A stretch of DNA of 64,000 bases from Desulfomonile tiedjei DSM 6799 (GTDB lineage: Bacteria > Desulfobacterota > Desulfomonilia > Desulfomonilales > Desulfomonilaceae), in contig NC_018025.1 in the NCBI RefSeq assembly GCF_000266945.1, positions 2,232,001-2,296,000 of the forward strand. The letters run 5' to 3'. The position numbers and the translations under genes were made by a program. The notes below the pieces were generated by a model, which ran no database searches, was not told where the DNA came from, and worked only from the letters and a program-made list of their open reading frames with translations. Positions 1 to 64,000 of the stretch are shown piece by piece. Each line of letters starts with the position of its first letter. Positions within the stretch are counted from its first letter, which is position 1.

Positions 1-768
1 GAGACGGCGTATTGGAACGAGTCCATCAATCTGATTGGTAGGGCACCTTTTTATAATGAGTCGTGGCGCTGCATGGTGGAAACGGGTGCAGTAATGGGAC
101 CTGCCAAAGTGTCTTTCCTGTACGCATTCATGCCTGGGGCGGACCGTCGTAATGGAGCGTTGATCGACAGACAGTCTTATGTCCAGGCAGGACCCAATGC
201 AGCCTTTGGCATCTTTCAACCGTACACCTATCTCTTGGGGTACGCGTATGGTTCCGGTGTAAACGCATTCGATTTAGACAGGCAGGGCTACATCAATGAA
301 GCCTGGGTGGCAGCAGCCCGTTTGGATTACGCTGTCGCAGCCAACCTCAATGTCTTTGGATCTTTTTTATGGGCCGAGCGTAGTTCTCATGGGCACGGGT
401 TCGGGTACATACGACCGGCTCAAAAGTTCACAGTGACGAGGATAGTCAATGCCGCTGGAAATGGAACTGACCAGGTCGCGTGGAGCCCTTATGTCAACTA
501 CCGAGACAATGCGAATGCGCCCACCATTCCAGACAACGCACTTGGCTGGGAGGTTACCGCGGGTTTGGATTGGAAGTTGCTTGAAAATCTCCAGCTTACT
601 ATTCTCGGTGCTTTCTGGCAGCCGGGGAAATGGTTTAATTATGCCTGCATAGACCGAAGTGTGCAAAACTGGGACACTCCGACCGCCGCGAATCGATGGG
701 GTACAAATCCGGACAGAACAATAGATCCTGTTGTCGGGGTGCAAGTTGAAGTGAACTCACACTTTTGA
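1..768 (+). CDS. Outer-membrane beta-barrel protein, C-terminal part
   Basis: The reading frame is open from the first base, so this is the 3' end of a longer gene; 255 codons are visible. The protein alternates short aromatic and glycine-rich strands and ends in VEVNSHF*, with the terminal phenylalanine typical of outer-membrane barrels that are inserted by BamA. There is no signal peptide because the start lies outside the window. It could be a porin or an alginate-export-like barrel; the family cannot be named from this fragment. The next gene, a DUF364 protein, is separated by about 140 bases that hold a decayed repeat, so co-transcription is uncertain. Confidence 0.6.
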   Translation, partial: ETAYWNESINLIGRAPFYNESWRCMVETGAVMGPAKVSFLYAFMPGADRRNGALIDRQSYVQAGPNAAFGIFQPYTYLLGYAYGSGVNAFDLDRQGYINEAWVAAARLDYAVAANLNVFGSFLWAERSSHGHGFGYIRPAQKFTVTRIVNAAGNGTDQVAWSPYVNYRDNANAPTIPDNALGWEVTAGLDWKLLENLQLTILGAFWQPGKWFNYACIDRSVQNWDTPTAANRWGTNPDRTIDPVVGVQVEVNSHF

Positions 769-775
769 GAAACAC

Positions 776-872
776 TAATACGGATGTGCGTTCAAAGAAG
801 TAATCCCGCCACCGGCGGGACCGGCCAAAAACAGATCTCTCAATATTCCTTATATAAAAGCATATTGGTTAT
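776..872 (-). repeat. Decayed copy of the ATACCAATGYGC repeat (family 2), reverse orientation
   Basis: The bases around 776-800 match the end of the repeat seen complete at 31864-32020 when that one is reverse complemented (GTGCGTTCAAAGAAG). The bases around 840-872 match its other end (CAATATTCC, then a run resembling GCATATTGGT). The centre is deleted and replaced by a short GC hairpin near 806-820. This is a remnant, not an active element. Confidence 0.5.
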
Positions 873-911
873 AAGGAACGTTGGCCGTGAAAGGAGGTAC
901 AGGAATACACA

Positions 912-1634
912 ATGGACTGCTTCGATCTACTCCGCAATGTCTTTCGGAATCTTATTCAAGAGAACTCCTGGCAAGACAAAACCGTAAGTGTGAGGGTGAA
1001 GACGCTCACACCCGAAGAGGCTATCGGCAATCCCGAACACCACGATTATCCGTTAATCAAAGGAAAAGAACGGATGATGGAGGCTGAGTTTCTTGGGAGC
1101 AGAGGTCAAGCATTTACTGACATGTACGGAAGCTTTTCCGGCACCTTGGCTGAAGTTGATACCATGGAATTGGACAACAATTATCGCAGGGCCATTTTCC
1201 TGTCAACATTGAATGCGATCACCCGGCACCTCGGAATTGTTGCAAAGAGCGTTCATTGCAGAGACGACCAGCCGCCTCAATGTGCCACAGCGCTTGCATC
1301 CTACATAGAACGGAACTTCGGGAATCCTCGAGTAGCTTTAGTGGGTCTCCAACCGAGAATGGCCGAGGCACTCGCCCGGAAATTTCAACTGCGGGTGACC
1401 GACATGGATCCGAACAACGTGGGCAATACCAAATATGGAATTCGGATAGAAGGCCCTGAGCAAACAGCGAACAACATGGCTTGGTGCGACGTTGTACTTG
1501 TGACCGGTACTGTTATGACGAATGACTCTTTTCGTCAATTTGCGGTGGAGAAACCGACTATCTTTTACGGAGTAACCATAGCCGCTGCTGCTCATTTTCT
1601 GAAACTGACCCGATTCTGCCCGTGCGGAACTTAA
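912..1634 (+). CDS. DUF364 / Rossmann-like putative metal-chelation protein
   Basis: A 240-residue cytoplasmic protein without signal peptide or membrane segment. The motif HCRDDQPPQCA near the middle (about residues 115-125) followed by a Rossmann-like half (VALVGLQPRMAEAL, then VTDMDPNNVG) is the layout of the DUF364 family, proposed in the literature to chelate heavy metals; the true reaction is unknown. A GGAGG ribosome site lies upstream with a rather long spacing (about 13 bases). The gene sits 42 bases before a ModA-type binding protein and in the same direction, so a role in handling molybdate, tungstate or a related oxyanion or metal is likely by context only. The C-terminus is Cys-rich (FCPCGT). 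Confidence 0.65.
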   Translation: MDCFDLLRNVFRNLIQENSWQDKTVSVRVKTLTPEEAIGNPEHHDYPLIKGKERMMEAEFLGSRGQAFTDMYGSFSGTLAEVDTMELDNNYRRAIFLSTLNAITRHLGIVAKSVHCRDDQPPQCATALASYIERNFGNPRVALVGLQPRMAEALARKFQLRVTDMDPNNVGNTKYGIRIEGPEQTANNMAWCDVVLVTGTVMTNDSFRQFAVEKPTIFYGVTIAAAAHFLKLTRFCPCGT

Positions 1635-1676
1635 TGCCGCATATACTGCAATAGCCATATTATTACGGAGGTAAGA

Positions 1677-2402
1677 ATGATCCGTTTACTGTCGATACTT
1701 TTCATACTCTTCCTGTCCCAGTCCGTTGCATTTGCCGAGGCGCTGACATTGGCGGCAGGCGCAGGGTACAAGCGCCCTTTGGCAGAGATGATTCAAGCAT
1801 ATGAGGCATCTGGTGGCGGCAAAATAGATCAAATCTATGGGAACATGGGACAGATCATCATGCAGGCCAAGGCGAGCGGCGATATAGCTTTCATTGTCGG
1901 AGAAGAGGCGTTCCTCAAGACATCGTCAGGTTTGAAATTCAGTTCATTCCACCCCATTGGGGAAGGGGTGCTGGTTATCGCTTACGGAAAGAACCTTACT
2001 CTGCAAAAGCCTGAAGATCTTACAAAGCCCGAAGTATCTAGAGTAGCCATGCCGGACGAGAAACACGCCATATATGGAAAAGCGGGGAAAGAATTTCTTC
2101 AGAACACGAAGTTGATGGAGAAAGTCGAAAAAAAACTGCTCGTGGTAGCAACGGTACCTCAAGTATCCGCGTACCTCATAAGCGGTGAGGTGGAGGCAGG
2201 ATTCATCAATCTGACGGATGCGCTGTATATCAAGGATAGAATAGGTGGGTATTTGACACCGGACCGCAGCACGTACGGCCCTATCAAGTTGGTTCTCGGA
2301 GTTTTAAAGGGATTTGAGGCAAACACTGGTGCCAAGAATTTCCTGAATTTCTTGAAAGTCGATCCTCAGGTCAGGGAAATACTAAAGAAATCAGGATTGT
2401 AG
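1677..2402 (+). CDS. ABC transporter substrate-binding protein, ModA type
   Basis: This 241-residue protein starts with a clear signal peptide (hydrophobic residues 4-17, cleavage likely after AFA-E at about 20). It is a short periplasmic binding protein of the molybdate/tungstate group, beginning LTLAAGAGYKRPL and showing the usual two-lobe ModA pattern. A GGAGG ribosome site precedes the ATG. Usual ModA proteins are about 230-260 residues, so it is full length. The permease gene follows after 268 bases that contain an inserted palindromic repeat, which may have split the original operon. The substrate (molybdate, tungstate or another oxyanion) cannot be fixed from sequence alone. Confidence 0.75.
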   Translation: MIRLLSILFILFLSQSVAFAEALTLAAGAGYKRPLAEMIQAYEASGGGKIDQIYGNMGQIIMQAKASGDIAFIVGEEAFLKTSSGLKFSSFHPIGEGVLVIAYGKNLTLQKPEDLTKPEVSRVAMPDEKHAIYGKAGKEFLQNTKLMEKVEKKLLVVATVPQVSAYLISGEVEAGFINLTDALYIKDRIGGYLTPDRSTYGPIKLVLGVLKGFEANTGAKNFLNFLKVDPQVREILKKSGL

Positions 2403-2459
2403 CTGAGGTTTGGCCACTTGGGATCGATAGGGCTCGGGGCCTGCCGGCAAAGCGGTGTA

Positions 2460-2623
2460 ATACCAATGCGCTTTCACACAGGGAATATTGAGATGAGCAT
2501 TCTTGGCTGGTCCTGGCAAGTCTCCTCCGCTGCGAACGCCACGCCTTAGCGTGGCTGACTTCGCTTCGGAGACCTGCCAGGACCGGATTCAACGAAGTCA
2601 CTTCTTTGATCGCGCATTGGTAT
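2460..2623 (+). repeat. Palindromic repeat family 2, intact copy inside the ABC transporter operon
   Basis: The element begins ATACCAATGCGC and ends GCGCATTGGTAT, a perfect 12-base terminal inverted repeat. Inside, a long stem forms between CCTGGCA...TCTCC and GGAGA...TGCCAGG, with an inner CCACGC/GCGTGG hairpin. The same unit recurs at 31864-32020 and in damaged form at 776-872, 47000-47105 and 47733-47897. It has no coding capacity and looks like a non-autonomous MITE-like element. Confidence 0.75.
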
Positions 2624-2670
2624 AAGGGCTTTCATAGCAGGCGCAATACCATACAAGAAGGATCGGGTTA

Positions 2671-3360
2671 ATGGAAGTGGACTCCGTAACAGGTTCCGAT
2701 GTATTCACGAATATCGCTTTCCCCATGGTATTCACAGCAAAAGTTGCAGCAATATCTCTGATGCTTCACGCGGTTTTCGGTCTTCTGATCGGTTATTATC
2801 TCGGCAGAAAGGGTAGCCCGATTCGGAGCGTAGTGGATACTCTGGTTACTCTGCCACTTGTTTTTCCTCCTGTAGCTCTCGGATTCCTGTTGCTTCTTAT
2901 TCTTGGCAAAGCCGGACCAATCGGTCGTTTTGTCACAGGTGTCTTTGGCGTGGAAATAATCTTCAACTTGTGGGGAGTAGTCATTGCAGCATTCGTAGCC
3001 GGCCTTCCCCTCATCGTGAAGCCGGTCCAGGCTGCAGTGCAGAGTACCACAATAAGTCTTATCGAGGCTTCCTACACCTTGGGCAAGTCCGAAGCTGAGA
3101 CGTTCGTGTTTGTGGTAATCCCGAGCATTAAGAAGAGCGTTGCCGGAGGGCTATCCCTTGCCTTTGGAAGATCGCTGGGCGAAGTAGGCTTGACGTTGAT
3201 GCTGGGTGGAAATATTGTGGGCAGGACAAATACACTCTCTCTAGAAATATATAATTCTGTTTTTACGGGAGAATTTGAACGTGCCGGCATCCTGGCAGCC
3301 ATATTGGGGTGCATCTCGGTTCTCATTCTTCTCTTGTTGAAGCGACTTTCAGCCGTCTAA
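2671..3360 (+). CDS. ABC transporter permease, ModB type
   Basis: A 229-residue inner-membrane permease with about five to six hydrophobic helices and the conserved cytoplasmic loop (EASYTLGKSEAETFVFVVIP, residues about 131-150, then GLSLAFGRSLGEVG) that docks the ATPase. Length and motif agree with ModB/WtpB permeases for molybdate or tungstate. The ribosome site GAAGGA lies about ten bases upstream. Its stop codon overlaps the stop codon of the ATPase gene, which is read from the opposite strand. The binding protein is upstream on the same strand beyond a repeat. Confidence 0.8.
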   Translation: MEVDSVTGSDVFTNIAFPMVFTAKVAAISLMLHAVFGLLIGYYLGRKGSPIRSVVDTLVTLPLVFPPVALGFLLLLILGKAGPIGRFVTGVFGVEIIFNLWGVVIAAFVAGLPLIVKPVQAAVQSTTISLIEASYTLGKSEAETFVFVVIPSIKKSVAGGLSLAFGRSLGEVGLTLMLGGNIVGRTNTLSLEIYNSVFTGEFERAGILAAILGCISVLILLLLKRLSAV

Positions 3361-4094
3361 GTGCTTCTCCTTGCCGGATTTCCGGACCCGGCTGAGATCA
3401 CTCCCGATCCGTTCTTCTCATCCGGTCGCGTGATTATATGGAATGGGGGACCTTCACAGGTCAATCCACCCTCTTGAAGGACAAGGATGCGATCTCCCAT
3501 ACGAAGAATTTCAGCTCGATCATGTGACACGAGAATGCTCGTGAGTCCCAGTTCTTGGTGCAGACGCAGGATTTCCTCCTGAAGCTTTTCCCTTATGGCC
3601 TCATCCAGTGCGGAAAGCGGTTCGTCAAGAAGAAGGATCTTCGGCCGTCGGATCAAGGCTCGTGCCAAAGCTACTCTCTGCTGCTGGCCTCCTGACAGTT
3701 CTTCCGGATATCTGTACTGCAGCTCTTCCAGTTCAATCATTGACAGAAACATGTCTACTCGAGGATCTTTTCGGCGGCCTGCAGCAAATTCCAGATTGCG
3801 CCTCACGGTCATGGATGGAAAGAGCGCATAATTTTGAAATACAAATCCGATGCTCCTCTTCTGAGGGGGCACGCAAACCCGTTCATTCTTATCGAACCAC
3901 GTCTCTCCGTCCACCAGGATACGTCCATCATCCGGTGTCTCAAGACCTGCCAACATACGTAGCAAAGTTGTCTTGCCGGTTCCGGAAGTTCCATTCAAAA
4001 CGACGAACTGTCCTCTGGGGATCGTGAATGCTGGATGCAATACAAAAGGGCCCTGAGCACCTCGCAGACATTTGCATACGTTTAGACTGATCAA
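3357..4094 (-). CDS. ABC transporter ATP-binding protein, ModC type
   Basis: The ATPase of the oxyanion transporter. Walker A (GTSGTGKTT), the Q-loop (FVFQNYALFP), the signature (LSGGQQQR), Walker B (ILLLDEPLSALD) and the switch histidine (SHD) are all present. There is no C-terminal molybdate-binding (MOP/TOBE) domain, unlike long ModC proteins. The frame is open to a GTG at 4202, but I prefer the TTG at 4094: it has AAGGAAAGGG just upstream and begins where homology to the family starts, and the longer form would overlap the small gene at 4169-4288. It is convergent with the permease gene, with overlapping stops, an odd arrangement for a three-part transporter. Confidence 0.8.
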   Translation of the reverse strand: MISLNVCKCLRGAQGPFVLHPAFTIPRGQFVVLNGTSGTGKTTLLRMLAGLETPDDGRILVDGETWFDKNERVCVPPQKRSIGFVFQNYALFPSMTVRRNLEFAAGRRKDPRVDMFLSMIELEELQYRYPEELSGGQQQRVALARALIRRPKILLLDEPLSALDEAIREKLQEEILRLHQELGLTSILVSHDRAEILRMGDRILVLQEGGLTCEGPPFHIITRPDEKNGSGVISAGSGNPARRST

Positions 4095-4168
4095 TAGGCC
4101 CTTTCCTTTTGAATGGACGTCCAAGCAAAAAAACAAGGGTGATATTTTGCTTCCGCTTCTTATCGATC

Positions 4169-4288
4169 TTAGCGAGCGAATAGAATTATGGCTGCCAGAC
4201 ACCCCGTGAAGATCAGAAAGAAAATAAGCTCGAATGTCTTCCGTTCCACGGACAGGCGACCTCCTGGATACTGCTCTTGCTGTGACAT
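4169..4288 (-). CDS. Small single-pass membrane protein (39 aa)
   Basis: A 39-residue product: a polar N-terminus (MSQQEQYPGG...) and one hydrophobic helix (about residues 19-38, FELIFFLIFTGCLAAIILFA) ending in arginine. The ATG has GAGGG six bases upstream. It starts seven bases after the stop of the 92-aa gene and lies upstream of the ATPase gene, so the three may be one transcript. No family recognised. The frame continues upstream without signs of coding, so the internal ATG is preferred. Confidence 0.5.
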   Translation of the reverse strand: MSQQEQYPGGRLSVERKTFELIFFLIFTGCLAAIILFAR

Positions 4289-4295
4289 GTTGCCC

Positions 4296-4574
4296 TCAAA
4301 ATGCTCTGACATGACTAGGCTCGATCTGCCGCAAATCACGGTAACCATCAGAGTGGATCGAACAGAAATATTTCTTTGCATCCTGTAGATTCACAATAAA
4401 CAAGGCACCATCCCGGTAGAATCCCCGAATGACCTCTCCGTCTGCTGCTTGGGTGGTGGCCAGAGAGATGCCATCGGCTACTTCAGTTCCCAAATAGTCC
4501 CACGAGGCACCAAATTCATCCACGATCATCGCGGTTTCGGCATCCGGTGGAGCTGTCTTCAATTTTATCTCCAT
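4296..4574 (-). CDS. Conserved-looking hypothetical protein (92 aa)
   Basis: A 92-residue soluble protein without signal peptide, rich in acidic residues, with no motif I recognise. GGAAGGAG lies upstream of the ATG at a slightly long distance (about 12 bases). It is the first gene of a possible minus-strand unit with the 39-aa membrane protein and the ATPase. The 315 bases upstream, up to the repeat at 4890, hold no gene that I can support. Confidence 0.45.
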   Translation of the reverse strand: MEIKLKTAPPDAETAMIVDEFGASWDYLGTEVADGISLATTQAADGEVIRGFYRDGALFIVNLQDAKKYFCSIHSDGYRDLRQIEPSHVRAF

Positions 4575-4889
4575 GAAATGTGTCTGCTCCTTCCACTCAT
4601 AGCGAGCCGGCGACTTAATGAGTTGATAAGGTATAATTAGACGGCTGCATATTAGACCGGTTTGCTCTCGAACTTTGTTGTCGAATTCGCGTAAAAGTCA
4701 ACGTTGCCGAGCATAGTTCACACGCAATCGGACTAATGCTTCAAGACTCACTCTTGGTCGCACAGTTACTATTCATATTGTGAATATACATAACACGAAG
4801 TGCCTCCTGTTTAAAGAAAATTTTCATCGGCTTCAATCAATTCGGATTGTGCGGATGCTTTCAGAAATGTTGATGGTCAAGAGCCTATA

Positions 4890-5246
4890 GCAATTGCCAG
4901 CGCTAATGTCCGATTGAGGATAGGAGTTTTGGCGGGTGCCGGCCTCTGTGCTGGCACATCTTCAATATGATCAATGATATCGATAGAATGGACCGGTAGA
5001 GAGAGACTGCCTCAAAAGTCAAAATTGATCCTTGGCCGTGGCACGAAATGCTCATCGTCCTGCTGGCCTGATTGTAGGGGCGGACCTGCGAGTCCGACCA
5101 AGTAAGGGTAGGCACTAGGCCTACCCTTAGGAAGATGGCGAATCGTGGCACGATGTATGTTTTGGATAGTTTTGAGACGGTTTCGGGACGCCGGTCTCCA
5201 CTAATATCTTGTATTCGAGCAAGGGCTAAACGCCAGAATTCTTGGT
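4890..5246 (-). repeat. Composite repeat, filled copy, reverse orientation
   Basis: Reverse complemented, this is the same composite as at 47106-47495 and 57194-57553. The outer part starts near CAAGAATTCTGGCGT and ends near CTGGCAATTGC. The inner part (5003-5184) is bounded by AAACCGTCTCAAAA and TTTTGAGGCAGTCT inverted ends. The centre contains the hairpins GGGTAGGCCTAGTGCCTACCC and GTCGGACTCGCAGGTCCG. It contains only shadow reading frames. Confidence 0.75.
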
Positions 5247-5325
5247 AATCGATCTAATTCGCGTCAGAAAGGAATCCGTGGGGGACGGATTCACAGAAGA
5301 TAGCGGTAAGGTAGAAGAGTGGCTT

Positions 5326-5721
5326 TCAATCGGTATTCAAGATATCGCGGACCATCTGCAGGAGTTCCGTTCTGGTAAAAGGTTTTTTCACAAAACCCCT
5401 GGTCTCCGTTTCAACCAATCGTTTCGTTTCTGCGTCCAATGAACGACCGCTTGCGATCAAAATCTTGAGGTTGGGGTTGATTTTATGGAGCTCTTTAATG
5501 CACGTTTCCCCTCCCATTTTCGGCATCATAAGGTCGAGAATCACTAAAGAAATTTTGTCCATTTCTCTCTGGTACAGATTTATAGCTTCTTTTCCATCGG
5601 TTGCGGTAATCAAGACGTACCCGGAAGATTCCAGGATTCTTTTGATCAGATTACTAACCATTTCCTGATCTTCGACCAGAAGAATCACTTTTGCTCTGTC
5701 TATTCCTGACTGGTTGTCCAT
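5326..5721 (-). CDS. CheY-like single-domain response regulator
   Basis: A 131-residue receiver domain with no output domain. The acidic pocket (VED at 16-18), the phosphorylation site Asp63 (VILDLMMPKMGG), the switch Ser (IASG) and the conserved lysine (KKPF) are all present. The ATG is preceded by AAAGGAG at good spacing. No kinase gene is adjacent, so its partner is unknown; the hybrid or orphan kinases elsewhere in the window are candidates. It could also be a phosphate sink. Confidence 0.9.
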   Translation of the reverse strand: MDNQSGIDRAKVILLVEDQEMVSNLIKRILESSGYVLITATDGKEAINLYQREMDKISLVILDLMMPKMGGETCIKELHKINPNLKILIASGRSLDAETKRLVETETRGFVKKPFTRTELLQMVRDILNTD

Positions 5722-5962
5722 TGCTTCTGAACTCCTTTAATCCCGCCTGGAAAAAGACTCGTGATGATATTTGATTGTGAAACAGAGGCTTTGATTTACG
5801 GTAGTCATTTACTACGGTGTATGATAACTCACCTCATAGCTATATTGGAAGTAAAAAGAAACTATTAAGATGGATCAGTGCAAGCGGGATGAATCAGACA
5901 CCGTATGACGCATATGGCAGAATTTCGGAGTGAGCGGCCAAGATGACCGGCATAAGCAGAAG

Positions 5963-6229
5963 TTAATCCTGATCGTCTATATAACTGTCCTTTGCAGAAG
6001 AAACGTTTTGTTCCATCAACAACAAGTACAATTTCAAGGCTTTTTCCACGTGATGTGAGCGTGCGTTTCCCAAATGATCCAATCGTCGTACCACATCGGC
6101 AGGGAGGCTACAGCTTATCCTTGCCGTCTCTCTTGTCTGCTGTCGTCCCCGGGCAGTGTACGAACGCGGATCGAGTTGCATCTCTTTAAGCAATATCCAT
6201 GCCGCTTTCAGGCATTGTTCTCTGGTCAT
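5963..6229 (-). CDS. Ribbon-helix-helix-like small protein (88 aa)
   Basis: An 88-residue protein. The stretch TARISCSLPADVVRRLDHLG (about residues 35-54) followed by SHHVEKALKLYLLL looks like a ribbon-helix-helix DNA-binding fold: a short strand, then two helices. A strong GAGGGGG ribosome site precedes the ATG by five bases. No toxin gene is adjacent, so an antitoxin role cannot be claimed. The 240 bases to the receiver gene hold nothing clear. Confidence 0.55.
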   Translation of the reverse strand: MTREQCLKAAWILLKEMQLDPRSYTARGRQQTRETARISCSLPADVVRRLDHLGNARSHHVEKALKLYLLLMEQNVSSAKDSYIDDQD

Positions 6230-6718
6230 CTGACCCCCTCGTGGTTTCCATGTATGTCTCCATCCAATTTATGTGCCAACTCCATTCTTCATTTGTGCAA
6301 AAAATGCAGATATCATGTATTTTCAGAAAAAAGCTTTATTTTCAAGCACTCATGATAGTGGCCGCCCCGTTTGTTGCTTAGCTGATGAAAGGTAACTCTG
6401 CATGGGCTCCCGAACTGTGGTGCAATACCTATGGGAATTGTCCAATAAATATACAGCGGTTCGAACGAAAAAACGACCAATTCTGCCTGGATTACGAACT
6501 TTTCGAACCGAGCGGAAGCGGGGAACTGCCGAGATATTCTGCCCGTCTATGTGTTTTAGGCTAAATATGGACCGATCCACAAAGGATGTTGATGAGTCAT
6601 GTCGGAGACTGTGGACGTATTCCTTCAGTTACCCACGCAGATGAGACGCGATAGAATGGCACACAACGATTCGGGATTATCCGGAAACTAATGATGAGTG
6701 TTCATCACGAGTCTGCTC
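6230..6718. other. Gene-poor stretch
   Basis: About 490 bases between the ribbon-helix-helix gene and phoU. Short open frames on both strands overlap each other and lack ribosome sites, so none is supported. No repeat family member or clear terminator was seen. Confidence 0.5.
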
Positions 6719-7381
6719 TCACCTTCCATGTCGTCTGATGTGTCCGGTCACTATGTAGATCACATCCTCCGCGATATTGGTTGCGTGGTCCGCTATCCGT
6801 TCCAGATGACGGGAAATCAGGAAAACATAGGTGAGTGCCCTCACGTTTTCCGGCTGATTGGAAAGTTTTTCCTCGTATTCACGATGGAGCTTGTGCTTTG
6901 TTAAATCTATGTTGTCGTCTTCTCGAAGAACTTCATACGCCAGAGAGGTATTAAGATCGATCAATGAATCAAGAGCCTTGTTCAGCATGCGAACGGTCTC
7001 GTCGGCCATGAGAAAGTAATCCTGCGGAATCTGAATGGATTTTTCAGCAGCAAGGTCTACGGCAATCCGACCGATATTTGCCGCCATGTCGCCGATGCGT
7101 TCGAGGTCGTGATTTGCCTTGAGAATTCCTATAATAAAACGAAGATCGGTAGCTACTGGTTGGTGGAGTGCCAAGATCTCCAGACACTGTTCCTCGAGAT
7201 CGAGCTCCAGGCGATCGATGCTGAAATCGGCTTCAGTTACGCTCCGTCCCAGTTGGGTGTCCCTCAATTGGATTGCTCTCATGGAGTGCTGGACGTTTTC
7301 TACAACCTGTGCTCCAAGTGAGGAAACGAGGCGTTTAATTTGTTCTATCTTGCGTCCGAGACGTATACGGGCTTGGCTCAT
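6719..7381 (-). CDS. phoU: Phosphate transport/signalling regulator PhoU
   Basis: A 220-residue all-helical protein made of two PhoU repeats; the metal-binding patterns are seen in DLERIGDMAANI (first half) and HLERIADHATNIAEDV (second half). PhoU modulates PhoR/PhoB signalling and phosphate uptake at the membrane. The frame runs on upstream to 7603, but the ATG at 7381 (MSQARIRLGRK) has GGGAG just upstream and gives the family's usual length. Unusually, no pst or pho genes are next to it; the neighbours are a potassium transport region. Confidence 0.92.
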   Translation of the reverse strand: MSQARIRLGRKIEQIKRLVSSLGAQVVENVQHSMRAIQLRDTQLGRSVTEADFSIDRLELDLEEQCLEILALHQPVATDLRFIIGILKANHDLERIGDMAANIGRIAVDLAAEKSIQIPQDYFLMADETVRMLNKALDSLIDLNTSLAYEVLREDDNIDLTKHKLHREYEEKLSNQPENVRALTYVFLISRHLERIADHATNIAEDVIYIVTGHIRRHGR

Positions 7382-7930
7382 AGTTTCTCCCATTCGTAAA
7401 TGTTTTGAAAAAAGGGTATGTAAGTCGGAAGAGAACTGCCATTCGTGGAGTGAAACTGCAGTCGCATAATCGTTGCAACGCCATGATATTATCTCTTGGG
7501 TTTCATGTCGGTCAGAGAAAAAGGCCGTGCGCCTTCGATGTGCAGATGGCGCTCTCTTCCCTGGAATTTGATCCATCAATAAGCTTTCAGTGAAGGTTAG
7601 CAACCATTTTCTTCAAGGCAAATTCCAAGCCGTCATTCTTTAGACAACTCTTTTGGAGGTTTCTAGAAGATCTGTCAAGCTCTTGGACTGCTTTTTTTAG
7701 GTTGACTAAAAAAAACTTTTATCCTTCTTCGCTCCGGACTGAAAGAGATCACTTTTCTTGCTAAAATGTTCAAACTTTAGAGGGTCGTAGCGATCGGGAA
7801 AAATGAGAGATTTGACGTCAGCAGATAATGATGTTGCGAGCGGCATGGTGTCCAAGTGAAATCTCACTCGTGTTGAAATTTTGAGTCTGGAATCTCATAC
7901 TACCGTTTACGAAGACCAGGCACAGGGTCA
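7382..7930. other. Intergenic region between divergent phoU and the sigma-54 regulator
   Basis: About 550 bases between divergently read genes. It must hold both promoters, but no convincing -35/-10 or -24/-12 pair was picked out. There are A/T-rich runs near 7690-7720. The N-terminal extension of the phoU frame lies here and is judged non-coding. Confidence 0.45.
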
Positions 7931-7936
7931 TTGAAA

Positions 7937-9280
7937 ATGTCCGGCAACTCCTTGAACATTATTGTCGTCGATGACGAGATCAACATCCGTAAAGTCTTGT
8001 CCATAGGCCTGGAAGCCAAGGGTCACAAAGTTGTGGCAGTGAGTAATTTTCAGGATGCGGTAAATGAGAATCTTCGGCGTTCCTTTGATATTGCATTCCT
8101 GGATTTGAGGCTGGGAACCGCTGATGGATTGGACCTTATACCAGTACTCCTGGCGTCCACCCCGTGGCTAAAGATTATTGTTATTACGGCCTATTCTTCT
8201 GTGAGCTCGGCAGTGGAAGCTATGCGTCGAGGAGCAATCGACTACATTCCCAAACCGTTTACTCCTGCTCAAATTCATCACGCAGTAGAGAAATTGGGTA
8301 GAGTGCGATCGTTGGAACAGCGGCTTACGGAATTGCAGGAAGAAATAGGCAGATCGCTTCCTGATGTGGAGTTCTCGAGCAATAGCCCGTCCATGCAACG
8401 GACCATTAATCTGGCGCAAGAGGTGGCGGCATCCGATTCCAGCATTCTCCTGATAGGAGAAAGCGGTACAGGAAAGAGTGCTCTTGCACGAGCCATCCAC
8501 ACCTGGAGCAAACGATCCGGAAAATCCATGGCCACGGTATCTTGTCCTGCAATTTCACCGGAATTGCTGGAAAGCGAGATGTTCGGACATGTGAAGGGAG
8601 CGTTCACGGGAGCTGTTCGAGACTATCCAGGGCGAATTGCTGCCTGCGAAGGTGGAACTCTGTTGCTCGATGAAATCGGGGATTTGCCCCTGTCTCTGCA
8701 GCCCAAGCTCCTGAGATTTTTACAGGACCGTGAATATGAACGTGTGGGCGACCACGTTCGGAGACAAGCTGATGTCCGCATATTAGCGGCTACGAACATA
8801 AACTTGAAACAGGCGGTACAAGAAGGACGATTCAGAGAGGATCTTTTCTACAGATTGAATGTGATTCAAATCGATATTCCTCCTCTGAGACAGCGCTCAG
8901 AAGATATCGCCGGATTGGCGGAACGACTGCTCCTGTTTTTCGGACGAAAAAACCACCGTACATTTCTCGGCTTTACAGATGAGGCGCTCGCTGCTTTGGA
9001 ACGATACGATTGGCCCGGAAATGTACGAGAATTGAGTAACACTGTAGAACGTGCCGCGATTCTTTCCAAGACTCCTCGCATTGGTATAGAGAATCTTTCT
9101 CTCACAATTTTGAACCAAAAAACTGAAGTACGGCTTGGAGATCCCGTGACTCTGGCAACAATTGAGGAAGAACATATTCGGAGAGTACTTGCCGTTTCGC
9201 CATCTTTACAAGATGCAGCAGATGTTCTTGGAATAGATCAGGCCACATTATGGCGACGTCGTAAACAGTACAATATTTAA
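7937..9280 (+). CDS. Sigma-54-dependent response regulator (NtrC/AlgB type)
   Basis: A 447-residue regulator in three parts: receiver domain (phosphorylated Asp56 in FLDLRLG), AAA+ sigma-54 activation domain (Walker A GESGTGKS, the sigma-54 contact loop GAFTGA, Walker B LLLDEIGD) and a C-terminal Fis-type helix-turn-helix (AADVLGIDQATLWRRRKQY). The ATG at 7937 is chosen over the TTG at 7931. The next gene is its probable kinase, 176 bases downstream, and kdpFABC follows directly, so this pair probably replaces KdpDE as local regulator. The order resembles AlgB/KinB of pseudomonads. Confidence 0.9.
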   Translation: MSGNSLNIIVVDDEINIRKVLSIGLEAKGHKVVAVSNFQDAVNENLRRSFDIAFLDLRLGTADGLDLIPVLLASTPWLKIIVITAYSSVSSAVEAMRRGAIDYIPKPFTPAQIHHAVEKLGRVRSLEQRLTELQEEIGRSLPDVEFSSNSPSMQRTINLAQEVAASDSSILLIGESGTGKSALARAIHTWSKRSGKSMATVSCPAISPELLESEMFGHVKGAFTGAVRDYPGRIAACEGGTLLLDEIGDLPLSLQPKLLRFLQDREYERVGDHVRRQADVRILAATNINLKQAVQEGRFREDLFYRLNVIQIDIPPLRQRSEDIAGLAERLLLFFGRKNHRTFLGFTDEALAALERYDWPGNVRELSNTVERAAILSKTPRIGIENLSLTILNQKTEVRLGDPVTLATIEEEHIRRVLAVSPSLQDAADVLGIDQATLWRRRKQYNI

Positions 9281-9456
9281 TTGTGTCTTTTGGTTCTGTT
9301 GACCTGAACCTTGCAGAATGCAATGCGAGTTTATGTCCAATCTTGCGAAGTACAATCCCGTGGCACTGAACGCCATGATAAGTAGTTGATATAACGGCAC
9401 ATATATAATTCATGTATGGCATGAGAATTGCCAATTGTTGGCAAGAGGAGACAAAC

Positions 9457-11286
9457 ATGCTCGGCATACGTCAAAAGCTCTCTTTGGGATTTGCCGGATT
9501 ACTGGCAATTATTCTCATTATAGGCGGAGAAAGCATTTCTCTGTTCTCTCGATTGGGGGATTCCATCGATGTAATACTTCGTGAAAATTATCGCAGTGTT
9601 GTTGCATGCCTGGAAATGAAGGAAGCACTAGAGAGAATGGACAGTGGACTGTTGTTCCTGTTACTCCGGTACGATGAACAAGGAACAAAGCTCATTGCTG
9701 AAAATCGGTCGATTTTCGAAAAAGCTCTTCAAATCGAAGTTAATAATGTGACACTTCCCGGGGAGGGCGAAAAAGCCCGGAAGATACAAAATCTTTACTC
9801 TGAGTATAAATCCACAGTGGGGCAAATACTGCAGGAGCCCATGCCGCTTGCCTTGAAGCGTCAGATGTATTTTGAACGGCTATTACCGTTATTCGGAGAA
9901 ATCAAGAAAAACGCCGGCGACATTCTTGAGATGAATCAACAGAACATGATCGATGCAAACGATCAGGCACGCGGTCTGGCCGCATCCGCTCGTTGGCAAA
10001 TGTATGGCCTCCTTGCCGTGGGATGCATTCTGGCAATGATTTATATAATTCTTGTGAGAAGATGGATTTTCAGGCCGATAACTCGGCTCATCCAATCGAC
10101 GAACGAAATTAGCGCCGGAAATTTGGATCTCGTAGTCAAGACTGAGTCTCAAGACGAAATCGGTCAGTTGTCTGAATCGTTCAATGCAATGGCAGAAAGC
10201 CTTCGGCGTGTCCGGCGCACACGTGAGGCGAAGCTCGCTCAGATTCAGCAGATGGTTCAAGAAGCATTCAGGGTTCTCCCGGAAGCTGTGGCGATTGTGA
10301 ACCTTCAGGGTCGAGTGGAAATGGCTACCCAGCTTGCCGGACAAGTATTCGGATTAAGACCGACTGCCAAGATTCAAGATTTGCAATTGGATTGGCTCAA
10401 CACACTATTTCATAATGCCATTATCGGTCAGGACACCTCCAATGCTGAAAAACAGCACGTAGTTCAGAGTTTTGTCAATGACGAGGAACGATACTTTGCC
10501 CCCAAAGCGGTTGTCATCCGTGGAGGAGACAAAGAAGTCTCAGCATTACTCATTGTAATTAACGATATCACGCAACAGCGACAGCAAGATGAGTTGAAAC
10601 GAGGAGTGCTGTCTACGGTTTCTCACCAACTCAAAACTCCACTGACTTCGATTCGTATGGCGATTCATCTGTTGCTGGAAGGAGACATCGGCTCGCCCAA
10701 TGAAAAACAGGCGGACGTTCTCATGAGTGCAGAACAAGAAGCTGAACGGCTTCACAGGATTTTAGAAAACTTGCTGGATATAGGACGCATTGAATCCGGA
10801 AAGGTCTATCTCAATCTGCAATCGCTATCCCCCTACATGCTGGTATTGGATTCTGTGGAGCCGTTTCGCTCTGCCAGCCAAGATCAGGGCATTCACCTGA
10901 ACATAGAGTTACCTGAAGGCTTGCCCGAAGTCCTGGCGGACCCTGCCCGAGTGCCTCACGTATTTTCGAATTTACTGGCCAATGCTCTGAAATATACGCA
11001 TCCTGGCGGCAGGATTACGGTCTCTGCAATTACGGACGAAGAGTTCGTCCGATTTTCCGTGGCTGATACCGGAAGGGGCATACCAGCGCAATATCACGAA
11101 AACATTTTTGAACAGTTTTTCAGAGCTCCCATTGATGCCACGAAAACCGGCATCGGATTAGGATTGTCTATTGCAAAAGAGATCGTTGAAGCCCATGGCG
11201 GAACTATCAGTGTGAATAGTAGTGAGGGCGAGGGAAGTACCTTCACCTTTTCTCTGAGACGATCGGACTCTTTACCAAAGGAGTGA
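9457..11286 (+). CDS. Membrane sensor histidine kinase (KinB-like), HAMP-PAS
   Basis: A 609-residue kinase. Helix 1 at about residues 9-30, a periplasmic helical sensor region, helix 2 at about 185-207, HAMP (RPITRLIQSTNEISAGNLD), a PAS-like part, the phosphoacceptor motif SHQLKTPLTS, and an ATPase domain (NALKYTHPGG, DTGRGIP, GIGLGLSIAKEIVE). The ATG at 9457 follows AGGAG at seven bases; an upstream ATG at 9412 in the same frame lacks such a site. The stop lies three bases before a 26-residue gene and kdpF, so the kinase is probably co-transcribed with the potassium pump genes. Its signal is unknown. Confidence 0.9.
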   Translation: MLGIRQKLSLGFAGLLAIILIIGGESISLFSRLGDSIDVILRENYRSVVACLEMKEALERMDSGLLFLLLRYDEQGTKLIAENRSIFEKALQIEVNNVTLPGEGEKARKIQNLYSEYKSTVGQILQEPMPLALKRQMYFERLLPLFGEIKKNAGDILEMNQQNMIDANDQARGLAASARWQMYGLLAVGCILAMIYIILVRRWIFRPITRLIQSTNEISAGNLDLVVKTESQDEIGQLSESFNAMAESLRRVRRTREAKLAQIQQMVQEAFRVLPEAVAIVNLQGRVEMATQLAGQVFGLRPTAKIQDLQLDWLNTLFHNAIIGQDTSNAEKQHVVQSFVNDEERYFAPKAVVIRGGDKEVSALLIVINDITQQRQQDELKRGVLSTVSHQLKTPLTSIRMAIHLLLEGDIGSPNEKQADVLMSAEQEAERLHRILENLLDIGRIESGKVYLNLQSLSPYMLVLDSVEPFRSASQDQGIHLNIELPEGLPEVLADPARVPHVFSNLLANALKYTHPGGRITVSAITDEEFVRFSVADTGRGIPAQYHENIFEQFFRAPIDATKTGIGLGLSIAKEIVEAHGGTISVNSSEGEGSTFTFSLRRSDSLPKE

Positions 11287-11289
11287 CAC

Positions 11290-11370
11290 ATGGATGTCGT
11301 TTACATTTTGATTCTCCTGATTTTTTTCGGATTAAGCGTTTTGTACTGTCTGGCGTGGGAAAGGATTTAA
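11290..11370 (+). CDS. Tiny membrane peptide preceding kdpF (26 aa)
   Basis: The product MDVVYILILLIFFGLSVLYC followed by LAWERI is a single hydrophobic helix. It sits three bases after the kinase stop and three bases before kdpF. The AAGGAG that overlaps the end of the kinase gene serves as ribosome site. Similar tiny frames occur before kdpF in other bacteria; a pump accessory role is inferred from position only. Confidence 0.6.
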   Translation: MDVVYILILLIFFGLSVLYCLAWERI

Positions 11371-11373
11371 GTC

Positions 11374-11457
11374 ATGATCGATACCATCGTCGGCTTAGTC
11401 GGCATCGTTCTGCTCATTTATCTATTTGCAGTTATTCTGAGGCCTGAGAAATTTTAG
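11374..11457 (+). CDS. kdpF: KdpF, small subunit of the potassium-transporting ATPase
   Basis: A 27-residue single-helix peptide ending in the characteristic ILRPEKF. KdpF stabilises the KdpABC complex in the membrane. It lies 13 bases before kdpA. Confidence 0.85.
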   Translation: MIDTIVGLVGIVLLIYLFAVILRPEKF

Positions 11458-11470
11458 GAAGGTAATTACG

Positions 11471-13258
11471 ATGGAACATTTGGGATACATCCAACTTGCT
11501 TTATATATTGTAATTTTGCTTGCACTGACAAAACCCATGGGATTGTACCTTGTACAAGTTCTGGATATTAACGGGAGAACCTTTCTTCATCCAGTCATAG
11601 GACCTTTGGAACGATTGCTCTATCGGATCCTCGGGATCGATTCGAACACCGAGCAGGATTGGAAGCAGTATACTTTGTCACTCCTGGCTTTCAGCCTGGT
11701 CGGAGTTCTCTTCACATACTGCATCTTGAGATCACAGCACATACTACCGCTGAATCCGGAAGGCTTGCAGGCGGTAAGTGACCAATTGTCGTTTAACACG
11801 GCAGTGAGTTTTACAACGAACACCAATTGGCAAAATTACGGTGGTGAATCAACCATGTCCTATTTTTCCCAAATGGTTGGTTTAGTGTTTCACAACTTTG
11901 TTTCCGCTGCTGTCGGCATAGCAGTCGCTGCTGCTCTCGTCAGAGGCATTGCCAGACATTCTGCAAAGACCATTGGCAACTTTTGGGTAGATCTGGTCAG
12001 GATCAATCTTTATCTGTTGCTGCCGGTTTGTCTGGTCTATGCGGTCTTTCTCGTTTCCCAGGGAATGATACAGAATTTCAAGTCGTACGATACAGCTCAA
12101 TTGATCGAGCCTTACACAGTGACTGCAAAGTCCTCTGAAGGAGGAGAATCCCCGGACAATTCGGTACCTGAGCAACGAAAAATCGAGACCCAGAGAATTA
12201 CACAGGGTCCAATGGCTTCTCAAGTCGCCATCAAGATGCTCGGTACAAACGGAGGCGGATTCACGAATGCCAATGCTTCGCATCCATTTGAGAATCCGAC
12301 GCCGTTGTCAAATTTCCTACAGATGCTCTCAATCTTTCTTATTCCAAGCGGTTTGACCTATTACCTGGGGCGCATAGTGAAGAATCAACGGCATGGTTGG
12401 GCAGTCTGGGCTGCCATGGCGATCATTTTCCTGGCTGGTGTCTCGGTCTGTTGGTGGGCTGAATCCGCCGGCAATCCCAGACTCCACGCTCTCGGCGTAG
12501 ATATCTCTTCCGGAAACATGGAAGGCAAAGAGGTTCGGTTCGGTATCTTCAACTCGGCTTTATTTGCCACTATTACTACCGCTGCTTCGTGCGGAGCTGT
12601 CAACTCCATGCACGATTCGTTTACCCCGTTAGGCGGCCTGATTCCACTGCTCAACATAGAGCTTGGAGAAGTGGTGTTCGGCGGAGTAGGAGCAGGCCTG
12701 TATGGAATGCTGGTCTTTGTTGTCCTCGCAGTGTTTCTTGCCGGCCTGATGATTGGCAGGACACCGGAATATCTTGGAAAGAAGATAGAATCGTATGACA
12801 TCAAGGCAGCGGTCCTCTTTGTGATGGCAGCCGTATTCGGCATTCTCGGATTCACCGCCTTGGCATCTGTGAGTAACTGGGGACTTGCCGGCTTGAACAA
12901 TGCCGGACCTCATGGATTCAGTGAAATGCTCTATGCCTTTTCTTCGGGTACGGGGAACAACGGCAGTGCTTTCGCAGGGCTGAATGGAAACACGGTCCCT
13001 TACAACATAACACTGGGATTAGCAATGCTCGTCGGTCGATTCTTCATGATCGTACCAGTTCTTGCATTGGCCGGACATCTGGCTCAAAAAAAGATCGTTC
13101 CCCAAAGTTCCGGAAGTTTTCCGGTTACCGGTCCGATTTTCGTTATGCTCCTTGTTGGGACAGTGCTGATCGTTGGAGCGTTGACGTTCTTCCCGGCCTT
13201 ATCTCTCGGGCCCATAGTCGAGCATTTTCTCATGACGAATTCAAGCGTCTTATTCTAG
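11471..13258 (+). CDS. kdpA: Potassium-transporting ATPase subunit A
   Basis: The potassium channel-like subunit of the KdpFABC pump (595 residues; usual length about 560-600). It has about ten membrane helices and the selectivity-filter-like segments (NTAVSFTTNTNWQNYGGE, TNGGGFTNANASHPFENPT, FSSGTGNNGSAFAG). It selects and binds K+ in the inner membrane and passes it to KdpB. The order kdpF-kdpA-kdpB-kdpC is intact with gaps of 12-16 bases, so one transcript is likely. Confidence 0.97.
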   Translation: MEHLGYIQLALYIVILLALTKPMGLYLVQVLDINGRTFLHPVIGPLERLLYRILGIDSNTEQDWKQYTLSLLAFSLVGVLFTYCILRSQHILPLNPEGLQAVSDQLSFNTAVSFTTNTNWQNYGGESTMSYFSQMVGLVFHNFVSAAVGIAVAAALVRGIARHSAKTIGNFWVDLVRINLYLLLPVCLVYAVFLVSQGMIQNFKSYDTAQLIEPYTVTAKSSEGGESPDNSVPEQRKIETQRITQGPMASQVAIKMLGTNGGGFTNANASHPFENPTPLSNFLQMLSIFLIPSGLTYYLGRIVKNQRHGWAVWAAMAIIFLAGVSVCWWAESAGNPRLHALGVDISSGNMEGKEVRFGIFNSALFATITTAASCGAVNSMHDSFTPLGGLIPLLNIELGEVVFGGVGAGLYGMLVFVVLAVFLAGLMIGRTPEYLGKKIESYDIKAAVLFVMAAVFGILGFTALASVSNWGLAGLNNAGPHGFSEMLYAFSSGTGNNGSAFAGLNGNTVPYNITLGLAMLVGRFFMIVPVLALAGHLAQKKIVPQSSGSFPVTGPIFVMLLVGTVLIVGALTFFPALSLGPIVEHFLMTNSSVLF

Positions 13259-13270
13259 AGGAACACTGAT

Positions 13271-15295
13271 ATGGCTGCAAAAGCTCATTCAATTTTCGAT
13301 CGTGAAATCCTGGTTCAAGCGGCGATTGAGTCTTTCAAGAAGCTCAATCCTGCTAACATGCTGAAAAATCCGGTCATGTTTGTAACCGAAGTCGGAGCGG
13401 CAATTACTACAATCGGATTGCTCCTGTATAGGCAAGGAGAATCGTTCGGTTTTGGTCTTCAAATTGCCGTGTGGCTTTGGTTTACCGTATTATTTGCCAA
13501 CTTTTCTGAAGCTGTTGCTGAAGGACGCGGCAAGGCTCAGGCTAATGAATTACGAAAAACACGAACTACGACCATAGCGCATCGACTGTTGCAGGATGGC
13601 CTTTTCGAGCAAGACATTTCTGCGGAACAGCTCAGGCAGGGTGATGAGGTGGTTGTCTCTGCCGGAGAGCTTATCCCGGGGGACGGTGAAGTAATTGAAG
13701 GAATTGCCACGGTAGATGAATCTGCCATCACGGGTGAATCTGCACCTGTTATCAGAGAAGCCGGAGGAGACCGCAGCAGCGTCACCGGGGGAACAAGGGT
13801 GTTGTCGGACAGAATTGTTGTCCGAATCACAGCGAATCCTGGAGAGAGTTTCCTGGATCACATGATCGGTCTGATTGAGGGAGCTCAGCGGCAGAAAACT
13901 CCGAATGAAATAGCACTCACTATTCTCTTGGCAGCCCTCACGATCATCTTTCTTGTGGTCATTCTAAGCCTGAAGCCCTTTGGAATGTATGCGAACGTGA
14001 ACTTCTCGATTACCGTGCTTGTCGCATTGCTTGTGTGCCTTATTCCTACCACCATCGGGGGGCTTCTGAACGCAATTGGAATAGCTGGAATCGACAGACT
14101 CGTCCGCCGAAATGTGCTCGCAATGAGCGGACGAGCGGTGGAGGCAGCGGGAGATGTCGACGTTTTGCTGTTGGACAAGACCGGCACCATCACCCTTGGC
14201 GATCGTCAAGCAACCGAGTTCGTTCCTGCAGATGGAGTTACCAAGGAACAACTTGCCGATGCAGCTCAGTGGGCTTCTCTGGCGGATGAAACTCCGGAAG
14301 GCCGCAGTATCATGGTCCTTGCGAAACAGTACGGTCTGCGGGGACGCTCCCTGACCGAGACTGCAAACGCGAAGTTCCTTCCGTTTACAGCTCAGACCCG
14401 GATGAGTGGCGTAGACATCGATGGCAGGCAAATACGGAAAGGGGCTCCCGATGCTATTGAGTCTTTTGTTGGAGCCGATTTCTCGTCAGAGGTCCAGCAC
14501 ACCATCGAAGCCATTGCATTGGAGGGGGGGACTCCCATAGCAGTTGCGGACGGAGCCCGAGTACTTGGAGTAGTCCATCTCAAGGATATTGTCAAAGGAG
14601 GCTTGAAAGATCGTTTCGAGCGTCTCAGAAGCATGGGAATAAAGGTCGTTATGATTACCGGAGATAATAGCAGGACTGCCTCAGCTATAGCAAAAGAAGC
14701 CGGGATCGATTTCTTTTTGGCAGAAGCACGCCCTGAAGACAAGCTGCAACTTATCCGCAAGGAACAGGCGGCCGGTTTGCTCGTTGCGATGACCGGTGAC
14801 GGCACCAATGATGCGCCGGCTCTGGCTCAGGCCGATGTCGGAGTGGCCATGAATTCCGGAACTCAGGTAGCCAAAGAAGCCGGAAACATGGTGGATCTTG
14901 ATTCCAATCCGACGAAACTTATTGAAATTGTGGAAATAGGCAAGCAGTTGCTTATGACTCGAGGCGCTCTCACCACGTTCAGCATCTCCAATGATGTGGC
15001 GAAGTATTTTGCCATAATTCCGGCAATGCTCATGACGACATTCCCGGTAATCGGTCCTTTGAACATCATGGGCCTCCATTCGCCCCAGAGCGCTATCTTG
15101 AGCGCTGTGATCTTCAATGCTCTCATCATTGTGGCCTTGATACCTCTGGCTCTGAAAGGCGTCCATTTCAGACCGCTCAGCGCTGCCGCACTTCTCCGTC
15201 GCAATCTGTTCGTCTACGGATTAGGCGGTCTTGCGGCACCTTTTTTCGGGATCAAAATTATCGATGTATGTATTACGGCATTGCACCTCGTATAA
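13271..15295 (+). CDS. kdpB: Potassium-transporting ATPase ATP-binding subunit B
   Basis: The P-type ATPase subunit (674 residues) that hydrolyses ATP and drives K+ uptake. The phosphorylated Asp302 is in DKTGT, the actuator motif TGES is at 154-157 (the serine there is the known inhibitory phosphorylation site in E. coli), and the hinge [12 protein letters not shown] is complete. Nothing is missing compared with functional KdpB proteins. Confidence 0.97.
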
Positions 15296-15311
15296 CGAAA
15301 AGGATTAGTCC

Positions 15312-15896
15312 ATGAAAACGTTTATCCGCGAACTTCGAGTATCGATAATTGCAACTATAGCCCTCGGTATAATCCTTTGCGGCATCTACCCTTTAGTAGT
15401 CTGGGGAATCGCTCAAGTATTCTTTCCACATCAGGCAAATGGTTCCTTGATTGTTCGGAATGGCAAGATAGTAGGTTCGGAGCTACTCGGCCAGAATTTC
15501 GTAGACGCCAAGTATTTTCACCCTCGGCCCTCATCGACCGGCGAAAACGGCTATGACGCTTCCAGTTCGGGCGGCAGCAATCTGGGGCCGACTTCCAAGA
15601 AACTCGTGCAAACAGTGAAAGAACGAATCGAGGCATATCGGGCCGAAAATGGCCTGTCGGCTGATGTTCCCATTCCCGCGGATGCGGTCACTGCGTCTGC
15701 AAGCGGGTTGGATCCTCATATTACTCTGGAAAATGCCCGCCTGCAGGCTTCACGTGTAGCTCGTGCCAGGGGCATCGACGAATCCGTGATGCTCGAGAAA
15801 TTGCGTGCCTCTCTCGAAGGTAGAGATCTGAGAATTCTCGGAGAACCTCGAATCAACGTGACGAAGCTCAACCTGTCACTGGATGAGATGAAATGA
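15312..15896 (+). CDS. kdpC: Potassium-transporting ATPase subunit C
   Basis: A 194-residue subunit with one N-terminal helix (about residues 12-36) and a periplasmic domain containing FHPRPSST and SGLDPHITLENA, both typical KdpC motifs. It raises the affinity of KdpB for ATP and steadies the complex. Its stop overlaps the start of the next gene (ATGA), indicating coupled translation with the KdpD-like protein. Confidence 0.95.
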   Translation: MKTFIRELRVSIIATIALGIILCGIYPLVVWGIAQVFFPHQANGSLIVRNGKIVGSELLGQNFVDAKYFHPRPSSTGENGYDASSSGGSNLGPTSKKLVQTVKERIEAYRAENGLSADVPIPADAVTASASGLDPHITLENARLQASRVARARGIDESVMLEKLRASLEGRDLRILGEPRINVTKLNLSLDEMK

Positions 15897-17548
15897 CGAC
15901 TGCTGAAGACAGAGCAAATTCATTCCTCAGAATGATACGACGCTCCAGGCGAGGGAAGCTCAAGATTTACCTGGGATATTGCGCAGGAGTGGGGAAGACG
16001 TATCAGATGCTGCAAGAAGGGTATCGACTGATGAAAGAAGGTGTAGATGTTGCTATCGGTTTGCTCGAAACTCACGGTCGCCAGGACATTGTAGATCTAT
16101 CTCAAGGGATTGAGGTTCTTCCTCGGATTCGGCAAGAATATCGCGGACACGTGCTGGAGGAAATGGATGTCGATGCAATAATCGCCAGAAGGCCGGAAGT
16201 GGCACTCATTGACGAGCTTGCTCATACAAATGTTCCGGGCACCAAAAATGCCAAGCGTTATCAGGATGTTCAACAGATACTCGCGGCGGGAATACACGTC
16301 ATAACCACGTTGAATGTACAGCACCTGGAGAGTTTGTACGATACTGTCGAAAAGACTGTTCATGTGAAGGTTCGGGAACGCCTGCCGGATTCAGTTGTTG
16401 CGGAGGCAGACGAAATAGTGAATGTGGATTTGACCACGAACGACCTCAAGGAACGCTTGCGAGAAGGCAAAATTTACCCCGCGGAACGGATTGAAACGGC
16501 TCTTTCCAACTTCTTCCAAACCTCAAATCTTGAAAACTTGCGTGAATTGACGCTGCGAGAACTTGCATCTCAAATCGACTTGCGCATGCGTGAAGGATCG
16601 CAAGACGATGCCGAGCCCACACCGGATCAGGTCATGGTTTGCCTCAGTTCACGCGGGCCCAATAGTGAGATGTTGCTCAGGTATGCTTCGCGTTTGGCAG
16701 GTAGGTTGAATCGGAATTGGTATGCTGTGTACGTGCAAACTCCTTCGGAAGAACCCACAGTCATCGATGCGTACACACAGAGAATTCTGTCCGGTGCATT
16801 GACTCTGGCGAAGCAATTGGGTGCCATGGTGTTCACGTACAAAGGAGAAGACATCCCTGATACCATACTTCGATTTGCTCGAGAATATAGGGTTGGGCAT
16901 ATAGTCATCGGACATCCCGGCGAGATTCCATTCTGGAAAAAACTGTTCGGTAAGAAAACTCTCGTGGAGGAGCTGATCCGAAAAGCCAGAGGAATAACCT
17001 TCGTTGTTCTCGATACCCGAGGTGCCGAACCAACGTTCGCTTCTGAAGGAAATGGCCGGAATGAATCCTCCTTGCAATTGCGTAAAGAAAAGGTGAGTTT
17101 GTCCGACTTGATATCGAGTCGCCGAATAGTTATCTGGAATCAGCCGGTAGAAAAGGAATACGTTATCAGGACGTTAGTGGAAGTCGCTGCTAAAGATTTT
17201 GAAACCTGTGACGCTGAAGATACTATAAAAGCAGTATTGGATCGTGAGAAACTGGGCTCTACCTTTTTCGCGAATGAAGCGGCTGCAATTCCTCATGCCC
17301 GAATCAAAGGACTTTCCAGCCCTATAATCAGTCTGGGCCTGACCAAGCAAGGGATCTTGCAAGACGAAGCGATCAGTCCGATCGGACTTGTGTTTCTGAT
17401 CCTTACCCCCGCTGAAATTCCCAGTTCCCAGGTTGAGATACTCGCTCTCGTCAGTCGAGCAACCAAGGATGGACATTTGTACGATCGCGTTGCAGAATCC
17501 GACAATCCTGAAGAATTGCTGTCCATACTCCGTGAATTAAGGGTTTGA
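15893..17548 (+). CDS. KdpD-like protein without kinase: KdpD N-domain, USP, PTS EIIA
   Basis: A 551-residue cytoplasmic protein. Residues 20-230 are the KdpD sensor domain with Walker A (GYCAGVGKT, 28-36) and LIDELAHTNVPG. About 245-375 is a universal-stress-protein domain (the part of KdpD that binds cyclic-di-AMP in some bacteria). About 400-551 resembles PTS EIIA of the fructose/nitrogen type, with a candidate phosphoacceptor His468 in IPHAR. The four membrane helices, HisKA and ATPase domain of true KdpD are absent, so it cannot be a histidine kinase. Start and kdpC stop overlap (ATGA). It may modulate the pump or the upstream two-component pair in response to K+, cyclic-di-AMP or PTS phosphorylation; this is inference. 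Confidence 0.85.
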   Translation: MTTAEDRANSFLRMIRRSRRGKLKIYLGYCAGVGKTYQMLQEGYRLMKEGVDVAIGLLETHGRQDIVDLSQGIEVLPRIRQEYRGHVLEEMDVDAIIARRPEVALIDELAHTNVPGTKNAKRYQDVQQILAAGIHVITTLNVQHLESLYDTVEKTVHVKVRERLPDSVVAEADEIVNVDLTTNDLKERLREGKIYPAERIETALSNFFQTSNLENLRELTLRELASQIDLRMREGSQDDAEPTPDQVMVCLSSRGPNSEMLLRYASRLAGRLNRNWYAVYVQTPSEEPTVIDAYTQRILSGALTLAKQLGAMVFTYKGEDIPDTILRFAREYRVGHIVIGHPGEIPFWKKLFGKKTLVEELIRKARGITFVVLDTRGAEPTFASEGNGRNESSLQLRKEKVSLSDLISSRRIVIWNQPVEKEYVIRTLVEVAAKDFETCDAEDTIKAVLDREKLGSTFFANEAAAIPHARIKGLSSPIISLGLTKQGILQDEAISPIGLVFLILTPAEIPSSQVEILALVSRATKDGHLYDRVAESDNPEELLSILRELRV

Positions 17549-17631
17549 TAATTCTCTTGCCTGAGACGTGGTGGTTTGAGTGTGGAGCCTTCCTTCATGT
17601 GCAAGTTTCCATAGCGCTCTGATAAAAGCAT

Positions 17632-18174
17632 TTATAGCCAAAATTCAGGGTATCGGCGGTGACTGGATATATTATTGAAAATGAGCGCAACCAGGAGCAT
17701 GGTAAGCGCTCCGGCTCCGGTTGGAACGAGCACGTACATGAACCCCAAAGCATGGATTTGGTCCGATCCGATCACAAATATCAGTGCTGTCGCGCCTCCG
17801 GGCGGATGAAGAGTCTTTGTTGCGTGCATTAAAGCAACGGAAGTTGCAACCGCGATTGAGGCAGCCATCCAGGGCTCGGCGTGAAACAACTTGAACGCTA
17901 TGACTCCGACGAATGCTGAAAGCACATGGCCTCCCACCAGGTTTCTGGGCTGAGCCAAAGGACTCTTGATTGCACCGTAGATGAGGACTGCCGACGCTCC
18001 GAAAGAACCGATGATCATTATAAGATCGAATCCGTTCAGGAGCTTGAAATTCAAGAAAGCAACGGAGGCAATGCCAAGAAATGAGCCGACCCATGAGAGA
18101 ACAATCTCACGAGCGGAAACCATTGGAGGGCTCTGGGTAGTACCTTTCATTTTGGCCAGATAGTTCTTTAACAT
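17632..18174 (-). CDS. HPP family membrane protein
   Basis: A protein of 180 residues with four membrane helices and the family's name motif HPPGGATAL. Some HPP proteins have been linked to nitrite transport in plastids and cyanobacteria; a transport role is therefore possible but unproven here. The frame could start earlier (to 18246), but that would overlap the upstream CBS gene by 68 bases; the ATG at 18174 lies four bases beyond the CBS stop. Gene pairing with CBS proteins is common, as in natural HPP-CBS fusions. Confidence 0.8.
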   Translation of the reverse strand: MLKNYLAKMKGTTQSPPMVSAREIVLSWVGSFLGIASVAFLNFKLLNGFDLIMIIGSFGASAVLIYGAIKSPLAQPRNLVGGHVLSAFVGVIAFKLFHAEPWMAASIAVATSVALMHATKTLHPPGGATALIFVIGSDQIHALGFMYVLVPTGAGALTMLLVALIFNNISSHRRYPEFWL

Positions 18175-18178
18175 GAGA

Positions 18179-18775
18179 TCACCATGAGCGATGAATGACA
18201 TCGGCACGCGACGCAATTCCGATGAGTTTGCCTGATTCGTCCACAACAGGAATCCTGTTAATTCCGTGCCTTATAATCATGTCCCCGACCTCCATGACTG
18301 GAACCTCCGGGGTCACTACAACGGCAGGGCTGCTCATGATATCTTCTGCTACCTGTAATCGCATTGGTGCAGCCAGACATCTGCCTCCCTTCAAGCAGTC
18401 GGAGACGACATCCATGAAAGTCTGCGGTCCTCCGCCTCCCATTGCCCATAAGAAATCTCTCTCGGAAATTATGCCGGCAACGGTTCCGTCCGCCTCTAAA
18501 ACCGGCACCCCGGACACTCTTCTCTTTGCCATGAGTTCAGCCACCTCCCGTATGGGAGTAGACCTCACCACGGTCACTACGTCCCTGGTCATGACATCCT
18601 TGACTTTCACGGAATGCATGAGCCGTCTCAGAGCGTGCTCGTATGCTTTGAGATATACCTCCCGGAAGTCACCCGGAGTGATATCCACGTATCCGGAGAT
18701 GTCTCTCATAGCCTCGAGTATGTCGTCATCGGAAATGTCTACAGGAATACATGCTTCAATAGTTGTGTCAGCCAT
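18179..18775 (-). CDS. CBS-domain protein
   Basis: A 198-residue cytoplasmic protein with two CBS domains (about residues 58-113 starting KDVMTRDVVTV, and about 143-196 starting EDIMSSPAVVV). CBS pairs bind adenine nucleotides and regulate partner proteins. The N-terminal 50 residues are an extra helical part. The ATG is preceded by AAAGAGG. It is the first gene of a two-gene unit with the HPP protein, which it may gate. Two palindromes upstream (18856-18867 and 18874-18887) are candidate operators. Confidence 0.85.
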   Translation of the reverse strand: MADTTIEACIPVDISDDDILEAMRDISGYVDITPGDFREVYLKAYEHALRRLMHSVKVKDVMTRDVVTVVRSTPIREVAELMAKRRVSGVPVLEADGTVAGIISERDFLWAMGGGGPQTFMDVVSDCLKGGRCLAAPMRLQVAEDIMSSPAVVVTPEVPVMEVGDMIIRHGINRIPVVDESGKLIGIASRADVIHRSW

Positions 18776-18855
18776 TTTTCGCCTCTTTAGCCGTTGCAGG
18801 CCATCCGGATCGATGTTTGTCTCCGCGATTCCATCCTAACTCCTATGTTTATGTC

Positions 18856-18887
18856 ATCCGTACGGATCACGCCTTGACCTAAGTCAA
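18856..18887 (-). promoter_or_regulatory. Two adjacent palindromes upstream of the CBS-HPP unit
   Basis: ATCCGTACGGAT (18856-18867) is a perfect 12-base palindrome. TTGACCTAAGTCAA (18874-18887) is a perfect TTGAC-N4-GTCAA dyad, close to the FNR/DNR-type site TTGAY-N4-RTCAA. They lie 80-110 bases before the CBS start. An anaerobic CRP/FNR-family regulator is a reasonable guess. Confidence 0.45.
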
Positions 18888-19049
18888 ATGTTCCTTTTTT
18901 TCTTGAAGCTGTCGGAGAATTTTCCTGCGTTGTATATCCCGCTCAGAATGCCCTTTGGTTGTGAACCGGCTCTTGAAAAAGCCAAATCGGTGCTTACCTC
19001 CACAAAAACGTAACCTATTGCCATCATTTAAGGTAATTGACTTGCGTTT

Positions 19050-19061
19050 TACCACGTGGTA
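19050..19061. promoter_or_regulatory. Perfect palindrome TACCACGTGGTA upstream of the aldo/keto reductase
   Basis: A 12-base self-complementary sequence about 155 bases before the ATG at 19216, in an otherwise structureless intergenic region. It could be an operator. No matching second copy was noticed. Confidence 0.3.
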
Positions 19062-19215
19062 TCCGGGAGAATAGGAGCTTTTCGATTTGAAAGAAGGTTC
19101 AATCTATTTTCTGAAAAGGATTTCCAGGAGTCCTTGTCGAGGAGCCTCGATAACGGACTACACTGAAAGAAATGAGAAGCTGAAAAACGCTTTGAATTCC
19201 GGGAAGGAGAAACCT

Positions 19216-20358
19216 ATGGGTTCAAAAGAAATAGGGCGGCGGCTATTTATCAAGGGAGCTTCATCTGCGGTTTTGGGACTGGCGGTGACTCCTCTGTGCA
19301 ACATGAATCTTTCCTTTGCAGATGCGCAGAAGGCGAACTCTCTCGAATACCGGATTCTCGGAAGGACCGGATTAAAGGTCACAGCCGTCAGTATGGGAGT
19401 CATGAATTGCAGCGACCCATCAGTGCTGCACCGGGCGTTCGATCTCGGCATTAATTTTTACGACACCGCTCACTCCTATATGGGAGGCCGGAATGAGGAA
19501 ATGATGGGCAAGGCGTTTCGCGGAAAGCGAGACAAAGTATTCATACAGACAAAATTTCGTGTCGGCACGGAAAAGGAGACCAGAAAATCTGTAGAAACGA
19601 GCCTCCAGAGGCTACAGACCGATTATGTGGATGTGCTTCTCGCGCATTCTCTCAAGAAACCGGATGAAGTTAATGATCCTGCGCTGATTAGATTTCTTCA
19701 GGCCATGAAGAAGGAGGGCAAGGCACGTTTTACCGGTTTTTCTACACATGCCGACATGGCTCCTCTTTTGAGAGAAGCAGCGAAATCCAGTTTTCACGAT
19801 GTTGCTCTCACTTCCTACAATTTCACCCATTCAAACGATCTGAAAGAGGCTGTGGCATTGGCGAGGAACTCGGGCATAGGGATTGTGGCGATGAAGACCC
19901 AGGCGGGAGGTTACAAAGCGAGCGACATGGGTGGACTTAGCCCTCACCAGGCTGCCCTCAAGTACGTGTTGCTGGATCAGCATGTTGCAGTAGCCGTCCC
20001 GGGAGTCACCACCATCCAACAGATCGAGGAATTGGCTGCAGTGATGGGAACGGCCCTGTCAAGAAAGGACCTGGATGAGCTACGCCAGTATGAGTCTCAC
20101 CTTCAAGGAAGGATCTGTACAATGTGCGGCGGGTGTATCGGTGAGTGTCCGCACGGCGTTGCTCACAGCGATTTGCTGAGGGCAGTCATGTATCGCGACG
20201 GTTACAAAGATGACAAGCTCGCCCGAGAAGTGCTTCGGACGGAAAGAGCTCTCCAACAAATAAAGCTCTGTTCCGATTGTTCATCCTGCGCTATCACGTG
20301 TTCGAGAGGACTTGATATTCACGCTCGATTGAAGGAAGTGCACCGAATGTTCTCGTGA
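19216..20358 (+). CDS. Tat-signal aldo/keto reductase with two [4Fe-4S] motifs
   Basis: A protein of 380 residues. The N-terminus carries a twin-arginine-type signal (GRRLFIKGASS, then a hydrophobic run). About residues 42-300 form an aldo/keto reductase barrel: YRILGRTGLKV start, catalytic tyrosine in FYDTAHSY, FIQTKF, DVLLAHSL. The C-terminus holds two cysteine sets, CTMCGGCIGEC and CSDCSSCAITC, each able to bind a [4Fe-4S] cluster. The ATG has AAGGAG at eight bases; the frame extends to a TTG at 19087, which has no such site. The substrate is unknown. A Tat signal would place it outside the cytoplasm, which is odd for an NAD(P)H-linked fold. Confidence 0.85.
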   Translation: MGSKEIGRRLFIKGASSAVLGLAVTPLCNMNLSFADAQKANSLEYRILGRTGLKVTAVSMGVMNCSDPSVLHRAFDLGINFYDTAHSYMGGRNEEMMGKAFRGKRDKVFIQTKFRVGTEKETRKSVETSLQRLQTDYVDVLLAHSLKKPDEVNDPALIRFLQAMKKEGKARFTGFSTHADMAPLLREAAKSSFHDVALTSYNFTHSNDLKEAVALARNSGIGIVAMKTQAGGYKASDMGGLSPHQAALKYVLLDQHVAVAVPGVTTIQQIEELAAVMGTALSRKDLDELRQYESHLQGRICTMCGGCIGECPHGVAHSDLLRAVMYRDGYKDDKLAREVLRTERALQQIKLCSDCSSCAITCSRGLDIHARLKEVHRMFS

Positions 20359-20387
20359 ATGCGTATTTCACTGGAGGAACAATCAGA

Positions 20388-21314
20388 ATGATAAGGCGTG
20401 AAGCTCTGATTATTATCTCTTTCCTGGGGATTTTGTTTGCTTTTCAGGATCTCCGGGCTGGAACGATGCCCATAGAATCTCTCATTCCGAAAACTGCCCC
20501 TGAGGGCTGGATTTTGAGAGATGCCCCTGAAACATTTACGAGAGAAACGTTGTTTGAGCACATTAACGGTCAAGCCGATCTCTTTGTGCAGTATGGATTT
20601 GAAAATTCCGTTTTTGCAGTTTATCAGAATACGAGTTCTTCTGAAGATAAAATCGAAGTGGATATCTATGATATGGGCGATTCGCTTCACGCGTATGGAG
20701 TTTTCTCACGTTTCAGGCAAGAAGAAAAACCCGCAGGAATTGGCCTAGATTCGTACCTGGGCGATAATTATGCCATTTTCTATAAGGGCAAGTACTTTGT
20801 GGTACTCCAAGCCACAGATTCAAATGCCATTTTGAAACGGCTGGCACAGGACATAGAATCTCGCATTTCAGACACATCAGCCCAGCCCAGGGAGCTTGGA
20901 TATTTCCCAACAAACGGGCTTAAACCTGGTTCCATAGAATACTTTCCCGATGGGCTGCTCGGTCATCAATTTTTGCACAGAGGCTTCAAGGCATCGTACA
21001 CAGAGCAGGAAGCGAAAACTAGTGGAAAAGCCAGGGGGAACGTCCCGGAATGTCATCTTTTCTTGGCCGTCTTTAAAAACTCAGAAGAAGCTCTGGATGC
21101 ACTGCAGCTCTATAGAGAGGATTTGCTGAAAAAAGGAAAACTGGACACGGGGACTTTGACTCAATTCGGACCCAACTCGCTGATTGGGACAGACCCGTAC
21201 CAGGGCAAAACCGTCGTCGTGCAGAAGGGGCCTTATCTCCTGGGCGCAGCCGGTTTTCAACAAGATAGGGAAGGGCAAGAACGGCTGGCTGAGATGATGA
21301 GGGAGATCAAATAA
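20388..21314 (+). CDS. DUF6599-type exported protein
   Basis: A 308-residue protein with an N-terminal hydrophobic signal (LIIISFLGILFAF) and a likely cut after LRAG. The motif LFEHINGQADLFVQYGF is the hallmark of a family of deltaproteobacterial proteins labelled DUF6599, of unknown function. GGAGGA stands nine bases before the ATG at 20388; the frame also runs from a GTG that overlaps the reductase stop. It probably shares a transcript with the reductase. Confidence 0.65.
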   Translation: MIRREALIIISFLGILFAFQDLRAGTMPIESLIPKTAPEGWILRDAPETFTRETLFEHINGQADLFVQYGFENSVFAVYQNTSSSEDKIEVDIYDMGDSLHAYGVFSRFRQEEKPAGIGLDSYLGDNYAIFYKGKYFVVLQATDSNAILKRLAQDIESRISDTSAQPRELGYFPTNGLKPGSIEYFPDGLLGHQFLHRGFKASYTEQEAKTSGKARGNVPECHLFLAVFKNSEEALDALQLYREDLLKKGKLDTGTLTQFGPNSLIGTDPYQGKTVVVQKGPYLLGAAGFQQDREGQERLAEMMREIK

Positions 21315-21318
21315 TCAA

Positions 21319-22347
21319 CTAGTGAGGTCCTCTTGCACGCTCAATCATGCGCTTAACATATTCATTCGCATTCATGTGCAGGATCGTAATGTCCGGATAT
21401 TCCTCAGAAAATACCCGAAATATTTCGTCTGCGAAGGCTTGTCCGATTGATTCCACTTCCTGGAAATCAAAGACAGCAATCTTGAATTTTTCAATGCGTG
21501 CAAGCAGTCGCTTGGCCTGAGAGCGTGAAATCAACATTTCTTCGCCATATTTGGCCAGTTTTACAGGTACGATGGTTTTCGTGAATCCGTAGTCTTCGCC
21601 TGAAGTAAAATTATCGAACACTTCTTTTGCGGTTCTTTTAGTAGAGTTGCTTAGCTTCATCACTACTACAGTTCCTTTGGGCAATTGAGGAATTTCCATT
21701 ATCCAGTCCAACCCGTTCAGGCTGTGGTCAAATTCGGTTTGGTCCGAGCGAATATTGAACCAGTCAAACATTCTCGATGAAAAGAAGATTCCTTCTCCCG
21801 TATGACGCTTTGGGTCGGTAGTTAGCTTTCCTTTAGCGAGTTCCAGAACAGCGTGCCGTTCATCATCAAGATTCATCTCACGCTGGATTTTTTTGAAAAT
21901 ACCCTCACCATTGTCTAGCAACCCGATACGTGCGTCTATGGCTGACCTGAATACATACAGCCGAGCAAATGTTCCTGAGGAATGTTCTATAGCATTGTTA
22001 AGCATCTCGGTAATACCGTACTGCCAAATCTCCTGCACGTTCCTGGGCAGATCTGCAAATAAGGGAGCAATATCATTTCTCCAGACAACATCTTCCTTCA
22101 ATGTGCCATCAAGGGAATAAGTGAATTCTTTTTCAACAACTGGTTTTAGCACATAGTGGCGATCACGGGTACTGCCTTGAGCGGACAGGAGATCAGCAGA
22201 AACAAGATGTTGAAGATGTTTGTTGATTGCCTGGCGAGAAATACCGAATTGTTCCGCTGTAAAATTAGCAATATCCGAGGGGTGGTCTCTCACGTTCTCG
22301 AGGATAAATCGACGGATTTCCTCGCCTCTCGATCGCAAACCAACCAT
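21319..22347 (-). CDS. HTH - GHKL ATPase - DUF4325 (STAS-like) regulator
   Basis: A 342-residue cytoplasmic protein in three parts. A winged helix (about residues 5-68, ISRQAINKHLQHLVSADLL), a GHKL/HATPase-like domain (N-box EMLNNAIEHSS, G1-box DNGEGI, G2-like GEGIFFSS), and a C-terminal STAS-like DUF4325 domain (about 265-335, FKIAVFDFQEVESIGQAFADE). It resembles a partner-switching module, anti-sigma kinase plus STAS, merged with a DNA-binding domain. SD TTGGAG/AAGGAGA lies nine bases before the ATG. The promoter at 22385-22413 contains repeats that this protein may bind itself. Function unknown. Confidence 0.75.
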   Translation of the reverse strand: MVGLRSRGEEIRRFILENVRDHPSDIANFTAEQFGISRQAINKHLQHLVSADLLSAQGSTRDRHYVLKPVVEKEFTYSLDGTLKEDVVWRNDIAPLFADLPRNVQEIWQYGITEMLNNAIEHSSGTFARLYVFRSAIDARIGLLDNGEGIFKKIQREMNLDDERHAVLELAKGKLTTDPKRHTGEGIFFSSRMFDWFNIRSDQTEFDHSLNGLDWIMEIPQLPKGTVVVMKLSNSTKRTAKEVFDNFTSGEDYGFTKTIVPVKLAKYGEEMLISRSQAKRLLARIEKFKIAVFDFQEVESIGQAFADEIFRVFSEEYPDITILHMNANEYVKRMIERARGPH

Positions 22348-22367
22348 GTATTCATCTCCTTGGAGAA

Positions 22368-22413
22368 ATTGTCAACCTTATGGTAAGGTATTGACAATTA
22401 GTCGGTATGTCAA
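22368..22413 (-). promoter_or_regulatory. Promoter and operator of the HTH-GHKL-DUF4325 gene
   Basis: Read on the minus strand: -35 TTGACA (22408-22413), a 17-base spacer, then -10 TACCTT (22385-22390). An 8-base dyad, ATTGTCAA (22368-22375) and TTGACAAT (22391-22398), brackets the -10 region, and a second direct copy of TGTCAACC lies at 22408-22415. Repressor binding here would block the promoter; self-regulation is likely. Confidence 0.6.
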
Positions 22414-22449
22414 CCATTATGTACCGTTCGGTAGTGAGATGATAAGTGC

Positions 22450-22477
22450 GGAAACGGCCATCAATGTGGCCGTTTCC
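22450..22477 (-). terminator. Perfect hairpin after the 47-aa gene
   Basis: An 11-base perfect stem (GGAAACGGCCA with TGGCCGTTTCC, six-base loop). It lies 57 bases past the stop of the 47-residue gene read on the minus strand. No long T run follows, so it may act as a stability hairpin. Confidence 0.5.
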
Positions 22478-22533
22478 TGAATGAGGCATAACAGGTTGGG
22501 AATGAAGCGGTTAAGGCGGTGGTCGGACGATGC

Positions 22534-22677
22534 CTACTTACAAACCTGGCAAGAATCCACCACAATGCCGCCCTGCTTTGCACAATAGTATTCGTCTTTG
22601 GATTTGGTGCATGCTCCCCAAAGGCAGCAATTAACCTCTTGTCCGATAAATTGTATGAATAATTTCAATGTCATCAT
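22534..22677 (-). CDS. Cys-rich small protein (47 aa)
   Basis: Translating the minus strand gives a 47-residue product beginning MMTLKLFIQFIGQEV. The remainder contains six cysteines (CC, C, C, then CQVC) and ends in CK. GGAG stands seven bases before the first ATG. The spacing of cysteines suggests a metal-binding knuckle or disulfide-stabilised peptide. It belongs to a run of three tiny genes on the same strand, each with its own ribosome site. No family recognised. Confidence 0.5.
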   Translation of the reverse strand: MMTLKLFIQFIGQEVNCCLWGACTKSKDEYYCAKQGGIVVDSCQVCK

Positions 22678-22794
22678 AGCAATTCTCCAGTCTCGTAATT
22701 ATGAACTAATTTTAGTCACTGCCATAAAAAAGACCAGCACCAGGAAGACCCTCCCTTTTTTTCATTCTTCGTTGCTCAGCGGAAATTTGGCTCG

Positions 22795-22832
22795 CGAAAA
22801 ACCCCCGAGACTCTTATGAGAACTCAGGGGTT
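22795..22832 (-). terminator. Rho-independent terminator after the 64-aa gene
   Basis: On the minus strand AACCCCTGAG pairs with CTCGGGGGTT (one mismatch) across a short loop and is followed directly by a T run. It lies about 50 bases after the stop of the 64-residue gene, which supports that gene being real. Confidence 0.65.
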
Positions 22833-22882
22833 ACTGCACCATGCAGCCATCACAGGCATGAAAAAAGTGCATTGTGCCACGA

Positions 22883-23077
22883 TCACGTGCCGGTCTGTAT
22901 ATCGAGTCCGCATGCTGAAGCGCATAGAAACTCACTTTTCATATCCCAGGAATCAAGAACGCAATCATTGAAACAATCGTGTTTTGTCACTCGTACATCC
23001 CGCGTATATTGAGATGTCGGAGCCGGCTCGGAAAGAGCGCTCTCGTCGATGTCCGGAATCAATTCCACAGTTTTCAT
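22883..23077 (-). CDS. Twin CX3C small protein (64 aa)
   Basis: A 64-residue acidic protein. Its C-terminal half holds C-x3-C, twelve residues, then C-x3-C (CFNDC and CASAC), the pattern of helical-hairpin (alpha-hairpinin/twin CX3C) peptides. GGAG lies eight bases before the ATG and a good terminator follows. It could be a disulfide-bonded peptide, a metal binder or a modified-peptide precursor; nothing decides between these. Confidence 0.55.
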   Translation of the reverse strand: MKTVELIPDIDESALSEPAPTSQYTRDVRVTKHDCFNDCVLDSWDMKSEFLCASACGLDIQTGT

Positions 23078-23117
23078 TGTTTTTCTCCGCGGATGCTATA
23101 ACAACTAATTTGCTCTA

Positions 23118-23204
23118 CTAAAGGATGAAACTGAGAATCCAAATGGCTAAAATGACTATTATAATAGTCCCTATCCAACCATATGGACCGCCATAATAGG
23201 CCAT
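23118..23204 (-). CDS. Tiny Gly/Tyr-rich membrane peptide (28 aa)
   Basis: The product starts MAYYGGPYGWIG and continues as one hydrophobic helix to ILSFIL. The layout is like the YjcZ-type small membrane peptides known from spore formers. A perfect GGAGG lies seven bases before the ATG. It is the most upstream of three tiny minus-strand genes. A membrane-active or scaffold role is possible. Confidence 0.5.
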   Translation of the reverse strand: MAYYGGPYGWIGTIIIVILAIWILSFIL

Positions 23205-23472
23205 TTTGCACCTCCATCGTTTGCTAATTTAGATGCCCGCACAATCTGTTCGATTCATAAAAAAGAGTTCCTGAAGTTCTCCGAGTCGTTTATTTCTCAT
23301 TATGCTTGGTCAGGTCGGAGTTTTCTTGCTCTGCACTGTTCTCGAATTCAAGCTCTACGAAAGCGGTAATGTGTGGCTTGAGATACACGCAATCGTGTGT
23401 TAATTTAAGTTTGCTATAGATAGTTTATGCATATACCGCATTGAGTTGCGAAAACTCTGAGGACGGGTAAGT

Positions 23473-24225
23473 ATGAGAACAGCGAATCCTGCATTAAACG
23501 AAGGGGCCTTTGGCGGCCTGGAACGTGTTTGGGACACCGATAAGGCCATGACGCTACAAGGCACCGTAAATAAGGCCGGCGTTCTTCTATTGCTGGTCGC
23601 ACTCTCTGCCGGGTGGACGTGGCACTTGTTTTTCAGCGGTCCTACTCCTGATCCTGCGTCGGTGATGCCGTGGATGATTATCGGGGCTATCGGGGGATTC
23701 ATCGTAGCTCTCGTGACCGTCTTCAAACAGTCTTGGGCTCCGGTGACTTCACCGATATATGCATTACTGGAAGGGCTTTTCATTGGAGGAATGTCCTCGT
23801 TGGCCGAGTCCCAGTATCCAGGAATCGTGATTCAGGCGGTAGGATTGACATTCGGAACCTGCTTTGCGCTTCTGGTGGCTTATTCTTCCGGATTCATCCG
23901 AGCTACGGAGAACTTCAAGCTTGGCGTTGTTGCGGCTACTGGCGGAATCGCAATTGTTTATCTCATTTCGATAATCCTGAGTGTTTTCGGTGTCCAAATG
24001 CCTTTTATTCACGATAATGGGTTGATTGGGATCGGGTTCAGCATATTTGTGGTGGTGATTGCAGCACTCAATCTTGTTCTGGATTTCGACTTTATTGAGA
24101 CTGGTGCTCGCCATGGTCTACCAAAGTACATGGAATGGTATGCAGCCTTTGGGCTCATGGTCACATTAATCTGGCTCTACATCGAAATTCTTCGGCTTCT
24201 CATAAAGCTTCGGAGTAGAGATTAG
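23473..24225 (+). CDS. Bax inhibitor-1/YccA family membrane protein
   Basis: A 250-residue inner-membrane protein with about seven helices; the N-terminal pattern NPALNEGAFGG and the segment SPIYALLEGLFIGGMS are typical of the YccA-like branch of the Bax inhibitor-1 family. Family members act as Ca2+ leak channels or interact with the FtsH protease (E. coli YccA). The start has GAGGACGGG upstream. It stands alone between the small-gene cluster and an unknown gene. Confidence 0.85.
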   Translation: MRTANPALNEGAFGGLERVWDTDKAMTLQGTVNKAGVLLLLVALSAGWTWHLFFSGPTPDPASVMPWMIIGAIGGFIVALVTVFKQSWAPVTSPIYALLEGLFIGGMSSLAESQYPGIVIQAVGLTFGTCFALLVAYSSGFIRATENFKLGVVAATGGIAIVYLISIILSVFGVQMPFIHDNGLIGIGFSIFVVVIAALNLVLDFDFIETGARHGLPKYMEWYAAFGLMVTLIWLYIEILRLLIKLRSRD

Positions 24226-24311
24226 AGCTCGCTATTCCGGAGTGTGCCCGGGAACCGCACGGTATCTCAAACTGTTTGGATTGCTTAGGAACATCTCGCT
24301 AAAGAAGAAGA

Positions 24312-24893
24312 ATGGCACGATTACCCTTATATTACTTCAATATCGTCAGCCACGTCGGAAGGACAACCCAAATCACCGAAGCGCAACTACAATCCATATG
24401 GAGTGAAATAGATCGTTCCATTGATTCCCTTCAGCCTCCACCCAAGAAGATGTATAACGACGGTCTCTTCACATTCAACAATAAACTGATTGTCATTCCG
24501 CCGGGAAGTGTTCCTGATGCCCTAAAAGAAATCTATAAAATGCCTGAAGGCTACAATAAAAGAATACTGCTAAAACTGGCTGATATGGGGACAAGTCTCA
24601 TACCCTGTGAAGAACATGAATTGTTGACAGCATGGCAAAAAAATGAGGCAGAAATAGTGAGAAAGGAAGAAGCTGGAGAAACCATATCTGCCGAAGAAAT
24701 CGGAAGACAATCGTTATACCTGTTGACCCGCAACAAAGTCATAGGGCAGGTGATAGCTCAAACGTTATCTGAAGACGAAGCTGGCGTGTTGTTTCTGGGA
24801 TGTGTTCACAATCTCAAAGGAATGATGGCTAACAATTACTTGACAGATACTCTTGGATTGAATGTCATCGAGATGAACCCGCAGGTCCGTTAA
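24312..24893 (+). CDS. Hypothetical soluble protein (193 aa)
   Basis: A 193-residue cytoplasmic protein with no motif I can assign. The C-terminal part has a hydrophobic strand and histidine (VLFLGCVHNLKGMM), and an Asn-rich end. It follows the Bax-inhibitor-like gene by 86 bases on the same strand. AAAGAAGAAGA before the ATG is a weak ribosome site. Confidence 0.55.
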   Translation: MARLPLYYFNIVSHVGRTTQITEAQLQSIWSEIDRSIDSLQPPPKKMYNDGLFTFNNKLIVIPPGSVPDALKEIYKMPEGYNKRILLKLADMGTSLIPCEEHELLTAWQKNEAEIVRKEEAGETISAEEIGRQSLYLLTRNKVIGQVIAQTLSEDEAGVLFLGCVHNLKGMMANNYLTDTLGLNVIEMNPQVR

Positions 24894-25203
24894 GAATCTC
24901 CAATCATATCAATAACAATTTTCGAGTCTCCGGAATTCTGGTGATCTAATATTTTTTATTGTGGGATCAGGCGAATATTCTAATGGATTGCGCATTTCTT
25001 CATCACATTTGTTAATAGGAACTGTCTTCTGCCGTCTTGACATTCTGTGATGGCTGAGCTATTGCAGCATATTCAAATCAGTTGGCAGATGAAGATTTCC
25101 CATTTCTGGAGGACAACTGTCTCAGAAATCTAGGGCATAATTATTCCGGCGCGTCTCGTATAATTGACCCGCTTCCCAAATTGAGAACAAGGCGCAAAAA
25201 GCA
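24894..25203. other. Intergenic stretch, nothing recognised
   Basis: About 310 A/T-rich bases before the heme sensor kinase. No gene, repeat family member or clear promoter was identified. Confidence 0.4.
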
Positions 25204-27021
25204 ATGAGTGGCAGAGAGTTACGTTTTTTCTCATACATTTTGATGTCTATGTGGACGGTTACAGTATTCGGCATGCTGTTATGGAGCATTTCGAGAGTCC
25301 ATGAAACTACCGGACAGCTTGCTGAACAGGTGGCACGAGCACATTTTGACAAAGATCAAGCATTTCGGTTATGGGCGACGTCTCACGGCGGGGTGTATGT
25401 CCCGAAAGATGAGAGGACTCCTTCCAATCCCCACCTGCAGCATGTTCCCGAGCGAGATATACAAACGCCATCCGGCAGAGAACTCACTTTAGTAAATCCT
25501 GCATATATGTTGCGTCAATTCCATGAAGATTTCGCTGAATTGTACGGGATTCAGGGCCATATTACGAGCCTGAAACCACTGCGTCCCGAAAACCGCCCGG
25601 ATCGATGGGAGGAGAAAGCGCTAAAATCGTTTGAGACAGGTACGCAGCAGGTGTCAGAATATACCGAAATGGACGGAAAGCCGTACATCAGGATAATCAA
25701 ACCGATGGTGGCGACCAAGGATTGTCTGAAATGCCATGACAACTGCAGGGAAGGGGAGGTTCGGGGCGGAGTCGGACTAGCTTTGCCGATGAAAGATTTT
25801 CTGGAGGCACAACAAAAGGACATAAAAACCCTGATCGTGTCACATAGCTCGATATTTGTTACAGGATTGCTGGGCATTGGACTCGGAATGAGGAGGCTGA
25901 GTCAACGCGAACATGAACGCGATCAGGCACAAGCGGAATTGCGAATCAGTGAAGAAAAATATCGCACATTATTCGATGATTCGAGAGATGGGGTTTTCAT
26001 CTCATCGCGACAGGGTGAGTTGATCGAGGCAAACAAGTCGCTTCTCGACATGTTCGGGTACACCGCCGAAGAGGTGATAGGGAAGAACTCCCTGCAATTC
26101 TATTCAGATCCTGGTGAAAGGGAAAAGCTTCGAGAGGCCATAGAACGAACCGGCTCTGTGAAGGGTTACGAAGTCAGCTTCCGCAAAAAAAACTCAACGC
26201 CCATAGATTGCGTTCTTACCGCCAATGTGCGTTTGAATGCAGATGGGGCGGTGGTTGGCTACCAGGGGATCGTGCGAGACATCAGCGATCGAAAAAGAGC
26301 CGAGGAGACTTTGAAGCGTCAAGCCAGAGAGTTGGAGCGGTCAAATGCCGATCTTGAACAGTTTGCCTTTATAGCATCCCATGATTTGAGAGAGCCATTA
26401 CGGAACGTTGCCGGTTGTATGCAACTCTTGGACAAAAAGTGCAAGGGAAGCCTGGATAAGGATGCGGATCAACTCATAAGGTATGCCGTGGAATCGGTCG
26501 GCAAAATGAAGTCCCTGGTACAAGACCTGCTGGCCTATTCCCGTGTTAACACCCAGGGGCAATCGTTTAGAGCAGTGGATATGCAGGAAATCCTGGATCT
26601 GTCCGTGGAGAATTTAAGAAGTTTGATAGTGCAGAAAGGCACGAAAATGACATACGACCAGATGCCGATGGTCATGGGCGACCCGACTCAGTTGGTTCAA
26701 CTGCTGCAAAACTTGCTCGGAAATGCCGTCAAATTCAGTGCTGACGAATCATCCGCGGTGCATGTGTCTGCACGAAGGGATGGGCATGAATGGGTCTTCT
26801 CCGTGAAAGACAATGGGATTGGAATTCAGGAAAAATACTTTGAGAAGATCTTTGAAATTTTTCAGCAGTTGAGCAGGAAGGGACCTTTTCAGGGAACAGG
26901 AATAGGATTGGCAATCGTGAAGAAAATAGTCGAACGTCATCGTGGGCGGGTTTGGGTAGAATCTGAAGTCGGCGTGGGCTCGACCTTTTACTTCACTATC
27001 CCGGATAGTATCGAGACCTGA
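25204..27021 (+). CDS. Heme-c sensor histidine kinase (DUF3365-PAS-HisKA-ATPase)
   Basis: A 605-residue membrane kinase. Helix 1 at about residues 10-30; an extracytoplasmic DUF3365/Tll0287-like domain (31-205) holding a covalent heme motif CLKCH at 174-178; helix 2 at about 208-224; a PAS domain (about 245-365); phosphoacceptor motif SHDLREPLRN; ATPase domain (LLGNAVKFSA, DNGIGI, GTGIGLAIVKKIVE). The c-type heme faces the periplasm and suggests sensing of redox state, NO, CO or O2. No response regulator is adjacent. Confidence 0.88.
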   Translation: MSGRELRFFSYILMSMWTVTVFGMLLWSISRVHETTGQLAEQVARAHFDKDQAFRLWATSHGGVYVPKDERTPSNPHLQHVPERDIQTPSGRELTLVNPAYMLRQFHEDFAELYGIQGHITSLKPLRPENRPDRWEEKALKSFETGTQQVSEYTEMDGKPYIRIIKPMVATKDCLKCHDNCREGEVRGGVGLALPMKDFLEAQQKDIKTLIVSHSSIFVTGLLGIGLGMRRLSQREHERDQAQAELRISEEKYRTLFDDSRDGVFISSRQGELIEANKSLLDMFGYTAEEVIGKNSLQFYSDPGEREKLREAIERTGSVKGYEVSFRKKNSTPIDCVLTANVRLNADGAVVGYQGIVRDISDRKRAEETLKRQARELERSNADLEQFAFIASHDLREPLRNVAGCMQLLDKKCKGSLDKDADQLIRYAVESVGKMKSLVQDLLAYSRVNTQGQSFRAVDMQEILDLSVENLRSLIVQKGTKMTYDQMPMVMGDPTQLVQLLQNLLGNAVKFSADESSAVHVSARRDGHEWVFSVKDNGIGIQEKYFEKIFEIFQQLSRKGPFQGTGIGLAIVKKIVERHRGRVWVESEVGVGSTFYFTIPDSIET

Positions 27022-27084
27022 TCTGCGGCAAGCCGACATCTTCATCCATCGACGAGAGGTCAAACCAACGCCCTGAATAGTCGG

Positions 27085-27257
27085 TGCCAAAAATTCTGTC
27101 GTCTATCCCGCGTGTGAATTGCAGGATATTGGTAGGGAGCCCGCCCCTGCCGGTCCATTTTGGTGATATCATTGATCATATTGAAAACGTGCCGGTACGG
27201 AGGCACAGCACTTACCAATGCCTCTGTCCTCAATCGGACCTTAGTCTTGGCAATTCC
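27085..27257 (+). repeat. Composite repeat, outer part only (empty site)
   Basis: It starts TGCCAAAAATTCTGTCGT and ends CTTGGCAATTCC, short inverted ends TGCCAA/TTGGCA. It matches the outer arms of the copies at 47106-47495 and 57194-57553, but lacks the inner ~190-210 bases. The arms join near 27141-27150 (CCGCCCCTGC). It is the reference for reading the other copies as filled. Confidence 0.7.
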
Positions 27258-27294
27258 TATTAAATGCGCTGAATACTTACCAGAGAAGCTTAAT

Positions 27295-28320
27295 CTAACC
27301 GCATAAACGCTGCCAATCGGATTTGACAAGGTCGCGTATCCGCATCGAACGATCCGAATACAGTTTAATTGAGTCAAAATCAGGCGTAAACAACAGCTTC
27401 TGCATCAAAAGACCATCATCATCAAACCACTGGGGAAGAATCCCTCCCAGGAAAAAGCTTCTTCTCTGAAGAATCTTGACGACATTGCCAATCCAGGGTT
27501 CCGTCAGTTTCAGCCATACCTGGATCACGATATAACCTTTCCCTACTGCTTCCGATTCAAGGCCCGATATGCGGTCGCTGAAATCCGAGCCGGTCTCGTA
27601 AAAGGTTATGCGTGCTACCTTTGCGAAATCAAAGAGTTCCATACGTGTCCGGGAATGAGTGCCGGACGGAAGGGGGTCAGTACTCTCGGCGAAAGTACGA
27701 CCTGATGAAAAACCCTCGTACAGAAAATCTATAGCTTCTTTATAATCGGCCGTAACAAAAATCTTCTGGTGAATGTTCCGATAAACACGAAAACCCATGG
27801 TAGTGCTAACTCGTTCTGACTTTACACCCTCACCCTTATACGCTTCCCCTGGCATGAGTCCCACTTCCAGGGCCGTAGGGGGAAATCCAAAACTTTCCGA
27901 ATGCTTCTGCATCTGCAGATGGTGCGTTACAGGTTCGCCAAAGACAGTGTGCATACTTAATTCCGGCACTACTTCTTCTATCATGTACCGCTCGATGGCC
28001 CCCGAGACCCCCATGCCCCGCCATTCCTTCAGAACTAGACCGACTCCCCATTCATACACATCCCGACTTGGAGCCGAACGGAAAAAATTGTGAATTCCAA
28101 TGACCTCCCCATCCGTAGATTTTGCAACACTAGTATAGTAATCCCCTTCTTTATTAGCTGTTATTAGCCGTTCAGGATCATAGAAGATTTTTATCGGATA
28201 ACCCTCGCCGTAAATCGACCTGAAAAGGCGACAGACTCCTTCGGCATCTTCAGAACGCAGGAGATGTACTTCGAATGTTCTGTTCATGGTATCTGATGAG
28301 CTCTTAAGTCGAGAATCCAT
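27295..28320 (-). CDS. GNAT-type acetyltransferase (two-part, 341 aa)
   Basis: The N-terminal half (about residues 15-170) is a GNAT fold with the acetyl-CoA loop in LVLKEWRGMGVSGAIERYM (the Q/RxxGxG/A-like RGMGVS). The C-terminal half is longer than in simple GNATs and has no recognised motif. An internal ATG at 28287 (MNRTFEV) is another possible start. The substrate is unknown. The gene stands alone between the composite repeat and the TPR gene, both neighbours being unrelated in function. Confidence 0.7.
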   Translation of the reverse strand: MDSRLKSSSDTMNRTFEVHLLRSEDAEGVCRLFRSIYGEGYPIKIFYDPERLITANKEGDYYTSVAKSTDGEVIGIHNFFRSAPSRDVYEWGVGLVLKEWRGMGVSGAIERYMIEEVVPELSMHTVFGEPVTHHLQMQKHSESFGFPPTALEVGLMPGEAYKGEGVKSERVSTTMGFRVYRNIHQKIFVTADYKEAIDFLYEGFSSGRTFAESTDPLPSGTHSRTRMELFDFAKVARITFYETGSDFSDRISGLESEAVGKGYIVIQVWLKLTEPWIGNVVKILQRRSFFLGGILPQWFDDDGLLMQKLLFTPDFDSIKLYSDRSMRIRDLVKSDWQRLCG

Positions 28321-28451
28321 ATCGTATACCCACTTTCAAACCGGAATTTGGTTCATGTATATCACGAAACCGAATTTAGAGAGAACTCTGTTTCGTTTTC
28401 AGATCGAGTTGATAATCATGAATACATCTGCGAAACTGATTTCAGATTACT

Positions 28452-29147
28452 TCAACGACTCCCTGACTGGGATTTGATTTTTTTTGCACGTTTCTCCAAT
28501 TGTGAGGCTTCTTCTGCCTTTCCTATCTTTTTATAAAGCATTGCAAGGTCATTCAGAGATCGGCCAACATCCGGGTGCTGCGGACCCAGCACCTTCTCCC
28601 TTATCTCCAGCGATCGTCTGTACAGAGGCTCGGCCTCTGAATATTTTCCCTGCGAGTCATACAGCACTGCCAGATAGCTCAGAACTGTAGCTACCTCGGG
28701 GTGATCAGGTCCAAGCTTTCTTTCCCTTATCGCCAGTGACCGTTTGTGGAGACGCTCGGCCTCTGAATATTTTCCCTGCAACCGATACGGCATTGCCAGA
28801 TAGTTCAGAGTCTCAGCCACTTCGGAATCATCAGGTCCAAGCTTCTTTTCATATATCGCCAGTGAGCGCTTCAAAAGAGACTCAGCCTCAATATACTTTC
28901 CTTGCCGCATATGCAGAAGTGCTAGACCCTTCAGAGAGGAAGCTACTTCGACGCTGTCCGGTCCAAAGGTCTTCTGGCTTAAATTTAGGGCTTGTTCAGC
29001 GACCCTGGTTGCTTCAGCATATTTCCCCTCCCGATAAAGTTTGATCGCCTGCTGGGTTAGCTCGTCCCATTTCTGCTGTTGAGCCAAGACAGCGGACGCA
29101 ACAACAAGACACAATGTCAGCGCGATGATTAGTTTCCGATGCCACAT
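28452..29147 (-). CDS. Exported tetratricopeptide-repeat protein
   Basis: A 231-residue protein with a signal peptide (KLIIALTLCLVVASAVLAQ) followed by about four TPR units of 42 residues of the kinesin-light-chain type (LGPDHPEVATVLSYLAVLYD). Such repeats mediate protein binding; the location is the periplasm or cell surface. The ATG at 29147 begins the signal peptide, while the frame is open to 29243. The region upstream is a copy of repeat family 3, shared with the ankyrin gene at 51721. Confidence 0.8.
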   Translation of the reverse strand: MWHRKLIIALTLCLVVASAVLAQQQKWDELTQQAIKLYREGKYAEATRVAEQALNLSQKTFGPDSVEVASSLKGLALLHMRQGKYIEAESLLKRSLAIYEKKLGPDDSEVAETLNYLAMPYRLQGKYSEAERLHKRSLAIRERKLGPDHPEVATVLSYLAVLYDSQGKYSEAEPLYRRSLEIREKVLGPQHPDVGRSLNDLAMLYKKIGKAEEASQLEKRAKKIKSQSGSR

Positions 29148-29165
29148 TTTATTATGATATCCTGA

Positions 29166-29357
29166 AAATTGTTGATTAACCAAAATTATGGACAGTAGCT
29201 TCCCCAATGATGAAAACAGAGGAGCCTCTCCACTAACTCCCAAAACAAAAATTCCATTTTCATGGAACCTGCATTTAGTACCCTTAGCGTAAACATAGTT
29301 TTCCCGAACTCGTCAAGCGAAAAAATGTTGATTTGGTAAAGCTTCAGTCTCGAGCGG
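29166..29357 (+). repeat. Repeat family 3, copy A, ending in an IS66-type left end
   Basis: It matches 53264-53457 over its length: AATTGTT...ATCAACCA, ACAGTAGCTTCCCC, AATGATGAAAA-CAGAGGAGCC, CTCGTCAAG, and finally GTAAAGCTTCAGT-CTCGAGCGG. The last 22 bases equal the left terminus of the IS element at 53435, but no transposase follows here, so an IS remnant or a shared insertion point is implied. Confidence 0.65.
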
Positions 29358-29411
29358 GCACTAGGGATTCTGCGCCCTGGAAGGGCGGCTCAACAGTAGC
29401 CACGGGTGTTA

Positions 29412-29624
29412 GAAAGTGTCTCAAAATTCTCGAATGTAGAACAAATCGTGCCACTATTTCCCATCTGAGTAGGGGCAGGTCTCGTGCCTGCCCTCCCGCA
29501 ATGACCGGCACGGAGGCCGATCACTACCGGGCACCCACGAGGGGCGCCCCTACAATCAGGCCGGGAAGATGATGAGAATTTCGTGCCACGATCTGGGATA
29601 AATTTCGACTTTTGAGACAGTTTC
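29412..29624 (+). repeat. Inner element of the composite repeat, alone
   Basis: Bounded by GAAAGTGTCTCAAAA and TTTTGAGACAGTTTC. It has the core hairpins GGGGCAGGTCTCGTGCCTGCCC and GGGGCGCCCC and the two inverted CGTGCCAC marks. No outer arms surround it, so the inner part is found independently of them. Confidence 0.7.
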
Positions 29625-29666
29625 GTTAACCCGTGGACAGCGCCATGGGCCATAAGCATGGTGCAA

Positions 29667-29804
29667 CGACCCTGAAAGGGTCGACCAAAAGGCAATGATC
29701 CCAAATGTCATTGGTGGACTCTTTCAGAGTCCTGAAGACAAAGGATTTGCCGTATCGCTTCCGTGGGTTTGCACCCACGGCTGTTGGGTAGCCCCTTCGG
29801 GGCT
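29667..29804. repeat. Array of four short hairpins
   Basis: In 138 bases there are four near-perfect stems with 3-4 base loops: CGACCCT-GAA-AGGGTCG (29667-29683), GGACTCT-TTC-AGAGTCC (29716-29732), CCGTGGGT-TTGC-ACCCACGG (29761-29780) and AGCCCC-TTC-GGGGCT (29790-29804). The strong pairs and tight loops suggest a structured RNA or a nuclease/transposase substrate. No protein is encoded. Confidence 0.6.
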
Positions 29805-30088
29805 GAAGAAACCTCTTCTATGCGTAACTGAATGAACACTTTGTTTGAAAAACTCTGTTCGGCAAAATCGGTAAATGCGCACCGATCAAAGAAAAAGCAG
29901 TAATTTCATCAAAAATAAGTATACCGAAACGACGGTGCAACAATAATAACAAATACATATCGCCCGAAACCTGAAGAGATGATTTTCTTTGCCTGAAGAC
30001 TCGTGTGTAATTAAACTATAACTGTTGAGCATAGAAAGCCTGCGTGACAACCATTCACGAAGGTCATCGGGCTGAGGCGCTGCGTATC

Positions 30089-30922
30089 ATGATAGAAGTT
30101 ACGGGATTGACCAAACAGTATGGCGCAATAAAGGCGCTCGACAACCTCTCTTTCAGGGTGGAACAGGGAAGCGTATTCGGCCTTCTTGGACCCAATGGTG
30201 CCGGCAAAACAACCACGATAAAGATACTGACCACGCTTTCGAAACCCGATGGGGGCAGGGCGTTTATAGCCGGGTTTGATGTGGTAGAAGATCCCGTTTC
30301 GGTAAAGCGGTTGATGGGGGTAATGCCGCAAGAAAATAACCTCGATCGGGAACTCACTGCGTACGAGAATCTCCTGATCTACAGCATGCTGTACGACGTG
30401 CCGGATCGTGAGACAAGAATCCGCTGGTGCCTTGATCTCGTCGATCTTTGGGCTCGACGGAATGAACTACTCATGCGATTCTCGGGTGGTATGCAACGAC
30501 GCCTTCTCATCGCGAGGGCACTTCTTACCGAGCCATCAGTGCTGTTCCTCGACGAACCGTCCATCGGCCTGGACCCCCAGATCAGACGTCAACTGTGGGA
30601 CATCATTCGCAAGACTCGCATTGAAGGCCGAACTGTAGTGATCACCACGCACTACATCGAGGAAGCCGAAGCGCTCTGCGATCACGTCGGCATTCTCAAC
30701 AAAGGTGTGCTCATAGCGCTGGACACTCCGGACAACCTCAAGGCGACCCTCGGTGAGTATATCGTCGAGTTTGTGAATGACGAGGGCAAGCTCATACAAC
30801 AGATGTGCAAGGATCGTGAGGAGGCTAACAATCTGGTGCTCTGCCAGGACTGCGAGGTCAGAATACGCAGATCGAATCTCGAAGACGTATTCGTCAGACT
30901 GACAGGGGAGCGCATCGAATGA
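30089..30922 (+). CDS. ABC-2 type exporter ATP-binding protein (DrrA/CcmA family)
   Basis: A 277-residue ATPase: Walker A GPNGAGKTT, Q-loop VMPQENNLDRELT, signature FSGGMQRRL, Walker B VLFLDEPSIGLD, switch His (TTHYIEEAE). It belongs to the drug/polysaccharide/heme-exporter DrrA-CcmA type. The frame begins at a GTG at 30044, but the ATG at 30089 (MIEVTGLTKQYG) matches the family start. The stop overlaps the permease start (ATGA), so the two are one exporter. Confidence 0.9.
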   Translation: MIEVTGLTKQYGAIKALDNLSFRVEQGSVFGLLGPNGAGKTTTIKILTTLSKPDGGRAFIAGFDVVEDPVSVKRLMGVMPQENNLDRELTAYENLLIYSMLYDVPDRETRIRWCLDLVDLWARRNELLMRFSGGMQRRLLIARALLTEPSVLFLDEPSIGLDPQIRRQLWDIIRKTRIEGRTVVITTHYIEEAEALCDHVGILNKGVLIALDTPDNLKATLGEYIVEFVNDEGKLIQQMCKDREEANNLVLCQDCEVRIRRSNLEDVFVRLTGERIE

Positions 30923-31665
30923 TCGGGAAGGCCTGGTATCCCATTTTCCTTCGCGAGATGCTCCTCTTCAGAAGACAGCTTCTGAGGATCAGTTATCTGT
31001 TTTCCGCTATGCTTATACCCATTATCTATCTCCTCACGTTCGGTCTGGGCCTCGGGCGAATGGTGCAGATAAAAGGCACGGACTATCTGAACTACTTGAT
31101 TCCCGGGCTTGTTTCGTTGACTTCAATGATGAACTCTTACACGTGGGTGGCAAATGCCCTGAACCTCAATCGATTGTACTTCAAGAATTTTCAGGTCTTC
31201 ATCCAGGCTCCCATACAGCCTTCGGCCATCATGATCGGAGAAGTGCTGGCCGGAATGGTGAAGGGACTGTTCGCCTCAGGTCTTATTTTGATCGTCGGGT
31301 TTATTACCACTCGTAATCTATCGATCACACCGCTGTTTGTACCGATTCTTCTGCTCAATTGCTTTCTGTTCTCCAGTCTTGGAGTGATTACCGGTATGAT
31401 TACGAAGTCACATGAAGATACGGCCACGTATAACAACTTCTTCATTCTGCCTATGGCATTTTTCAGCGGGACCTTCTTCCCAGTGGAGCGGATACCGCAA
31501 CCTTTTCAAGCAGTGGTCTGGGCTTTCCCTCTGACTCACGCCAATATCCTGATTCGCGAGAATTCCATCGATCTATATGGCTTACTATCGCTGGTGGTTC
31601 TTCTTTTATATGCGATCGTCTTTTTCATCATAGGTTCCCGATTGATCCGGGATTACAGTGAATAG
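30919..31665 (+). CDS. ABC-2 type exporter permease
   Basis: A 248-residue inner-membrane protein with six helices and the ABC-2 signature near residues 175-200 (NNFFILPMAFFSGTFFPVERIP). It pairs with the ATPase gene just upstream, overlapped by four bases. The substrate cannot be read from sequence. Confidence 0.9.
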   Translation: MIGKAWYPIFLREMLLFRRQLLRISYLFSAMLIPIIYLLTFGLGLGRMVQIKGTDYLNYLIPGLVSLTSMMNSYTWVANALNLNRLYFKNFQVFIQAPIQPSAIMIGEVLAGMVKGLFASGLILIVGFITTRNLSITPLFVPILLLNCFLFSSLGVITGMITKSHEDTATYNNFFILPMAFFSGTFFPVERIPQPFQAVVWAFPLTHANILIRENSIDLYGLLSLVVLLLYAIVFFIIGSRLIRDYSE

Positions 31666-31863
31666 CGCTGGATTCTTGAGAAGCTCGCTCATGGTTCAAG
31701 ACTATATGCCTCTCTGTTCGAGATCGAGAGAAAGGAATTGAGGGAAGGGCTTATACAGATTCGTTTTTCTTCTCATAATCTGGGAGGCTGGAGTATCCTT
31801 CGCTCCGGACGACGCAAAGCCGTCTAATCACTCCGCTCAGAACACCCCAGCCTTCGCTATGTT

Positions 31864-32020
31864 ATACCAATGTGCTTTCATAAGGGGAATATTGTGAGAA
31901 ACCTGTTATTTGCCGGTCCCGGCAAATCTCCTTCGCTACGAACGGCACCGCCTGACTTTGTTTCGGAGACATGCCGGGACCGGATTGTCCGATGTTCCTT
32001 CTTTGAACGCACATTGGTAT
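31864..32020 (+). repeat. Palindromic repeat family 2, intact copy
   Basis: Ends ATACCAATGTGC and GCACATTGGTAT (one is the exact inverse of the other). The inner stem pairs GGTCCCGGCA with TGCCGGGACC. The base changes relative to the copy at 2460 keep the pairing, so the structure itself is conserved. Just upstream (about 31769-31830) is a second short repeat, GGAGGCTGGAG...TCCTTCGCTCCGGAC, also found directly before the copy at 47000. Confidence 0.75.
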
Positions 32021-32051
32021 TACATGCATAACTGCGAAATGGCATTAGAAA

Positions 32052-32351
32052 TTATACGGAATCAAACTTCTTCTGAAGCTCCAGTACCAGCCGCAGAGCA
32101 TCATTTTGGTTCAGTCGGCCTTCCGCTGCGAGTTTCTTGAATTCCACTTCTACGGCGGAGCCGGGAATAGACAAAAGCGGGAGGATGCGTTGGCACGCGT
32201 CCACAATATGCGTTAGTCTGCAATTTTGGTCATTTAACTCTGATACCAATGCATCGAGATCCTCCTTACAGGGTGGGTAATTCGGAAAATACAGAGCCAA
32301 CAGCTTTCCAAGAATTGCTGCATCAATGTGATGGTAATAAAGGTTTGTCAT
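32052..32351 (-). CDS. Hypothetical protein (99 aa)
   Basis: A 99-residue soluble, mainly helical protein with no recognised motif. The ATG has no good ribosome site. Composition looks protein-like (balanced charges, no repeats), which is the chief reason to keep it. A repeat of family 2 lies just past its 3' end. Confidence 0.4.
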   Translation of the reverse strand: MTNLYYHHIDAAILGKLLALYFPNYPPCKEDLDALVSELNDQNCRLTHIVDACQRILPLLSIPGSAVEVEFKKLAAEGRLNQNDALRLVLELQKKFDSV

Positions 32352-33209
32352 TATATTGCTATCGCTCTGCGTTTGGCCACTTCATGGCCAAAGTCTAATC
32401 GACCGATTCTCTTCCAGCATGAAAACGGTCACCGAAAAAGTAAACCCTGGCTGGCATAGGTCGGATGGACATGCACTGAATCAGATATATGTGAATGAGC
32501 TCTTCACATTTTTCAGTACGGCAGCATGGAACCTAACCCTTGTTCAAGCATAAATCTGAATCATTCTTATGAATTCGCAGTGAGGTCAGTTGCAGTAAAG
32601 GAAACTTCTCCGCACGGTGTGGACAGCGGAGCCTCTCGAATAACCCAAAAAAAATGTCTCTCTATGGCATGAGACATCAATTTAATGGGCAAGACGAAAA
32701 CATAATCATCTCTTACTCGTCAAGTGAAAAAGCGATTGGCTGGAAAAAAAGCAGTTTAGCAAGTTTGAGAGCTGATAATCTGTATGTGGCTGAAATAACC
32801 ATCTATTATGGATGGTTGCTACATGTTAGTCTCCAATTTTCTACTGGCAACAATAGGTTACAGTAAGATGACATTGGGGAAGGATAGGGAGACTTGCGTA
32901 AGCGGAAGGGGACCCATACTTAATTCCGCGAACCTTTTTGGAACCTCTTGAGCCAGGTTTCCGGGATCGGACGGATTTATCGAGGGCAAGCTCATGTCTC
33001 GAGCGCAAGGATAGGCTTCAGCAAACAGTCTCAAAAGGAAATCAACGACGACACCTTTTTTCTTTGGATCTGTCTGAAACAGTAGACTGTTGCTTTCATG
33101 CTTTGACGAAGAAGTCTCGTGCTGATTCAAAGCCGCTGCAGTACCGAATCTCAATCGGCAAGACACTATTCCAGCAAAATCAGAGATGAAATTGGCTGCA
33201 AGGAGTTGA
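32352..33209. other. Gene-free region holding repeat family 3, copy B
   Basis: About 860 bases before the amino-acid permease. Positions about 32627-32735 match family 3 (GGACAGCGGAGCCTCTCGAA, CATGAGAC, CTCGTCAAGTGAAAAA) but stop short of the IS-type end seen in the other two copies. The remainder holds only overlapping shadow frames. Confidence 0.5.
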
Positions 33210-34739
33210 ATGAATATCTGGCATAAGAAAAGCATACAAGAGCTGCAAGAAGAAGCTGTTTCCGATATCGGTCTAAGAAAAGTGCTTAACGCACAAGACC
33301 TGATAATGATGGGTATAGGAGCGATAGTCGGAGCGGGTATATTCGTGCTAACAGGGCAAGCTGCAGCAAAATATGCAGGTCCGGCCATAGTATTGTCATT
33401 TGTTTTCGCCGGCGGGGCATCTGCTTTTACTGGGCTTTGTTATGCCGAATTCGCATCTATGATTCCCATATCGGGAAGCGCCTACACATATGCATATGCA
33501 ACTATGGGGCAGATGTTCGCCTGGTTCATCGGTTGGGACTTGCTCCTTGAATACTCCATCGGTGCTGCAGCAGTCTCAATAGGATGGTCCGGGTATTTTG
33601 TGAGCTTGTTGAATCAAATAGGCATTCACATTCCACCCCAATTTACGGCTGCTTTCGGCACAGAACAAATCTATTTGTCCGGAGAGCACCTCGAAAGACT
33701 CCAGCTTCCATTTCCGCCGGGATGGTATGAACTCAATAATTATTCTGCTGCATTGAAAACGGCAGGAATTTCTTTGGAAGATTTGCCAAGAATTACAGCC
33801 GTGTGCAATTTGCCGGCATTTTTCATCGTCTCGATTCTCACTGCATTGTTGGTCAAGGGAATTCGTGAATCTGCCTTTGTCAATGGAGTCATAGTGGTCT
33901 TAAAACTCGCAGTGATTGTAATAGTGATAGTGACAGGAATAGCGTTCGTGAACACTTCCAACTGGACGCCTTTTATTCCTCCTAATTCCGGAAAATTCGG
34001 AGAGTTTGGTTGGTCAGGGATTTTGCGAGGGGCAGCAGTTGTTTTCTTTGCTTACGTGGGATTTGATGCAGTTTCGACGGCTGCACAAGAGTCTCGCAAT
34101 CCCTCACGTGATATGCCGATAGGAATCATTGGGTCACTCATTGTTTGTACCGTTCTCTATGTTCTCATGGGACTTGTGATAACAGGAATTGTACCCTATT
34201 CGAAACTTAATGTGGCCGATCCTGTTGCGGTAGCCATGGATGTAATCGGAATCCACTGGTTGGCAATTGTCGTAAAGTTGGGTGCTATTGCAGGTCTCAC
34301 CTCGGTAATACTGATATTGCTACTCAGTCAGCCAAGAATCGTTTCCAGCATAGCACGAGATAGGCTATTACCTTCATGCTTCGCCAGAATTCATCCTCGC
34401 TTCGGAACTCCAGTTATCACAACCATTTTGTCTGGATTCGTGGTGGGGCTCATAGCTGCTCTAGCTCCATTAGATGTCCTGGGTGAACTCGTATCAGTCG
34501 GTACACTGGCCGCATTCATTGTAGTCTGTGCAGCCGTTTTGATCCTTCGTCACAAACAACCCAACGCACCGAGACCATTCCGAACGCCTTGGGTTCCCTG
34601 GGTACCATTGGCAGGAATATGTTTCTGCCTCTATTTGTTTATTAGCCTCCCATACGACGCATGGCTCCGTCTGGTTTCTTGGCTACTAATAGGATTAGCA
34701 ATCTATTTCTTCTATGGAGCAAAAAGAGCTGCCCAATAG
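33210..34739 (+). CDS. APC-family amino-acid permease (CAT-like)
   Basis: A 509-residue inner-membrane carrier with about 12-13 helices and the APC substrate loop GIGAIVGAGIFVLTG at about residues 35-50. The C-terminal half (GFDAVSTAAQESRNPSRDMPIGII) is characteristic of cationic-amino-acid/YfnA-type transporters. AAGGAG lies five bases before the ATG. It probably brings amino acids into the cell in exchange for H+; substrate unknown. There are no partner genes next to it. Confidence 0.9.
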   Translation: MNIWHKKSIQELQEEAVSDIGLRKVLNAQDLIMMGIGAIVGAGIFVLTGQAAAKYAGPAIVLSFVFAGGASAFTGLCYAEFASMIPISGSAYTYAYATMGQMFAWFIGWDLLLEYSIGAAAVSIGWSGYFVSLLNQIGIHIPPQFTAAFGTEQIYLSGEHLERLQLPFPPGWYELNNYSAALKTAGISLEDLPRITAVCNLPAFFIVSILTALLVKGIRESAFVNGVIVVLKLAVIVIVIVTGIAFVNTSNWTPFIPPNSGKFGEFGWSGILRGAAVVFFAYVGFDAVSTAAQESRNPSRDMPIGIIGSLIVCTVLYVLMGLVITGIVPYSKLNVADPVAVAMDVIGIHWLAIVVKLGAIAGLTSVILILLLSQPRIVSSIARDRLLPSCFARIHPRFGTPVITTILSGFVVGLIAALAPLDVLGELVSVGTLAAFIVVCAAVLILRHKQPNAPRPFRTPWVPWVPLAGICFCLYLFISLPYDAWLRLVSWLLIGLAIYFFYGAKRAAQ

Positions 34740-34920
34740 GCCAATTCGATCACATTCGACTCGCAGTTTGGATGATTTTTCTCTAAGGACCACAAACCTA
34801 CCCCAAGTATTTCTCTCTCCCAATCCTAATTTAAGCCGGTAGATTTCTCACAGCCCGTGCAGACGTCGAACGAAGCCATTCCCGTCGAGCGGCAGAGAGG
34901 TCCGCAGGATGAATGAAAGG

Positions 34921-34952
34921 CCAAATTTTGGGGATCGGGCCGAAAATTCGGC
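34921..34952. promoter_or_regulatory. Paired palindromes upstream of the sigma-54 promoter
   Basis: CCAAATTTTGG (34921-34931) and GCCGAAAATTCGGC (34939-34952) are perfect dyads spaced 18 bases apart (centre to centre about 20). They lie about 80-110 bases before the -24 element, the usual place for activator binding in sigma-54 systems. Confidence 0.45.
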
Positions 34953-35029
34953 TTGCGCTGTTAGAGTAAAGAAAATTGACAAGCAAACAAATTTCGTGAT
35001 CTGGGGCTGTGCGGGCAGGAGATCGTATC

Positions 35030-35045
35030 TGGCATGTCCGTTGCA
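35030..35045 (+). promoter_or_regulatory. Sigma-54 (-24/-12) promoter of the dicarboxylate redox operon
   Basis: TGGCATG-TCCG-TTGCA fits the consensus TGGCACG-N4-TTGCW with one change, and the GG and GC elements have the right ten-base spacing. Transcription would begin near 35056, about 80 bases before the flavoprotein ATG at 35135. It fits the GAF-sigma-54 activator gene at 45288. Confidence 0.7.
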
Positions 35046-35134
35046 CTCCCACTCGGCATCTCAGCAGAGGAATCAGTCAGCTCTGAAACAAGAATGGATA
35101 TAGCGACGCGAAATAACTTCATGAGGATGAATTT

Positions 35135-36859
35135 ATGTTGACCAAGGTTAAAGCCGATTTGCTCATCATCGGCATGGGCGCGGCAGCGCAAATGGCGGCT
35201 CTTTATGCCCACGAGATAAACCCCAACCTCAATATTCTTATTGTGACAAAAGCCCTCAAAGGCAAGGGTGGTTGCAGCAGGATGGTCCAAGGGGGTTTTA
35301 ACGTTGTGCTGAACAATGAGGATTCCCATGAAAAGCATCTCATGGATACCTTGAAAGGCGGGCAGTACGTCAACGATCAAGAACTCGCAAAGACGCTGGT
35401 CGAACAGGCTACTCCGACTATCAAGGAGCTTGAGACCAAATTCGGGTGCTTCTTCGATCGAAATCCTAACGGTACCATTCATCAAAAGGCTTTTGCCGGA
35501 CAGTCTTTCGATCGAACGGTCCACAAGGGAGACCTGACGGGAATCGAAATTATCAGCCGACTCACGGAACAGGTGATCAAGCGTCGAATTCCTGTTCTCG
35601 AAGAATGCAGAGCGGTGGAGCTGCTTCTGGACGAGACCGGCCAAATCGTTACAGGAGCCCTACTGCTGAATATGAGAAACGGCGAATTCATGGTTGCCGA
35701 GGCTGCAGCTACACTCGTCGCCACGGGTGGAGGACCTACGCATTACCGGTTTCATGCGCCCGGCCCCGAAAAGTCCGTGGATGGCATCGCCATGCTCTAT
35801 CGAGCGGGCGTTTTGATGAAAGATTTGGAGATGCTCCAGTTCCATCCGACAGGGCTCATTGTCCCGGGAAGTGTCGTTGCAGGAGCTCTTCTGGAGGAAG
35901 GGCTTCGGGGATCAGGCGCCCATCTCTTCAACGGAAACGGAGAGCGCTACATGCTCAAGTATGCCCCTGAAGTAGGCGAACGAGCTACTCGGGATGTAGT
36001 GAGTCGATCCTCTTATCTCGAGATGGCGGCCGGTCGTGCATGCCCTGAAGGCGGCGTTCATATCGACGCGGCCCATCTTGGTGCGGACTTCGTCCTGAAA
36101 AACTTTCCCGGCATGGCCGAGAGATGCAGCCAATTCAACTATGACCTGGCACGGGGTCGGGTTCCGGTTTCTCCGTCAGCCCACTTCTTTATGGGAGGGG
36201 CGGTAATAGACACTGGCGGTAAAGCCTCTCTGGAGAAGCTTTTCGTAGCGGGAGAAGATGCCGGTGGTGTTCACGGAGCCAATCGCCTGGGTGGTAATGG
36301 CATCTGCGAGTCGTGTGTATATGGCCGACAAGCTGGAAAAGCGTTGGGCAAGTATCTGTCCAACGGCAATCGGACCATCAAAGAAACCAAGAGCGGCATG
36401 GCCGAGGAGATGATAGCTCGGCTCCAAACGCCGTTTGAGCGCACCGAAGGTGTAGACCCGTTTGCGTTGCGTAAGGAAATTCAGGAACTGAACTGGAACA
36501 AGGTGGGTGTTGCTCGTAACGCTTCCGATCTTGCCGACGCCTTGACGGAGATCGAGGATATAGCCAACGAAGTAAACAAGGTGAGTGTAAGAGGCGGAGC
36601 CGCGTACAATATGATGTACAACACCTTTCTGGACATCCGCAGCATGATTGATGCTACCAGAATGATAGCTTTTTCGGCCCAACTGAGAAACGAAACCCGC
36701 GGTGCTCACTTCCGAAAGGATTTCCCGGATCAACTGGACAAGTATGGCTTATTCAATATTTTCCTTCGTCGCGGCGACAACGGCTTGCCTATGGCTGAAA
36801 AGAAGCCCGTGGTCTTCAGTTACAAGTCACTCCAGGAGTGTCAACAATATAGAAAATAA
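35135..36859 (+). CDS. Fumarate reductase/succinate dehydrogenase-type flavoprotein
   Basis: A 574-residue FAD subunit. Dinucleotide fold GMGAAAQ at 13-19, QGGFNVV, HPTG, the catalytic arginine region LLEEGLRGSG, and GEDAGGVHGANRLGGN. It converts fumarate and succinate in complex II-type enzymes. The position that usually holds the FAD-binding histidine (RSHTVAAQGG) reads GGCSRMVQGG here, with Cys47 in place of His. Non-covalent FAD favours fumarate reduction in known mutants, so direction of the reaction is uncertain. AGGA lies before the ATG. It heads a run of seven genes in one direction. Confidence 0.88.
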   Translation: MLTKVKADLLIIGMGAAAQMAALYAHEINPNLNILIVTKALKGKGGCSRMVQGGFNVVLNNEDSHEKHLMDTLKGGQYVNDQELAKTLVEQATPTIKELETKFGCFFDRNPNGTIHQKAFAGQSFDRTVHKGDLTGIEIISRLTEQVIKRRIPVLEECRAVELLLDETGQIVTGALLLNMRNGEFMVAEAAATLVATGGGPTHYRFHAPGPEKSVDGIAMLYRAGVLMKDLEMLQFHPTGLIVPGSVVAGALLEEGLRGSGAHLFNGNGERYMLKYAPEVGERATRDVVSRSSYLEMAAGRACPEGGVHIDAAHLGADFVLKNFPGMAERCSQFNYDLARGRVPVSPSAHFFMGGAVIDTGGKASLEKLFVAGEDAGGVHGANRLGGNGICESCVYGRQAGKALGKYLSNGNRTIKETKSGMAEEMIARLQTPFERTEGVDPFALRKEIQELNWNKVGVARNASDLADALTEIEDIANEVNKVSVRGGAAYNMMYNTFLDIRSMIDATRMIAFSAQLRNETRGAHFRKDFPDQLDKYGLFNIFLRRGDNGLPMAEKKPVVFSYKSLQECQQYRK

Positions 36860-36944
36860 GGATGAACATCTTAAAGGAACGCCAACACGTTTCACATGAG
36901 GCCTCATGTTTTACATACATGTTCCATCATAAAGGAGTCATTTC

Positions 36945-37295
36945 ATGGCGCAGAATGTTTCCATAGATTATCGAAAGCCTCTGCAATGGGGAGAGCAAGA
37001 TCCTCACCGGAGAGCAAATACCGCTGTCGGAATGTGGGCCTGGCTATTGCAGCGCATCTCTGCTCTGGCCATCGTCGTGTTCATAGGCCTTCACGTTGCC
37101 GTCACGTACAGCAGACTTACACAGCTCCTTCTCCTGCTGGCGGTCACCTTCCATGCGGCCCTGGGAATACGAGTGATTCTGCTGGATTTTAACATCGTCA
37201 ACGTAAAATATCAGCGAGCGCTTGTTTGGAGCCTGATCGGTCTCGGAATAGCCGTTATGGGCATCATCTGGTACTCCACGTATTTCATGGGATGA
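36945..37295 (+). CDS. Small membrane anchor, SdhC/SdhD-like (116 aa)
   Basis: A single 116-residue protein with three helices (about 30-52, 57-77 and 88-112). QRISALAIVVFIGLHVAV and FHAALGIRVILLDF carry the two histidines that could hold heme b and match the SdhC/SdhD patterns. It anchors the flavoprotein and iron-sulfur subunits to the membrane and binds quinone. Only one anchor is present, unlike the usual pair. AAAGGAG precedes the ATG. Confidence 0.75.
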   Translation: MAQNVSIDYRKPLQWGEQDPHRRANTAVGMWAWLLQRISALAIVVFIGLHVAVTYSRLTQLLLLLAVTFHAALGIRVILLDFNIVNVKYQRALVWSLIGLGIAVMGIIWYSTYFMG

Positions 37296-37520
37296 CACCA
37301 GTGGTGATCGCTAAGGAAAGACTAATGCTCTGTTTCGTAAATTCCGTCACACATTCTCGTCATTCGGCTCATGGTCAACGCAGCCTTTTATTGGGGGAGC
37401 CGGCCTCCGTGTCGGTAACTAACCCGCCGGCAATGGGGCCGGTTCCACCGATCGGTCGTAAAGACGAAAGTGCAAGGCACGTTACCATACTTGCGAAAAG
37501 GCGTATTAAGGAGGACAGAC

Positions 37521-38780
37521 GTGCAACCGACGCCCAGTAACACAACACGCCATATCAGAATATTCCGCTACGATCCTCATAAAGGTGGTTCAGGTGATTT
37601 CCAAGAGTACACATTGCGTGTCGATGACGAAATCAGAACTACGATCCTGGATGTACTCTTGCGACTTCAACGGGAGCAAGACCCGACTCTGGCATTCCGT
37701 TATGCGTGTCGGGTCAACATGTGCGGGTCGTGCGGCATGGTTATTAACGGCAAAGAGCGATTGGCGTGCAAAACCAACGTTTCGGATATACGGTCGGATG
37801 AAGAAATAACCATAAGACCCCTTAATCACTTTCCGGTAATTAAGGATCTTGTGGTGGACATGGACCCCTTCTTCAAGAAATACGAAGAAGCTCTCACCTT
37901 CTATGAGCCCAAAGAACACTATACAGAACCTCTGCAGATCCGTCCTGATTCGACAGAGCGCTTGGACATAGGCATGGCCACGGAATGCATAGCCTGTGGC
38001 TGCTGCGTTTCAAGTTGCACCATGTGCAACTATCATGACGAGTATGCCGGCCCCGCCGCTCTGACCAGAGCTTTCACACTCTTGGCGGACAGTCGTGATG
38101 CCTTGTTCCACGAGCGACTCGAACGGACTTTGGCGTCTTGCTACAACTGCCGAACGGAGTTCAACTGCACGGAAGTGTGTCCGAAGGGCATCAGCGGCAC
38201 CCGGGCAATCAAGTACATTCAGCGGCTGGCTCTAAAACACCTTGCAGATGCACGCAAGGGGGAGGAAATTGCGCCGGCGACTAACATTTTGCCACAGATC
38301 GCCAAGAGCGAACCTGACAGAAGGGTGTTCTTTCGTCAGGTTGGTATCGGTGTGCTTGGGCTGGGGGCGGCGCTCATAGTAGGAGGAGTGGCGACCAAGG
38401 CAGCAGTCGGACCGGGCATTGCAGCCAATATTACAAAAACCTGGGTTCCAGTAGCGGACTTGGGCAAAATTCCGATCGGGGATATCAGCACGCATACAGT
38501 GCATTACGAGCTCAAGAACGGTTTCTACACACAAGAAAAGGCCGTGCCGGTCCTCGTATCACGCACCGGCGACGAGATGACCTGCTTCAATGCGAGTTGC
38601 ACGCACGCCGGATGTATCGTGAAATGGGACGGACAGTCCGGTCGTTTCCGTTGTGCATGCCATGGTGGAATGTTTGACCGTGAAGGCAACGTGCTGGCCG
38701 GTCCGCCGCCTCGGCCGCTTGACAAGTACCCCTTCAAAGTGGATTCCGGTCACCTGCTCATTGAGATGGAGGTGGTCTAA
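37521..38780 (+). CDS. SdhB iron-sulfur subunit fused to a Rieske [2Fe-2S] protein
   Basis: A 419-residue fusion. Residues 10-245 are an SdhB/FrdB subunit: [2Fe-2S] cysteines C63, C68, C71, C83; second set C156, C159, C162, C166; third set C210, C216, C220-P. Then RRVFF at 267-271, one helix (about 272-296), and a Rieske domain with CTHAGC (360-365) and CACHG (378-382). Ligands C360, H362, C378, H381 and the disulfide pair C365/C380 are all present. The N-side relay and P-side Rieske fit one crossing of the membrane. The GTG start is preceded by AAGGAGG. A sequencing or frame error is unlikely as all motifs are intact. Confidence 0.85.
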   Translation: MQPTPSNTTRHIRIFRYDPHKGGSGDFQEYTLRVDDEIRTTILDVLLRLQREQDPTLAFRYACRVNMCGSCGMVINGKERLACKTNVSDIRSDEEITIRPLNHFPVIKDLVVDMDPFFKKYEEALTFYEPKEHYTEPLQIRPDSTERLDIGMATECIACGCCVSSCTMCNYHDEYAGPAALTRAFTLLADSRDALFHERLERTLASCYNCRTEFNCTEVCPKGISGTRAIKYIQRLALKHLADARKGEEIAPATNILPQIAKSEPDRRVFFRQVGIGVLGLGAALIVGGVATKAAVGPGIAANITKTWVPVADLGKIPIGDISTHTVHYELKNGFYTQEKAVPVLVSRTGDEMTCFNASCTHAGCIVKWDGQSGRFRCACHGGMFDREGNVLAGPPPRPLDKYPFKVDSGHLLIEMEVV

Positions 38781-38781
38781 C

Positions 38782-40269
38782 ATGAACGGCAACTGGATTC
38801 GTGAGAGAATAGGGTGGGAGCCTTATTTGAGGCCTTTTCTGTTCAAGAAGCTTCCCCAGGGAACGGGATGGATGGCGACCTTGGGAAACCTGAGCGTCCT
38901 TCTGTTCGTGCTTCTGTTTTTCACGGGCATCGTTTTGGCGATGTACTATAATCCCTCACCCGACAAGGCTTGCCAGTCTATCGATTACATTATGAACGAA
39001 GTGCCTATGGGATCGATTCTGCGAGGACTTCATCACTGGGGAGCCGGGGCCATGGTTCTCGTAGTGTTTGTCCACCTTCTGGCGACGTTCTTCTCCGGCA
39101 GCTACAAGGCTCCGAGAGAGTTAACCTGGATCGTCGGCGTAGTTCTGTTTCTTGTGACGCTAGGATTGGGGTTCACCGGCTACCTTCTTCCATGGGATAT
39201 GAAGGCTTATTGGGCTACCGTAGTCAGTTCAAGCATCGTTAAGAGTGCTCCCGGAATCGGTGATTATATGGGAAGAATCATGCTTGGAGGCGAGAGTGTG
39301 TCCGGTCTGACCCTCACCAGGTTTTACGCCATCCACATGCTGCTCCTGCCTGCTTTGCTCGTTATCCTTGTCGTCATGCATATATACCTTGTTCGCGTTC
39401 ACGGCTTGGCCGAACACGCGGAAGCAAAATCCGCGGAGAGTGAAATCGGCCGCCCTGTCCAACGGTTCTTTCCTGAGCATCTCTTCAGAAGTTCCATAGT
39501 TTTCTGCGTGGTGCTGGTCATTCTTATCGGCCTGTCGGTTTTCGGCACAGTTCCCAGGGAAGAAATGGCGGGCACCATTATCGATTCTTACCAGCCAAAA
39601 CCGGAATGGTATTACATGTGGCTGTTCCAACTCCTGACCTATTTTTCCGGCATCTGGGAGACGATTGTGAGCCTCATCGTCCCAGTGGTCGCAATCGCCG
39701 TCCTGTTCCTAGTACCGTTCCTCGGCCACCCTAACATCCGTTCATTGGCCGATCGCCCCGCAGCTATGGCCATGGGCGTTACCGGGGTTGTTTGTATCGT
39801 TTACTTGAACCTCATGGGATTTGCCAGCGTTCGTCCTTATGGAGAGACCATTCCTGTTCCCGATCGCACGCTTTCTGCACATGAAAAGCGAGGTCTGTTT
39901 GTCTATGTCGAGCGTGAATGCGCCTATTGTCACCAAATTAGCGGCAGAGGCGGGAATCGAGTGGGACCGGATCTCGCTAATGTGGCGTCGAAAGGCAGGA
40001 CCGAGGACTACCTGAACAGATATGTGAAGAATCCCCAGGCGGTCAAATCCACCTCTATCATGCCGAAGTACGATCTCTCCGACAAAGATCTGACAGCTCT
40101 CTCTGGAATCATGCTCGCTCTGGACTTCAGCAAGTACCCCATGAAGATCATGAAACGGGAAGAGGTTCTCAAAAGCATTTCAGCATCCCAGTCGTCAACG
40201 ACTGAAAACGTTCAAGCGCATTTGCCGGGCGGTTCCGCAACCGCTTCGGAGGAGGCAAAAGACAGATGA
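38782..40269 (+). CDS. Cytochrome b6-type protein fused to C-terminal cytochrome c
   Basis: A 495-residue membrane protein. Heme b ligands H84/H98 (spacing x13) and H185/H200 (x14, the b6-type spacing), quinol site motif PEWY at 274-277, at least eight helices, then a cytochrome c domain with CAYCH at 380-384 and a likely methionine ligand in SIMPKY (M427). It is cytochrome b6, subunit IV and a c-type cytochrome in one chain. GGAGG lies eleven bases before the ATG. It starts one base after the SdhB-Rieske stop, and its own stop overlaps the fumarase start. Confidence 0.88.
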   Translation: MNGNWIRERIGWEPYLRPFLFKKLPQGTGWMATLGNLSVLLFVLLFFTGIVLAMYYNPSPDKACQSIDYIMNEVPMGSILRGLHHWGAGAMVLVVFVHLLATFFSGSYKAPRELTWIVGVVLFLVTLGLGFTGYLLPWDMKAYWATVVSSSIVKSAPGIGDYMGRIMLGGESVSGLTLTRFYAIHMLLLPALLVILVVMHIYLVRVHGLAEHAEAKSAESEIGRPVQRFFPEHLFRSSIVFCVVLVILIGLSVFGTVPREEMAGTIIDSYQPKPEWYYMWLFQLLTYFSGIWETIVSLIVPVVAIAVLFLVPFLGHPNIRSLADRPAAMAMGVTGVVCIVYLNLMGFASVRPYGETIPVPDRTLSAHEKRGLFVYVERECAYCHQISGRGGNRVGPDLANVASKGRTEDYLNRYVKNPQAVKSTSIMPKYDLSDKDLTALSGIMLALDFSKYPMKIMKREEVLKSISASQSSTTENVQAHLPGGSATASEEAKDR

Positions 40270-41147
40270 ACAATTTCGACTATCAAATTTTGGAAGAAGC
40301 GGCAAAGCAGCTCTATATACGTGCCCTATGCGACCTGCCGCCTGATGTCAGAGCAGCTCTGAAAAAGGCGTACGATCGCGAAACAAAGCCAACTGCACGG
40401 TCTGTTTTCGAGGCCATGTTCAAGGCTATCGAGATTGCAGATACGGAAAAAACACTTATTTGCCAGGACACAGGATTACCTATCTACAAAGTCAAGATCG
40501 GCTCACAGTTCTCCTGGGACGGTTTTCAGATCAAGAATTGCCTCTACGAAGGAGCCCGGAGAGCTACTCAGGAATTCCCCTTCCGAAGCAGCTCCACACA
40601 TCCTTTGGCCAGAATCAATCCCCAGACTTCAGTCGGTCCTGGCCTGCCGGTAATTTATTTCGATTTTGTCGGAGACTCCGACTGTCTCGACATTCTTATG
40701 GCGCCCAAGGGTTCTGGATCTGAAAACATGAGCAAAATGCACATGTTTTATCCTGAACATGGAGTAAAAGCCCTCAAAAAGTTCATTGTGGACACGGTTG
40801 TGGAAACAGGTGCGAACCCGTGTCCTCCCGGAATCATCGGTGTCGGCATCGGGGGCACTGCCGATCTGGTTATGAAACTGGCCAAAGATGCCATCTTGCG
40901 CCCTGTCGGTCAGAGAAATCACGATCCGGAGATCGCCAAGATGGAAGAGGAACTGGAAGACGCCATCAACGCCACAGGTCGCGGCCCCATGGGCCTTGGG
41001 GGCGACGTATCCACATTGGCTGTGCATATCGAATCCGCTTACACCCATATTACCCAAAACCCGGTTGCCGTAAACACTCAGTGCTGGCCGGCCAGACGGT
41101 CGAGAGCTGTCATTCGCCCGAACGGCACCGTCGAATACGGGTACTAA
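40266..41147 (+). CDS. Class I fumarase alpha subunit
   Basis: A 293-residue catalytic subunit of the [4Fe-4S] fumarase/tartrate dehydratase family. Cluster cysteines are in LICQDTG (C66), NPCPPGIIG and NTQCWPARR. It interconverts fumarate and malate in the cytoplasm and is oxygen sensitive. The start overlaps the cytochrome stop (ATGA), so translation is coupled. The beta subunit follows after 21 bases. Confidence 0.92.
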   Translation: MNNFDYQILEEAAKQLYIRALCDLPPDVRAALKKAYDRETKPTARSVFEAMFKAIEIADTEKTLICQDTGLPIYKVKIGSQFSWDGFQIKNCLYEGARRATQEFPFRSSSTHPLARINPQTSVGPGLPVIYFDFVGDSDCLDILMAPKGSGSENMSKMHMFYPEHGVKALKKFIVDTVVETGANPCPPGIIGVGIGGTADLVMKLAKDAILRPVGQRNHDPEIAKMEEELEDAINATGRGPMGLGGDVSTLAVHIESAYTHITQNPVAVNTQCWPARRSRAVIRPNGTVEYGY

Positions 41148-41168
41148 ACCGTTAGGAGAAATCGCATC

Positions 41169-41756
41169 ATGACGGAATACCATCTCAAATCGCCTTTTTC
41201 AGAACAGGACGTCAGGCAGCTAAAGGCTGGGGACATCGTGTTCTTTGATGGGCTGCTTTTCGGAATTCGGGATCTCACTCAGATCTATATGTTCGACCAG
41301 AACCACGAGCCACCAGTCAGCCTGGTGGGTGCCCCATGCATTCACACAGCACCCAGTTTGCGGAAAGTAGGCGACAAATGGGAGAAGATCTGTGTAGGCA
41401 CTACTACGAGCACGCGTATGGAGCGCTTCACTCCGGATCTCATCCGAAAATACGGGGTGCGGGCCATCATTGGAAAAGGTGGACTGTACCAGGGCAGCCT
41501 GGATGCCATGAAAGAATACGGGGCCGTTTACCTTGCCATCGTGGGCGGTGCGGCAGCTCTGGAAACGAAGCAGATTGAAGAGATTGAAGCAGTATACTGG
41601 GAGCATCTTCATCCGGAAGCTCTGTACCAATTCAGGGTAAAGGACTTTGGACCCCTGACCGTGGCGATGGATAGTCACGGCAGGCATCTTTACGACGAAG
41701 TGAAGAAGGAAGCTCTGGAGCGACTTCCGAAAATTTACAGAGAATTAGGCGTTTAA
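41169..41756 (+). CDS. Class I fumarase beta subunit
   Basis: A 195-residue C-terminal subunit of the class I fumarase/tartrate dehydratase family, with the characteristic IGKGGLYQG loop and LAIVGGAAAL. Together with the alpha subunit it makes the full hydratase. A Shine-Dalgarno-like TTAGGAG stands before the ATG. Confidence 0.92.
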   Translation: MTEYHLKSPFSEQDVRQLKAGDIVFFDGLLFGIRDLTQIYMFDQNHEPPVSLVGAPCIHTAPSLRKVGDKWEKICVGTTTSTRMERFTPDLIRKYGVRAIIGKGGLYQGSLDAMKEYGAVYLAIVGGAAALETKQIEEIEAVYWEHLHPEALYQFRVKDFGPLTVAMDSHGRHLYDEVKKEALERLPKIYRELGV

Positions 41757-41960
41757 GCTATAATCAATATCCTCTCCCCACTGATCGATCATTGACATCC
41801 AACGGACGTTCGTATCCTCGTGATTGAGGCCTCCCGAGGAACTGCGACGTCAAAGGTTAAAGCGAGACCAGCCGCTTCGCGAGCGAGACATCTCTGTCAA
41901 GCAAGCGCGCAGCAGGTCTATATCAGAAGAAACAGCTTTTGGATTAGGTAGGGAAAACGT

Positions 41961-43253
41961 ATGGAAGGAAAAAGCTGGTCAATATTCCGAATTCCGTTAC
42001 CGATCAGAGTGGTTGGTTTCCTCATAATCGGCCTTGCTCTAGGATTGGCTTTCCCAAAAAACACTTTCATCAACTATGTTTACATAAGCGGTACGTACTT
42101 CCCCAAGACTATAGTGACATTTGCCGCGTTCTTGATCTTCAACCTCCTTGCGGCTGCAATGGCCAAAATGATGCTCTGGCACAAGGAAAAGGCCGGAAAA
42201 CTGTTCGGCCTCATCCTTGGCATGTATGTATTCATGGGGTGCATTTCGCTTGTATATTGCACGGGTTGGATAACCGTCTTGTCGGATGTTCCTTTTACCC
42301 TACCCGGTGTTGAAGTCCCAGGCCCGGCTGCTTGGGCGAAACAAATCGGCCACACGTTTGCCAACGTCCTTTCCCAGCAGCCGCTCCTACAGGCCCTTCT
42401 GGGAGCCATGTTTGTCGGGTGGCTAACAGCCCGTGTTCCTGCTCTTCATCGCGTGGCTTACGGGTTCATAAAAATGGGGGATTACATTCTGTGGTTTTTT
42501 AAGAAACTGCTTTGGTACTACCCCATAATGATCGGTTGCCTCGCAATTGGCATCCCCATGAAATTCGGCATGAAGGGTATGGCGCTCTACGGGCAGGCCG
42601 TGCTCTGGGTCATGATTGTAACCTGTGTATGGGTGATGCTCATGATCCTGGTGTGCAGACTCTTTACGAAAAGAACGTTCGGGCAGATCATGTCCTACTA
42701 TGGAACCGTGTGGCCGACCGGGTTCGGCACGGGAGGTTCCTACGACACTCTTGCCATAAACATCATCTCGGCAGAAAAAGACTTGGGCCTGGACGAAGAT
42801 ATCGCAGAGGTTTCTATCGTCTTCGGAACAGTCCTTAACAAGAACTGCAGCACCATGTCGGTTCTTATTGTCACCATCATTGTATGCAAACTACTCAATA
42901 TCCCTATTTCCTTGACCGAAATCATCATGTTGATTCCGCCCGTCATGATACTCGGATTGGAATCACCCGGCATACCTGGAGGAGCCGGATACTTTATGTC
43001 GCCGATTATAGCGGTTCTACTGTCCGCACCGGATCAAAGCGTGTTTGTGACAAGTTTTGTGACTGTGTTTAGCGGTCTGATTCCCATGTTCAGCACTGCG
43101 GGCAACACCACAGATGACGGCGTAGTCGGTTGCTTTCTCCAGGATCGCTTTGGTCATCTGATTAGCAAAGGTGACCTGGAAGGAGCCGGAACGGCGACTG
43201 AGCCTGCAATCAGACACCAGGAAGAGCGGAAGGATGCGGTCAATGCTAACTAA
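41961..43253 (+). CDS. Dicarboxylate/amino acid:cation symporter
   Basis: A 430-residue inner-membrane carrier of the DAACS type. Eight or more helices and two re-entrant-like parts: GTVLNKNCSTMSVLIV and AGNTTDDGVVG occupy the places of the family's NMDGT and Asn-Asp cation-binding motifs. It most likely imports malate, fumarate or succinate with Na+ or H+, feeding the fumarase and flavoprotein above. A 204-base gap separates it from fumarase. Confidence 0.8.
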   Translation: MEGKSWSIFRIPLPIRVVGFLIIGLALGLAFPKNTFINYVYISGTYFPKTIVTFAAFLIFNLLAAAMAKMMLWHKEKAGKLFGLILGMYVFMGCISLVYCTGWITVLSDVPFTLPGVEVPGPAAWAKQIGHTFANVLSQQPLLQALLGAMFVGWLTARVPALHRVAYGFIKMGDYILWFFKKLLWYYPIMIGCLAIGIPMKFGMKGMALYGQAVLWVMIVTCVWVMLMILVCRLFTKRTFGQIMSYYGTVWPTGFGTGGSYDTLAINIISAEKDLGLDEDIAEVSIVFGTVLNKNCSTMSVLIVTIIVCKLLNIPISLTEIIMLIPPVMILGLESPGIPGGAGYFMSPIIAVLLSAPDQSVFVTSFVTVFSGLIPMFSTAGNTTDDGVVGCFLQDRFGHLISKGDLEGAGTATEPAIRHQEERKDAVNAN

Positions 43254-43452
43254 AATTCTCGGTTGGATACTCTTTGCCATCGGCGGCTGGATGCTCGTTT
43301 CTCCTCAAGCCGTCACTGGTTTGGCGCAGTTGAAGTGGATGTACAAATATGCTTTCCCAGGCGAGGTGCTAATTGGGATTGTGGTGATGGTCGCCGCCTA
43401 TTATCTGATAGGAATGGCTCCGGCCAAGAAACCGGACAAACCGAGCCATTAG
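43243..43452 (+). CDS. Small membrane protein overlapping the symporter gene (69 aa)
   Basis: A 69-residue protein with two helices (about 3-22 and 37-58) and a lysine-rich tail. Its ATG at 43243 lies inside the last codons of the symporter gene, with AAGGA upstream; an earlier ATG at 43234 is possible. Translational coupling suggests it assists the symporter. No family recognised. Confidence 0.6.
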   Translation: MLTKILGWILFAIGGWMLVSPQAVTGLAQLKWMYKYAFPGEVLIGIVVMVAAYYLIGMAPAKKPDKPSH

Positions 43453-43523
43453 GGCGATCGTATGTTCAATTAGTGAGTGGGTACAGTCTCCAAGAGAATT
43501 AAGCGGTGTGACCGGCCTGCAGG

Positions 43524-43600
43524 AATCGGATTGTGAAACGGAAAATGGCCCGGGGGAGAGTTTCGGTTCCAAAACGAATGCTCTCCCCCACGATCCGATT
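43524..43600 (+). terminator. Long hairpin after the symporter operon
   Basis: The outer stem pairs AATCGGATTGTG (43524-43535) with CACGATCCGATT (43589-43600), 11 of 12 bases. The inner stem is GGGGGAGAG (43552-43560) with CTCTCCCCC (43581-43589). It lies about 70 bases after the small gene's stop and may end the transcript. Confidence 0.55.
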
Positions 43601-43727
43601 TACGGAAGAGAGTCACGGGCGGAGAATTTCATGTCTCACAGTTGCGTGATATGTGAACGGAATGATTCGTCATAATCCGCGAGAGTTCCGGAATGGATAA
43701 ACAAGCAGTCCTCTGAAAGAGCCCAGT

Positions 43728-44498
43728 ATGGAAGTCTACCAGATAGTTGTGCTTTGCGCTGCCGCCGTCGCTTCTTCCTTCATAAAGAACACCGCTGCCT
43801 TAGGAGCTGGGGTTTTTCTCACACCGGTCCTTGCAGCAGTGTTTCCCCCAAAGATTGCCCTTGGATTGGGAGCTCCCATTCTGATTGCCACTGACGTTTC
43901 CAGCATGAAGAATTACTGGGGAGAGTGGGAGAATCCGAAGGAGGTTCTTCGTATCGGCATATCCGCAATTCCCGGTGTTATATTGGGAGCTTGCATCATC
44001 AATGTTGTACCGAATAATATCCTCAAAACAGGCATAGGCACATTTGCCCTTCTGTTTTCAGTCTATCATCTCGTCAAAGAATCGCGGTTATACAGGAGCA
44101 TTCAGCCTTCCCCCACAACTGCAACGGGTGATGCCCCGCTTTGTTCCGGCACGGTTTCATGTACCTTGGTGGGTGTCTTCGGTGGTCTGGCCTCCATTCT
44201 TGCGCATGCCGGCGGACTTGTTTTTTCGCTCTATTACGTGGGAAAGAAACTGGAAAAACGTTGCCTCATGGCATCGCTCATCGCCGTGTTTTGCTTCAGC
44301 GATGTAGTCAAATTGATTGCCTACTTGAATATCGGAGTCTTAAGTGCTGACTCGTGCCTTATCATCCTTGCCATGTCTCCGATCATCATCCTTGGAGGTA
44401 ACCTGGGCAATTTTCTGAATCGCAAGATGCGGACTGAAGTTTTTAGGAAAATCGTCTTGCTGCTGGTATTTGTGAGCGCGATCAATCTGCTCCTCTGA
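43728..44498 (+). CDS. TauE/SafE family anion exporter
   Basis: A 256-residue inner-membrane protein with eight helices and the two-fold repeat of the TauE/SafE (sulfite/organosulfonate export) family; GAGVFLTPVLAAVFPPKIALGLGAP is the N-terminal motif region (about residues 26-50) and the second repeat begins VGVFGGLASILAHAGG. It may export sulfite or another anion; the dicarboxylate setting suggests other acids are also possible. Confidence 0.82.
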   Translation: MEVYQIVVLCAAAVASSFIKNTAALGAGVFLTPVLAAVFPPKIALGLGAPILIATDVSSMKNYWGEWENPKEVLRIGISAIPGVILGACIINVVPNNILKTGIGTFALLFSVYHLVKESRLYRSIQPSPTTATGDAPLCSGTVSCTLVGVFGGLASILAHAGGLVFSLYYVGKKLEKRCLMASLIAVFCFSDVVKLIAYLNIGVLSADSCLIILAMSPIIILGGNLGNFLNRKMRTEVFRKIVLLLVFVSAINLLL

Positions 44499-45287
44499 AA
44501 GAGCCCTCGAGCCCTGGTGCCGTCTATCGCGGAGGATGTCGATTCGGTCAGGGCAGGGCACACGGCAGCGTAGCCATCGATGCATTCCCGGACCATCTGT
44601 CCGGGAATGCTATGACGCACCAAAACGGCTCTCATTTGGGGTACGTACGCTACCGGTCCGGTGTCTTCCGGATCACGATCTGCTAGGATCACTGCTACCT
44701 TTTCCGCCACTTTGCGCCACCTCTTGCGATCGAGGAGACGGCAGATGATCGAGTGATAGACTACTCACCCGGCCCGCTCATTTAGGGCTTTTCCTATCAT
44801 CCGGTCTGCCTCCTCTTCAGGAGTCATGTGAGTGTTTCCTGTTTCCCTACGTCCAACTCTTTCAACTACTGTGCAAGCCCTGTTTCCGCGGTCCAGGCGC
44901 ATCTCGCGTCTCGGTGGAGTGTGATCCTTCGGGAACTGGGGATTGCTTACCCCGAAAGGACCCGGTCGTCAAACACGCATCAACGTACTACGATTTTTGT
45001 AGAAAAACATTGCGTTTCGCAACAGCCTTCCAGACAACTTCATTGACTTCATTGGGGTAGTGCACTACCATGCCGGTACAGAAAGTGTCGAGTCAATTCG
45101 AGCACAAGAAACGTGGTTTTCGAATCCGGACCATCTTATGCACGAGGGATTCGCCCACTTCTGGGAACAGCGACTCGGATCAGAGGGTTTCCTCGGCGAT
45201 CGCAGACAGTATAGCATTCCTGTGCAGTTCTCGATTGCCCAGATGCAGTAAGAAGACCGGGCGCATGGTTCCAGGAGACAATGCCTC
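44499..45287. other. Gene-free region with a perfect 12-base hairpin
   Basis: About 790 bases between the carrier and the sigma-54 activator. At 44582-44610 GCATTCCCGGAC pairs perfectly with GTCCGGGAATGC over a five-base loop. Short frames on both strands overlap and none has good support; a minus-strand frame near 44710 could be a decayed gene. Confidence 0.45.
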
Positions 45288-46916
45288 GTGAAATCCCTCA
45301 GAGGACGCACATTGATGGGAACGCGTATGAGACATGGTTCTCCTGAAGAAAAATCGCCAAGAGGACTGAGCGATTGCAGAAAATCTGTGTGGAATCCCGA
45401 AAGCCGTTACAAGGCTCTGCTTGAGATTAATAATGCTATTATTAATCAGACTTCCCGGGAAGACCTGTTTCGGTGCATGGCAAGGGAGATCACCAGGTAT
45501 ATTGATTACGATCGTTTCAGTATCAGCATTTATGAATCCGATTCAAATTCATTGACTGTATTCGCTATGGCGGAGGGGATTCCCATCAGGGAAATTGACG
45601 ACAGCCGTCGCTCCATGAATGCCGACACAGTGGCCAAAGCGGTCATTACCTCACGCAAGGCGCTCATCATTTCCGATTTGGCGCAATACGCTCATTGGAA
45701 CACGATCCAGTCAATGATTGCCGCCGGCCTTCAGTCGACTATGGCGTTTCCCCTGATTGCCCGAGGCAAGGTAGTGGGCTCGCTGCATTTCTCTTTCAAG
45801 AGCAAGCCTTCAAAGATGGAAGAATTCGCGGGGTTTCTCTCGGATTTGTCAGGTCAAGTCGCGCTCGCTGTCGACAACATGCTGTCTCATACAAAATTGC
45901 TTGAACTGAATAGCAATCTGGAACAACAGAAACATTACCTCATGGACCATGTGGACTCCCAATACCGTCCCGATAATTTTCACTATTCAAGTAGAGTCAT
46001 GAAGGAAATCATGGCTCAGGTGGACATTATTGCCGACAGTGATGCGGGCGTGCTCATCACGGGTGAAACCGGTACTGGCAAGGACTACATTGCACGGTAT
46101 ATTCATCACTTGAGCAGCAGGCGTGATGGGATGTTCGTCAAGGTCACGTGTCCGGCTCTGGCTGAAAGCTTATTCGAAAGTGAGATGTTCGGGCATGCAA
46201 AAGGCGCTTTCACCGGCGCCAATTCCAAACGGATCGGTCGCTTCGAAATGGCTTCAGGTGGAACGGTATTCCTTGACGAAATAGGCGAGCTTCCGCTTAC
46301 ACTCCAAGCCAAACTTCTCCATGTGCTCCAGGACATGCGTTTTGAGAGAGTAGGCGACAGCAGACCCATTGCTGTTGATTTCAGGGTAATTGCCGCTACG
46401 AACAGAGACCTGGAAAGCGCGATTCAGACGAAAGATTTTCGCTCCGACCTATATTATAGACTCAATACGGTTTCTTTCCATGTTCCTCCACTCCGTGAGC
46501 GGGGAGAGGAAATCGAACCGCTGATTCGACAGTTAACTGATTCACAGTCCGAAAACATGCGTCGAATCCCTCCTATCTATTCCGATCAAGCAATGGAGTT
46601 GATGAAAGAGCATTCCTGGCCGGGAAACGTTCGAGAGCTCAAGAACATAGTGACACGATTGATTATTGTATTCAGCGGAAAAGTAGTGAATAAGAAAGAC
46701 ATTGAGCCGCTCTTGAATACGAAGCGCAGCGAATCTTCGAGCACACCCATGACACTGCGTGAAGTGGAGCGAGCTCATCTCATAAAAGTGCTTTCCATGA
46801 CAAAAGGAGTAGTGGGAGGCAAAAATGGAGCAGTAAGCATCTTGAAAATTCCTAAGTCCACCCTTCAGTACAGGCTGTACAAGCACGGAATCGATCCTTT
46901 GGATTTCGCGCATTAG
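45288..46916 (+). CDS. Sigma-54-dependent activator with N-terminal GAF domain
   Basis: A 542-residue regulator of the FhlA/NifA layout. GAF sensor (about residues 40-205), AAA+ domain (Walker A GETGTGKD, GAFTGA, Walker B FLDEIGEL) and a C-terminal DNA-binding helix-turn-helix (SILKIPKSTLQYRLYKHGI). GAF domains bind small ligands. Its place after the redox and carrier genes, and the -24/-12 promoter at 35030, make it the probable activator of the island. Starts at 45288 (GTG) or 45315 (ATG) are both served by purine-rich sites. Confidence 0.9.
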   Translation: MKSLRGRTLMGTRMRHGSPEEKSPRGLSDCRKSVWNPESRYKALLEINNAIINQTSREDLFRCMAREITRYIDYDRFSISIYESDSNSLTVFAMAEGIPIREIDDSRRSMNADTVAKAVITSRKALIISDLAQYAHWNTIQSMIAAGLQSTMAFPLIARGKVVGSLHFSFKSKPSKMEEFAGFLSDLSGQVALAVDNMLSHTKLLELNSNLEQQKHYLMDHVDSQYRPDNFHYSSRVMKEIMAQVDIIADSDAGVLITGETGTGKDYIARYIHHLSSRRDGMFVKVTCPALAESLFESEMFGHAKGAFTGANSKRIGRFEMASGGTVFLDEIGELPLTLQAKLLHVLQDMRFERVGDSRPIAVDFRVIAATNRDLESAIQTKDFRSDLYYRLNTVSFHVPPLRERGEEIEPLIRQLTDSQSENMRRIPPIYSDQAMELMKEHSWPGNVRELKNIVTRLIIVFSGKVVNKKDIEPLLNTKRSESSSTPMTLREVERAHLIKVLSMTKGVVGGKNGAVSILKIPKSTLQYRLYKHGIDPLDFAH

Positions 46917-46999
46917 CCATCCTCTTACCGATTCGCTTTTCTCTTCATAATGTGGAAGGCTGGAGGCATCCTTCGCTCCGGACAACGCAAAGCCGTCCA

Positions 47000-47105
47000 A
47001 TACCAATGCGCTTTCATACGAGTAATATCTGAAAGCCGATCAGTTGCCGGCTCCAGCGGATCTCCTCCGCTACGGACGCCACAGCCTTCGCTATCTTACA
47101 GTCAG
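47000..47105 (+). repeat. Repeat family 2, copy cut by the composite repeat
   Basis: It starts ATACCAATGCGCTTTCATAC like the intact copies, runs through the CTCCTCCGCTACGGACGCCA core, and breaks off near 47100 where the composite repeat begins. The composite element therefore probably inserted into this one. The preceding 60 bases match the short repeat at 31769-31830. Confidence 0.6.
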
Positions 47106-47495
47106 TGCCAAAAATTTCGTCGTTTATCCCGCGTGTGGAATTACAGGATATTGGTAGAGACTGGCGTCCCGAAACTGTCTCAAAATTCTCGAATGCACAA
47201 GAATCGTGCCACGATTCATCATCCCTGTAGGGGCAGGTCTCGTGCCTGCCCTCCCACAATGACCGGCACGGAGGCCGGTCTCTACCGGGCACCCACGAGG
47301 GGCGCCCCTACAATCAGGCCGTGAAGATGATGAGAAGTTCGTGCCACGATCCAGGATAGATTACGACTTTTGAGACAGTTTCTCCTTGCCAGTCCATTTT
47401 ATCGATATCATTGATCGTATTGAAGACGTGCCGGCACGGAGGCATGGCACGTACCATTACCCCTGTCCTCAATCGGACATTAGTTTTGGCAATCC
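47106..47495 (+). repeat. Composite repeat, filled copy
   Basis: Outer arms TGCCAAAAATTTCGTCGT and TTTTGGCAATCC match the empty copy at 27085-27257. The inner part is 47171-47382, bounded by GAAACTGTCTCAAAA and TTTTGAGACAGTTTC, with the CGTGCCACGAT marks in opposite orientation and hairpins in the centre. Confidence 0.8.
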
Positions 47496-47566
47496 TATAT
47501 ATGCACAAATGCGAAATGGTGTCTCCGTATTCTCCATCGATAGTTTTTCGAGCGTAATCTTCGATA

Positions 47567-47614
47567 CCTGAGCCGAAAAATCGGCTCCGTCGCCGATTTT
47601 TCGGCCTGCTCAGG
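47567..47614. terminator. Strong hairpin CCGAAAAATCGGC
   Basis: A 13-base stem (CCGAAAAATCGGC with GCCGATTTTTCGG) with outer CCTGAGC/GCTCAGG arms. It could stop transcripts in either direction. No close gene end explains it, so it may belong to the repeat field. Confidence 0.45.
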
Positions 47615-47732
47615 ATTGGTGAATTGCTAAAAGGGCATGTTTGCAGCGCCATTTGAACTGGCACAGGAATTGCTCTTCCCATAGCACGCTATGGGAAGGC
47701 CAGTAGCCGTGTGGAGCCAAGGAGCTAATACG

Positions 47733-47897
47733 ATACCAATGCACAGTCAAAGAAGTGGCAATGGGTGAAGACGTCCTCGTCGGACATCCTCCTCTACGGA
47801 CGCCACGTTGCGAGCATGGCTGACTACGCTTCGGAGATCCGGCGGCGACGATCATGAACCAGCCACTCGACGTTACTTGTACGGATGCGCACCGGTA
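47733..47897 (-). repeat. Degenerate repeat family 2 copy
   Basis: It starts ATACCAATGCACAGTCAAAG, similar to the reverse complement of the family, passes the TACGGACGCCACGTTGCGA core, and ends with ATGCGCACCGGTAT. Several base changes make it a decayed copy. The bases 47900-48192 before the lyase genes hold no other recognised feature. Confidence 0.5.
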
Positions 47898-48192
47898 TGA
47901 ATCCGCTTTCAAGAGGTGGCGCAAGTCAACCGGCATCCTTCCCTCGCTCCGAACTGCACGGGCTGGGATAGATTCTGGAGGGATGTTGGTAGCATCACGT
48001 GTTTTGATCGCGCATTCATACAAGCCTTCCGGAGAGTACGCGAGAGTTTTTGTCAACTCCCTGCAGGATAGCCTGATGTGGAAACATTAAGGAAGTCCTG
48101 CAGTGAAAGGAAGTAGAGCTGCTAAACAGACTCGCTGAAGAGCGGCTTCCTTTTTCCCGCATCTCAAAGAAAATCAGAAAGGAAAAAACAGG

Positions 48193-48471
48193 ATGGTCCA
48201 ATTTTTGGTGCACGAAAAGGCAGACACCGTTGGCGTTGCAACGGTGGACATAAAATCGGGTGAGGAGGTCCATGGGCTTTACATGGATTCGCAAGAGCCG
48301 GTAGTGGTGAAAGCCGTCGCGGACATCCCATTGGGTCATAAGATCGCTTTGATCGATTTCAAAATTGGTGACACTGTTCTGAAATACGGCCAAGATATCG
48401 GCAAAATTGTCGCCGCAGTCAATATCGGTGATCACGTTCACATCCAGAATTTGAAGACAAAGAGGTGGTAA
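48193..48471 (+). CDS. UxaA-family lyase small subunit (SAF domain), SuyA-like
   Basis: A 92-residue protein made of one SAF domain ([20 protein letters not shown]...[12 protein letters not shown]...HVHI), as in altronate/galactarate dehydratases and SuyA of (2R)-sulfolactate sulfo-lyase. It works with the large subunit that starts two bases after its stop. The separate small subunit is like SuyA rather than the fused UxaA/GarD enzymes. Substrate unproven. Confidence 0.75.
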
Positions 48472-48473
48472 GC

Positions 48474-49637
48474 ATGACTATACCCAAATTCCTCGGTTAT
48501 CGCCGTGAAAACGGAAGAGTTGGTGTTCGGAATCATGTCTTGATTCTGCCATTGGACGATCTGTCAAACGCTGCATGCGAAGCAGTTGCCAATAATGTGA
48601 AGGGCACAATGGCAATCCCCCATTCTTATGGCCGCCTGCAATTCGGGGAGGATCTCGAGCTTTTCTTCCGGACAATAATCGGAACAGGCTCCAACCCCAA
48701 TGTCGCAGCGGTGGTGGTTATCGGAATCGAACCTGAATGGACGGACAGAATCGTCCAAGGCATTGCTGTAACCGGCAAGCCTGTTAGAGGTTTCTCCATC
48801 GAGCGCACCGGGGATATTGGCACTATCGCTGCAGCCTCGCGTCAGGCCAAGGAATATGTCCAGTGGGCTACCGAACTCCCGAGAACCGAGTGTACCTTGG
48901 ACGAACTATACGTATCGGTGAAATGCGGCGAATCGGATACCACCTCCGGTCTGGCTTCAAATCCCACGGTTGGGAATGTAGTGGAAAAGCTGGTGGAAAT
49001 GGGTGCGACCACCTGTTTCGGGGAAACGTCCGAGATCACCGGAGCAGAGCACGTATGCAAGCAACGAGGGGCCACTCCCGAAATCGGCGAGGAGTTTATG
49101 AGGGTTTGGACGGCCTACAACGATACCATCCTGCAATACAAAACCGATGATTTGTCCGGATCACAGCCCACAAAGGGAAATATCAGAGGCGGACTGACAA
49201 CTATAGAGGAGAAAGCATTCGGGAATCTCCAGAAGATAGGCAAGAAAGTGAGCTATATCGGCGTGTTGAAGCCCGCTGAAGCTCCAAAAGGCAAGGGACT
49301 GTGGTACATGGACACATCCTCTGCTGCAGCCGAGGCTGTGACTCTTTGGGCGGCTTCGGGGGCTGTTGTCCATCTTTTTCCTACCGGCCAGGGAAATATC
49401 ATCGGTAACGCCATTCTGCCAGTGATCAAATTGTCGGCGAACCCTCTGACTTGCAGCACAATGACCGAGCATATTGACTTGGACGTATCGGCTATCCTCA
49501 GAGGAGAAATGACGTTGGACCAGGCTGGAGACGCACTGCTAAAGATGATAGAGCGTACCGCAAACGGTCGTCTCACGGCATCAGAAGCCCTGGGGCATCG
49601 CGAATTCGTGTTGACGAAGCTGTATGTCAGCGCCTGA
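48474..49637 (+). CDS. UxaA-family lyase large subunit, SuyB-like
   Basis: A 387-residue catalytic subunit of the altronate dehydratase/sulfolactate sulfo-lyase family: [16 protein letters not shown] at the start, [12 protein letters not shown] in the middle and [18 protein letters not shown] near the end, the parts that bind iron and substrate in this family. GAGGTGG precedes the ATG at 48474. The reaction is either water elimination from a sugar acid or sulfite elimination from sulfolactate to give pyruvate. An MFS carrier follows and a TauE carrier lies 4.7 kb upstream, which suits a sulfonate, but neither is proof. Confidence 0.78.
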
Positions 49638-49755
49638 TGCTTGATGGAGTGCAGTCAACTCCCGCGAAGTCTTGCGGGAAACAAGGCCCGCAAGCGTGCT
49701 TGAATCCATTCCACACCTCCAAGAATGGCTGCAATCTCTGTTGACTTGGGCGCAG

Positions 49756-49782
49756 TCGGCCTCCTGCAAAACGGGAGGCCGA
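49756..49782 (+). terminator. Terminator-like hairpin after the lyase operon
   Basis: TCGGCCTCC pairs perfectly with GGAGGCCGA over a nine-base A/C-rich loop, about 120 bases after the stop. It may end transcription before the MFS gene. A weaker CCCGC/GCGGG pair lies just before it. Confidence 0.5.
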
Positions 49783-50053
49783 CATTCTTGCTGAAAAAGA
49801 AGCGTTTTTTCGGTATACCGTATATATTCAAACCTGCTGAACGAGGAGATTATACAAAACGGTCGGCCGGCAATCGACGCAGTTGTTAGTATGCCTTTTC
49901 CCAGTTAATTCCGTAAGACCGGAAACACTCCTCCGAAGGGTAGTCAGGGCTTCCCGTCCGAAGCGGAGGAAGGGTCTTCCGGCAGAGTCAAGCCTCGGTT
50001 GTTCTTGGCGAAACGGTATTAGAAGGCGATGAGTGTAAGGGTACCGTGCGATC

Positions 50054-51301
50054 GTGGGATTCCTATCGATGAAGCGAACGAAATTTGATGGTTGGTTGGC
50101 CGGGTTCTGTGCGGCGAGGGTATTCAACGGCTTCGTCTTTATGACCTATGCTGCAGCGCTCCCGCTCCTTGAAAAGGAATGGGGCATGTCTGCTCTGCAG
50201 GCGGGAGCTATCGCGAGCGGGTTCCAGTTGGGGTACGCGATCTCGCAGGTCGTCTTCTCAAGTATTGCAGATCGAGTCAGCGCTCGCACGGTGTACCTCG
50301 GATCTCTTTTTGCGACAGGGATCTGCTCTTTGGCGTTTGCACTGTGGGCCAGGGACTTTGTCTCCGGCTTGATTCTTCACACTATGGTAGGCGTTGCGTT
50401 GGGAGGAACGTACACTACCGGCGTAATGATCATCGCAGATCAATACGAGTCTGCCAACAGAGGCATGGCGGTGGGCTTTTTTATCGCAGGCACTTCCTGC
50501 GGCTACGCACTGTCTCTGGCCATCAGCGGAATCACGCTTCCCATAGGCGGCTACAAGCTCTCCTTCTTCCTCACGTGCCTGGGCCCGATGCTGGCATGGC
50601 TTGTGGCATGGATCACGCTGCGGCACACCGTGGTTCACGTTCGGGAGCGGCAAAGTGGACAGAATTTCACCAGGGAGGTCTTGCGCAACCGTCGGGCCAT
50701 GCTCCTCATTTGCGGATATAGCTTCCACAATTGGGAACTTCAGGGGATGTGGTCGTGGACGCCCGCGTTTATGGCCGCATGCATGGGCGCAGCAGGAGCC
50801 GTCGGTGCGAAGGCTGCCGGCACAGGTGCCAACATTGTGGCTCTGTTTCACGTTACAGGTCTCGTGGCTTCGTTTTCCATGGGGACCTTGTCCGACCGGT
50901 TCGGTCGTGCTCGGGTGATGCTCGCGTTGGCGACAGTGAGTATGATGTGCTCCTTTACTTTCGGGTGGAGCCTCGGGATGCCTTCTTTTGTGGTTATCGG
51001 GATCGGCGTGGTTTACGCCCTCTCCTCCATTGGTGACTCCCCGGTTCTTTCAGCCGCCCTGACTGAGGTGACTGAGCCATCTTATTTGGGGTCGGCTTTG
51101 GGGTTACGATCCTTGGTTGGCTTTGGCGGAGCCGCCATTGCTCCACTGGCCTTCGGTGCGATCCTGGACTGGAGCAACCCACTCCACAACGGACATAGGC
51201 TGTATCTGACGTGGGGATGGGCATTCAGTGTGCTGGGCTTGGGAGGGTTAGGGGCTGTCTGGGCAGTCTACCGGTACGGTAAAATGCGGGAGTCACTGTA
51301 G
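50054..51301 (+). CDS. Major facilitator superfamily carrier
   Basis: A 415-residue inner-membrane carrier with 12 helices and the MFS loop motifs (SIADRVSARTV after helix 2, TLSDRFGRARVM after helix 8). It probably imports the substrate of the upstream lyase. Two starts are possible: GTG at 50054 or ATG at 50069. It is separated from the lyase by 416 bases with a hairpin, so it may have its own promoter. Confidence 0.85.
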   Translation: MGFLSMKRTKFDGWLAGFCAARVFNGFVFMTYAAALPLLEKEWGMSALQAGAIASGFQLGYAISQVVFSSIADRVSARTVYLGSLFATGICSLAFALWARDFVSGLILHTMVGVALGGTYTTGVMIIADQYESANRGMAVGFFIAGTSCGYALSLAISGITLPIGGYKLSFFLTCLGPMLAWLVAWITLRHTVVHVRERQSGQNFTREVLRNRRAMLLICGYSFHNWELQGMWSWTPAFMAACMGAAGAVGAKAAGTGANIVALFHVTGLVASFSMGTLSDRFGRARVMLALATVSMMCSFTFGWSLGMPSFVVIGIGVVYALSSIGDSPVLSAALTEVTEPSYLGSALGLRSLVGFGGAAIAPLAFGAILDWSNPLHNGHRLYLTWGWAFSVLGLGGLGAVWAVYRYGKMRESL

Positions 51302-51628
51302 CATTCGGATCTCAGCAGTTAAGGTGAAGCCACGCCAAATAGTGTTCACGACGTCTCCGACACCCCCATGGCGAGTGTAGCTGTGATGGGCTTCTCCGGT
51401 GCCCCGTGACAATGCTTGAACCGACTTCGGAATAGCAATAAGATGAACGTGATTAGGCATGAGACAATACGCCCATATGTCCAATCCATATACTGAAAAC
51501 CAGTCGGTCATTAGATCTATACAAACCTGGTAGTCTTCTTGGCAGAAGAAGGTCTGCTACCTGCGATTCCCTCTCTGCGCCACGTGATGTGGATAGCCCG
51601 GAACCACTACTCGTGCGATTTGTCCTAT
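51293..51628 (-). pseudogene. Decayed Y1 (REP-associated tyrosine) transposase
   Basis: In one frame the minus strand reads IGQIARVVVPGYPHHVAQRG, then NRR, a stop, and QTFFCQEDYQVCIDL, followed by MTDWFSVYGLDIWAYCLMPN and HVHLIAIP. This is the N-terminus and HUH motif (HVH) of IS200-like/RAYT transposases. An in-frame TAG interrupts it near 51559, the usual ATG is missing (an in-frame TGA lies just before), and the sequence diverges after GEAHHSYTRHG, before the catalytic Tyr. It is a relic. RAYTs mobilise palindromic repeats like those in this window. Confidence 0.75.
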
Positions 51629-51683
51629 ATTTCACGTTTTACCTGCCCATATGCCGACTTCATTAATTACGTATGGTGTACCC

Positions 51684-51717
51684 GGAATTCTGCGGAATTC
51701 TGGAATTCTCGGAATTC
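51684..51717. repeat. Four closely spaced GGAATTC units
   Basis: GGAATTC occurs at 51684, 51694, 51702 and 51711 with 1-3 base spacers, directly after the stop of the ankyrin gene and the transposase remnant. Each contains a GAATTC palindrome. Confidence 0.5.
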
Positions 51718-51720
51718 GGA

Positions 51721-52983
51721 TCATTCCTGAGCCCCATGGGCTTTCAGATATTCCATGATTTCCTTGTGCCCTTTCTCCTGTGCAATCTTCAAAGCAGTCC
51801 GTCCAGGCCCCCGCCCCAGGTGGCTAGGATTTCTGTCCTTTAAGGTTCTTACTATAGACCGGAGAAACGCCGACAGCCCGTCATTAGTTTTTTCCTTCGC
51901 ATTGACGTCAACTCCTTTCTCGATGAGGAGTTTGACTATTTCCAGTCTGCCTTGATCGGTGGCAACCATGAGAGCCGTTTTGCCGCTATCATCTTTGGCA
52001 TTGGCGTCCGACCCCTTGTCTATGAGCAACTTGGCTACATCCGGGTTGACCCCTTTGGCAGCACACATGAGCACCGTGTGGCCGTACTTGTCTCTGGCCT
52101 TTACGTCGAGCCCTTTATCGATCAGGAATTTGACTACATCCAGGTGGCCCCCCCAGGCAGCAGACATGAGAACCGTCCAGCCGCTCTTATCCCTGGCCCT
52201 TACGTCGAGCCCTTTATCGATCAGGAACTCGACCACATCCAGCTTGCCTCCCTTGGCAGCAGGCATGAGCACCGTGTGGCCGCTATCATCTTTGGCCTTT
52301 ACGTCAGCTCCTTTCTCGATGAGGAACTTCACTACATCCAGGTGGCCGCCCCAAGCAGCAGGCCAGAGAACCGTGTGGCCGTCCGTGTCCCTGACCTTTA
52401 CGTCGAGCCCTTTCTCGATGAGGAACTTGACAACATCCAAGTTGCCTCCCAAGGCAGCATCCATGAGAACCGTGTGGCCGCTATCATCTTTGGCCTTTAC
52501 GTCAGCTCCTTTCTCGATGAGGAACTTCACTACATCCAGGTGGCCGCCCCAAGCAGCAGGCATGAGAACCGTCTCGCCGTCCTTGTCTGTGGCCTTTACA
52601 TCGAGCCCTTTCTCGATGAGGAACTTGACCACATCCAGCTTGCCTTCCACGGCAGCATGCATGAGAACCGTGTGGCCGCTATCATCTTTGGCCTTTACGT
52701 CAGCTCCTTTCTCGATGAGAAGCTTGACTACATCCAGGTTTTTTCCCCCCTGGGCAGCAGCCATGAGAGCGGTCTGGCCGTCGTGGGTCTTGGCATCAAT
52801 ATCCACACCCTGATTCAAAAGGCGGATTACTTCGTTCAGGTCCCCTTTTCGGGCGGCTCTTACCAACTCAGGATCTTTATCGGCTGCTTGAACAATGCTC
52901 GCACTGTATACCAACAGAACGGCAAGTACGAGCACTGCAAATATGATGATACTCTCGGGGACTTTGAATTTATGCTTGGGCAT
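51721..52983 (-). CDS. Ankyrin-repeat protein, exported
   Basis: A protein of about 420 residues with an N-terminal hydrophobic signal (SIIIFAVLVLAVLLVYSASI) and ten ankyrin repeats of 33 residues plus a partial one (GHTVLMPAAKGGKLDVVEFL). Alternate repeats are very alike, with a 66-residue unit (ADVKAKDDS repeat, then LDVKxxDxD repeat) copied several times, also at DNA level. Ankyrin arrays bind other proteins; position outside the inner membrane is inferred from the signal. The ATG at 52983 is used; another at 53004 gives seven more residues. Confidence 0.85.
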   Translation of the reverse strand: MPKHKFKVPESIIIFAVLVLAVLLVYSASIVQAADKDPELVRAARKGDLNEVIRLLNQGVDIDAKTHDGQTALMAAAQGGKNLDVVKLLIEKGADVKAKDDSGHTVLMHAAVEGKLDVVKFLIEKGLDVKATDKDGETVLMPAAWGGHLDVVKFLIEKGADVKAKDDSGHTVLMDAALGGNLDVVKFLIEKGLDVKVRDTDGHTVLWPAAWGGHLDVVKFLIEKGADVKAKDDSGHTVLMPAAKGGKLDVVEFLIDKGLDVRARDKSGWTVLMSAAWGGHLDVVKFLIDKGLDVKARDKYGHTVLMCAAKGVNPDVAKLLIDKGSDANAKDDSGKTALMVATDQGRLEIVKLLIEKGVDVNAKEKTNDGLSAFLRSIVRTLKDRNPSHLGRGPGRTALKIAQEKGHKEIMEYLKAHGAQE

Positions 52984-53263
52984 GTCGATCTGTATCCTAT
53001 TCATTTGTTGGTGTTCACTTTGCTTGCCGTTCGTATAGAGATAAAGGAGAATGCAACAAACACCATAAGCATTTCTCTGTGGTGTCCAGTCTTTTCTTCT
53101 CTGAACATTCGCGACTGAAGAAGATGCCGCTCTGATGGATCGAATGCACCAAGCAGCCCCATCTCTCGTGTAGCACGCTCTTCTCTTTAGGTTGGATCTC
53201 TTTACAGAGGTCTCAATTCAGAATAAAGATATCCTCTTCTCTTGACTCCCATTGCGACAGCTT

Positions 53264-53434
53264 GGAAATTGTTTATCAACCAATTATAGACAATAGCTTC
53301 CCCCAATGATGAAAAACAGAGGAGCCCCTCGAATAACCCTACGCGAATAACGTCTCTCTTCATGAGACTTAAATACAATGGTCCAAGCGTAGACACAGGA
53401 CCACGACCTTGTCAAGTGAGAAAAAAACTCTGTT
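53264..53434 (+). repeat. Repeat family 3, copy C
   Basis: It matches copy A at 29166-29335 (AGCTTCCCCCAATGATGAAA, CAGAGGAGCC) and copy B near 32627 (CTCGAATAACC, TCTCTCT, CATGAGAC). It ends in CTTGTCAAG-TGAGAAAAAA, 18 bases before the IS left end. The ankyrin gene lies on the minus strand about 280 bases away, so the repeat may carry its promoter. Confidence 0.65.
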
Positions 53435-54980
53435 GTAAAGCTTCAGTTTCGAGCGGTAGTTTGAGAAGAATTTTATTTTTGGGGTTAAATGGTTCTCGCG
53501 TTCGGGTTTGAGATGGGGTATAGGCTTGGTGGGTGAAACGCTTGTTCAGGTGATGATGGGATGGGCATAAACGGTTGTCCGGTTTGTTTGGAAAAACAGC
53601 GTTGCATTGACGAGTTAAAAGAAAAGATCCAGAGCCTGGAGGCTAAACTGCGCTATCAAGAGCGCAAGGCTCAAGAAGGATACTTCGGCTCTTCCACTCC
53701 CTCATCCAAAATACCAATCAAGAGGAACAGTGAACAGAAGGAGAAAAAGCCCAAAGGTGCGCGGCAGGGACACAAAGGTTCCGGTCGCAAGAGCCACGAG
53801 TGCGAGTTTGATTATGCGGTAGAAGTGGAGGCTCCAGATATCTGTCCCGAATGCGGGGGTATTCTTGAAAAGAAAGGGGTGGAAGAGAGGAGTGTCCTGG
53901 ATACGCCTTCTCAAAAACCCGAACGAATAGTATTTCGCTTACCCAAAAGGTATTGTTATCGTTGTGAACGCACGTTTACTCCCCAGACTCCCGGGGTGCT
54001 TCCCAAGAGTCTTTACGGAAATCAACTCATTGCCAATGCCATGACGATGTATTACTTCTATGGTCTTCCCATGGGACGAATCTGTGAACAGACTGGAGTA
54101 AGCGAAGGAAGCCTGATGGAGGTATATCATCGAATGGGGCGACTTTTTGAAAGAGTTCCCCAGAAGCTCATTGAAGAATATCGACAAGCTCCTGTGAAAC
54201 ACGCAGATGAGACGAGCTGGCGCACTGACGGCAAGAACGGATACGTTTGGCTCTTCGCCACTCCCGATTTGAGCATTTTCCAATTTGGCAAGAGTCGCTC
54301 GTCCCAAGTAGCTCATGCAGTCCTCGGCAAAGATCGGCTACCGGGCGTTTTGGTTGTGGATCGTTACCGCGGCTACAAGAAAGCTCCATGTGAGATTCAA
54401 TATTGTTACGCTCACCTTCTGCGAGATGTCCAGGATTTGGAAAAAGAGTTTCCCGAAGAAGCAGAGGTCTCAACTTTTGTGGCTGTTGTGGCTCCTTTAC
54501 TTGCACTCGCTCAGGGACTTCGCAGCCAACCGATTACGGATAAGCAATTCTATCGTCGAGCGGCTAAGCTTCGGACTGAAATTAAGGCCGCAATGGAACG
54601 ACCGGCCCGCCATATGGGCATTCGCCGGATCCAAGGTATCTTCCGTGAAAATGAAGAGAGGCTCTATCACTGGGCTCGAGACCGAACGATTCCGGCAGAA
54701 AACAATTTAGCCGAAAGAGATCTGAGACCCACTGTTGTGGCAAGGAAGGTCAGCTATGGATCTATTTCTGATAACGGAGCCAAGACGCGCAGTATTCTCA
54801 CAACCGTCCTCACCACCCTCAAGAAACGAGGTAACGACCCTGCAGAACAGATGAAGAAAACTCTCGATCAATTAGCAACGAATCTTAAGCTGGACCCCTA
54901 TGAACTCCTCTTTCAAAGAAACGGCCCTCAAGAATAGCTATATCCATCACAATTGCTCCCGCGAATAACTGAAGCTTTAC
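53435..54980 (+). mobile_element. IS66-type insertion sequence (single-transposase subgroup)
   Basis: The element of 1546 bases has ends GTAAAGCTTCAGTT (53435-53448) and its perfect inverse (54967-54980); the GTAA start is typical of IS66 relatives. One transposase gene fills it, as in the ISBst12-like group that lacks tnpA and tnpB. The flanking 8 bases (ACTCTGTT and CTTGCCGG) do not match, so no target duplication is seen and one flank has probably been rearranged. Confidence 0.75.
53561..54937 (+). CDS. IS66-family transposase (TnpC-like)
   Basis: A 458-residue transposase with an N-terminal zinc finger (CPECGG...CYRC), the IS66 leucine-zipper-like start, and a DDE core: DE in VKHADETSWR, D in VVDRYRGYK and the E region in AENNLAERDLRP. 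The frame is complete and the catalytic residues are kept, so it may be active. AGGTGATG lies upstream. Confidence 0.9.
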   Translation: MGINGCPVCLEKQRCIDELKEKIQSLEAKLRYQERKAQEGYFGSSTPSSKIPIKRNSEQKEKKPKGARQGHKGSGRKSHECEFDYAVEVEAPDICPECGGILEKKGVEERSVLDTPSQKPERIVFRLPKRYCYRCERTFTPQTPGVLPKSLYGNQLIANAMTMYYFYGLPMGRICEQTGVSEGSLMEVYHRMGRLFERVPQKLIEEYRQAPVKHADETSWRTDGKNGYVWLFATPDLSIFQFGKSRSSQVAHAVLGKDRLPGVLVVDRYRGYKKAPCEIQYCYAHLLRDVQDLEKEFPEEAEVSTFVAVVAPLLALAQGLRSQPITDKQFYRRAAKLRTEIKAAMERPARHMGIRRIQGIFRENEERLYHWARDRTIPAENNLAERDLRPTVVARKVSYGSISDNGAKTRSILTTVLTTLKKRGNDPAEQMKKTLDQLATNLKLDPYELLFQRNGPQE

Positions 54981-55233
54981 CTTGCCGGCGTTACAGCTCC
55001 GAAAATTAGCGTCGGCATAGTCCCTTCACAAAACCCTACTTTATGGGTGCAGTCTCCATTCTCTTTCGAAGTCTCGGAATCACTTTTCACATTCATGTCC
55101 GAAAACGTCTTGCCTCATTGCAAAACTATCCTCAACATAGAGAAAGACATCTAAACCTGTGGCCGCTGTTCGACGAGGCGGTGAGAAGGTACTTTCTTCA
55201 GATAACGAGAACCATAGACTGGACATGATCGAG

Positions 55234-56685
55234 ATGAATCTTGATACACAAATCTGCGACAGGGCGCGTCTGGCCAGGGATCCTCGGTTTGACGGCTTGT
55301 TTTTCATTGGGGTTTTGAGCACCGGCATTTATTGCCGTCCCATATGCCCCGCACGGTCGCCTAAAGCGGAGAACATAGTCTACTTTCCTTCCGCTGCTGC
55401 AGCGGCTGAAGCGGGATTTCGACCGTGTCTGAGGTGTCGGCCGGAAGCAGCGCCTGGAAGTCCGGCCTGGAACGGTACATCTGCTACAGTTTCCCGAGCA
55501 GTCTTGCTGATCCGCCAGGGCGAGCTCCAAGAACAAAATATGGAGGATCTGGCCTCGAAACTTGGCGTGACCGGTCGTCACCTGCGCAGATTGTTTCAAA
55601 TCCATATCGGTGCTTCGCCTAAGACTCTGGCTACCACGCAGAAAATTCTATTCGCAAAGAAGCTGCTCAGCGAAACCGATCTGTCCGTAACGCACATAGC
55701 TTTTGCTTCAGGTTTCGGTAGCATCCGGCGATTCAATGCAGCATTCAGTAAGATGTACGGCAGGACTCCATCATCCGTTCGCATGAGGAATAATGAAAGC
55801 AAGATCACCGGAGACGAGCTGTTCAGATGCACGTTGACTTTGTCTTACCGCCCGCCCTTTGATTGGCAACGTATGCTGGAATTCTTTGAATTGCGAGCCA
55901 TACCGGGCGTAGAGTGGGTTGCGAATGGTGCGTATCATCGCACTATCAGGATCAACGAAACGACAGGAATGATTTCCGTGGCCCCGTCGCCAAAAGGAAA
56001 CGCGCTATTACTGACAGTCGCCTTGTCCGACAGTCGAGACCTGATGTCCATTGTCGAGAGGGTGCGACGCATGTTTGACCTGGACGCCAACATGGCGGCT
56101 ATTCATGAAGTCTTGACTGCAGACGCCGTGCTCGAGAAATCAGTGAGAAAACACCCCGGCCTCAGGTTACCGGGGATCTGGGATCCATTTGAAGCAGCCG
56201 TACGGGCGGTCCTGGGCCAACAGGTATCAGTCAAGGGAGCCCGTACCCTCATCGGTCGGATCGTCGCAAAGACAGCACCGAGATTCGAATCCCCCGATTT
56301 CCGGAATCTCACACACTTTTTCCCGACAGCGCATGAGCTCAACACTCGCGATCTGGGAGCGATCGGCATGCCTGAATCGCGAGTCCGTTCGCTCCAGGCT
56401 CTGGCGGAAGAAGTGGATCGCGAAAACCTCTTTTTCGTCGTGAAGGAGTCGCTTTCGGATTTCATTGAAAAATTGACTCGAATTCCCGGCATCGGTGACT
56501 GGACGGCTCAGTACATCGCCATGCGCGCGATGGGCGAACCCGACGCGTTCCCGGCCGGCGATCTGGGCATTGTGAAGGCAATGCGGCAAGCAGATAAACG
56601 TCTCACGGTGAAAGAAATTCGACAAAGAGCCGAAACATGGCGTCCATGGCGTGCTTACGCCACCATGTATCTTTGGCACGGCTAA
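55234..56685 (+). CDS. Ada-AlkA fusion: methyl-sensing DNA-3-methyladenine glycosylase
   Basis: A 483-residue protein. The N-terminal Ada zinc domain has C34, C38, C65 and C68, spaced as in E. coli Ada (4, 27, 3), so it can take a methyl group from DNA phosphotriesters. An AraC-type helix-turn-helix follows (about 85-190), then an AlkA glycosylase with helix-hairpin-helix (LTRIPGIGDWTAQY) and catalytic Asp in PAGDLG. It can both sense methylation and excise 3-methyladenine. The ogt gene is 13 bases downstream, so this is an alkylation-repair operon. The start was set by homology; 55225 is also possible. Confidence 0.9.
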   Translation: MNLDTQICDRARLARDPRFDGLFFIGVLSTGIYCRPICPARSPKAENIVYFPSAAAAAEAGFRPCLRCRPEAAPGSPAWNGTSATVSRAVLLIRQGELQEQNMEDLASKLGVTGRHLRRLFQIHIGASPKTLATTQKILFAKKLLSETDLSVTHIAFASGFGSIRRFNAAFSKMYGRTPSSVRMRNNESKITGDELFRCTLTLSYRPPFDWQRMLEFFELRAIPGVEWVANGAYHRTIRINETTGMISVAPSPKGNALLLTVALSDSRDLMSIVERVRRMFDLDANMAAIHEVLTADAVLEKSVRKHPGLRLPGIWDPFEAAVRAVLGQQVSVKGARTLIGRIVAKTAPRFESPDFRNLTHFFPTAHELNTRDLGAIGMPESRVRSLQALAEEVDRENLFFVVKESLSDFIEKLTRIPGIGDWTAQYIAMRAMGEPDAFPAGDLGIVKAMRQADKRLTVKEIRQRAETWRPWRAYATMYLWHG

Positions 56686-56698
56686 GAGAGGCAGCATC

Positions 56699-57187
56699 AT
56701 GTTCTACGATTATTTTGAAACCGGCTCGATTGGAACGTTGACTCTTGTCGGAGACGAACAAGGGCTACGGCAAATCGTTTTTCCGAATGGAAGAAAAACT
56801 GTCACTATTTGGCCTGATTGGAAAAAAGACCATGGATTCTTTGCATTGATCGAAGCTCAGCTCCGGGCCTATTTCCAGGGTGAATTGAGACGATTCGAGA
56901 TCGCAATTGCGCCTGTAGGAACGCCTTTTCAGCTCAAAGTCTGGCAAGTCTTGCGCACGATTCCTTACGGGGAATTGGTCAGCTACAAAACCATCGCTGA
57001 GAGCATCGGTAACCCTAAAGCAGTCAGGGCCGTAGGTGGAGCTATCGGAAAAAACCCCATACCCATCATTGTGCCGTGCCATCGGTGTATCGGCAGCGAC
57101 GGCTCTTTAACCGGTTTCGGCGGAGGCCTGGATATCAAAAAGCGGCTGATTGACCTGGAACAGTCCAATATCATTGAGACTATGTAG
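56699..57187 (+). CDS. ogt: Methylated-DNA-protein-cysteine methyltransferase
   Basis: A 162-residue suicide repair protein that takes the alkyl group from O6-alkylguanine. The acceptor is Cys127 in PCHRC (usually PCHRV; the change to Cys130 is unusual). The DNA-reading helix VWQVLRTIPYGELVSY and GFGGGLDIKKRLIDLE are present. GAGAGG precedes the ATG. It follows the Ada-AlkA gene in the same operon. Confidence 0.92.
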   Translation: MFYDYFETGSIGTLTLVGDEQGLRQIVFPNGRKTVTIWPDWKKDHGFFALIEAQLRAYFQGELRRFEIAIAPVGTPFQLKVWQVLRTIPYGELVSYKTIAESIGNPKAVRAVGGAIGKNPIPIIVPCHRCIGSDGSLTGFGGGLDIKKRLIDLEQSNIIETM

Positions 57188-57193
57188 AGCGAT

Positions 57194-57553
57194 TGCCCAA
57201 AATTCTGGAGCTTATCCCGTGCTCGAAATACAAAGATATTCGTAGGGGCCGACGTCCCGAAACTCTCTCAAAACCAATGAATTTACAAAAAAGCGTGCTA
57301 CGATTCGACATCTTTGTAGGGGCAGACCTATGTGTCTGCCCCTATTTTGGGCGGACGCTTTGGTCCGCCCCTACAATGAGGCTAGGCGGATGATGAGAAA
57401 TTCGTGCCACGATCTGAGATAAATTTCGATTTTTGAGACAGTCTCTCCCTGCCGGTCCATTCTATCGATATCATGTAGCATTCTGAACATGTGCCGGCAC
57501 GGCCGACACCCACCAATACTTATCCTCAATAGGACATTAACTCTGACAATTCC
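57194..57553 (+). repeat. Composite repeat, filled copy
   Basis: Outer arms TGCCCAAAATTCTGGAGC and CTGACAATTCC. The inner element (about 57259-57445) lies between GAAACTCTCTCAAAA and TTTTGAGACAGTCTC. The core hairpins (GGGGCAGACCTATGTGTCTG, then GGGCGGACGCTTTGGTCCGC) differ in sequence from those of the copies at 47 kb and 5 kb but keep their pairing. Confidence 0.75.
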
Positions 57554-57570
57554 TCAATCGGCTGAAGATT

Positions 57571-60500
57571 CTAACTTCCTCCGGACTGCTCATCCGCGAG
57601 TCCGAGAGTTTGAATGTAATGTTTCAATGAGTATCGGGAGATCCCCAGGGTACGGGCGGCATCCTGCCTGCATCCTCCGGACCTCTTTAATGCTTCGACC
57701 ACGAAGGCTCGTTTTAGATCACGTGTAACGTCATTCAAGGATCGGTCTCCAAACGTGGTGATGAAGGACCAGTTTTCCGTCGAAGGGTTGTCATGTGACG
57801 GCAACTCAAGAACCGAAAGACTCAGTTCTTTGCCGCGGGACACAATCAATGCCCTTTCAATCACATTGCGAAATTCCCTGATATTGCCCGGCCAGGCATA
57901 TTGTTGTAGCGCACTGACAATGCCGTTACCGATGGATGGAATTCGCGTGAATTGCAGTTCGGTGGCAATCATCGTAACGAACTCCTGAAGAAGTATCGGA
58001 ATGTCTTCTCGTCTCCGGCGCAACGGCGGAATTTGAATGGAAATTACGTTGAGACGGTAAAAAAGATCTTCTCTGAATGTTCCGTTTTCAACTTCTTTTT
58101 TCAAATCCTTATTCGTGGCAGCTATGAGTCTGGCATTGATCGTTATCTTCTTTTCTCCACCGACTCGCGTAAATGTCTTGGTATCCAGGAACGTCAAAAG
58201 TTTTGACTGTAGTTCCGGTGTGAGCTCCGCAATTTCATTCAGCAGAAGGGTGCCGCCCTCAGCCAATTCGAGGAGTCCCCGCTTGCGTGCATGTGCTCCG
58301 GTAAAGGCACCCCGTTCATGACCGAAGAGTTCCGATTCAGCAAGTCGCGGAGATATGGCTGCGCAATTGACGGAAAAATAGGGGCCGTGAGCCCTCCTGG
58401 ACAACTTGTGAATACGTTTTGCCAAATAATCCTTTCCGCTACCGCTCTCGCCTAAGAGGAGGACTGTGCTTTCCGCTGATGCGGCAAGAGCAGCTTTGCT
58501 CAAAGTAGATTTCATGACAGTGGAGGGGTACTCTCCGATTTGGTCCGCCATCGGAAATTCGCTTTTTGGGAGATGACTTATGTCGCGTGCAATCCCGCAT
58601 ATTCCTGAAACTTGACCGGAAGAATTGTAGAGAGGCACCGCGATGGTATGATAAGTGAAATCCACGCTATTTATGGTCAGTACATGCTCCCATTCCACTA
58701 CTTGGCCGTCGATCACTCGCTTGGACACATCTGTGATGGCTGCTGCTTGCTCCGGCGGAAAAACCGCTTCAGCAGTCTTCCCGATTAGTTGGGAAACAGG
58801 ACGTCGGAGAAATTTCTCGGCAGCAGGATTCAAATCGGCATACCTAAACTGAGTGTCTTTGATGAATATGCAGTCTCTCGCTCGTTCAAAGATGGCTCTA
58901 AAGCGCTCCTCGCTTTGCCGCAGGGCTTCTTCGGCCCTTTTGCGATTGGTGATGTCCAGAATACTCACCAGAACCATGGGTTGTTCCCTGACATACAGTT
59001 TGGTAGTCGAAAGGAGAAAGACTGATTCCATTACCTTACCACCGTGAGAGAACGGCAGGCTCGCTTCCACTTCATGATGACTTATGCCGGTTTTGAATGT
59101 ATCCAAAACAGTGCGCCGTACCGTGCATTGCCCGCAAGAGGGGCCAAAGCCACAACCCTCAGGTGCATCCATAGAATGGAGACAACCGAGCGCCTCGCCG
59201 CCTCGCTTTCCGATCATCTCCGAAGTTGATGTGCCGGCCAACTTAGCTGCGGGAATGTTCGCTTTCCGCACTTTCCTTTCATCGTCCACGAGCACCATGA
59301 CCAAAGGAGCATTCTCGTAAATGGCGGCTAACTCGTGCTCTCGATCTTTGAGTTCCTGTGCATCCTGCTTGCGACGGGTGATATCCCAGAAAGTGGCCAC
59401 AGCACCCACTGATTTTCCGCCGGCCATGAGGGGATTCACTATAAGCTCAGCCGAGAAGCCGGTCCCGTCTTTTCGCCACAATACTTGGTCCCCAGCATGT
59501 GAAATGCCTGTTGTGAGAGTATCGCGTAAGGGACAGTCTTTCTCGGAATGAGGGCTGTCGTCTACGCCGATGCGATGCCATATTCTATGACTCTTCTTGC
59601 CGATGAGTTCTTCAGCTTCGTATCCAAGCATTCTTGCTGCAGCGGGATTTACAAACGTATGTCTTCCCTCCTGGTCCAGACCCAAAATTCCTTCCCATGC
59701 CGAATCCAGGATCAGTGAAAGTTGGCGACGAAGGTTTTCAAGCTCTTCTTCTTTTCTCTTTCTTTCGGTTATGTCCGTTATAACGGCACAGCTACCGATA
59801 AATTCTCCACGAAAATCGAAGAGCGGTCTGGGAGACATGATAGTAGAGACCTTACGCCCCTTTTTTCCTGTCCAACTGACCTCGTACGAGGTGTCGTTGA
59901 TCATACTCGGGAGGTGTTCCGCATTCTGCTCGAATCGATCGAGAAACTCTTCAACCGGCCTGCCGACAAGTTCTTGATTTGAACATTGGAGCATTTCACA
60001 GAGCTTGACATTGGCATACGTTATGATCCCGCTGGCATCCTGGATCCCAAATCCCTCGTTCATTGATTCTATAAGAGTTCGGTATCGCTCCTCGCTTTCT
60101 TTCAGGGCATTTTCTGCGCGTCTCTGGGCGGTGATGTCGCGAACGGTAGATATACTGATCTCTCCCCAAACAGCATCGTAAACCACCGCGGAATCGAGCA
60201 GCACATCGATGATCGTTCCGTCCTTTTTCACATATCGATAGTTTACGTTATCGATTTTTCCATCCGCCCAGAATTTTTGAAGAATAGCTGTAAGGCGAAC
60301 GCTTGATTCCGGCGTCATAACATTCGCAATATTGCGTCCAAGTACTTCCTCCCGTTCGTATCCCATTTCGCTCAGCCATTTTTGATTCACATTGCGGACT
60401 ATTCCGTCCTTGTCGATGGAATGCATCATCACGGGAACATTTTCGTAAATCTTGCGAAACCTGACTTCACTTCTCTGAAGAGCCTTATCTGCCAACCTGC

Positions 60501-60888
60501 TCTGACGGCGAATCTCAGTTTCACGTAATTCTCGCTGAACGGCCGGCGGCAGTCTCGTCAAATTGCCTTTCATTATATAATCGTGAGCGCCTGCCTTCAT
60601 GGCTTCCACGGCGGTATCTTCCCCGATTGCACCGGATACCAGAATGAATGGCACATCCAACCCGTGTTCTTTAACGATTTTGAACGCCTCGATCCCGCTG
60701 AAATAAGGCAGTCTATAATCTGAAAGAATAAGATCCCATTGTTCCGTCTCAATAGCGTGGACCATAGCTTGAACAGTTTCCACTCGTCTGGACACAATGG
60801 AAAAGCCGGCGAGCTCTAGCTCACTGGTCATCAATAAAGCGTCATCTTCTGAATCTTCAATTATCAAGACTCTTAGACAGTCTGACAT
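57571..60888 (-). CDS. Receiver - five PAS - sigma-54 activator (1105 aa)
   Basis: A very large regulator: receiver domain with Asp57 (LILSDYRLP), five PAS domains (about 150-770), sigma-54 AAA+ domain (GESGSGKD, GAFTGA, LLNEIAEL) and a C-terminal helix-turn-helix (ARTLGISRYSLKHYIQTLGL). The fourth PAS holds the cysteine set C-x9-C-x5-C-x2-C (GCLH...EGCGFGPSCGQC). GGAG lies before the ATG at 60888; the frame is open 14 codons further. It is the last gene of the kinase-receiver-activator set read on this strand. NAD, flavin or Fe-S ligands are possible. Confidence 0.88.
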   Translation of the reverse strand: MSDCLRVLIIEDSEDDALLMTSELELAGFSIVSRRVETVQAMVHAIETEQWDLILSDYRLPYFSGIEAFKIVKEHGLDVPFILVSGAIGEDTAVEAMKAGAHDYIMKGNLTRLPPAVQRELRETEIRRQSRLADKALQRSEVRFRKIYENVPVMMHSIDKDGIVRNVNQKWLSEMGYEREEVLGRNIANVMTPESSVRLTAILQKFWADGKIDNVNYRYVKKDGTIIDVLLDSAVVYDAVWGEISISTVRDITAQRRAENALKESEERYRTLIESMNEGFGIQDASGIITYANVKLCEMLQCSNQELVGRPVEEFLDRFEQNAEHLPSMINDTSYEVSWTGKKGRKVSTIMSPRPLFDFRGEFIGSCAVITDITERKRKEEELENLRRQLSLILDSAWEGILGLDQEGRHTFVNPAAARMLGYEAEELIGKKSHRIWHRIGVDDSPHSEKDCPLRDTLTTGISHAGDQVLWRKDGTGFSAELIVNPLMAGGKSVGAVATFWDITRRKQDAQELKDREHELAAIYENAPLVMVLVDDERKVRKANIPAAKLAGTSTSEMIGKRGGEALGCLHSMDAPEGCGFGPSCGQCTVRRTVLDTFKTGISHHEVEASLPFSHGGKVMESVFLLSTTKLYVREQPMVLVSILDITNRKRAEEALRQSEERFRAIFERARDCIFIKDTQFRYADLNPAAEKFLRRPVSQLIGKTAEAVFPPEQAAAITDVSKRVIDGQVVEWEHVLTINSVDFTYHTIAVPLYNSSGQVSGICGIARDISHLPKSEFPMADQIGEYPSTVMKSTLSKAALAASAESTVLLLGESGSGKDYLAKRIHKLSRRAHGPYFSVNCAAISPRLAESELFGHERGAFTGAHARKRGLLELAEGGTLLLNEIAELTPELQSKLLTFLDTKTFTRVGGEKKITINARLIAATNKDLKKEVENGTFREDLFYRLNVISIQIPPLRRRREDIPILLQEFVTMIATELQFTRIPSIGNGIVSALQQYAWPGNIREFRNVIERALIVSRGKELSLSVLELPSHDNPSTENWSFITTFGDRSLNDVTRDLKRAFVVEALKRSGGCRQDAARTLGISRYSLKHYIQTLGLADEQSGGS

Positions 60889-60955
60889 GGTCGATGTCTC
60901 CTCAACTAACAAATCTTTCGGCCGAAGCACTCCTGAGAATTCTCTATCCCCATAA

Positions 60956-61381
60956 TTATTTCTGCGGAGGTGGTTCGTTCCAGACGAGCCAGTACAATCC
61001 CAATTGTTTCACAGCTTCGATAAACTGGCCGAAATCTACCGGCTTTCGAACGTATGAATTTGCACCCAGCGAATATGATTGGATCCTGTCCTCCTCTTCC
61101 CTGGAAGAGGTCAGTACAACCACCGGCAGGAACTTGGTTCGTTCATGGTCTCGCAAACGGCGTAACACTTCGAGTCCGCTGATTTTAGGCAACTTCAGAT
61201 CCAGCAGGACAACCACAGGCAGATTGTGAGGCGTTTCCGTACCAAGAAGATAATCCAATGCCTCCGCTCCATCACGGACCACCACTACAGGATTTCCAAT
61301 GTTATTCTCCTGGAGCGCAACAATTGTTAATTCTTCATCATCCGGATTATCTTCTACCAAAAGGACATATTTTTCTCTCAA
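60956..61381 (-). CDS. Single-domain response regulator (Rcp1-like)
   Basis: A 141-residue receiver: DNPDDEE acidic pocket, Asp61 (VLLDLKLPKISG), TSS switch and KPVDF lysine. The DNPDDE start and long alpha-4/5 insert mark the Rcp1 type that pairs with phytochrome- or PAS-kinases. It starts with TTG overlapping the stop of the kinase gene (TTGA), so translation is coupled. The kinase is therefore the likely donor. Confidence 0.88.
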   Translation of the reverse strand: MREKYVLLVEDNPDDEELTIVALQENNIGNPVVVVRDGAEALDYLLGTETPHNLPVVVLLDLKLPKISGLEVLRRLRDHERTKFLPVVVLTSSREEEDRIQSYSLGANSYVRKPVDFGQFIEAVKQLGLYWLVWNEPPPQK

Positions 61382-63738
61382 GTTTCACCTCGCCCAGGAA
61401 ATTTGAAATAAAAAGTCGCTCCACGGCCCACCGCACCTTCAGCCCAAATACTGCCGCCGTGACGATGCATAACTCTCTGTGCTATTGCCAAACCAATCCC
61501 GGTACCGGGGAACTCTGTCATCGAGTGCAATCGCTGAAATGCTCCGAACAATTTGTCGGCATATTGCATATCGAATCCCGCCCCATTGTCTCGGACGAGA
61601 AACACCGGTTCACCCTGCTGCGTTTCCATCCCGAATTCTATAAACGCATGCTCTTGTTTTCCGGTAAATTTCCATGAATTGCCAAGCAAGTTTTCGAGAG
61701 CCGATCGAAGGAGGCGCTCATCGCCAAGTACGACAAGACCCTCCTGTATTTTAAAATCTACGGCACGATGCGGTTGGCTCTCCTGAAGGTGCATTTTCAG
61801 CTCGTGTACTATGACGCTCAAATCGACGTTTGTCTGCTGCATCTCGGTACGCGTCAGCCGTGACAACTCCAAGAGATCGTCGATGAGTTCAGCCATTCGT
61901 TGGGCAGCAGCGCGGGTTCGTTGGAGATAATCGCTGCCTTTAGCGTCTAGCACACCATTGTATTTCTCCATGAGAATTCGACTAAATCCGTCAATGGCTC
62001 TCAAGGGAGTCCTCAAATCATGTGAAACCGAATACGCGAAAGCCTCCAATTCCTTGTTTGCCAATGATAATTGCACTGTGCGGCTTCTTACTCTTTCCTC
62101 CAGCTCAGCATTCAGTTGCTGAATAGTACGAACCAAACGGGCATTGGAAATTGAAATGGCAGCACGATCCGCCACATATTGCAGAAACGATTCATCTTCG
62201 ACCGCTAAAGCAGCATGTGACTGATGCCGAATAAGGGTGAGTGTCCCGACAACCTGCTCGTCCGCTCTCATTGGAACAATGAAAATGTCATGACATGAAA
62301 GATCGTCGAGAAGCGCCGGGATGTCCTGAAGGTCTTTTCCATGAATCAACAAAGGATTCCCATTGCTTACAACACGGTGGAGCAAGGATGTTTCACTGTC
62401 TGACAGAAACGAGAATGATGGCTGTACGACATTCTCCAGAGTTGTTAGAGGATTATGAGCGGCGGAAGCCTCGGACAAATTCCCTTCGTCTGTCAGAAGA
62501 TGGATGAAACAATAGTCCCCGAACCATTCGGTGATTCGGTGCACAATACTGGATAAAACCGGAGCATAATCCAGTCCTGCTCTAATGAACTCATCTGAAA
62601 TATCCGAAAGCAATCGTGACCGGTCTGCATTACGTCTAATCTCCGCCTCGGCTTGTTTACGCTCCTTTTCCCTTTGCTGCAGCGCCGAGGCCATGTCATC
62701 GAAAGCCGCTGCCAGTTCGCCAATTTCGCCTTTTGTTGAGGAAATGCTGGTGCGCGCTCCGAGATTACCGTCTGCCAGTTGTTTCGATGTCTCTACGAGT
62801 TCCACCACTCCTCGCATTATGAACACGTGGCCGAAAAGAAAAGCGGCCAATAGACCCAGTACGATTACGGCTCCCAGGGCAATTAAATTACGGGTCAAGA
62901 TTCGGTTTGCCGCCGCATACGCTATTTCCTGTGGAATCCCGACATAAACGAATCCTATGCCATGCTCGTCAGACAATAACGGTCGATAACCATAGAGCCG
63001 AGGAACGCCGTCCATCCCCACTGTCTCAGCCACACCTTCTGTTCCGGCCATTGCCATTCTACCGATCTCTGTCTCGGCTGCTGAATGACCAATCCACTTT
63101 TCGGGATCGGGCCACCGGGCAAGTGCTCTACCTTTGGAATCTATGATGGTCATTGACGATCCAGTGGGTAGCTCCACTACAGAAGCAATCCTGACGAGCC
63201 ACGATAAGTCTATTGCAGCGACGACTAATCCCTGGATCTGCTGCCTTCGATCGATTATAGGCTGTGCGAAAGCCAGAGAAGGTTTGCCTGTCAGTCGACC
63301 GACAAGGTAATCACTTACCGTGAAACCACGGGTGCTAAGAGCCCGTTGCACATAGTCTCTGTCGGCGAGATTGATACCAACCTGACCTTTGTTACTGGAA
63401 CACACGAGTTCGCCATTTGAATCCGCGACCGCCAAAGCCGTATAAAATGGATGAATTCGCCGGATACCCTCCAGAAGGAACGAACAATCCTGTAGGTCAC
63501 GGTTCTTTACTGCCGGGAATTCTGTCAAAGATGAGAGTAACTGACGTGTCATCTGGATTGTTTGTTTTGTTTCCAGAGAAATAAGGCTGCTCAAACGCAA
63601 AGCATCTTCTTGAGCGTTGTTTCGGGCATTTTGACGATCTTCGACACCATTGTAAATGATGAGCCCTGCAGCCGGGAGAACGGCAAGAAACACCAGGAGA
63701 ATAAGTCGAAAGCGCAAGCTATTTAGAAAACCCGACAT
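61378..63738 (-). CDS. Cache-HAMP-GAF sensor histidine kinase
   Basis: A 786-residue membrane kinase: helix 1 at about 9-27, a double-Cache extracytoplasmic sensor (about 35-275), helix 2 at about 285-305, HAMP (about 305-360), GAF (about 385-540), HisKA (SHDLRTPLRAI) and ATPase (NLLGNSWKFTG, DNGAGFDM, GTGIGLAIAQRVM). Cache domains bind small ligands such as amino or organic acids. The ATG at 63738 has AAAGG upstream; a TTG at 63789 is also open. It heads the set of three signalling genes. Confidence 0.9.
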   Translation of the reverse strand: MSGFLNSLRFRLILLVFLAVLPAAGLIIYNGVEDRQNARNNAQEDALRLSSLISLETKQTIQMTRQLLSSLTEFPAVKNRDLQDCSFLLEGIRRIHPFYTALAVADSNGELVCSSNKGQVGINLADRDYVQRALSTRGFTVSDYLVGRLTGKPSLAFAQPIIDRRQQIQGLVVAAIDLSWLVRIASVVELPTGSSMTIIDSKGRALARWPDPEKWIGHSAAETEIGRMAMAGTEGVAETVGMDGVPRLYGYRPLLSDEHGIGFVYVGIPQEIAYAAANRILTRNLIALGAVIVLGLLAAFLFGHVFIMRGVVELVETSKQLADGNLGARTSISSTKGEIGELAAAFDDMASALQQREKERKQAEAEIRRNADRSRLLSDISDEFIRAGLDYAPVLSSIVHRITEWFGDYCFIHLLTDEGNLSEASAAHNPLTTLENVVQPSFSFLSDSETSLLHRVVSNGNPLLIHGKDLQDIPALLDDLSCHDIFIVPMRADEQVVGTLTLIRHQSHAALAVEDESFLQYVADRAAISISNARLVRTIQQLNAELEERVRSRTVQLSLANKELEAFAYSVSHDLRTPLRAIDGFSRILMEKYNGVLDAKGSDYLQRTRAAAQRMAELIDDLLELSRLTRTEMQQTNVDLSVIVHELKMHLQESQPHRAVDFKIQEGLVVLGDERLLRSALENLLGNSWKFTGKQEHAFIEFGMETQQGEPVFLVRDNGAGFDMQYADKLFGAFQRLHSMTEFPGTGIGLAIAQRVMHRHGGSIWAEGAVGRGATFYFKFPGRGET

Positions 63739-63934
63739 TTGCCTTTGATTGTTAAAGTGCGATTGTAATATGTGATAAAATTTGTTCAATCATAACCGGC
63801 TCCAGGTCAAAAAGCAAGATTGGGTTCTCTCGAGAGTAAGCCGCTAATTGTCGGCTTCCTTATTGGAGAAACATCGAGTCGTGTTCGAGAATAGAATCCG
63901 GTTAGTTTCATCAACATCTTACTATTTGTAACAG

Positions 63935-64000
63935 TGCCAAAAATTCTGTCGTTTGTCCTGCGTATGAACTACGGGATATTCGTAGGGATCGGCGTCCCTG
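63935..64000 (+). repeat. Composite repeat, start of a copy cut by the window edge
   Basis: TGCCAAAAATTCTGTCGT and following bases match the left outer arm of the copies at 27085 and 47106 up to GGCGTCCCTG. Only 66 bases are visible, so it cannot be seen whether the inner part is present. Confidence 0.6.

Follow-up and report, generated by a model that had tools for sequence, protein, structure and literature searches.

A complex II-type iron-sulfur subunit (SdhB) and a Rieske protein are encoded as a single chain in the window, i.e., the entire 64,000-nucleotide stretch of Desulfomonile tiedjei DSM 6799 DNA (contig NC_018025.1) analysed here. The resulting bridge between a complex II and a Rieske-cytochrome b complex is conserved and usually lies within one operon. 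The respiratory complexes II and III count as two distinct enzymes whose only link is diffusing quinone. The gene neighbours of the cluster suggest a succinate-like sulfonate as its substrate and not succinate itself. We consider it evenly balanced whether the locus encodes a tethered complex II-bc assembly that oxidizes 3-sulfopropionate to sulfoacrylate, which would then be converted to sulfolactate and finally to pyruvate and sulfite.

Gene content of the window locus

All genes described below are located on the + strand. A FrdA/SdhA-type flavoprotein of the noncovalent-FAD kind (35135..36859; Pfam PF00890, FAD_binding_2, and PF02910, Succ_DH_flav_C) is followed by a single membrane anchor gene (36945..37295; PF01127, Sdh_cyt), whose product has, as an alignment shows, one conserved His in each of helices I and II. 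The third gene (37521..38780) contains a complete SdhB, an RR motif, one helix and a complete Rieske in one frame (PF13085, Fer2_3; PF13183, Fer4_8; PF00355, Rieske). In the fourth (38782..40269), the domains and ligands of cytochrome b6/subunit IV and of a monoheme cytochrome c likewise share one frame (PF00033, Cytochrome_B; PF00032, Cytochrom_B_C; PF00034, Cytochrom_C). The coordinates reported in the initial annotation were correct, and gene starts were refined here to a GTG at 37521, with aaggagg just 5' of it, for SdhB-Rieske and to an ATG at 38782 for cytochrome b-c. We refer to window-type fused loci as F1 and to the other fused type as F2; split, f21 and f50 denote further cluster groups.

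Downstream lie the alpha (40266..41147; PF05681, with NF004885 above its cut-off) and beta (41169..41756; PF05683) subunits of a fumarase-type hydratase and an SDF-family dicarboxylate symporter-like carrier (41961..43253; PF00375), with copies of about 78-80% identity adjoining FrdA in L214 and L215 and lying downstream in L054. They are followed by a transporter that we take from its sequence to be TauE/SafE-like (43728..44498), with BLAST-related ORFs beside other clusters in F1 and f50 loci, and by a GAF plus sigma-54 activator (45288..46916; NCBIfam), a recurrent neighbour whose relatives also flank F1 and f50 loci elsewhere. The SAF-domain, SuyA-like small subunit (48193..48471), which BLAST relates to the smaller member of the UxaA pair, and the UxaA-family large subunit, similar to SuyB, the 3-sulfolactate sulfo-lyase (48465..49637), form a pair that shares 66-70% identity with UxaA pairs located next to hpsN/hpsO and next to sulfite oxidase/sulfate exporter genes.

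Distribution and history of the fusion

The initial annotation had proposed searching genomes for SdhB-Rieske fusions and for the four-gene order. The fused chain was found at 27 loci (26 distinct), mostly in Desulfobacterota, and the order FrdA, anchor, SdhB-Rieske and cytochrome b-c in 22/22 F1 loci that include the region. Because 26 distinct fused loci exist, a sequencing error, which had been named as a potential refutation, is ruled out. Within the close-relatives sample, none of the other 59 genomes contained a full-length match. In another locus (L061), the joined cytochrome b-fumA frame is a stretch of N within the contig.

Separate SdhB and Rieske genes in relatives had been named as a further refutation, and they do occur in some related operons. 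SdhB and Rieske are adjacent but unfused modules in f21 operons and, likewise, in Aminicenantes/UBA7520; of the 65 unfused SdhB loci of a genome scan, only the three of the latter group had a Rieske motif in the examined flanks. The modules thus stay side by side in these operons, and this argues for joint function, not against it.

Both SdhB (p 0.0001) and Rieske (p 0.017) reject descent of the fused, f21 and split clusters as one block. Cytochrome b on its own does not reject grouping the fused clusters with those of the f21 (p 0.19) or split (p 0.33) type. Cytochrome b joined F1 and F2 (82, unstarred), and their joining was not rejected for either SdhB (p 0.098) or Rieske (p 0.27); the F1 and F2 flavoproteins fall into different clades. 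A 1208-aa protein of the f21 operons, considered as a multiheme cytochrome, has a single CxxCH.

Cofactor ligands, topology and structural models

Invariant positions in 16 aligned fused proteins include the 11 Cys of the SdhB clusters, the Rieske ligands (2 Cys, 2 His), the two Rieske disulfide Cys and the RR motif. Cytochrome b retains its four heme His in 26/26 rows and the Qo motif P-[ED]-W-[YF] in 25/25 rows extending to it. CxxCH plus Met are found in 21/21 rows possessing the cytochrome c part, a count that leaves out two rows cut by contig ends and three split-type proteins without this part. The window locus itself encodes a flavoprotein together with the three cluster sites of a complex II SdhB, and the b-heme His, Qo motif, Rieske ligands and cytochrome c of a cytochrome bc complex. 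The earlier assertion that all ligands are intact holds for clusters and hemes, but the flavoprotein is devoid of the covalent-FAD His.

Hydropathy predicts three helices for the anchor, one for SdhB-Rieske and none for FrdA. The single helix previously noted in SdhB-Rieske is present, but at residues 269-287 rather than 272-296. A twin-arginine motif sits between SdhB and this helix in the 37521-38780 chain, and the predicted topology, with SdhB inside and Rieske outside, fits the one first envisaged. An AF2 model is poor over the second half of SdhB, which counts against our best explanation. In the fold search, Rieske chains were matched (8hn2_A, TM 0.74), and SdhB chains with poor rmsd, the model being weak there. 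No chain extended across both halves among the 50 matches listed, nor did any among the 60 listed of 94 matched in a PDB sequence search.

The flavoprotein and its sulfonate gene company

The covalent-FAD His, a hallmark of succinate-oxidizing complex II, is absent from 18/18 F1 flavoproteins, and in F1 Glu replaces the substrate-pocket Thr. The noncovalent-FAD motifs (GGCSRMVQGG, LLEEGLRG) are present in 18/18 F1 sequences and in 11/11 plasmid relatives. RSH, which contains the covalent-FAD His, is found in the two complete F2 and in three split flavoproteins, and the window genome possesses a separate covalent-type SdhA (L154). A review (PMC10238741) states, in its accessible part, that succinate oxidation depends on covalently bound FAD. 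We first held F1 to be a fumarate reductase because its FAD is noncovalent, a reading dropped in view of the SuyAB-like, sulfite and Ldh/SerA-like neighbours.

Within a one-phylum sample of 395 genomes, 5/6 F1 genomes contain a SuyB-like gene versus 13/389 others (Fisher p = 6.4e-7, uncorrected for kinship). Across all genomes, the counts are 17/23 for F1, 0/3 for F2, 0/4 for split, 0/8 for f21 and 0/3 for f50. A SuyAB-like pair is linked to the dehydrogenase within the stretch examined in 12/23 F1 loci, and a fumA/fumB-like pair occurs in 17/23. Two Bacillus loci (L072 and L075) have an F1-type flavoprotein beside a UxaA pair and Ldh- and SerA-like genes. On plasmids of aerobes and haloarchaea, the F1-type flavoprotein resides in sulfite/sulfonate clusters in 9/11 annotated regions, scored for TauE/SafE, sulfite oxidase/dehydrogenase, sulfate exporter or a UxaA pair; such genes were found in 0/6 plasmid regions with ordinary SdhA/FrdA. 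The cluster of the aerobe Methylobacterium radiotolerans includes no Rieske. A SuyB-like gene at a level of at least 60% is present in 6/19 plasmid records with the flavoprotein and in only 13/72,556 records overall.

Several observations speak against the sulfonate reading. The plasmid region of Sulfitobacter S190 contains no sulfite gene, and that of P. seriniphilus only a distant YeiH gene. SuyB-like genes are absent from 6/23 F1 genomes, including the basal G067, G425 and G426, and some basal clusters adjoin KorAB/SucCD-like genes instead. Two loci (L048 and L049) have a SuyAB-like pair and no close fumAB within the stretch examined, and many Desulfovibrio-type genomes carry a SuyB-like gene without the fusion.

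Relation to known systems

With complex II (SQR/QFR), F1 shares the flavoprotein, a three-cluster SdhB and the Sdh_cyt anchor; it differs in that SdhB ends in Rieske, the FAD site lacks the His, there is one three-helix anchor gene, and the neighbours are of the sulfonate type. Menaquinol:cytochrome c complexes (b6/subunit IV/cytochrome c fusions, Rieske) have in common with F1 four b-heme His, PEWY, Rieske, a monoheme c and, where the pattern matched, helix D H-x14-H. Here, however, SdhB bears the Rieske, and a single chain comprises b6, subunit IV and c. F1 cytochrome b has no Cys at the position aligned with what we take to be the c(i) heme Cys of b6.

The best PDB match of the flavoprotein is 7d6v_A, a class F complex II. 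Class F (Mycobacterium smegmatis Sdh1) likewise combines complex II with a Rieske-type cluster, which the accessible text of PMC10238741 places in a membrane subunit, whereas F1 has a whole Rieske protein outside the membrane and a cytochrome b-c partner. Instead of the single six-helix, cluster-bearing membrane subunit of class F, the window encodes one helix and a separate Rieske fold. The UxaA pair of the window resembles (66-70% identity) those in SuyAB pathways of Cupriavidus, Paracoccus and Desulfovibrio DF1; as far as the accessible part of PMC6278857 describes them, these are fed by DHPS or cysteate enzymes and not, as appears to be the case here, by a complex II-like dehydrogenase and a fumarase-like hydratase. 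A literature search, in which subscription journals were thinly covered, found no paper on an SdhB-Rieske fusion.

A model for the F1 assembly and its alternatives

We infer the following substrate, direction and electron path for F1. The products of the four genes would assemble in the membrane as a unit, with the SdhB-Rieske chain tethering complex II to a Rieske/cytochrome b-c complex. Its flavoprotein, a putative 3-sulfopropionate dehydrogenase subunit, would oxidize 3-sulfopropionate, an analogue of succinate in which a sulfonate replaces one carboxylate, by two electrons to 3-sulfoacrylate. The fumarase-type pair (40266..41756), a putative sulfoacrylate hydratase, would form 3-sulfolactate, from which the SuyAB-like pair would release pyruvate and the sulfite that sulfite respirers then reduce; a putative uptake role is proposed for the SDF carrier. 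The three SdhB clusters would relay electrons from FAD to a quinone located between anchor and cytochrome b. The Qo site would then send them on to the b hemes and, outside the membrane, to Rieske and cytochrome c. Since succinate-like oxidation is uphill onto menaquinone, the tether likely delivers electrons to a high-potential partner and not to the pool. Neither cytochrome c oxidase nor peroxidase can be the universal acceptor partner of the cytochrome c, given that heme-copper oxidase is present in 12/22 and the cytochrome c peroxidase family in 6/22 fused genomes.

The initial annotation envisaged a hard-wired succinate:cytochrome c or quinol:fumarate oxidoreductase, which would act on C4-dicarboxylates and have an ordinary fumarase and a C4-dicarboxylate carrier as neighbours. 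The fumarase-like gene indeed scores above the NCBIfam fumarate hydratase cut-off, an SDF carrier is present, and the accessible part of PMC4046663 infers a reductive C4 branch in Desulfotignum phosphitoxidans, whose frdABC may or may not correspond to this cluster. This proposal is the better reading for the F2 and split operons because they have a covalent-FAD SdhA and F2 lies beside sucCD. F1 is not plainly such a machine: the noncovalent FAD, the altered pocket residue, the strong linkage to SuyAB-like and sulfite genes and the separate covalent-type SdhA of the same genome render it rather unlikely here.

Two further alternatives concern the electron path and the integrity of the chain. 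In a reverse redox loop, the membrane potential would drive electrons of the cytoplasmic substrate outward via the b hemes to reduce menaquinone at Qo; Rieske would provide the second electron or act as a buffer for it. The energetic need for such a loop is reportedly known from menaquinone-linked succinate dehydrogenases, and sulfite reducers without heme-copper oxidase (G288, G268, G313 and G350) still carry the assembly, so that a high-potential sink is not obvious; but a PEWY-type Qo motif, together with Rieske and cytochrome c, is what a forward bc enzyme is made of, and we deem the loop unlikely. The SdhB-Rieske chain may also be cleaved after synthesis, as is the cytochrome b-c1 precursor of Bradyrhizobium. 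The locus would then provide two ordinary enzymes from one translation unit, cut at the linker before the RR motif, with SdhB and Rieske acting apart. Linker length does vary between fused members, and the genes are separate in the f21 and split operons. Retention of the fusion in so many distinct loci makes this improbable, as does the presence of one anchor rather than two in coupled operons, yet the latter as a mark of Rieske coupling is weakened by two Bacillus clusters that lack Rieske and also have a single anchor.

Physiological implications

Beyond the tethered assembly itself, we tentatively propose, as a possibility that falls short of probable, an energy-converting, covalently bridged complex II-III hybrid for a C3 sulfonate. 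This hybrid would link 3-sulfopropionate oxidation in the cytoplasm to Rieske, the b hemes and cytochrome c by way of a quinone site common to both halves, and would supply the first step that is still missing from 3-sulfopropionate respiration by sulfite reducers. The accessible part of PMC11489063 reports that 3-sulfopropionate feeds Bilophila, cites a thesis according to which an aerobe degrades it through sulfoacrylate and sulfolactate, and leaves the breakdown in sulfite-respiring anaerobes to be investigated; its degradation by Bilophila is termed unclear in the accessible part of a 2026 review (PMC12890257). Members of the flavoprotein family defined here carry annotations as fumarate reductase or FAD-binding protein; fumarate is probably not their substrate. 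If our proposal is correct, genes for breaking down 3-sulfopropionate would be known for the first time in anaerobes that respire sulfite, and they would fill a stated gap in the anaerobic conversion of sulfonates to hydrogen sulfide. With a conserved single chain linking complexes II and III, quinone channelling becomes testable.

Organization and distribution of the fused gene clusters

The cluster of Desulfomonile tiedjei DSM 6799 (35135-40269) consists of four consecutive genes for a complex II flavoprotein (FrdA; 35135-36859), a single three-helix anchor (36945-37295), SdhB joined to a Rieske protein (37521-38780), and a fusion of cytochrome b6/subunit IV with a monoheme cytochrome c (38782-40269). 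Downstream lie genes for a two-subunit fumarase-type hydratase (40266-41756), an SDF-family carrier (41961-43253), and a pair of SAF and UxaA subunits (48193-49637). An ORF at 51721-53004 carries many near-identical ankyrin-like repeats, as judged by eye only. The genome totals 6,527,027 bases, split between two contigs, of which the second measures 26,923 bases.

The SdhB-Rieske fusion proposed in the initial annotation is not peculiar to this genome, as we found 27 fused loci, 26 of them distinct. The order FrdA, anchor, SdhB-Rieske, cytochrome b-c recurs in each of the 22 window-type (F1) loci that cover the region, and the one remaining distinct F1 locus is truncated (23 in total). Three further distinct loci (F2) are arranged as FrdA, SdhB-Rieske, cytochrome b-c, anchor. 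When 395 genomes of the phylum were searched with cytochrome b and SdhB under strict cut-offs, eight contained the fused frame. A genome scan yielded at least 15 named fused loci among 80 kept; fused loci were present in 8/199 for the Desulfovibrio-like order and the full-length fusion in 1/198 for the phylum of a Nitrospirae MAG. The fusion occurs, among others, in the isolate Desulfovibrio cuneatus DSM 11391 and in MAGs bearing the labels Solidesulfovibrio, Desulfotignum, Desulfocapsaceae, Syntrophaceae, Nitrospirae and Acidobacteria; transfer or mis-binning of contigs may explain its presence in the latter two. An apparent cytochrome b-fumarase fusion (L061, 5429-7747) was rejected as an artifact of a stretch of N bases in that contig. 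At two loci (L048, 4657-6339; L049, 4656-6338), the gene directly 3' of cytochrome b-c encodes another FAD protein, distantly related to FrdA (24% identity), and is followed by genes for a ferredoxin-like flavin oxidoreductase and TRAP-like proteins.

That relatives might keep SdhB and Rieske as separate genes, a possibility considered at the outset, applies to Aminicenantes and UBA7520, where the two genes overlap (split operons), and to the genome group f21, where they are neighbors; it does not apply to the 26 distinct fused loci. Of the 65 loci from the genome scan that lack the fusion, the Rieske motif was absent from the retrieved flanks of all but three (Aminicenantes, UBA7520). In f21, the unfused Rieske, cytochrome b-c, FrdA, anchor and SdhB genes adjoin one another beside DsrM/DsrK-like genes; these score below curated cut-offs (L143-L146, L153), and the operon also encodes a protein of very large size that has a single heme motif. 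Since the SdhB and Rieske trees reject a single clade for all coupled types, the modules have been joined more than once, or exchanged; the cytochrome b tree does not settle this point.

Topology, cofactors and anchor

The cluster and heme ligands read as intact in the window are indeed conserved in alignments of the SdhB cysteines, the Rieske center, and the b- and c-hemes. No cysteine occupies the position in the aligned cytochromes b that we take to be the heme c(i) site of b6. A single helix comes after an RR motif, which occurs in 23/23 fused rows examined and does not vary in the alignment; the separate Rieske proteins of split operons start with an RR motif of the same kind. The internal segment looks like a Tat-type Rieske signal relocated inside the chain. 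In the anchor, the helix I histidine is kept in the fused proteins and that of helix II in 25/25 aligned rows. Coupled operons have one anchor gene. Two anchors, or a double-length one, occur in uncoupled flavoprotein relatives (3/3 of the genome group f50, L068, L069, L071, L073) and in 9/11 annotated plasmid regions. The single anchor does not prove complex formation, because two Bacillus loci (L072, L075) have one anchor without any Rieske protein.

A distinct flavoprotein

According to a review, covalent attachment of FAD raises its potential and is needed for succinate oxidation (PMC10238741). The histidine concerned is absent from 18/18 F1 sequences aligned to solved structures and relatives, and Glu replaces the pocket Thr (LLEEGLRG versus LVTEGCRG of Escherichia coli SdhA), with the remaining catalytic motifs retained. 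Where F2 and split sequences extend to this site, they have RSH and Thr. In a quick tree, F1 shares a 30-row clade (support 100) with sequences from f21, f50 and Bacillota/Chloroflexota; F2 groups with split sequences. At least nine F1 genomes, including that of D. tiedjei, additionally possess a covalent-type SdhA.

Linkage to putative sulfonate genes

The SAF and UxaA pair directly adjoins the cluster in eleven F1 loci besides the window; the gap to the fusion is 2.3-9.7 kb in nine genomes measured, and in three genomes (G420, G422, G580) the pair is located elsewhere. Its nearest annotated relatives (66-70% identity) adjoin hpsN/hpsO in Cupriavidus pinatubonensis HN-2 and, in Paracoccus versutus, lie near genes for sulfite oxidase, pyruvate carboxylase and a sulfate exporter. 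SuyAB has been described from C. pinatubonensis and Paracoccus (PMC6278857). Database records name these relatives only "UxaA family hydrolase," so that the designation SuyAB is our own assignment. In the phylum sample, a SuyB-like gene was present in 5/6 F1 genomes versus 13/389 others (p = 6.4e-7, kinship ignored), and in 3/4 F1 genera. Both searches combined gave 17/23 F1, 0/3 F2, 0/4 split, 0/8 f21 and 0/3 f50 genomes. The D. tiedjei genome holds a second SuyB-like gene (contig C1, 3837628-3838791), 88% identical to the window copy. In the f50 loci (L147-L149), the enzyme takes a plain four-subunit form with two anchors; two TauE-like genes and a sigma-54 activator of the kind also encoded in the window (45288-46916) adjoin it, and no SuyB-like gene at 65% or more was found in these genomes.

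Related flavoproteins also occur in independent clusters. In the Bacillus loci L072 and L075, F1-type flavoprotein, SdhB, anchor and fumarase-like genes adjoin a UxaA pair and GntR, Ldh- and SerA-like genes; sulfolactate is racemized by two dehydrogenases of the Ldh/SerA-like kind. The flavoprotein was found in 19 plasmid records (one, Gemmatirosa, remote), of which 12 were viewed, 11 of these annotated. Clear sulfite/sulfonate genes are present in 9/11 annotated regions, one of the others having YeiH only and one lacking any such gene; fumarate hydratase alpha/beta genes are likewise present in 9/11, and the FAD and pocket motifs of F1 hold in 11/11 relatives. Two haloarchaea (L225, 2425-10422; L229, 4488-11456) have an argH-annotated lyase in place of the hydratase pair, beside the UxaA pair and TauE, and their flavoprotein and SdhB come without an annotated anchor. 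None of the sulfite genes lay within about 9 kb of ordinary SdhA/FrdA in six control regions, one a lone flavoprotein, from 25 listed of 86 records.

Proposed function

The succinate, fumarate, malate series has an exact sulfonate counterpart in 3-sulfopropionate, 3-sulfoacrylate and 3-sulfolactate, the last being the substrate of SuyAB. 3-Sulfopropionate is reported to be a source of electron acceptor for Bilophila, in a paper that cites a thesis for just this route, via sulfoacrylate and sulfolactate, in an aerobe (PMC11489063). The route in sulfite reducers is described as still to be investigated (PMC11489063) or termed unclear (PMC12890257, published in 2026). We therefore regard 3-sulfopropionate as the most likely substrate of the F1 complex, which would make it a 3-sulfopropionate dehydrogenase. 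Use on succinate may apply to the six F1 genomes without a SuyB-like gene, some of which have KorAB/SucCD-like neighbors, and the F2 complex is predicted to act probably on succinate.

No candidate final acceptor is common to all fused genomes examined: heme-copper oxidase family genes, some possibly for NO reductases, occur in 12/22, and peroxidase family genes in 6/22. For the F1 complex as a 3-sulfopropionate dehydrogenase, the tether to the bc complex, seen only in these anaerobes, may reflect that aerobes have a high-potential quinone or oxygen at their disposal, an option not easily open to menaquinone users.
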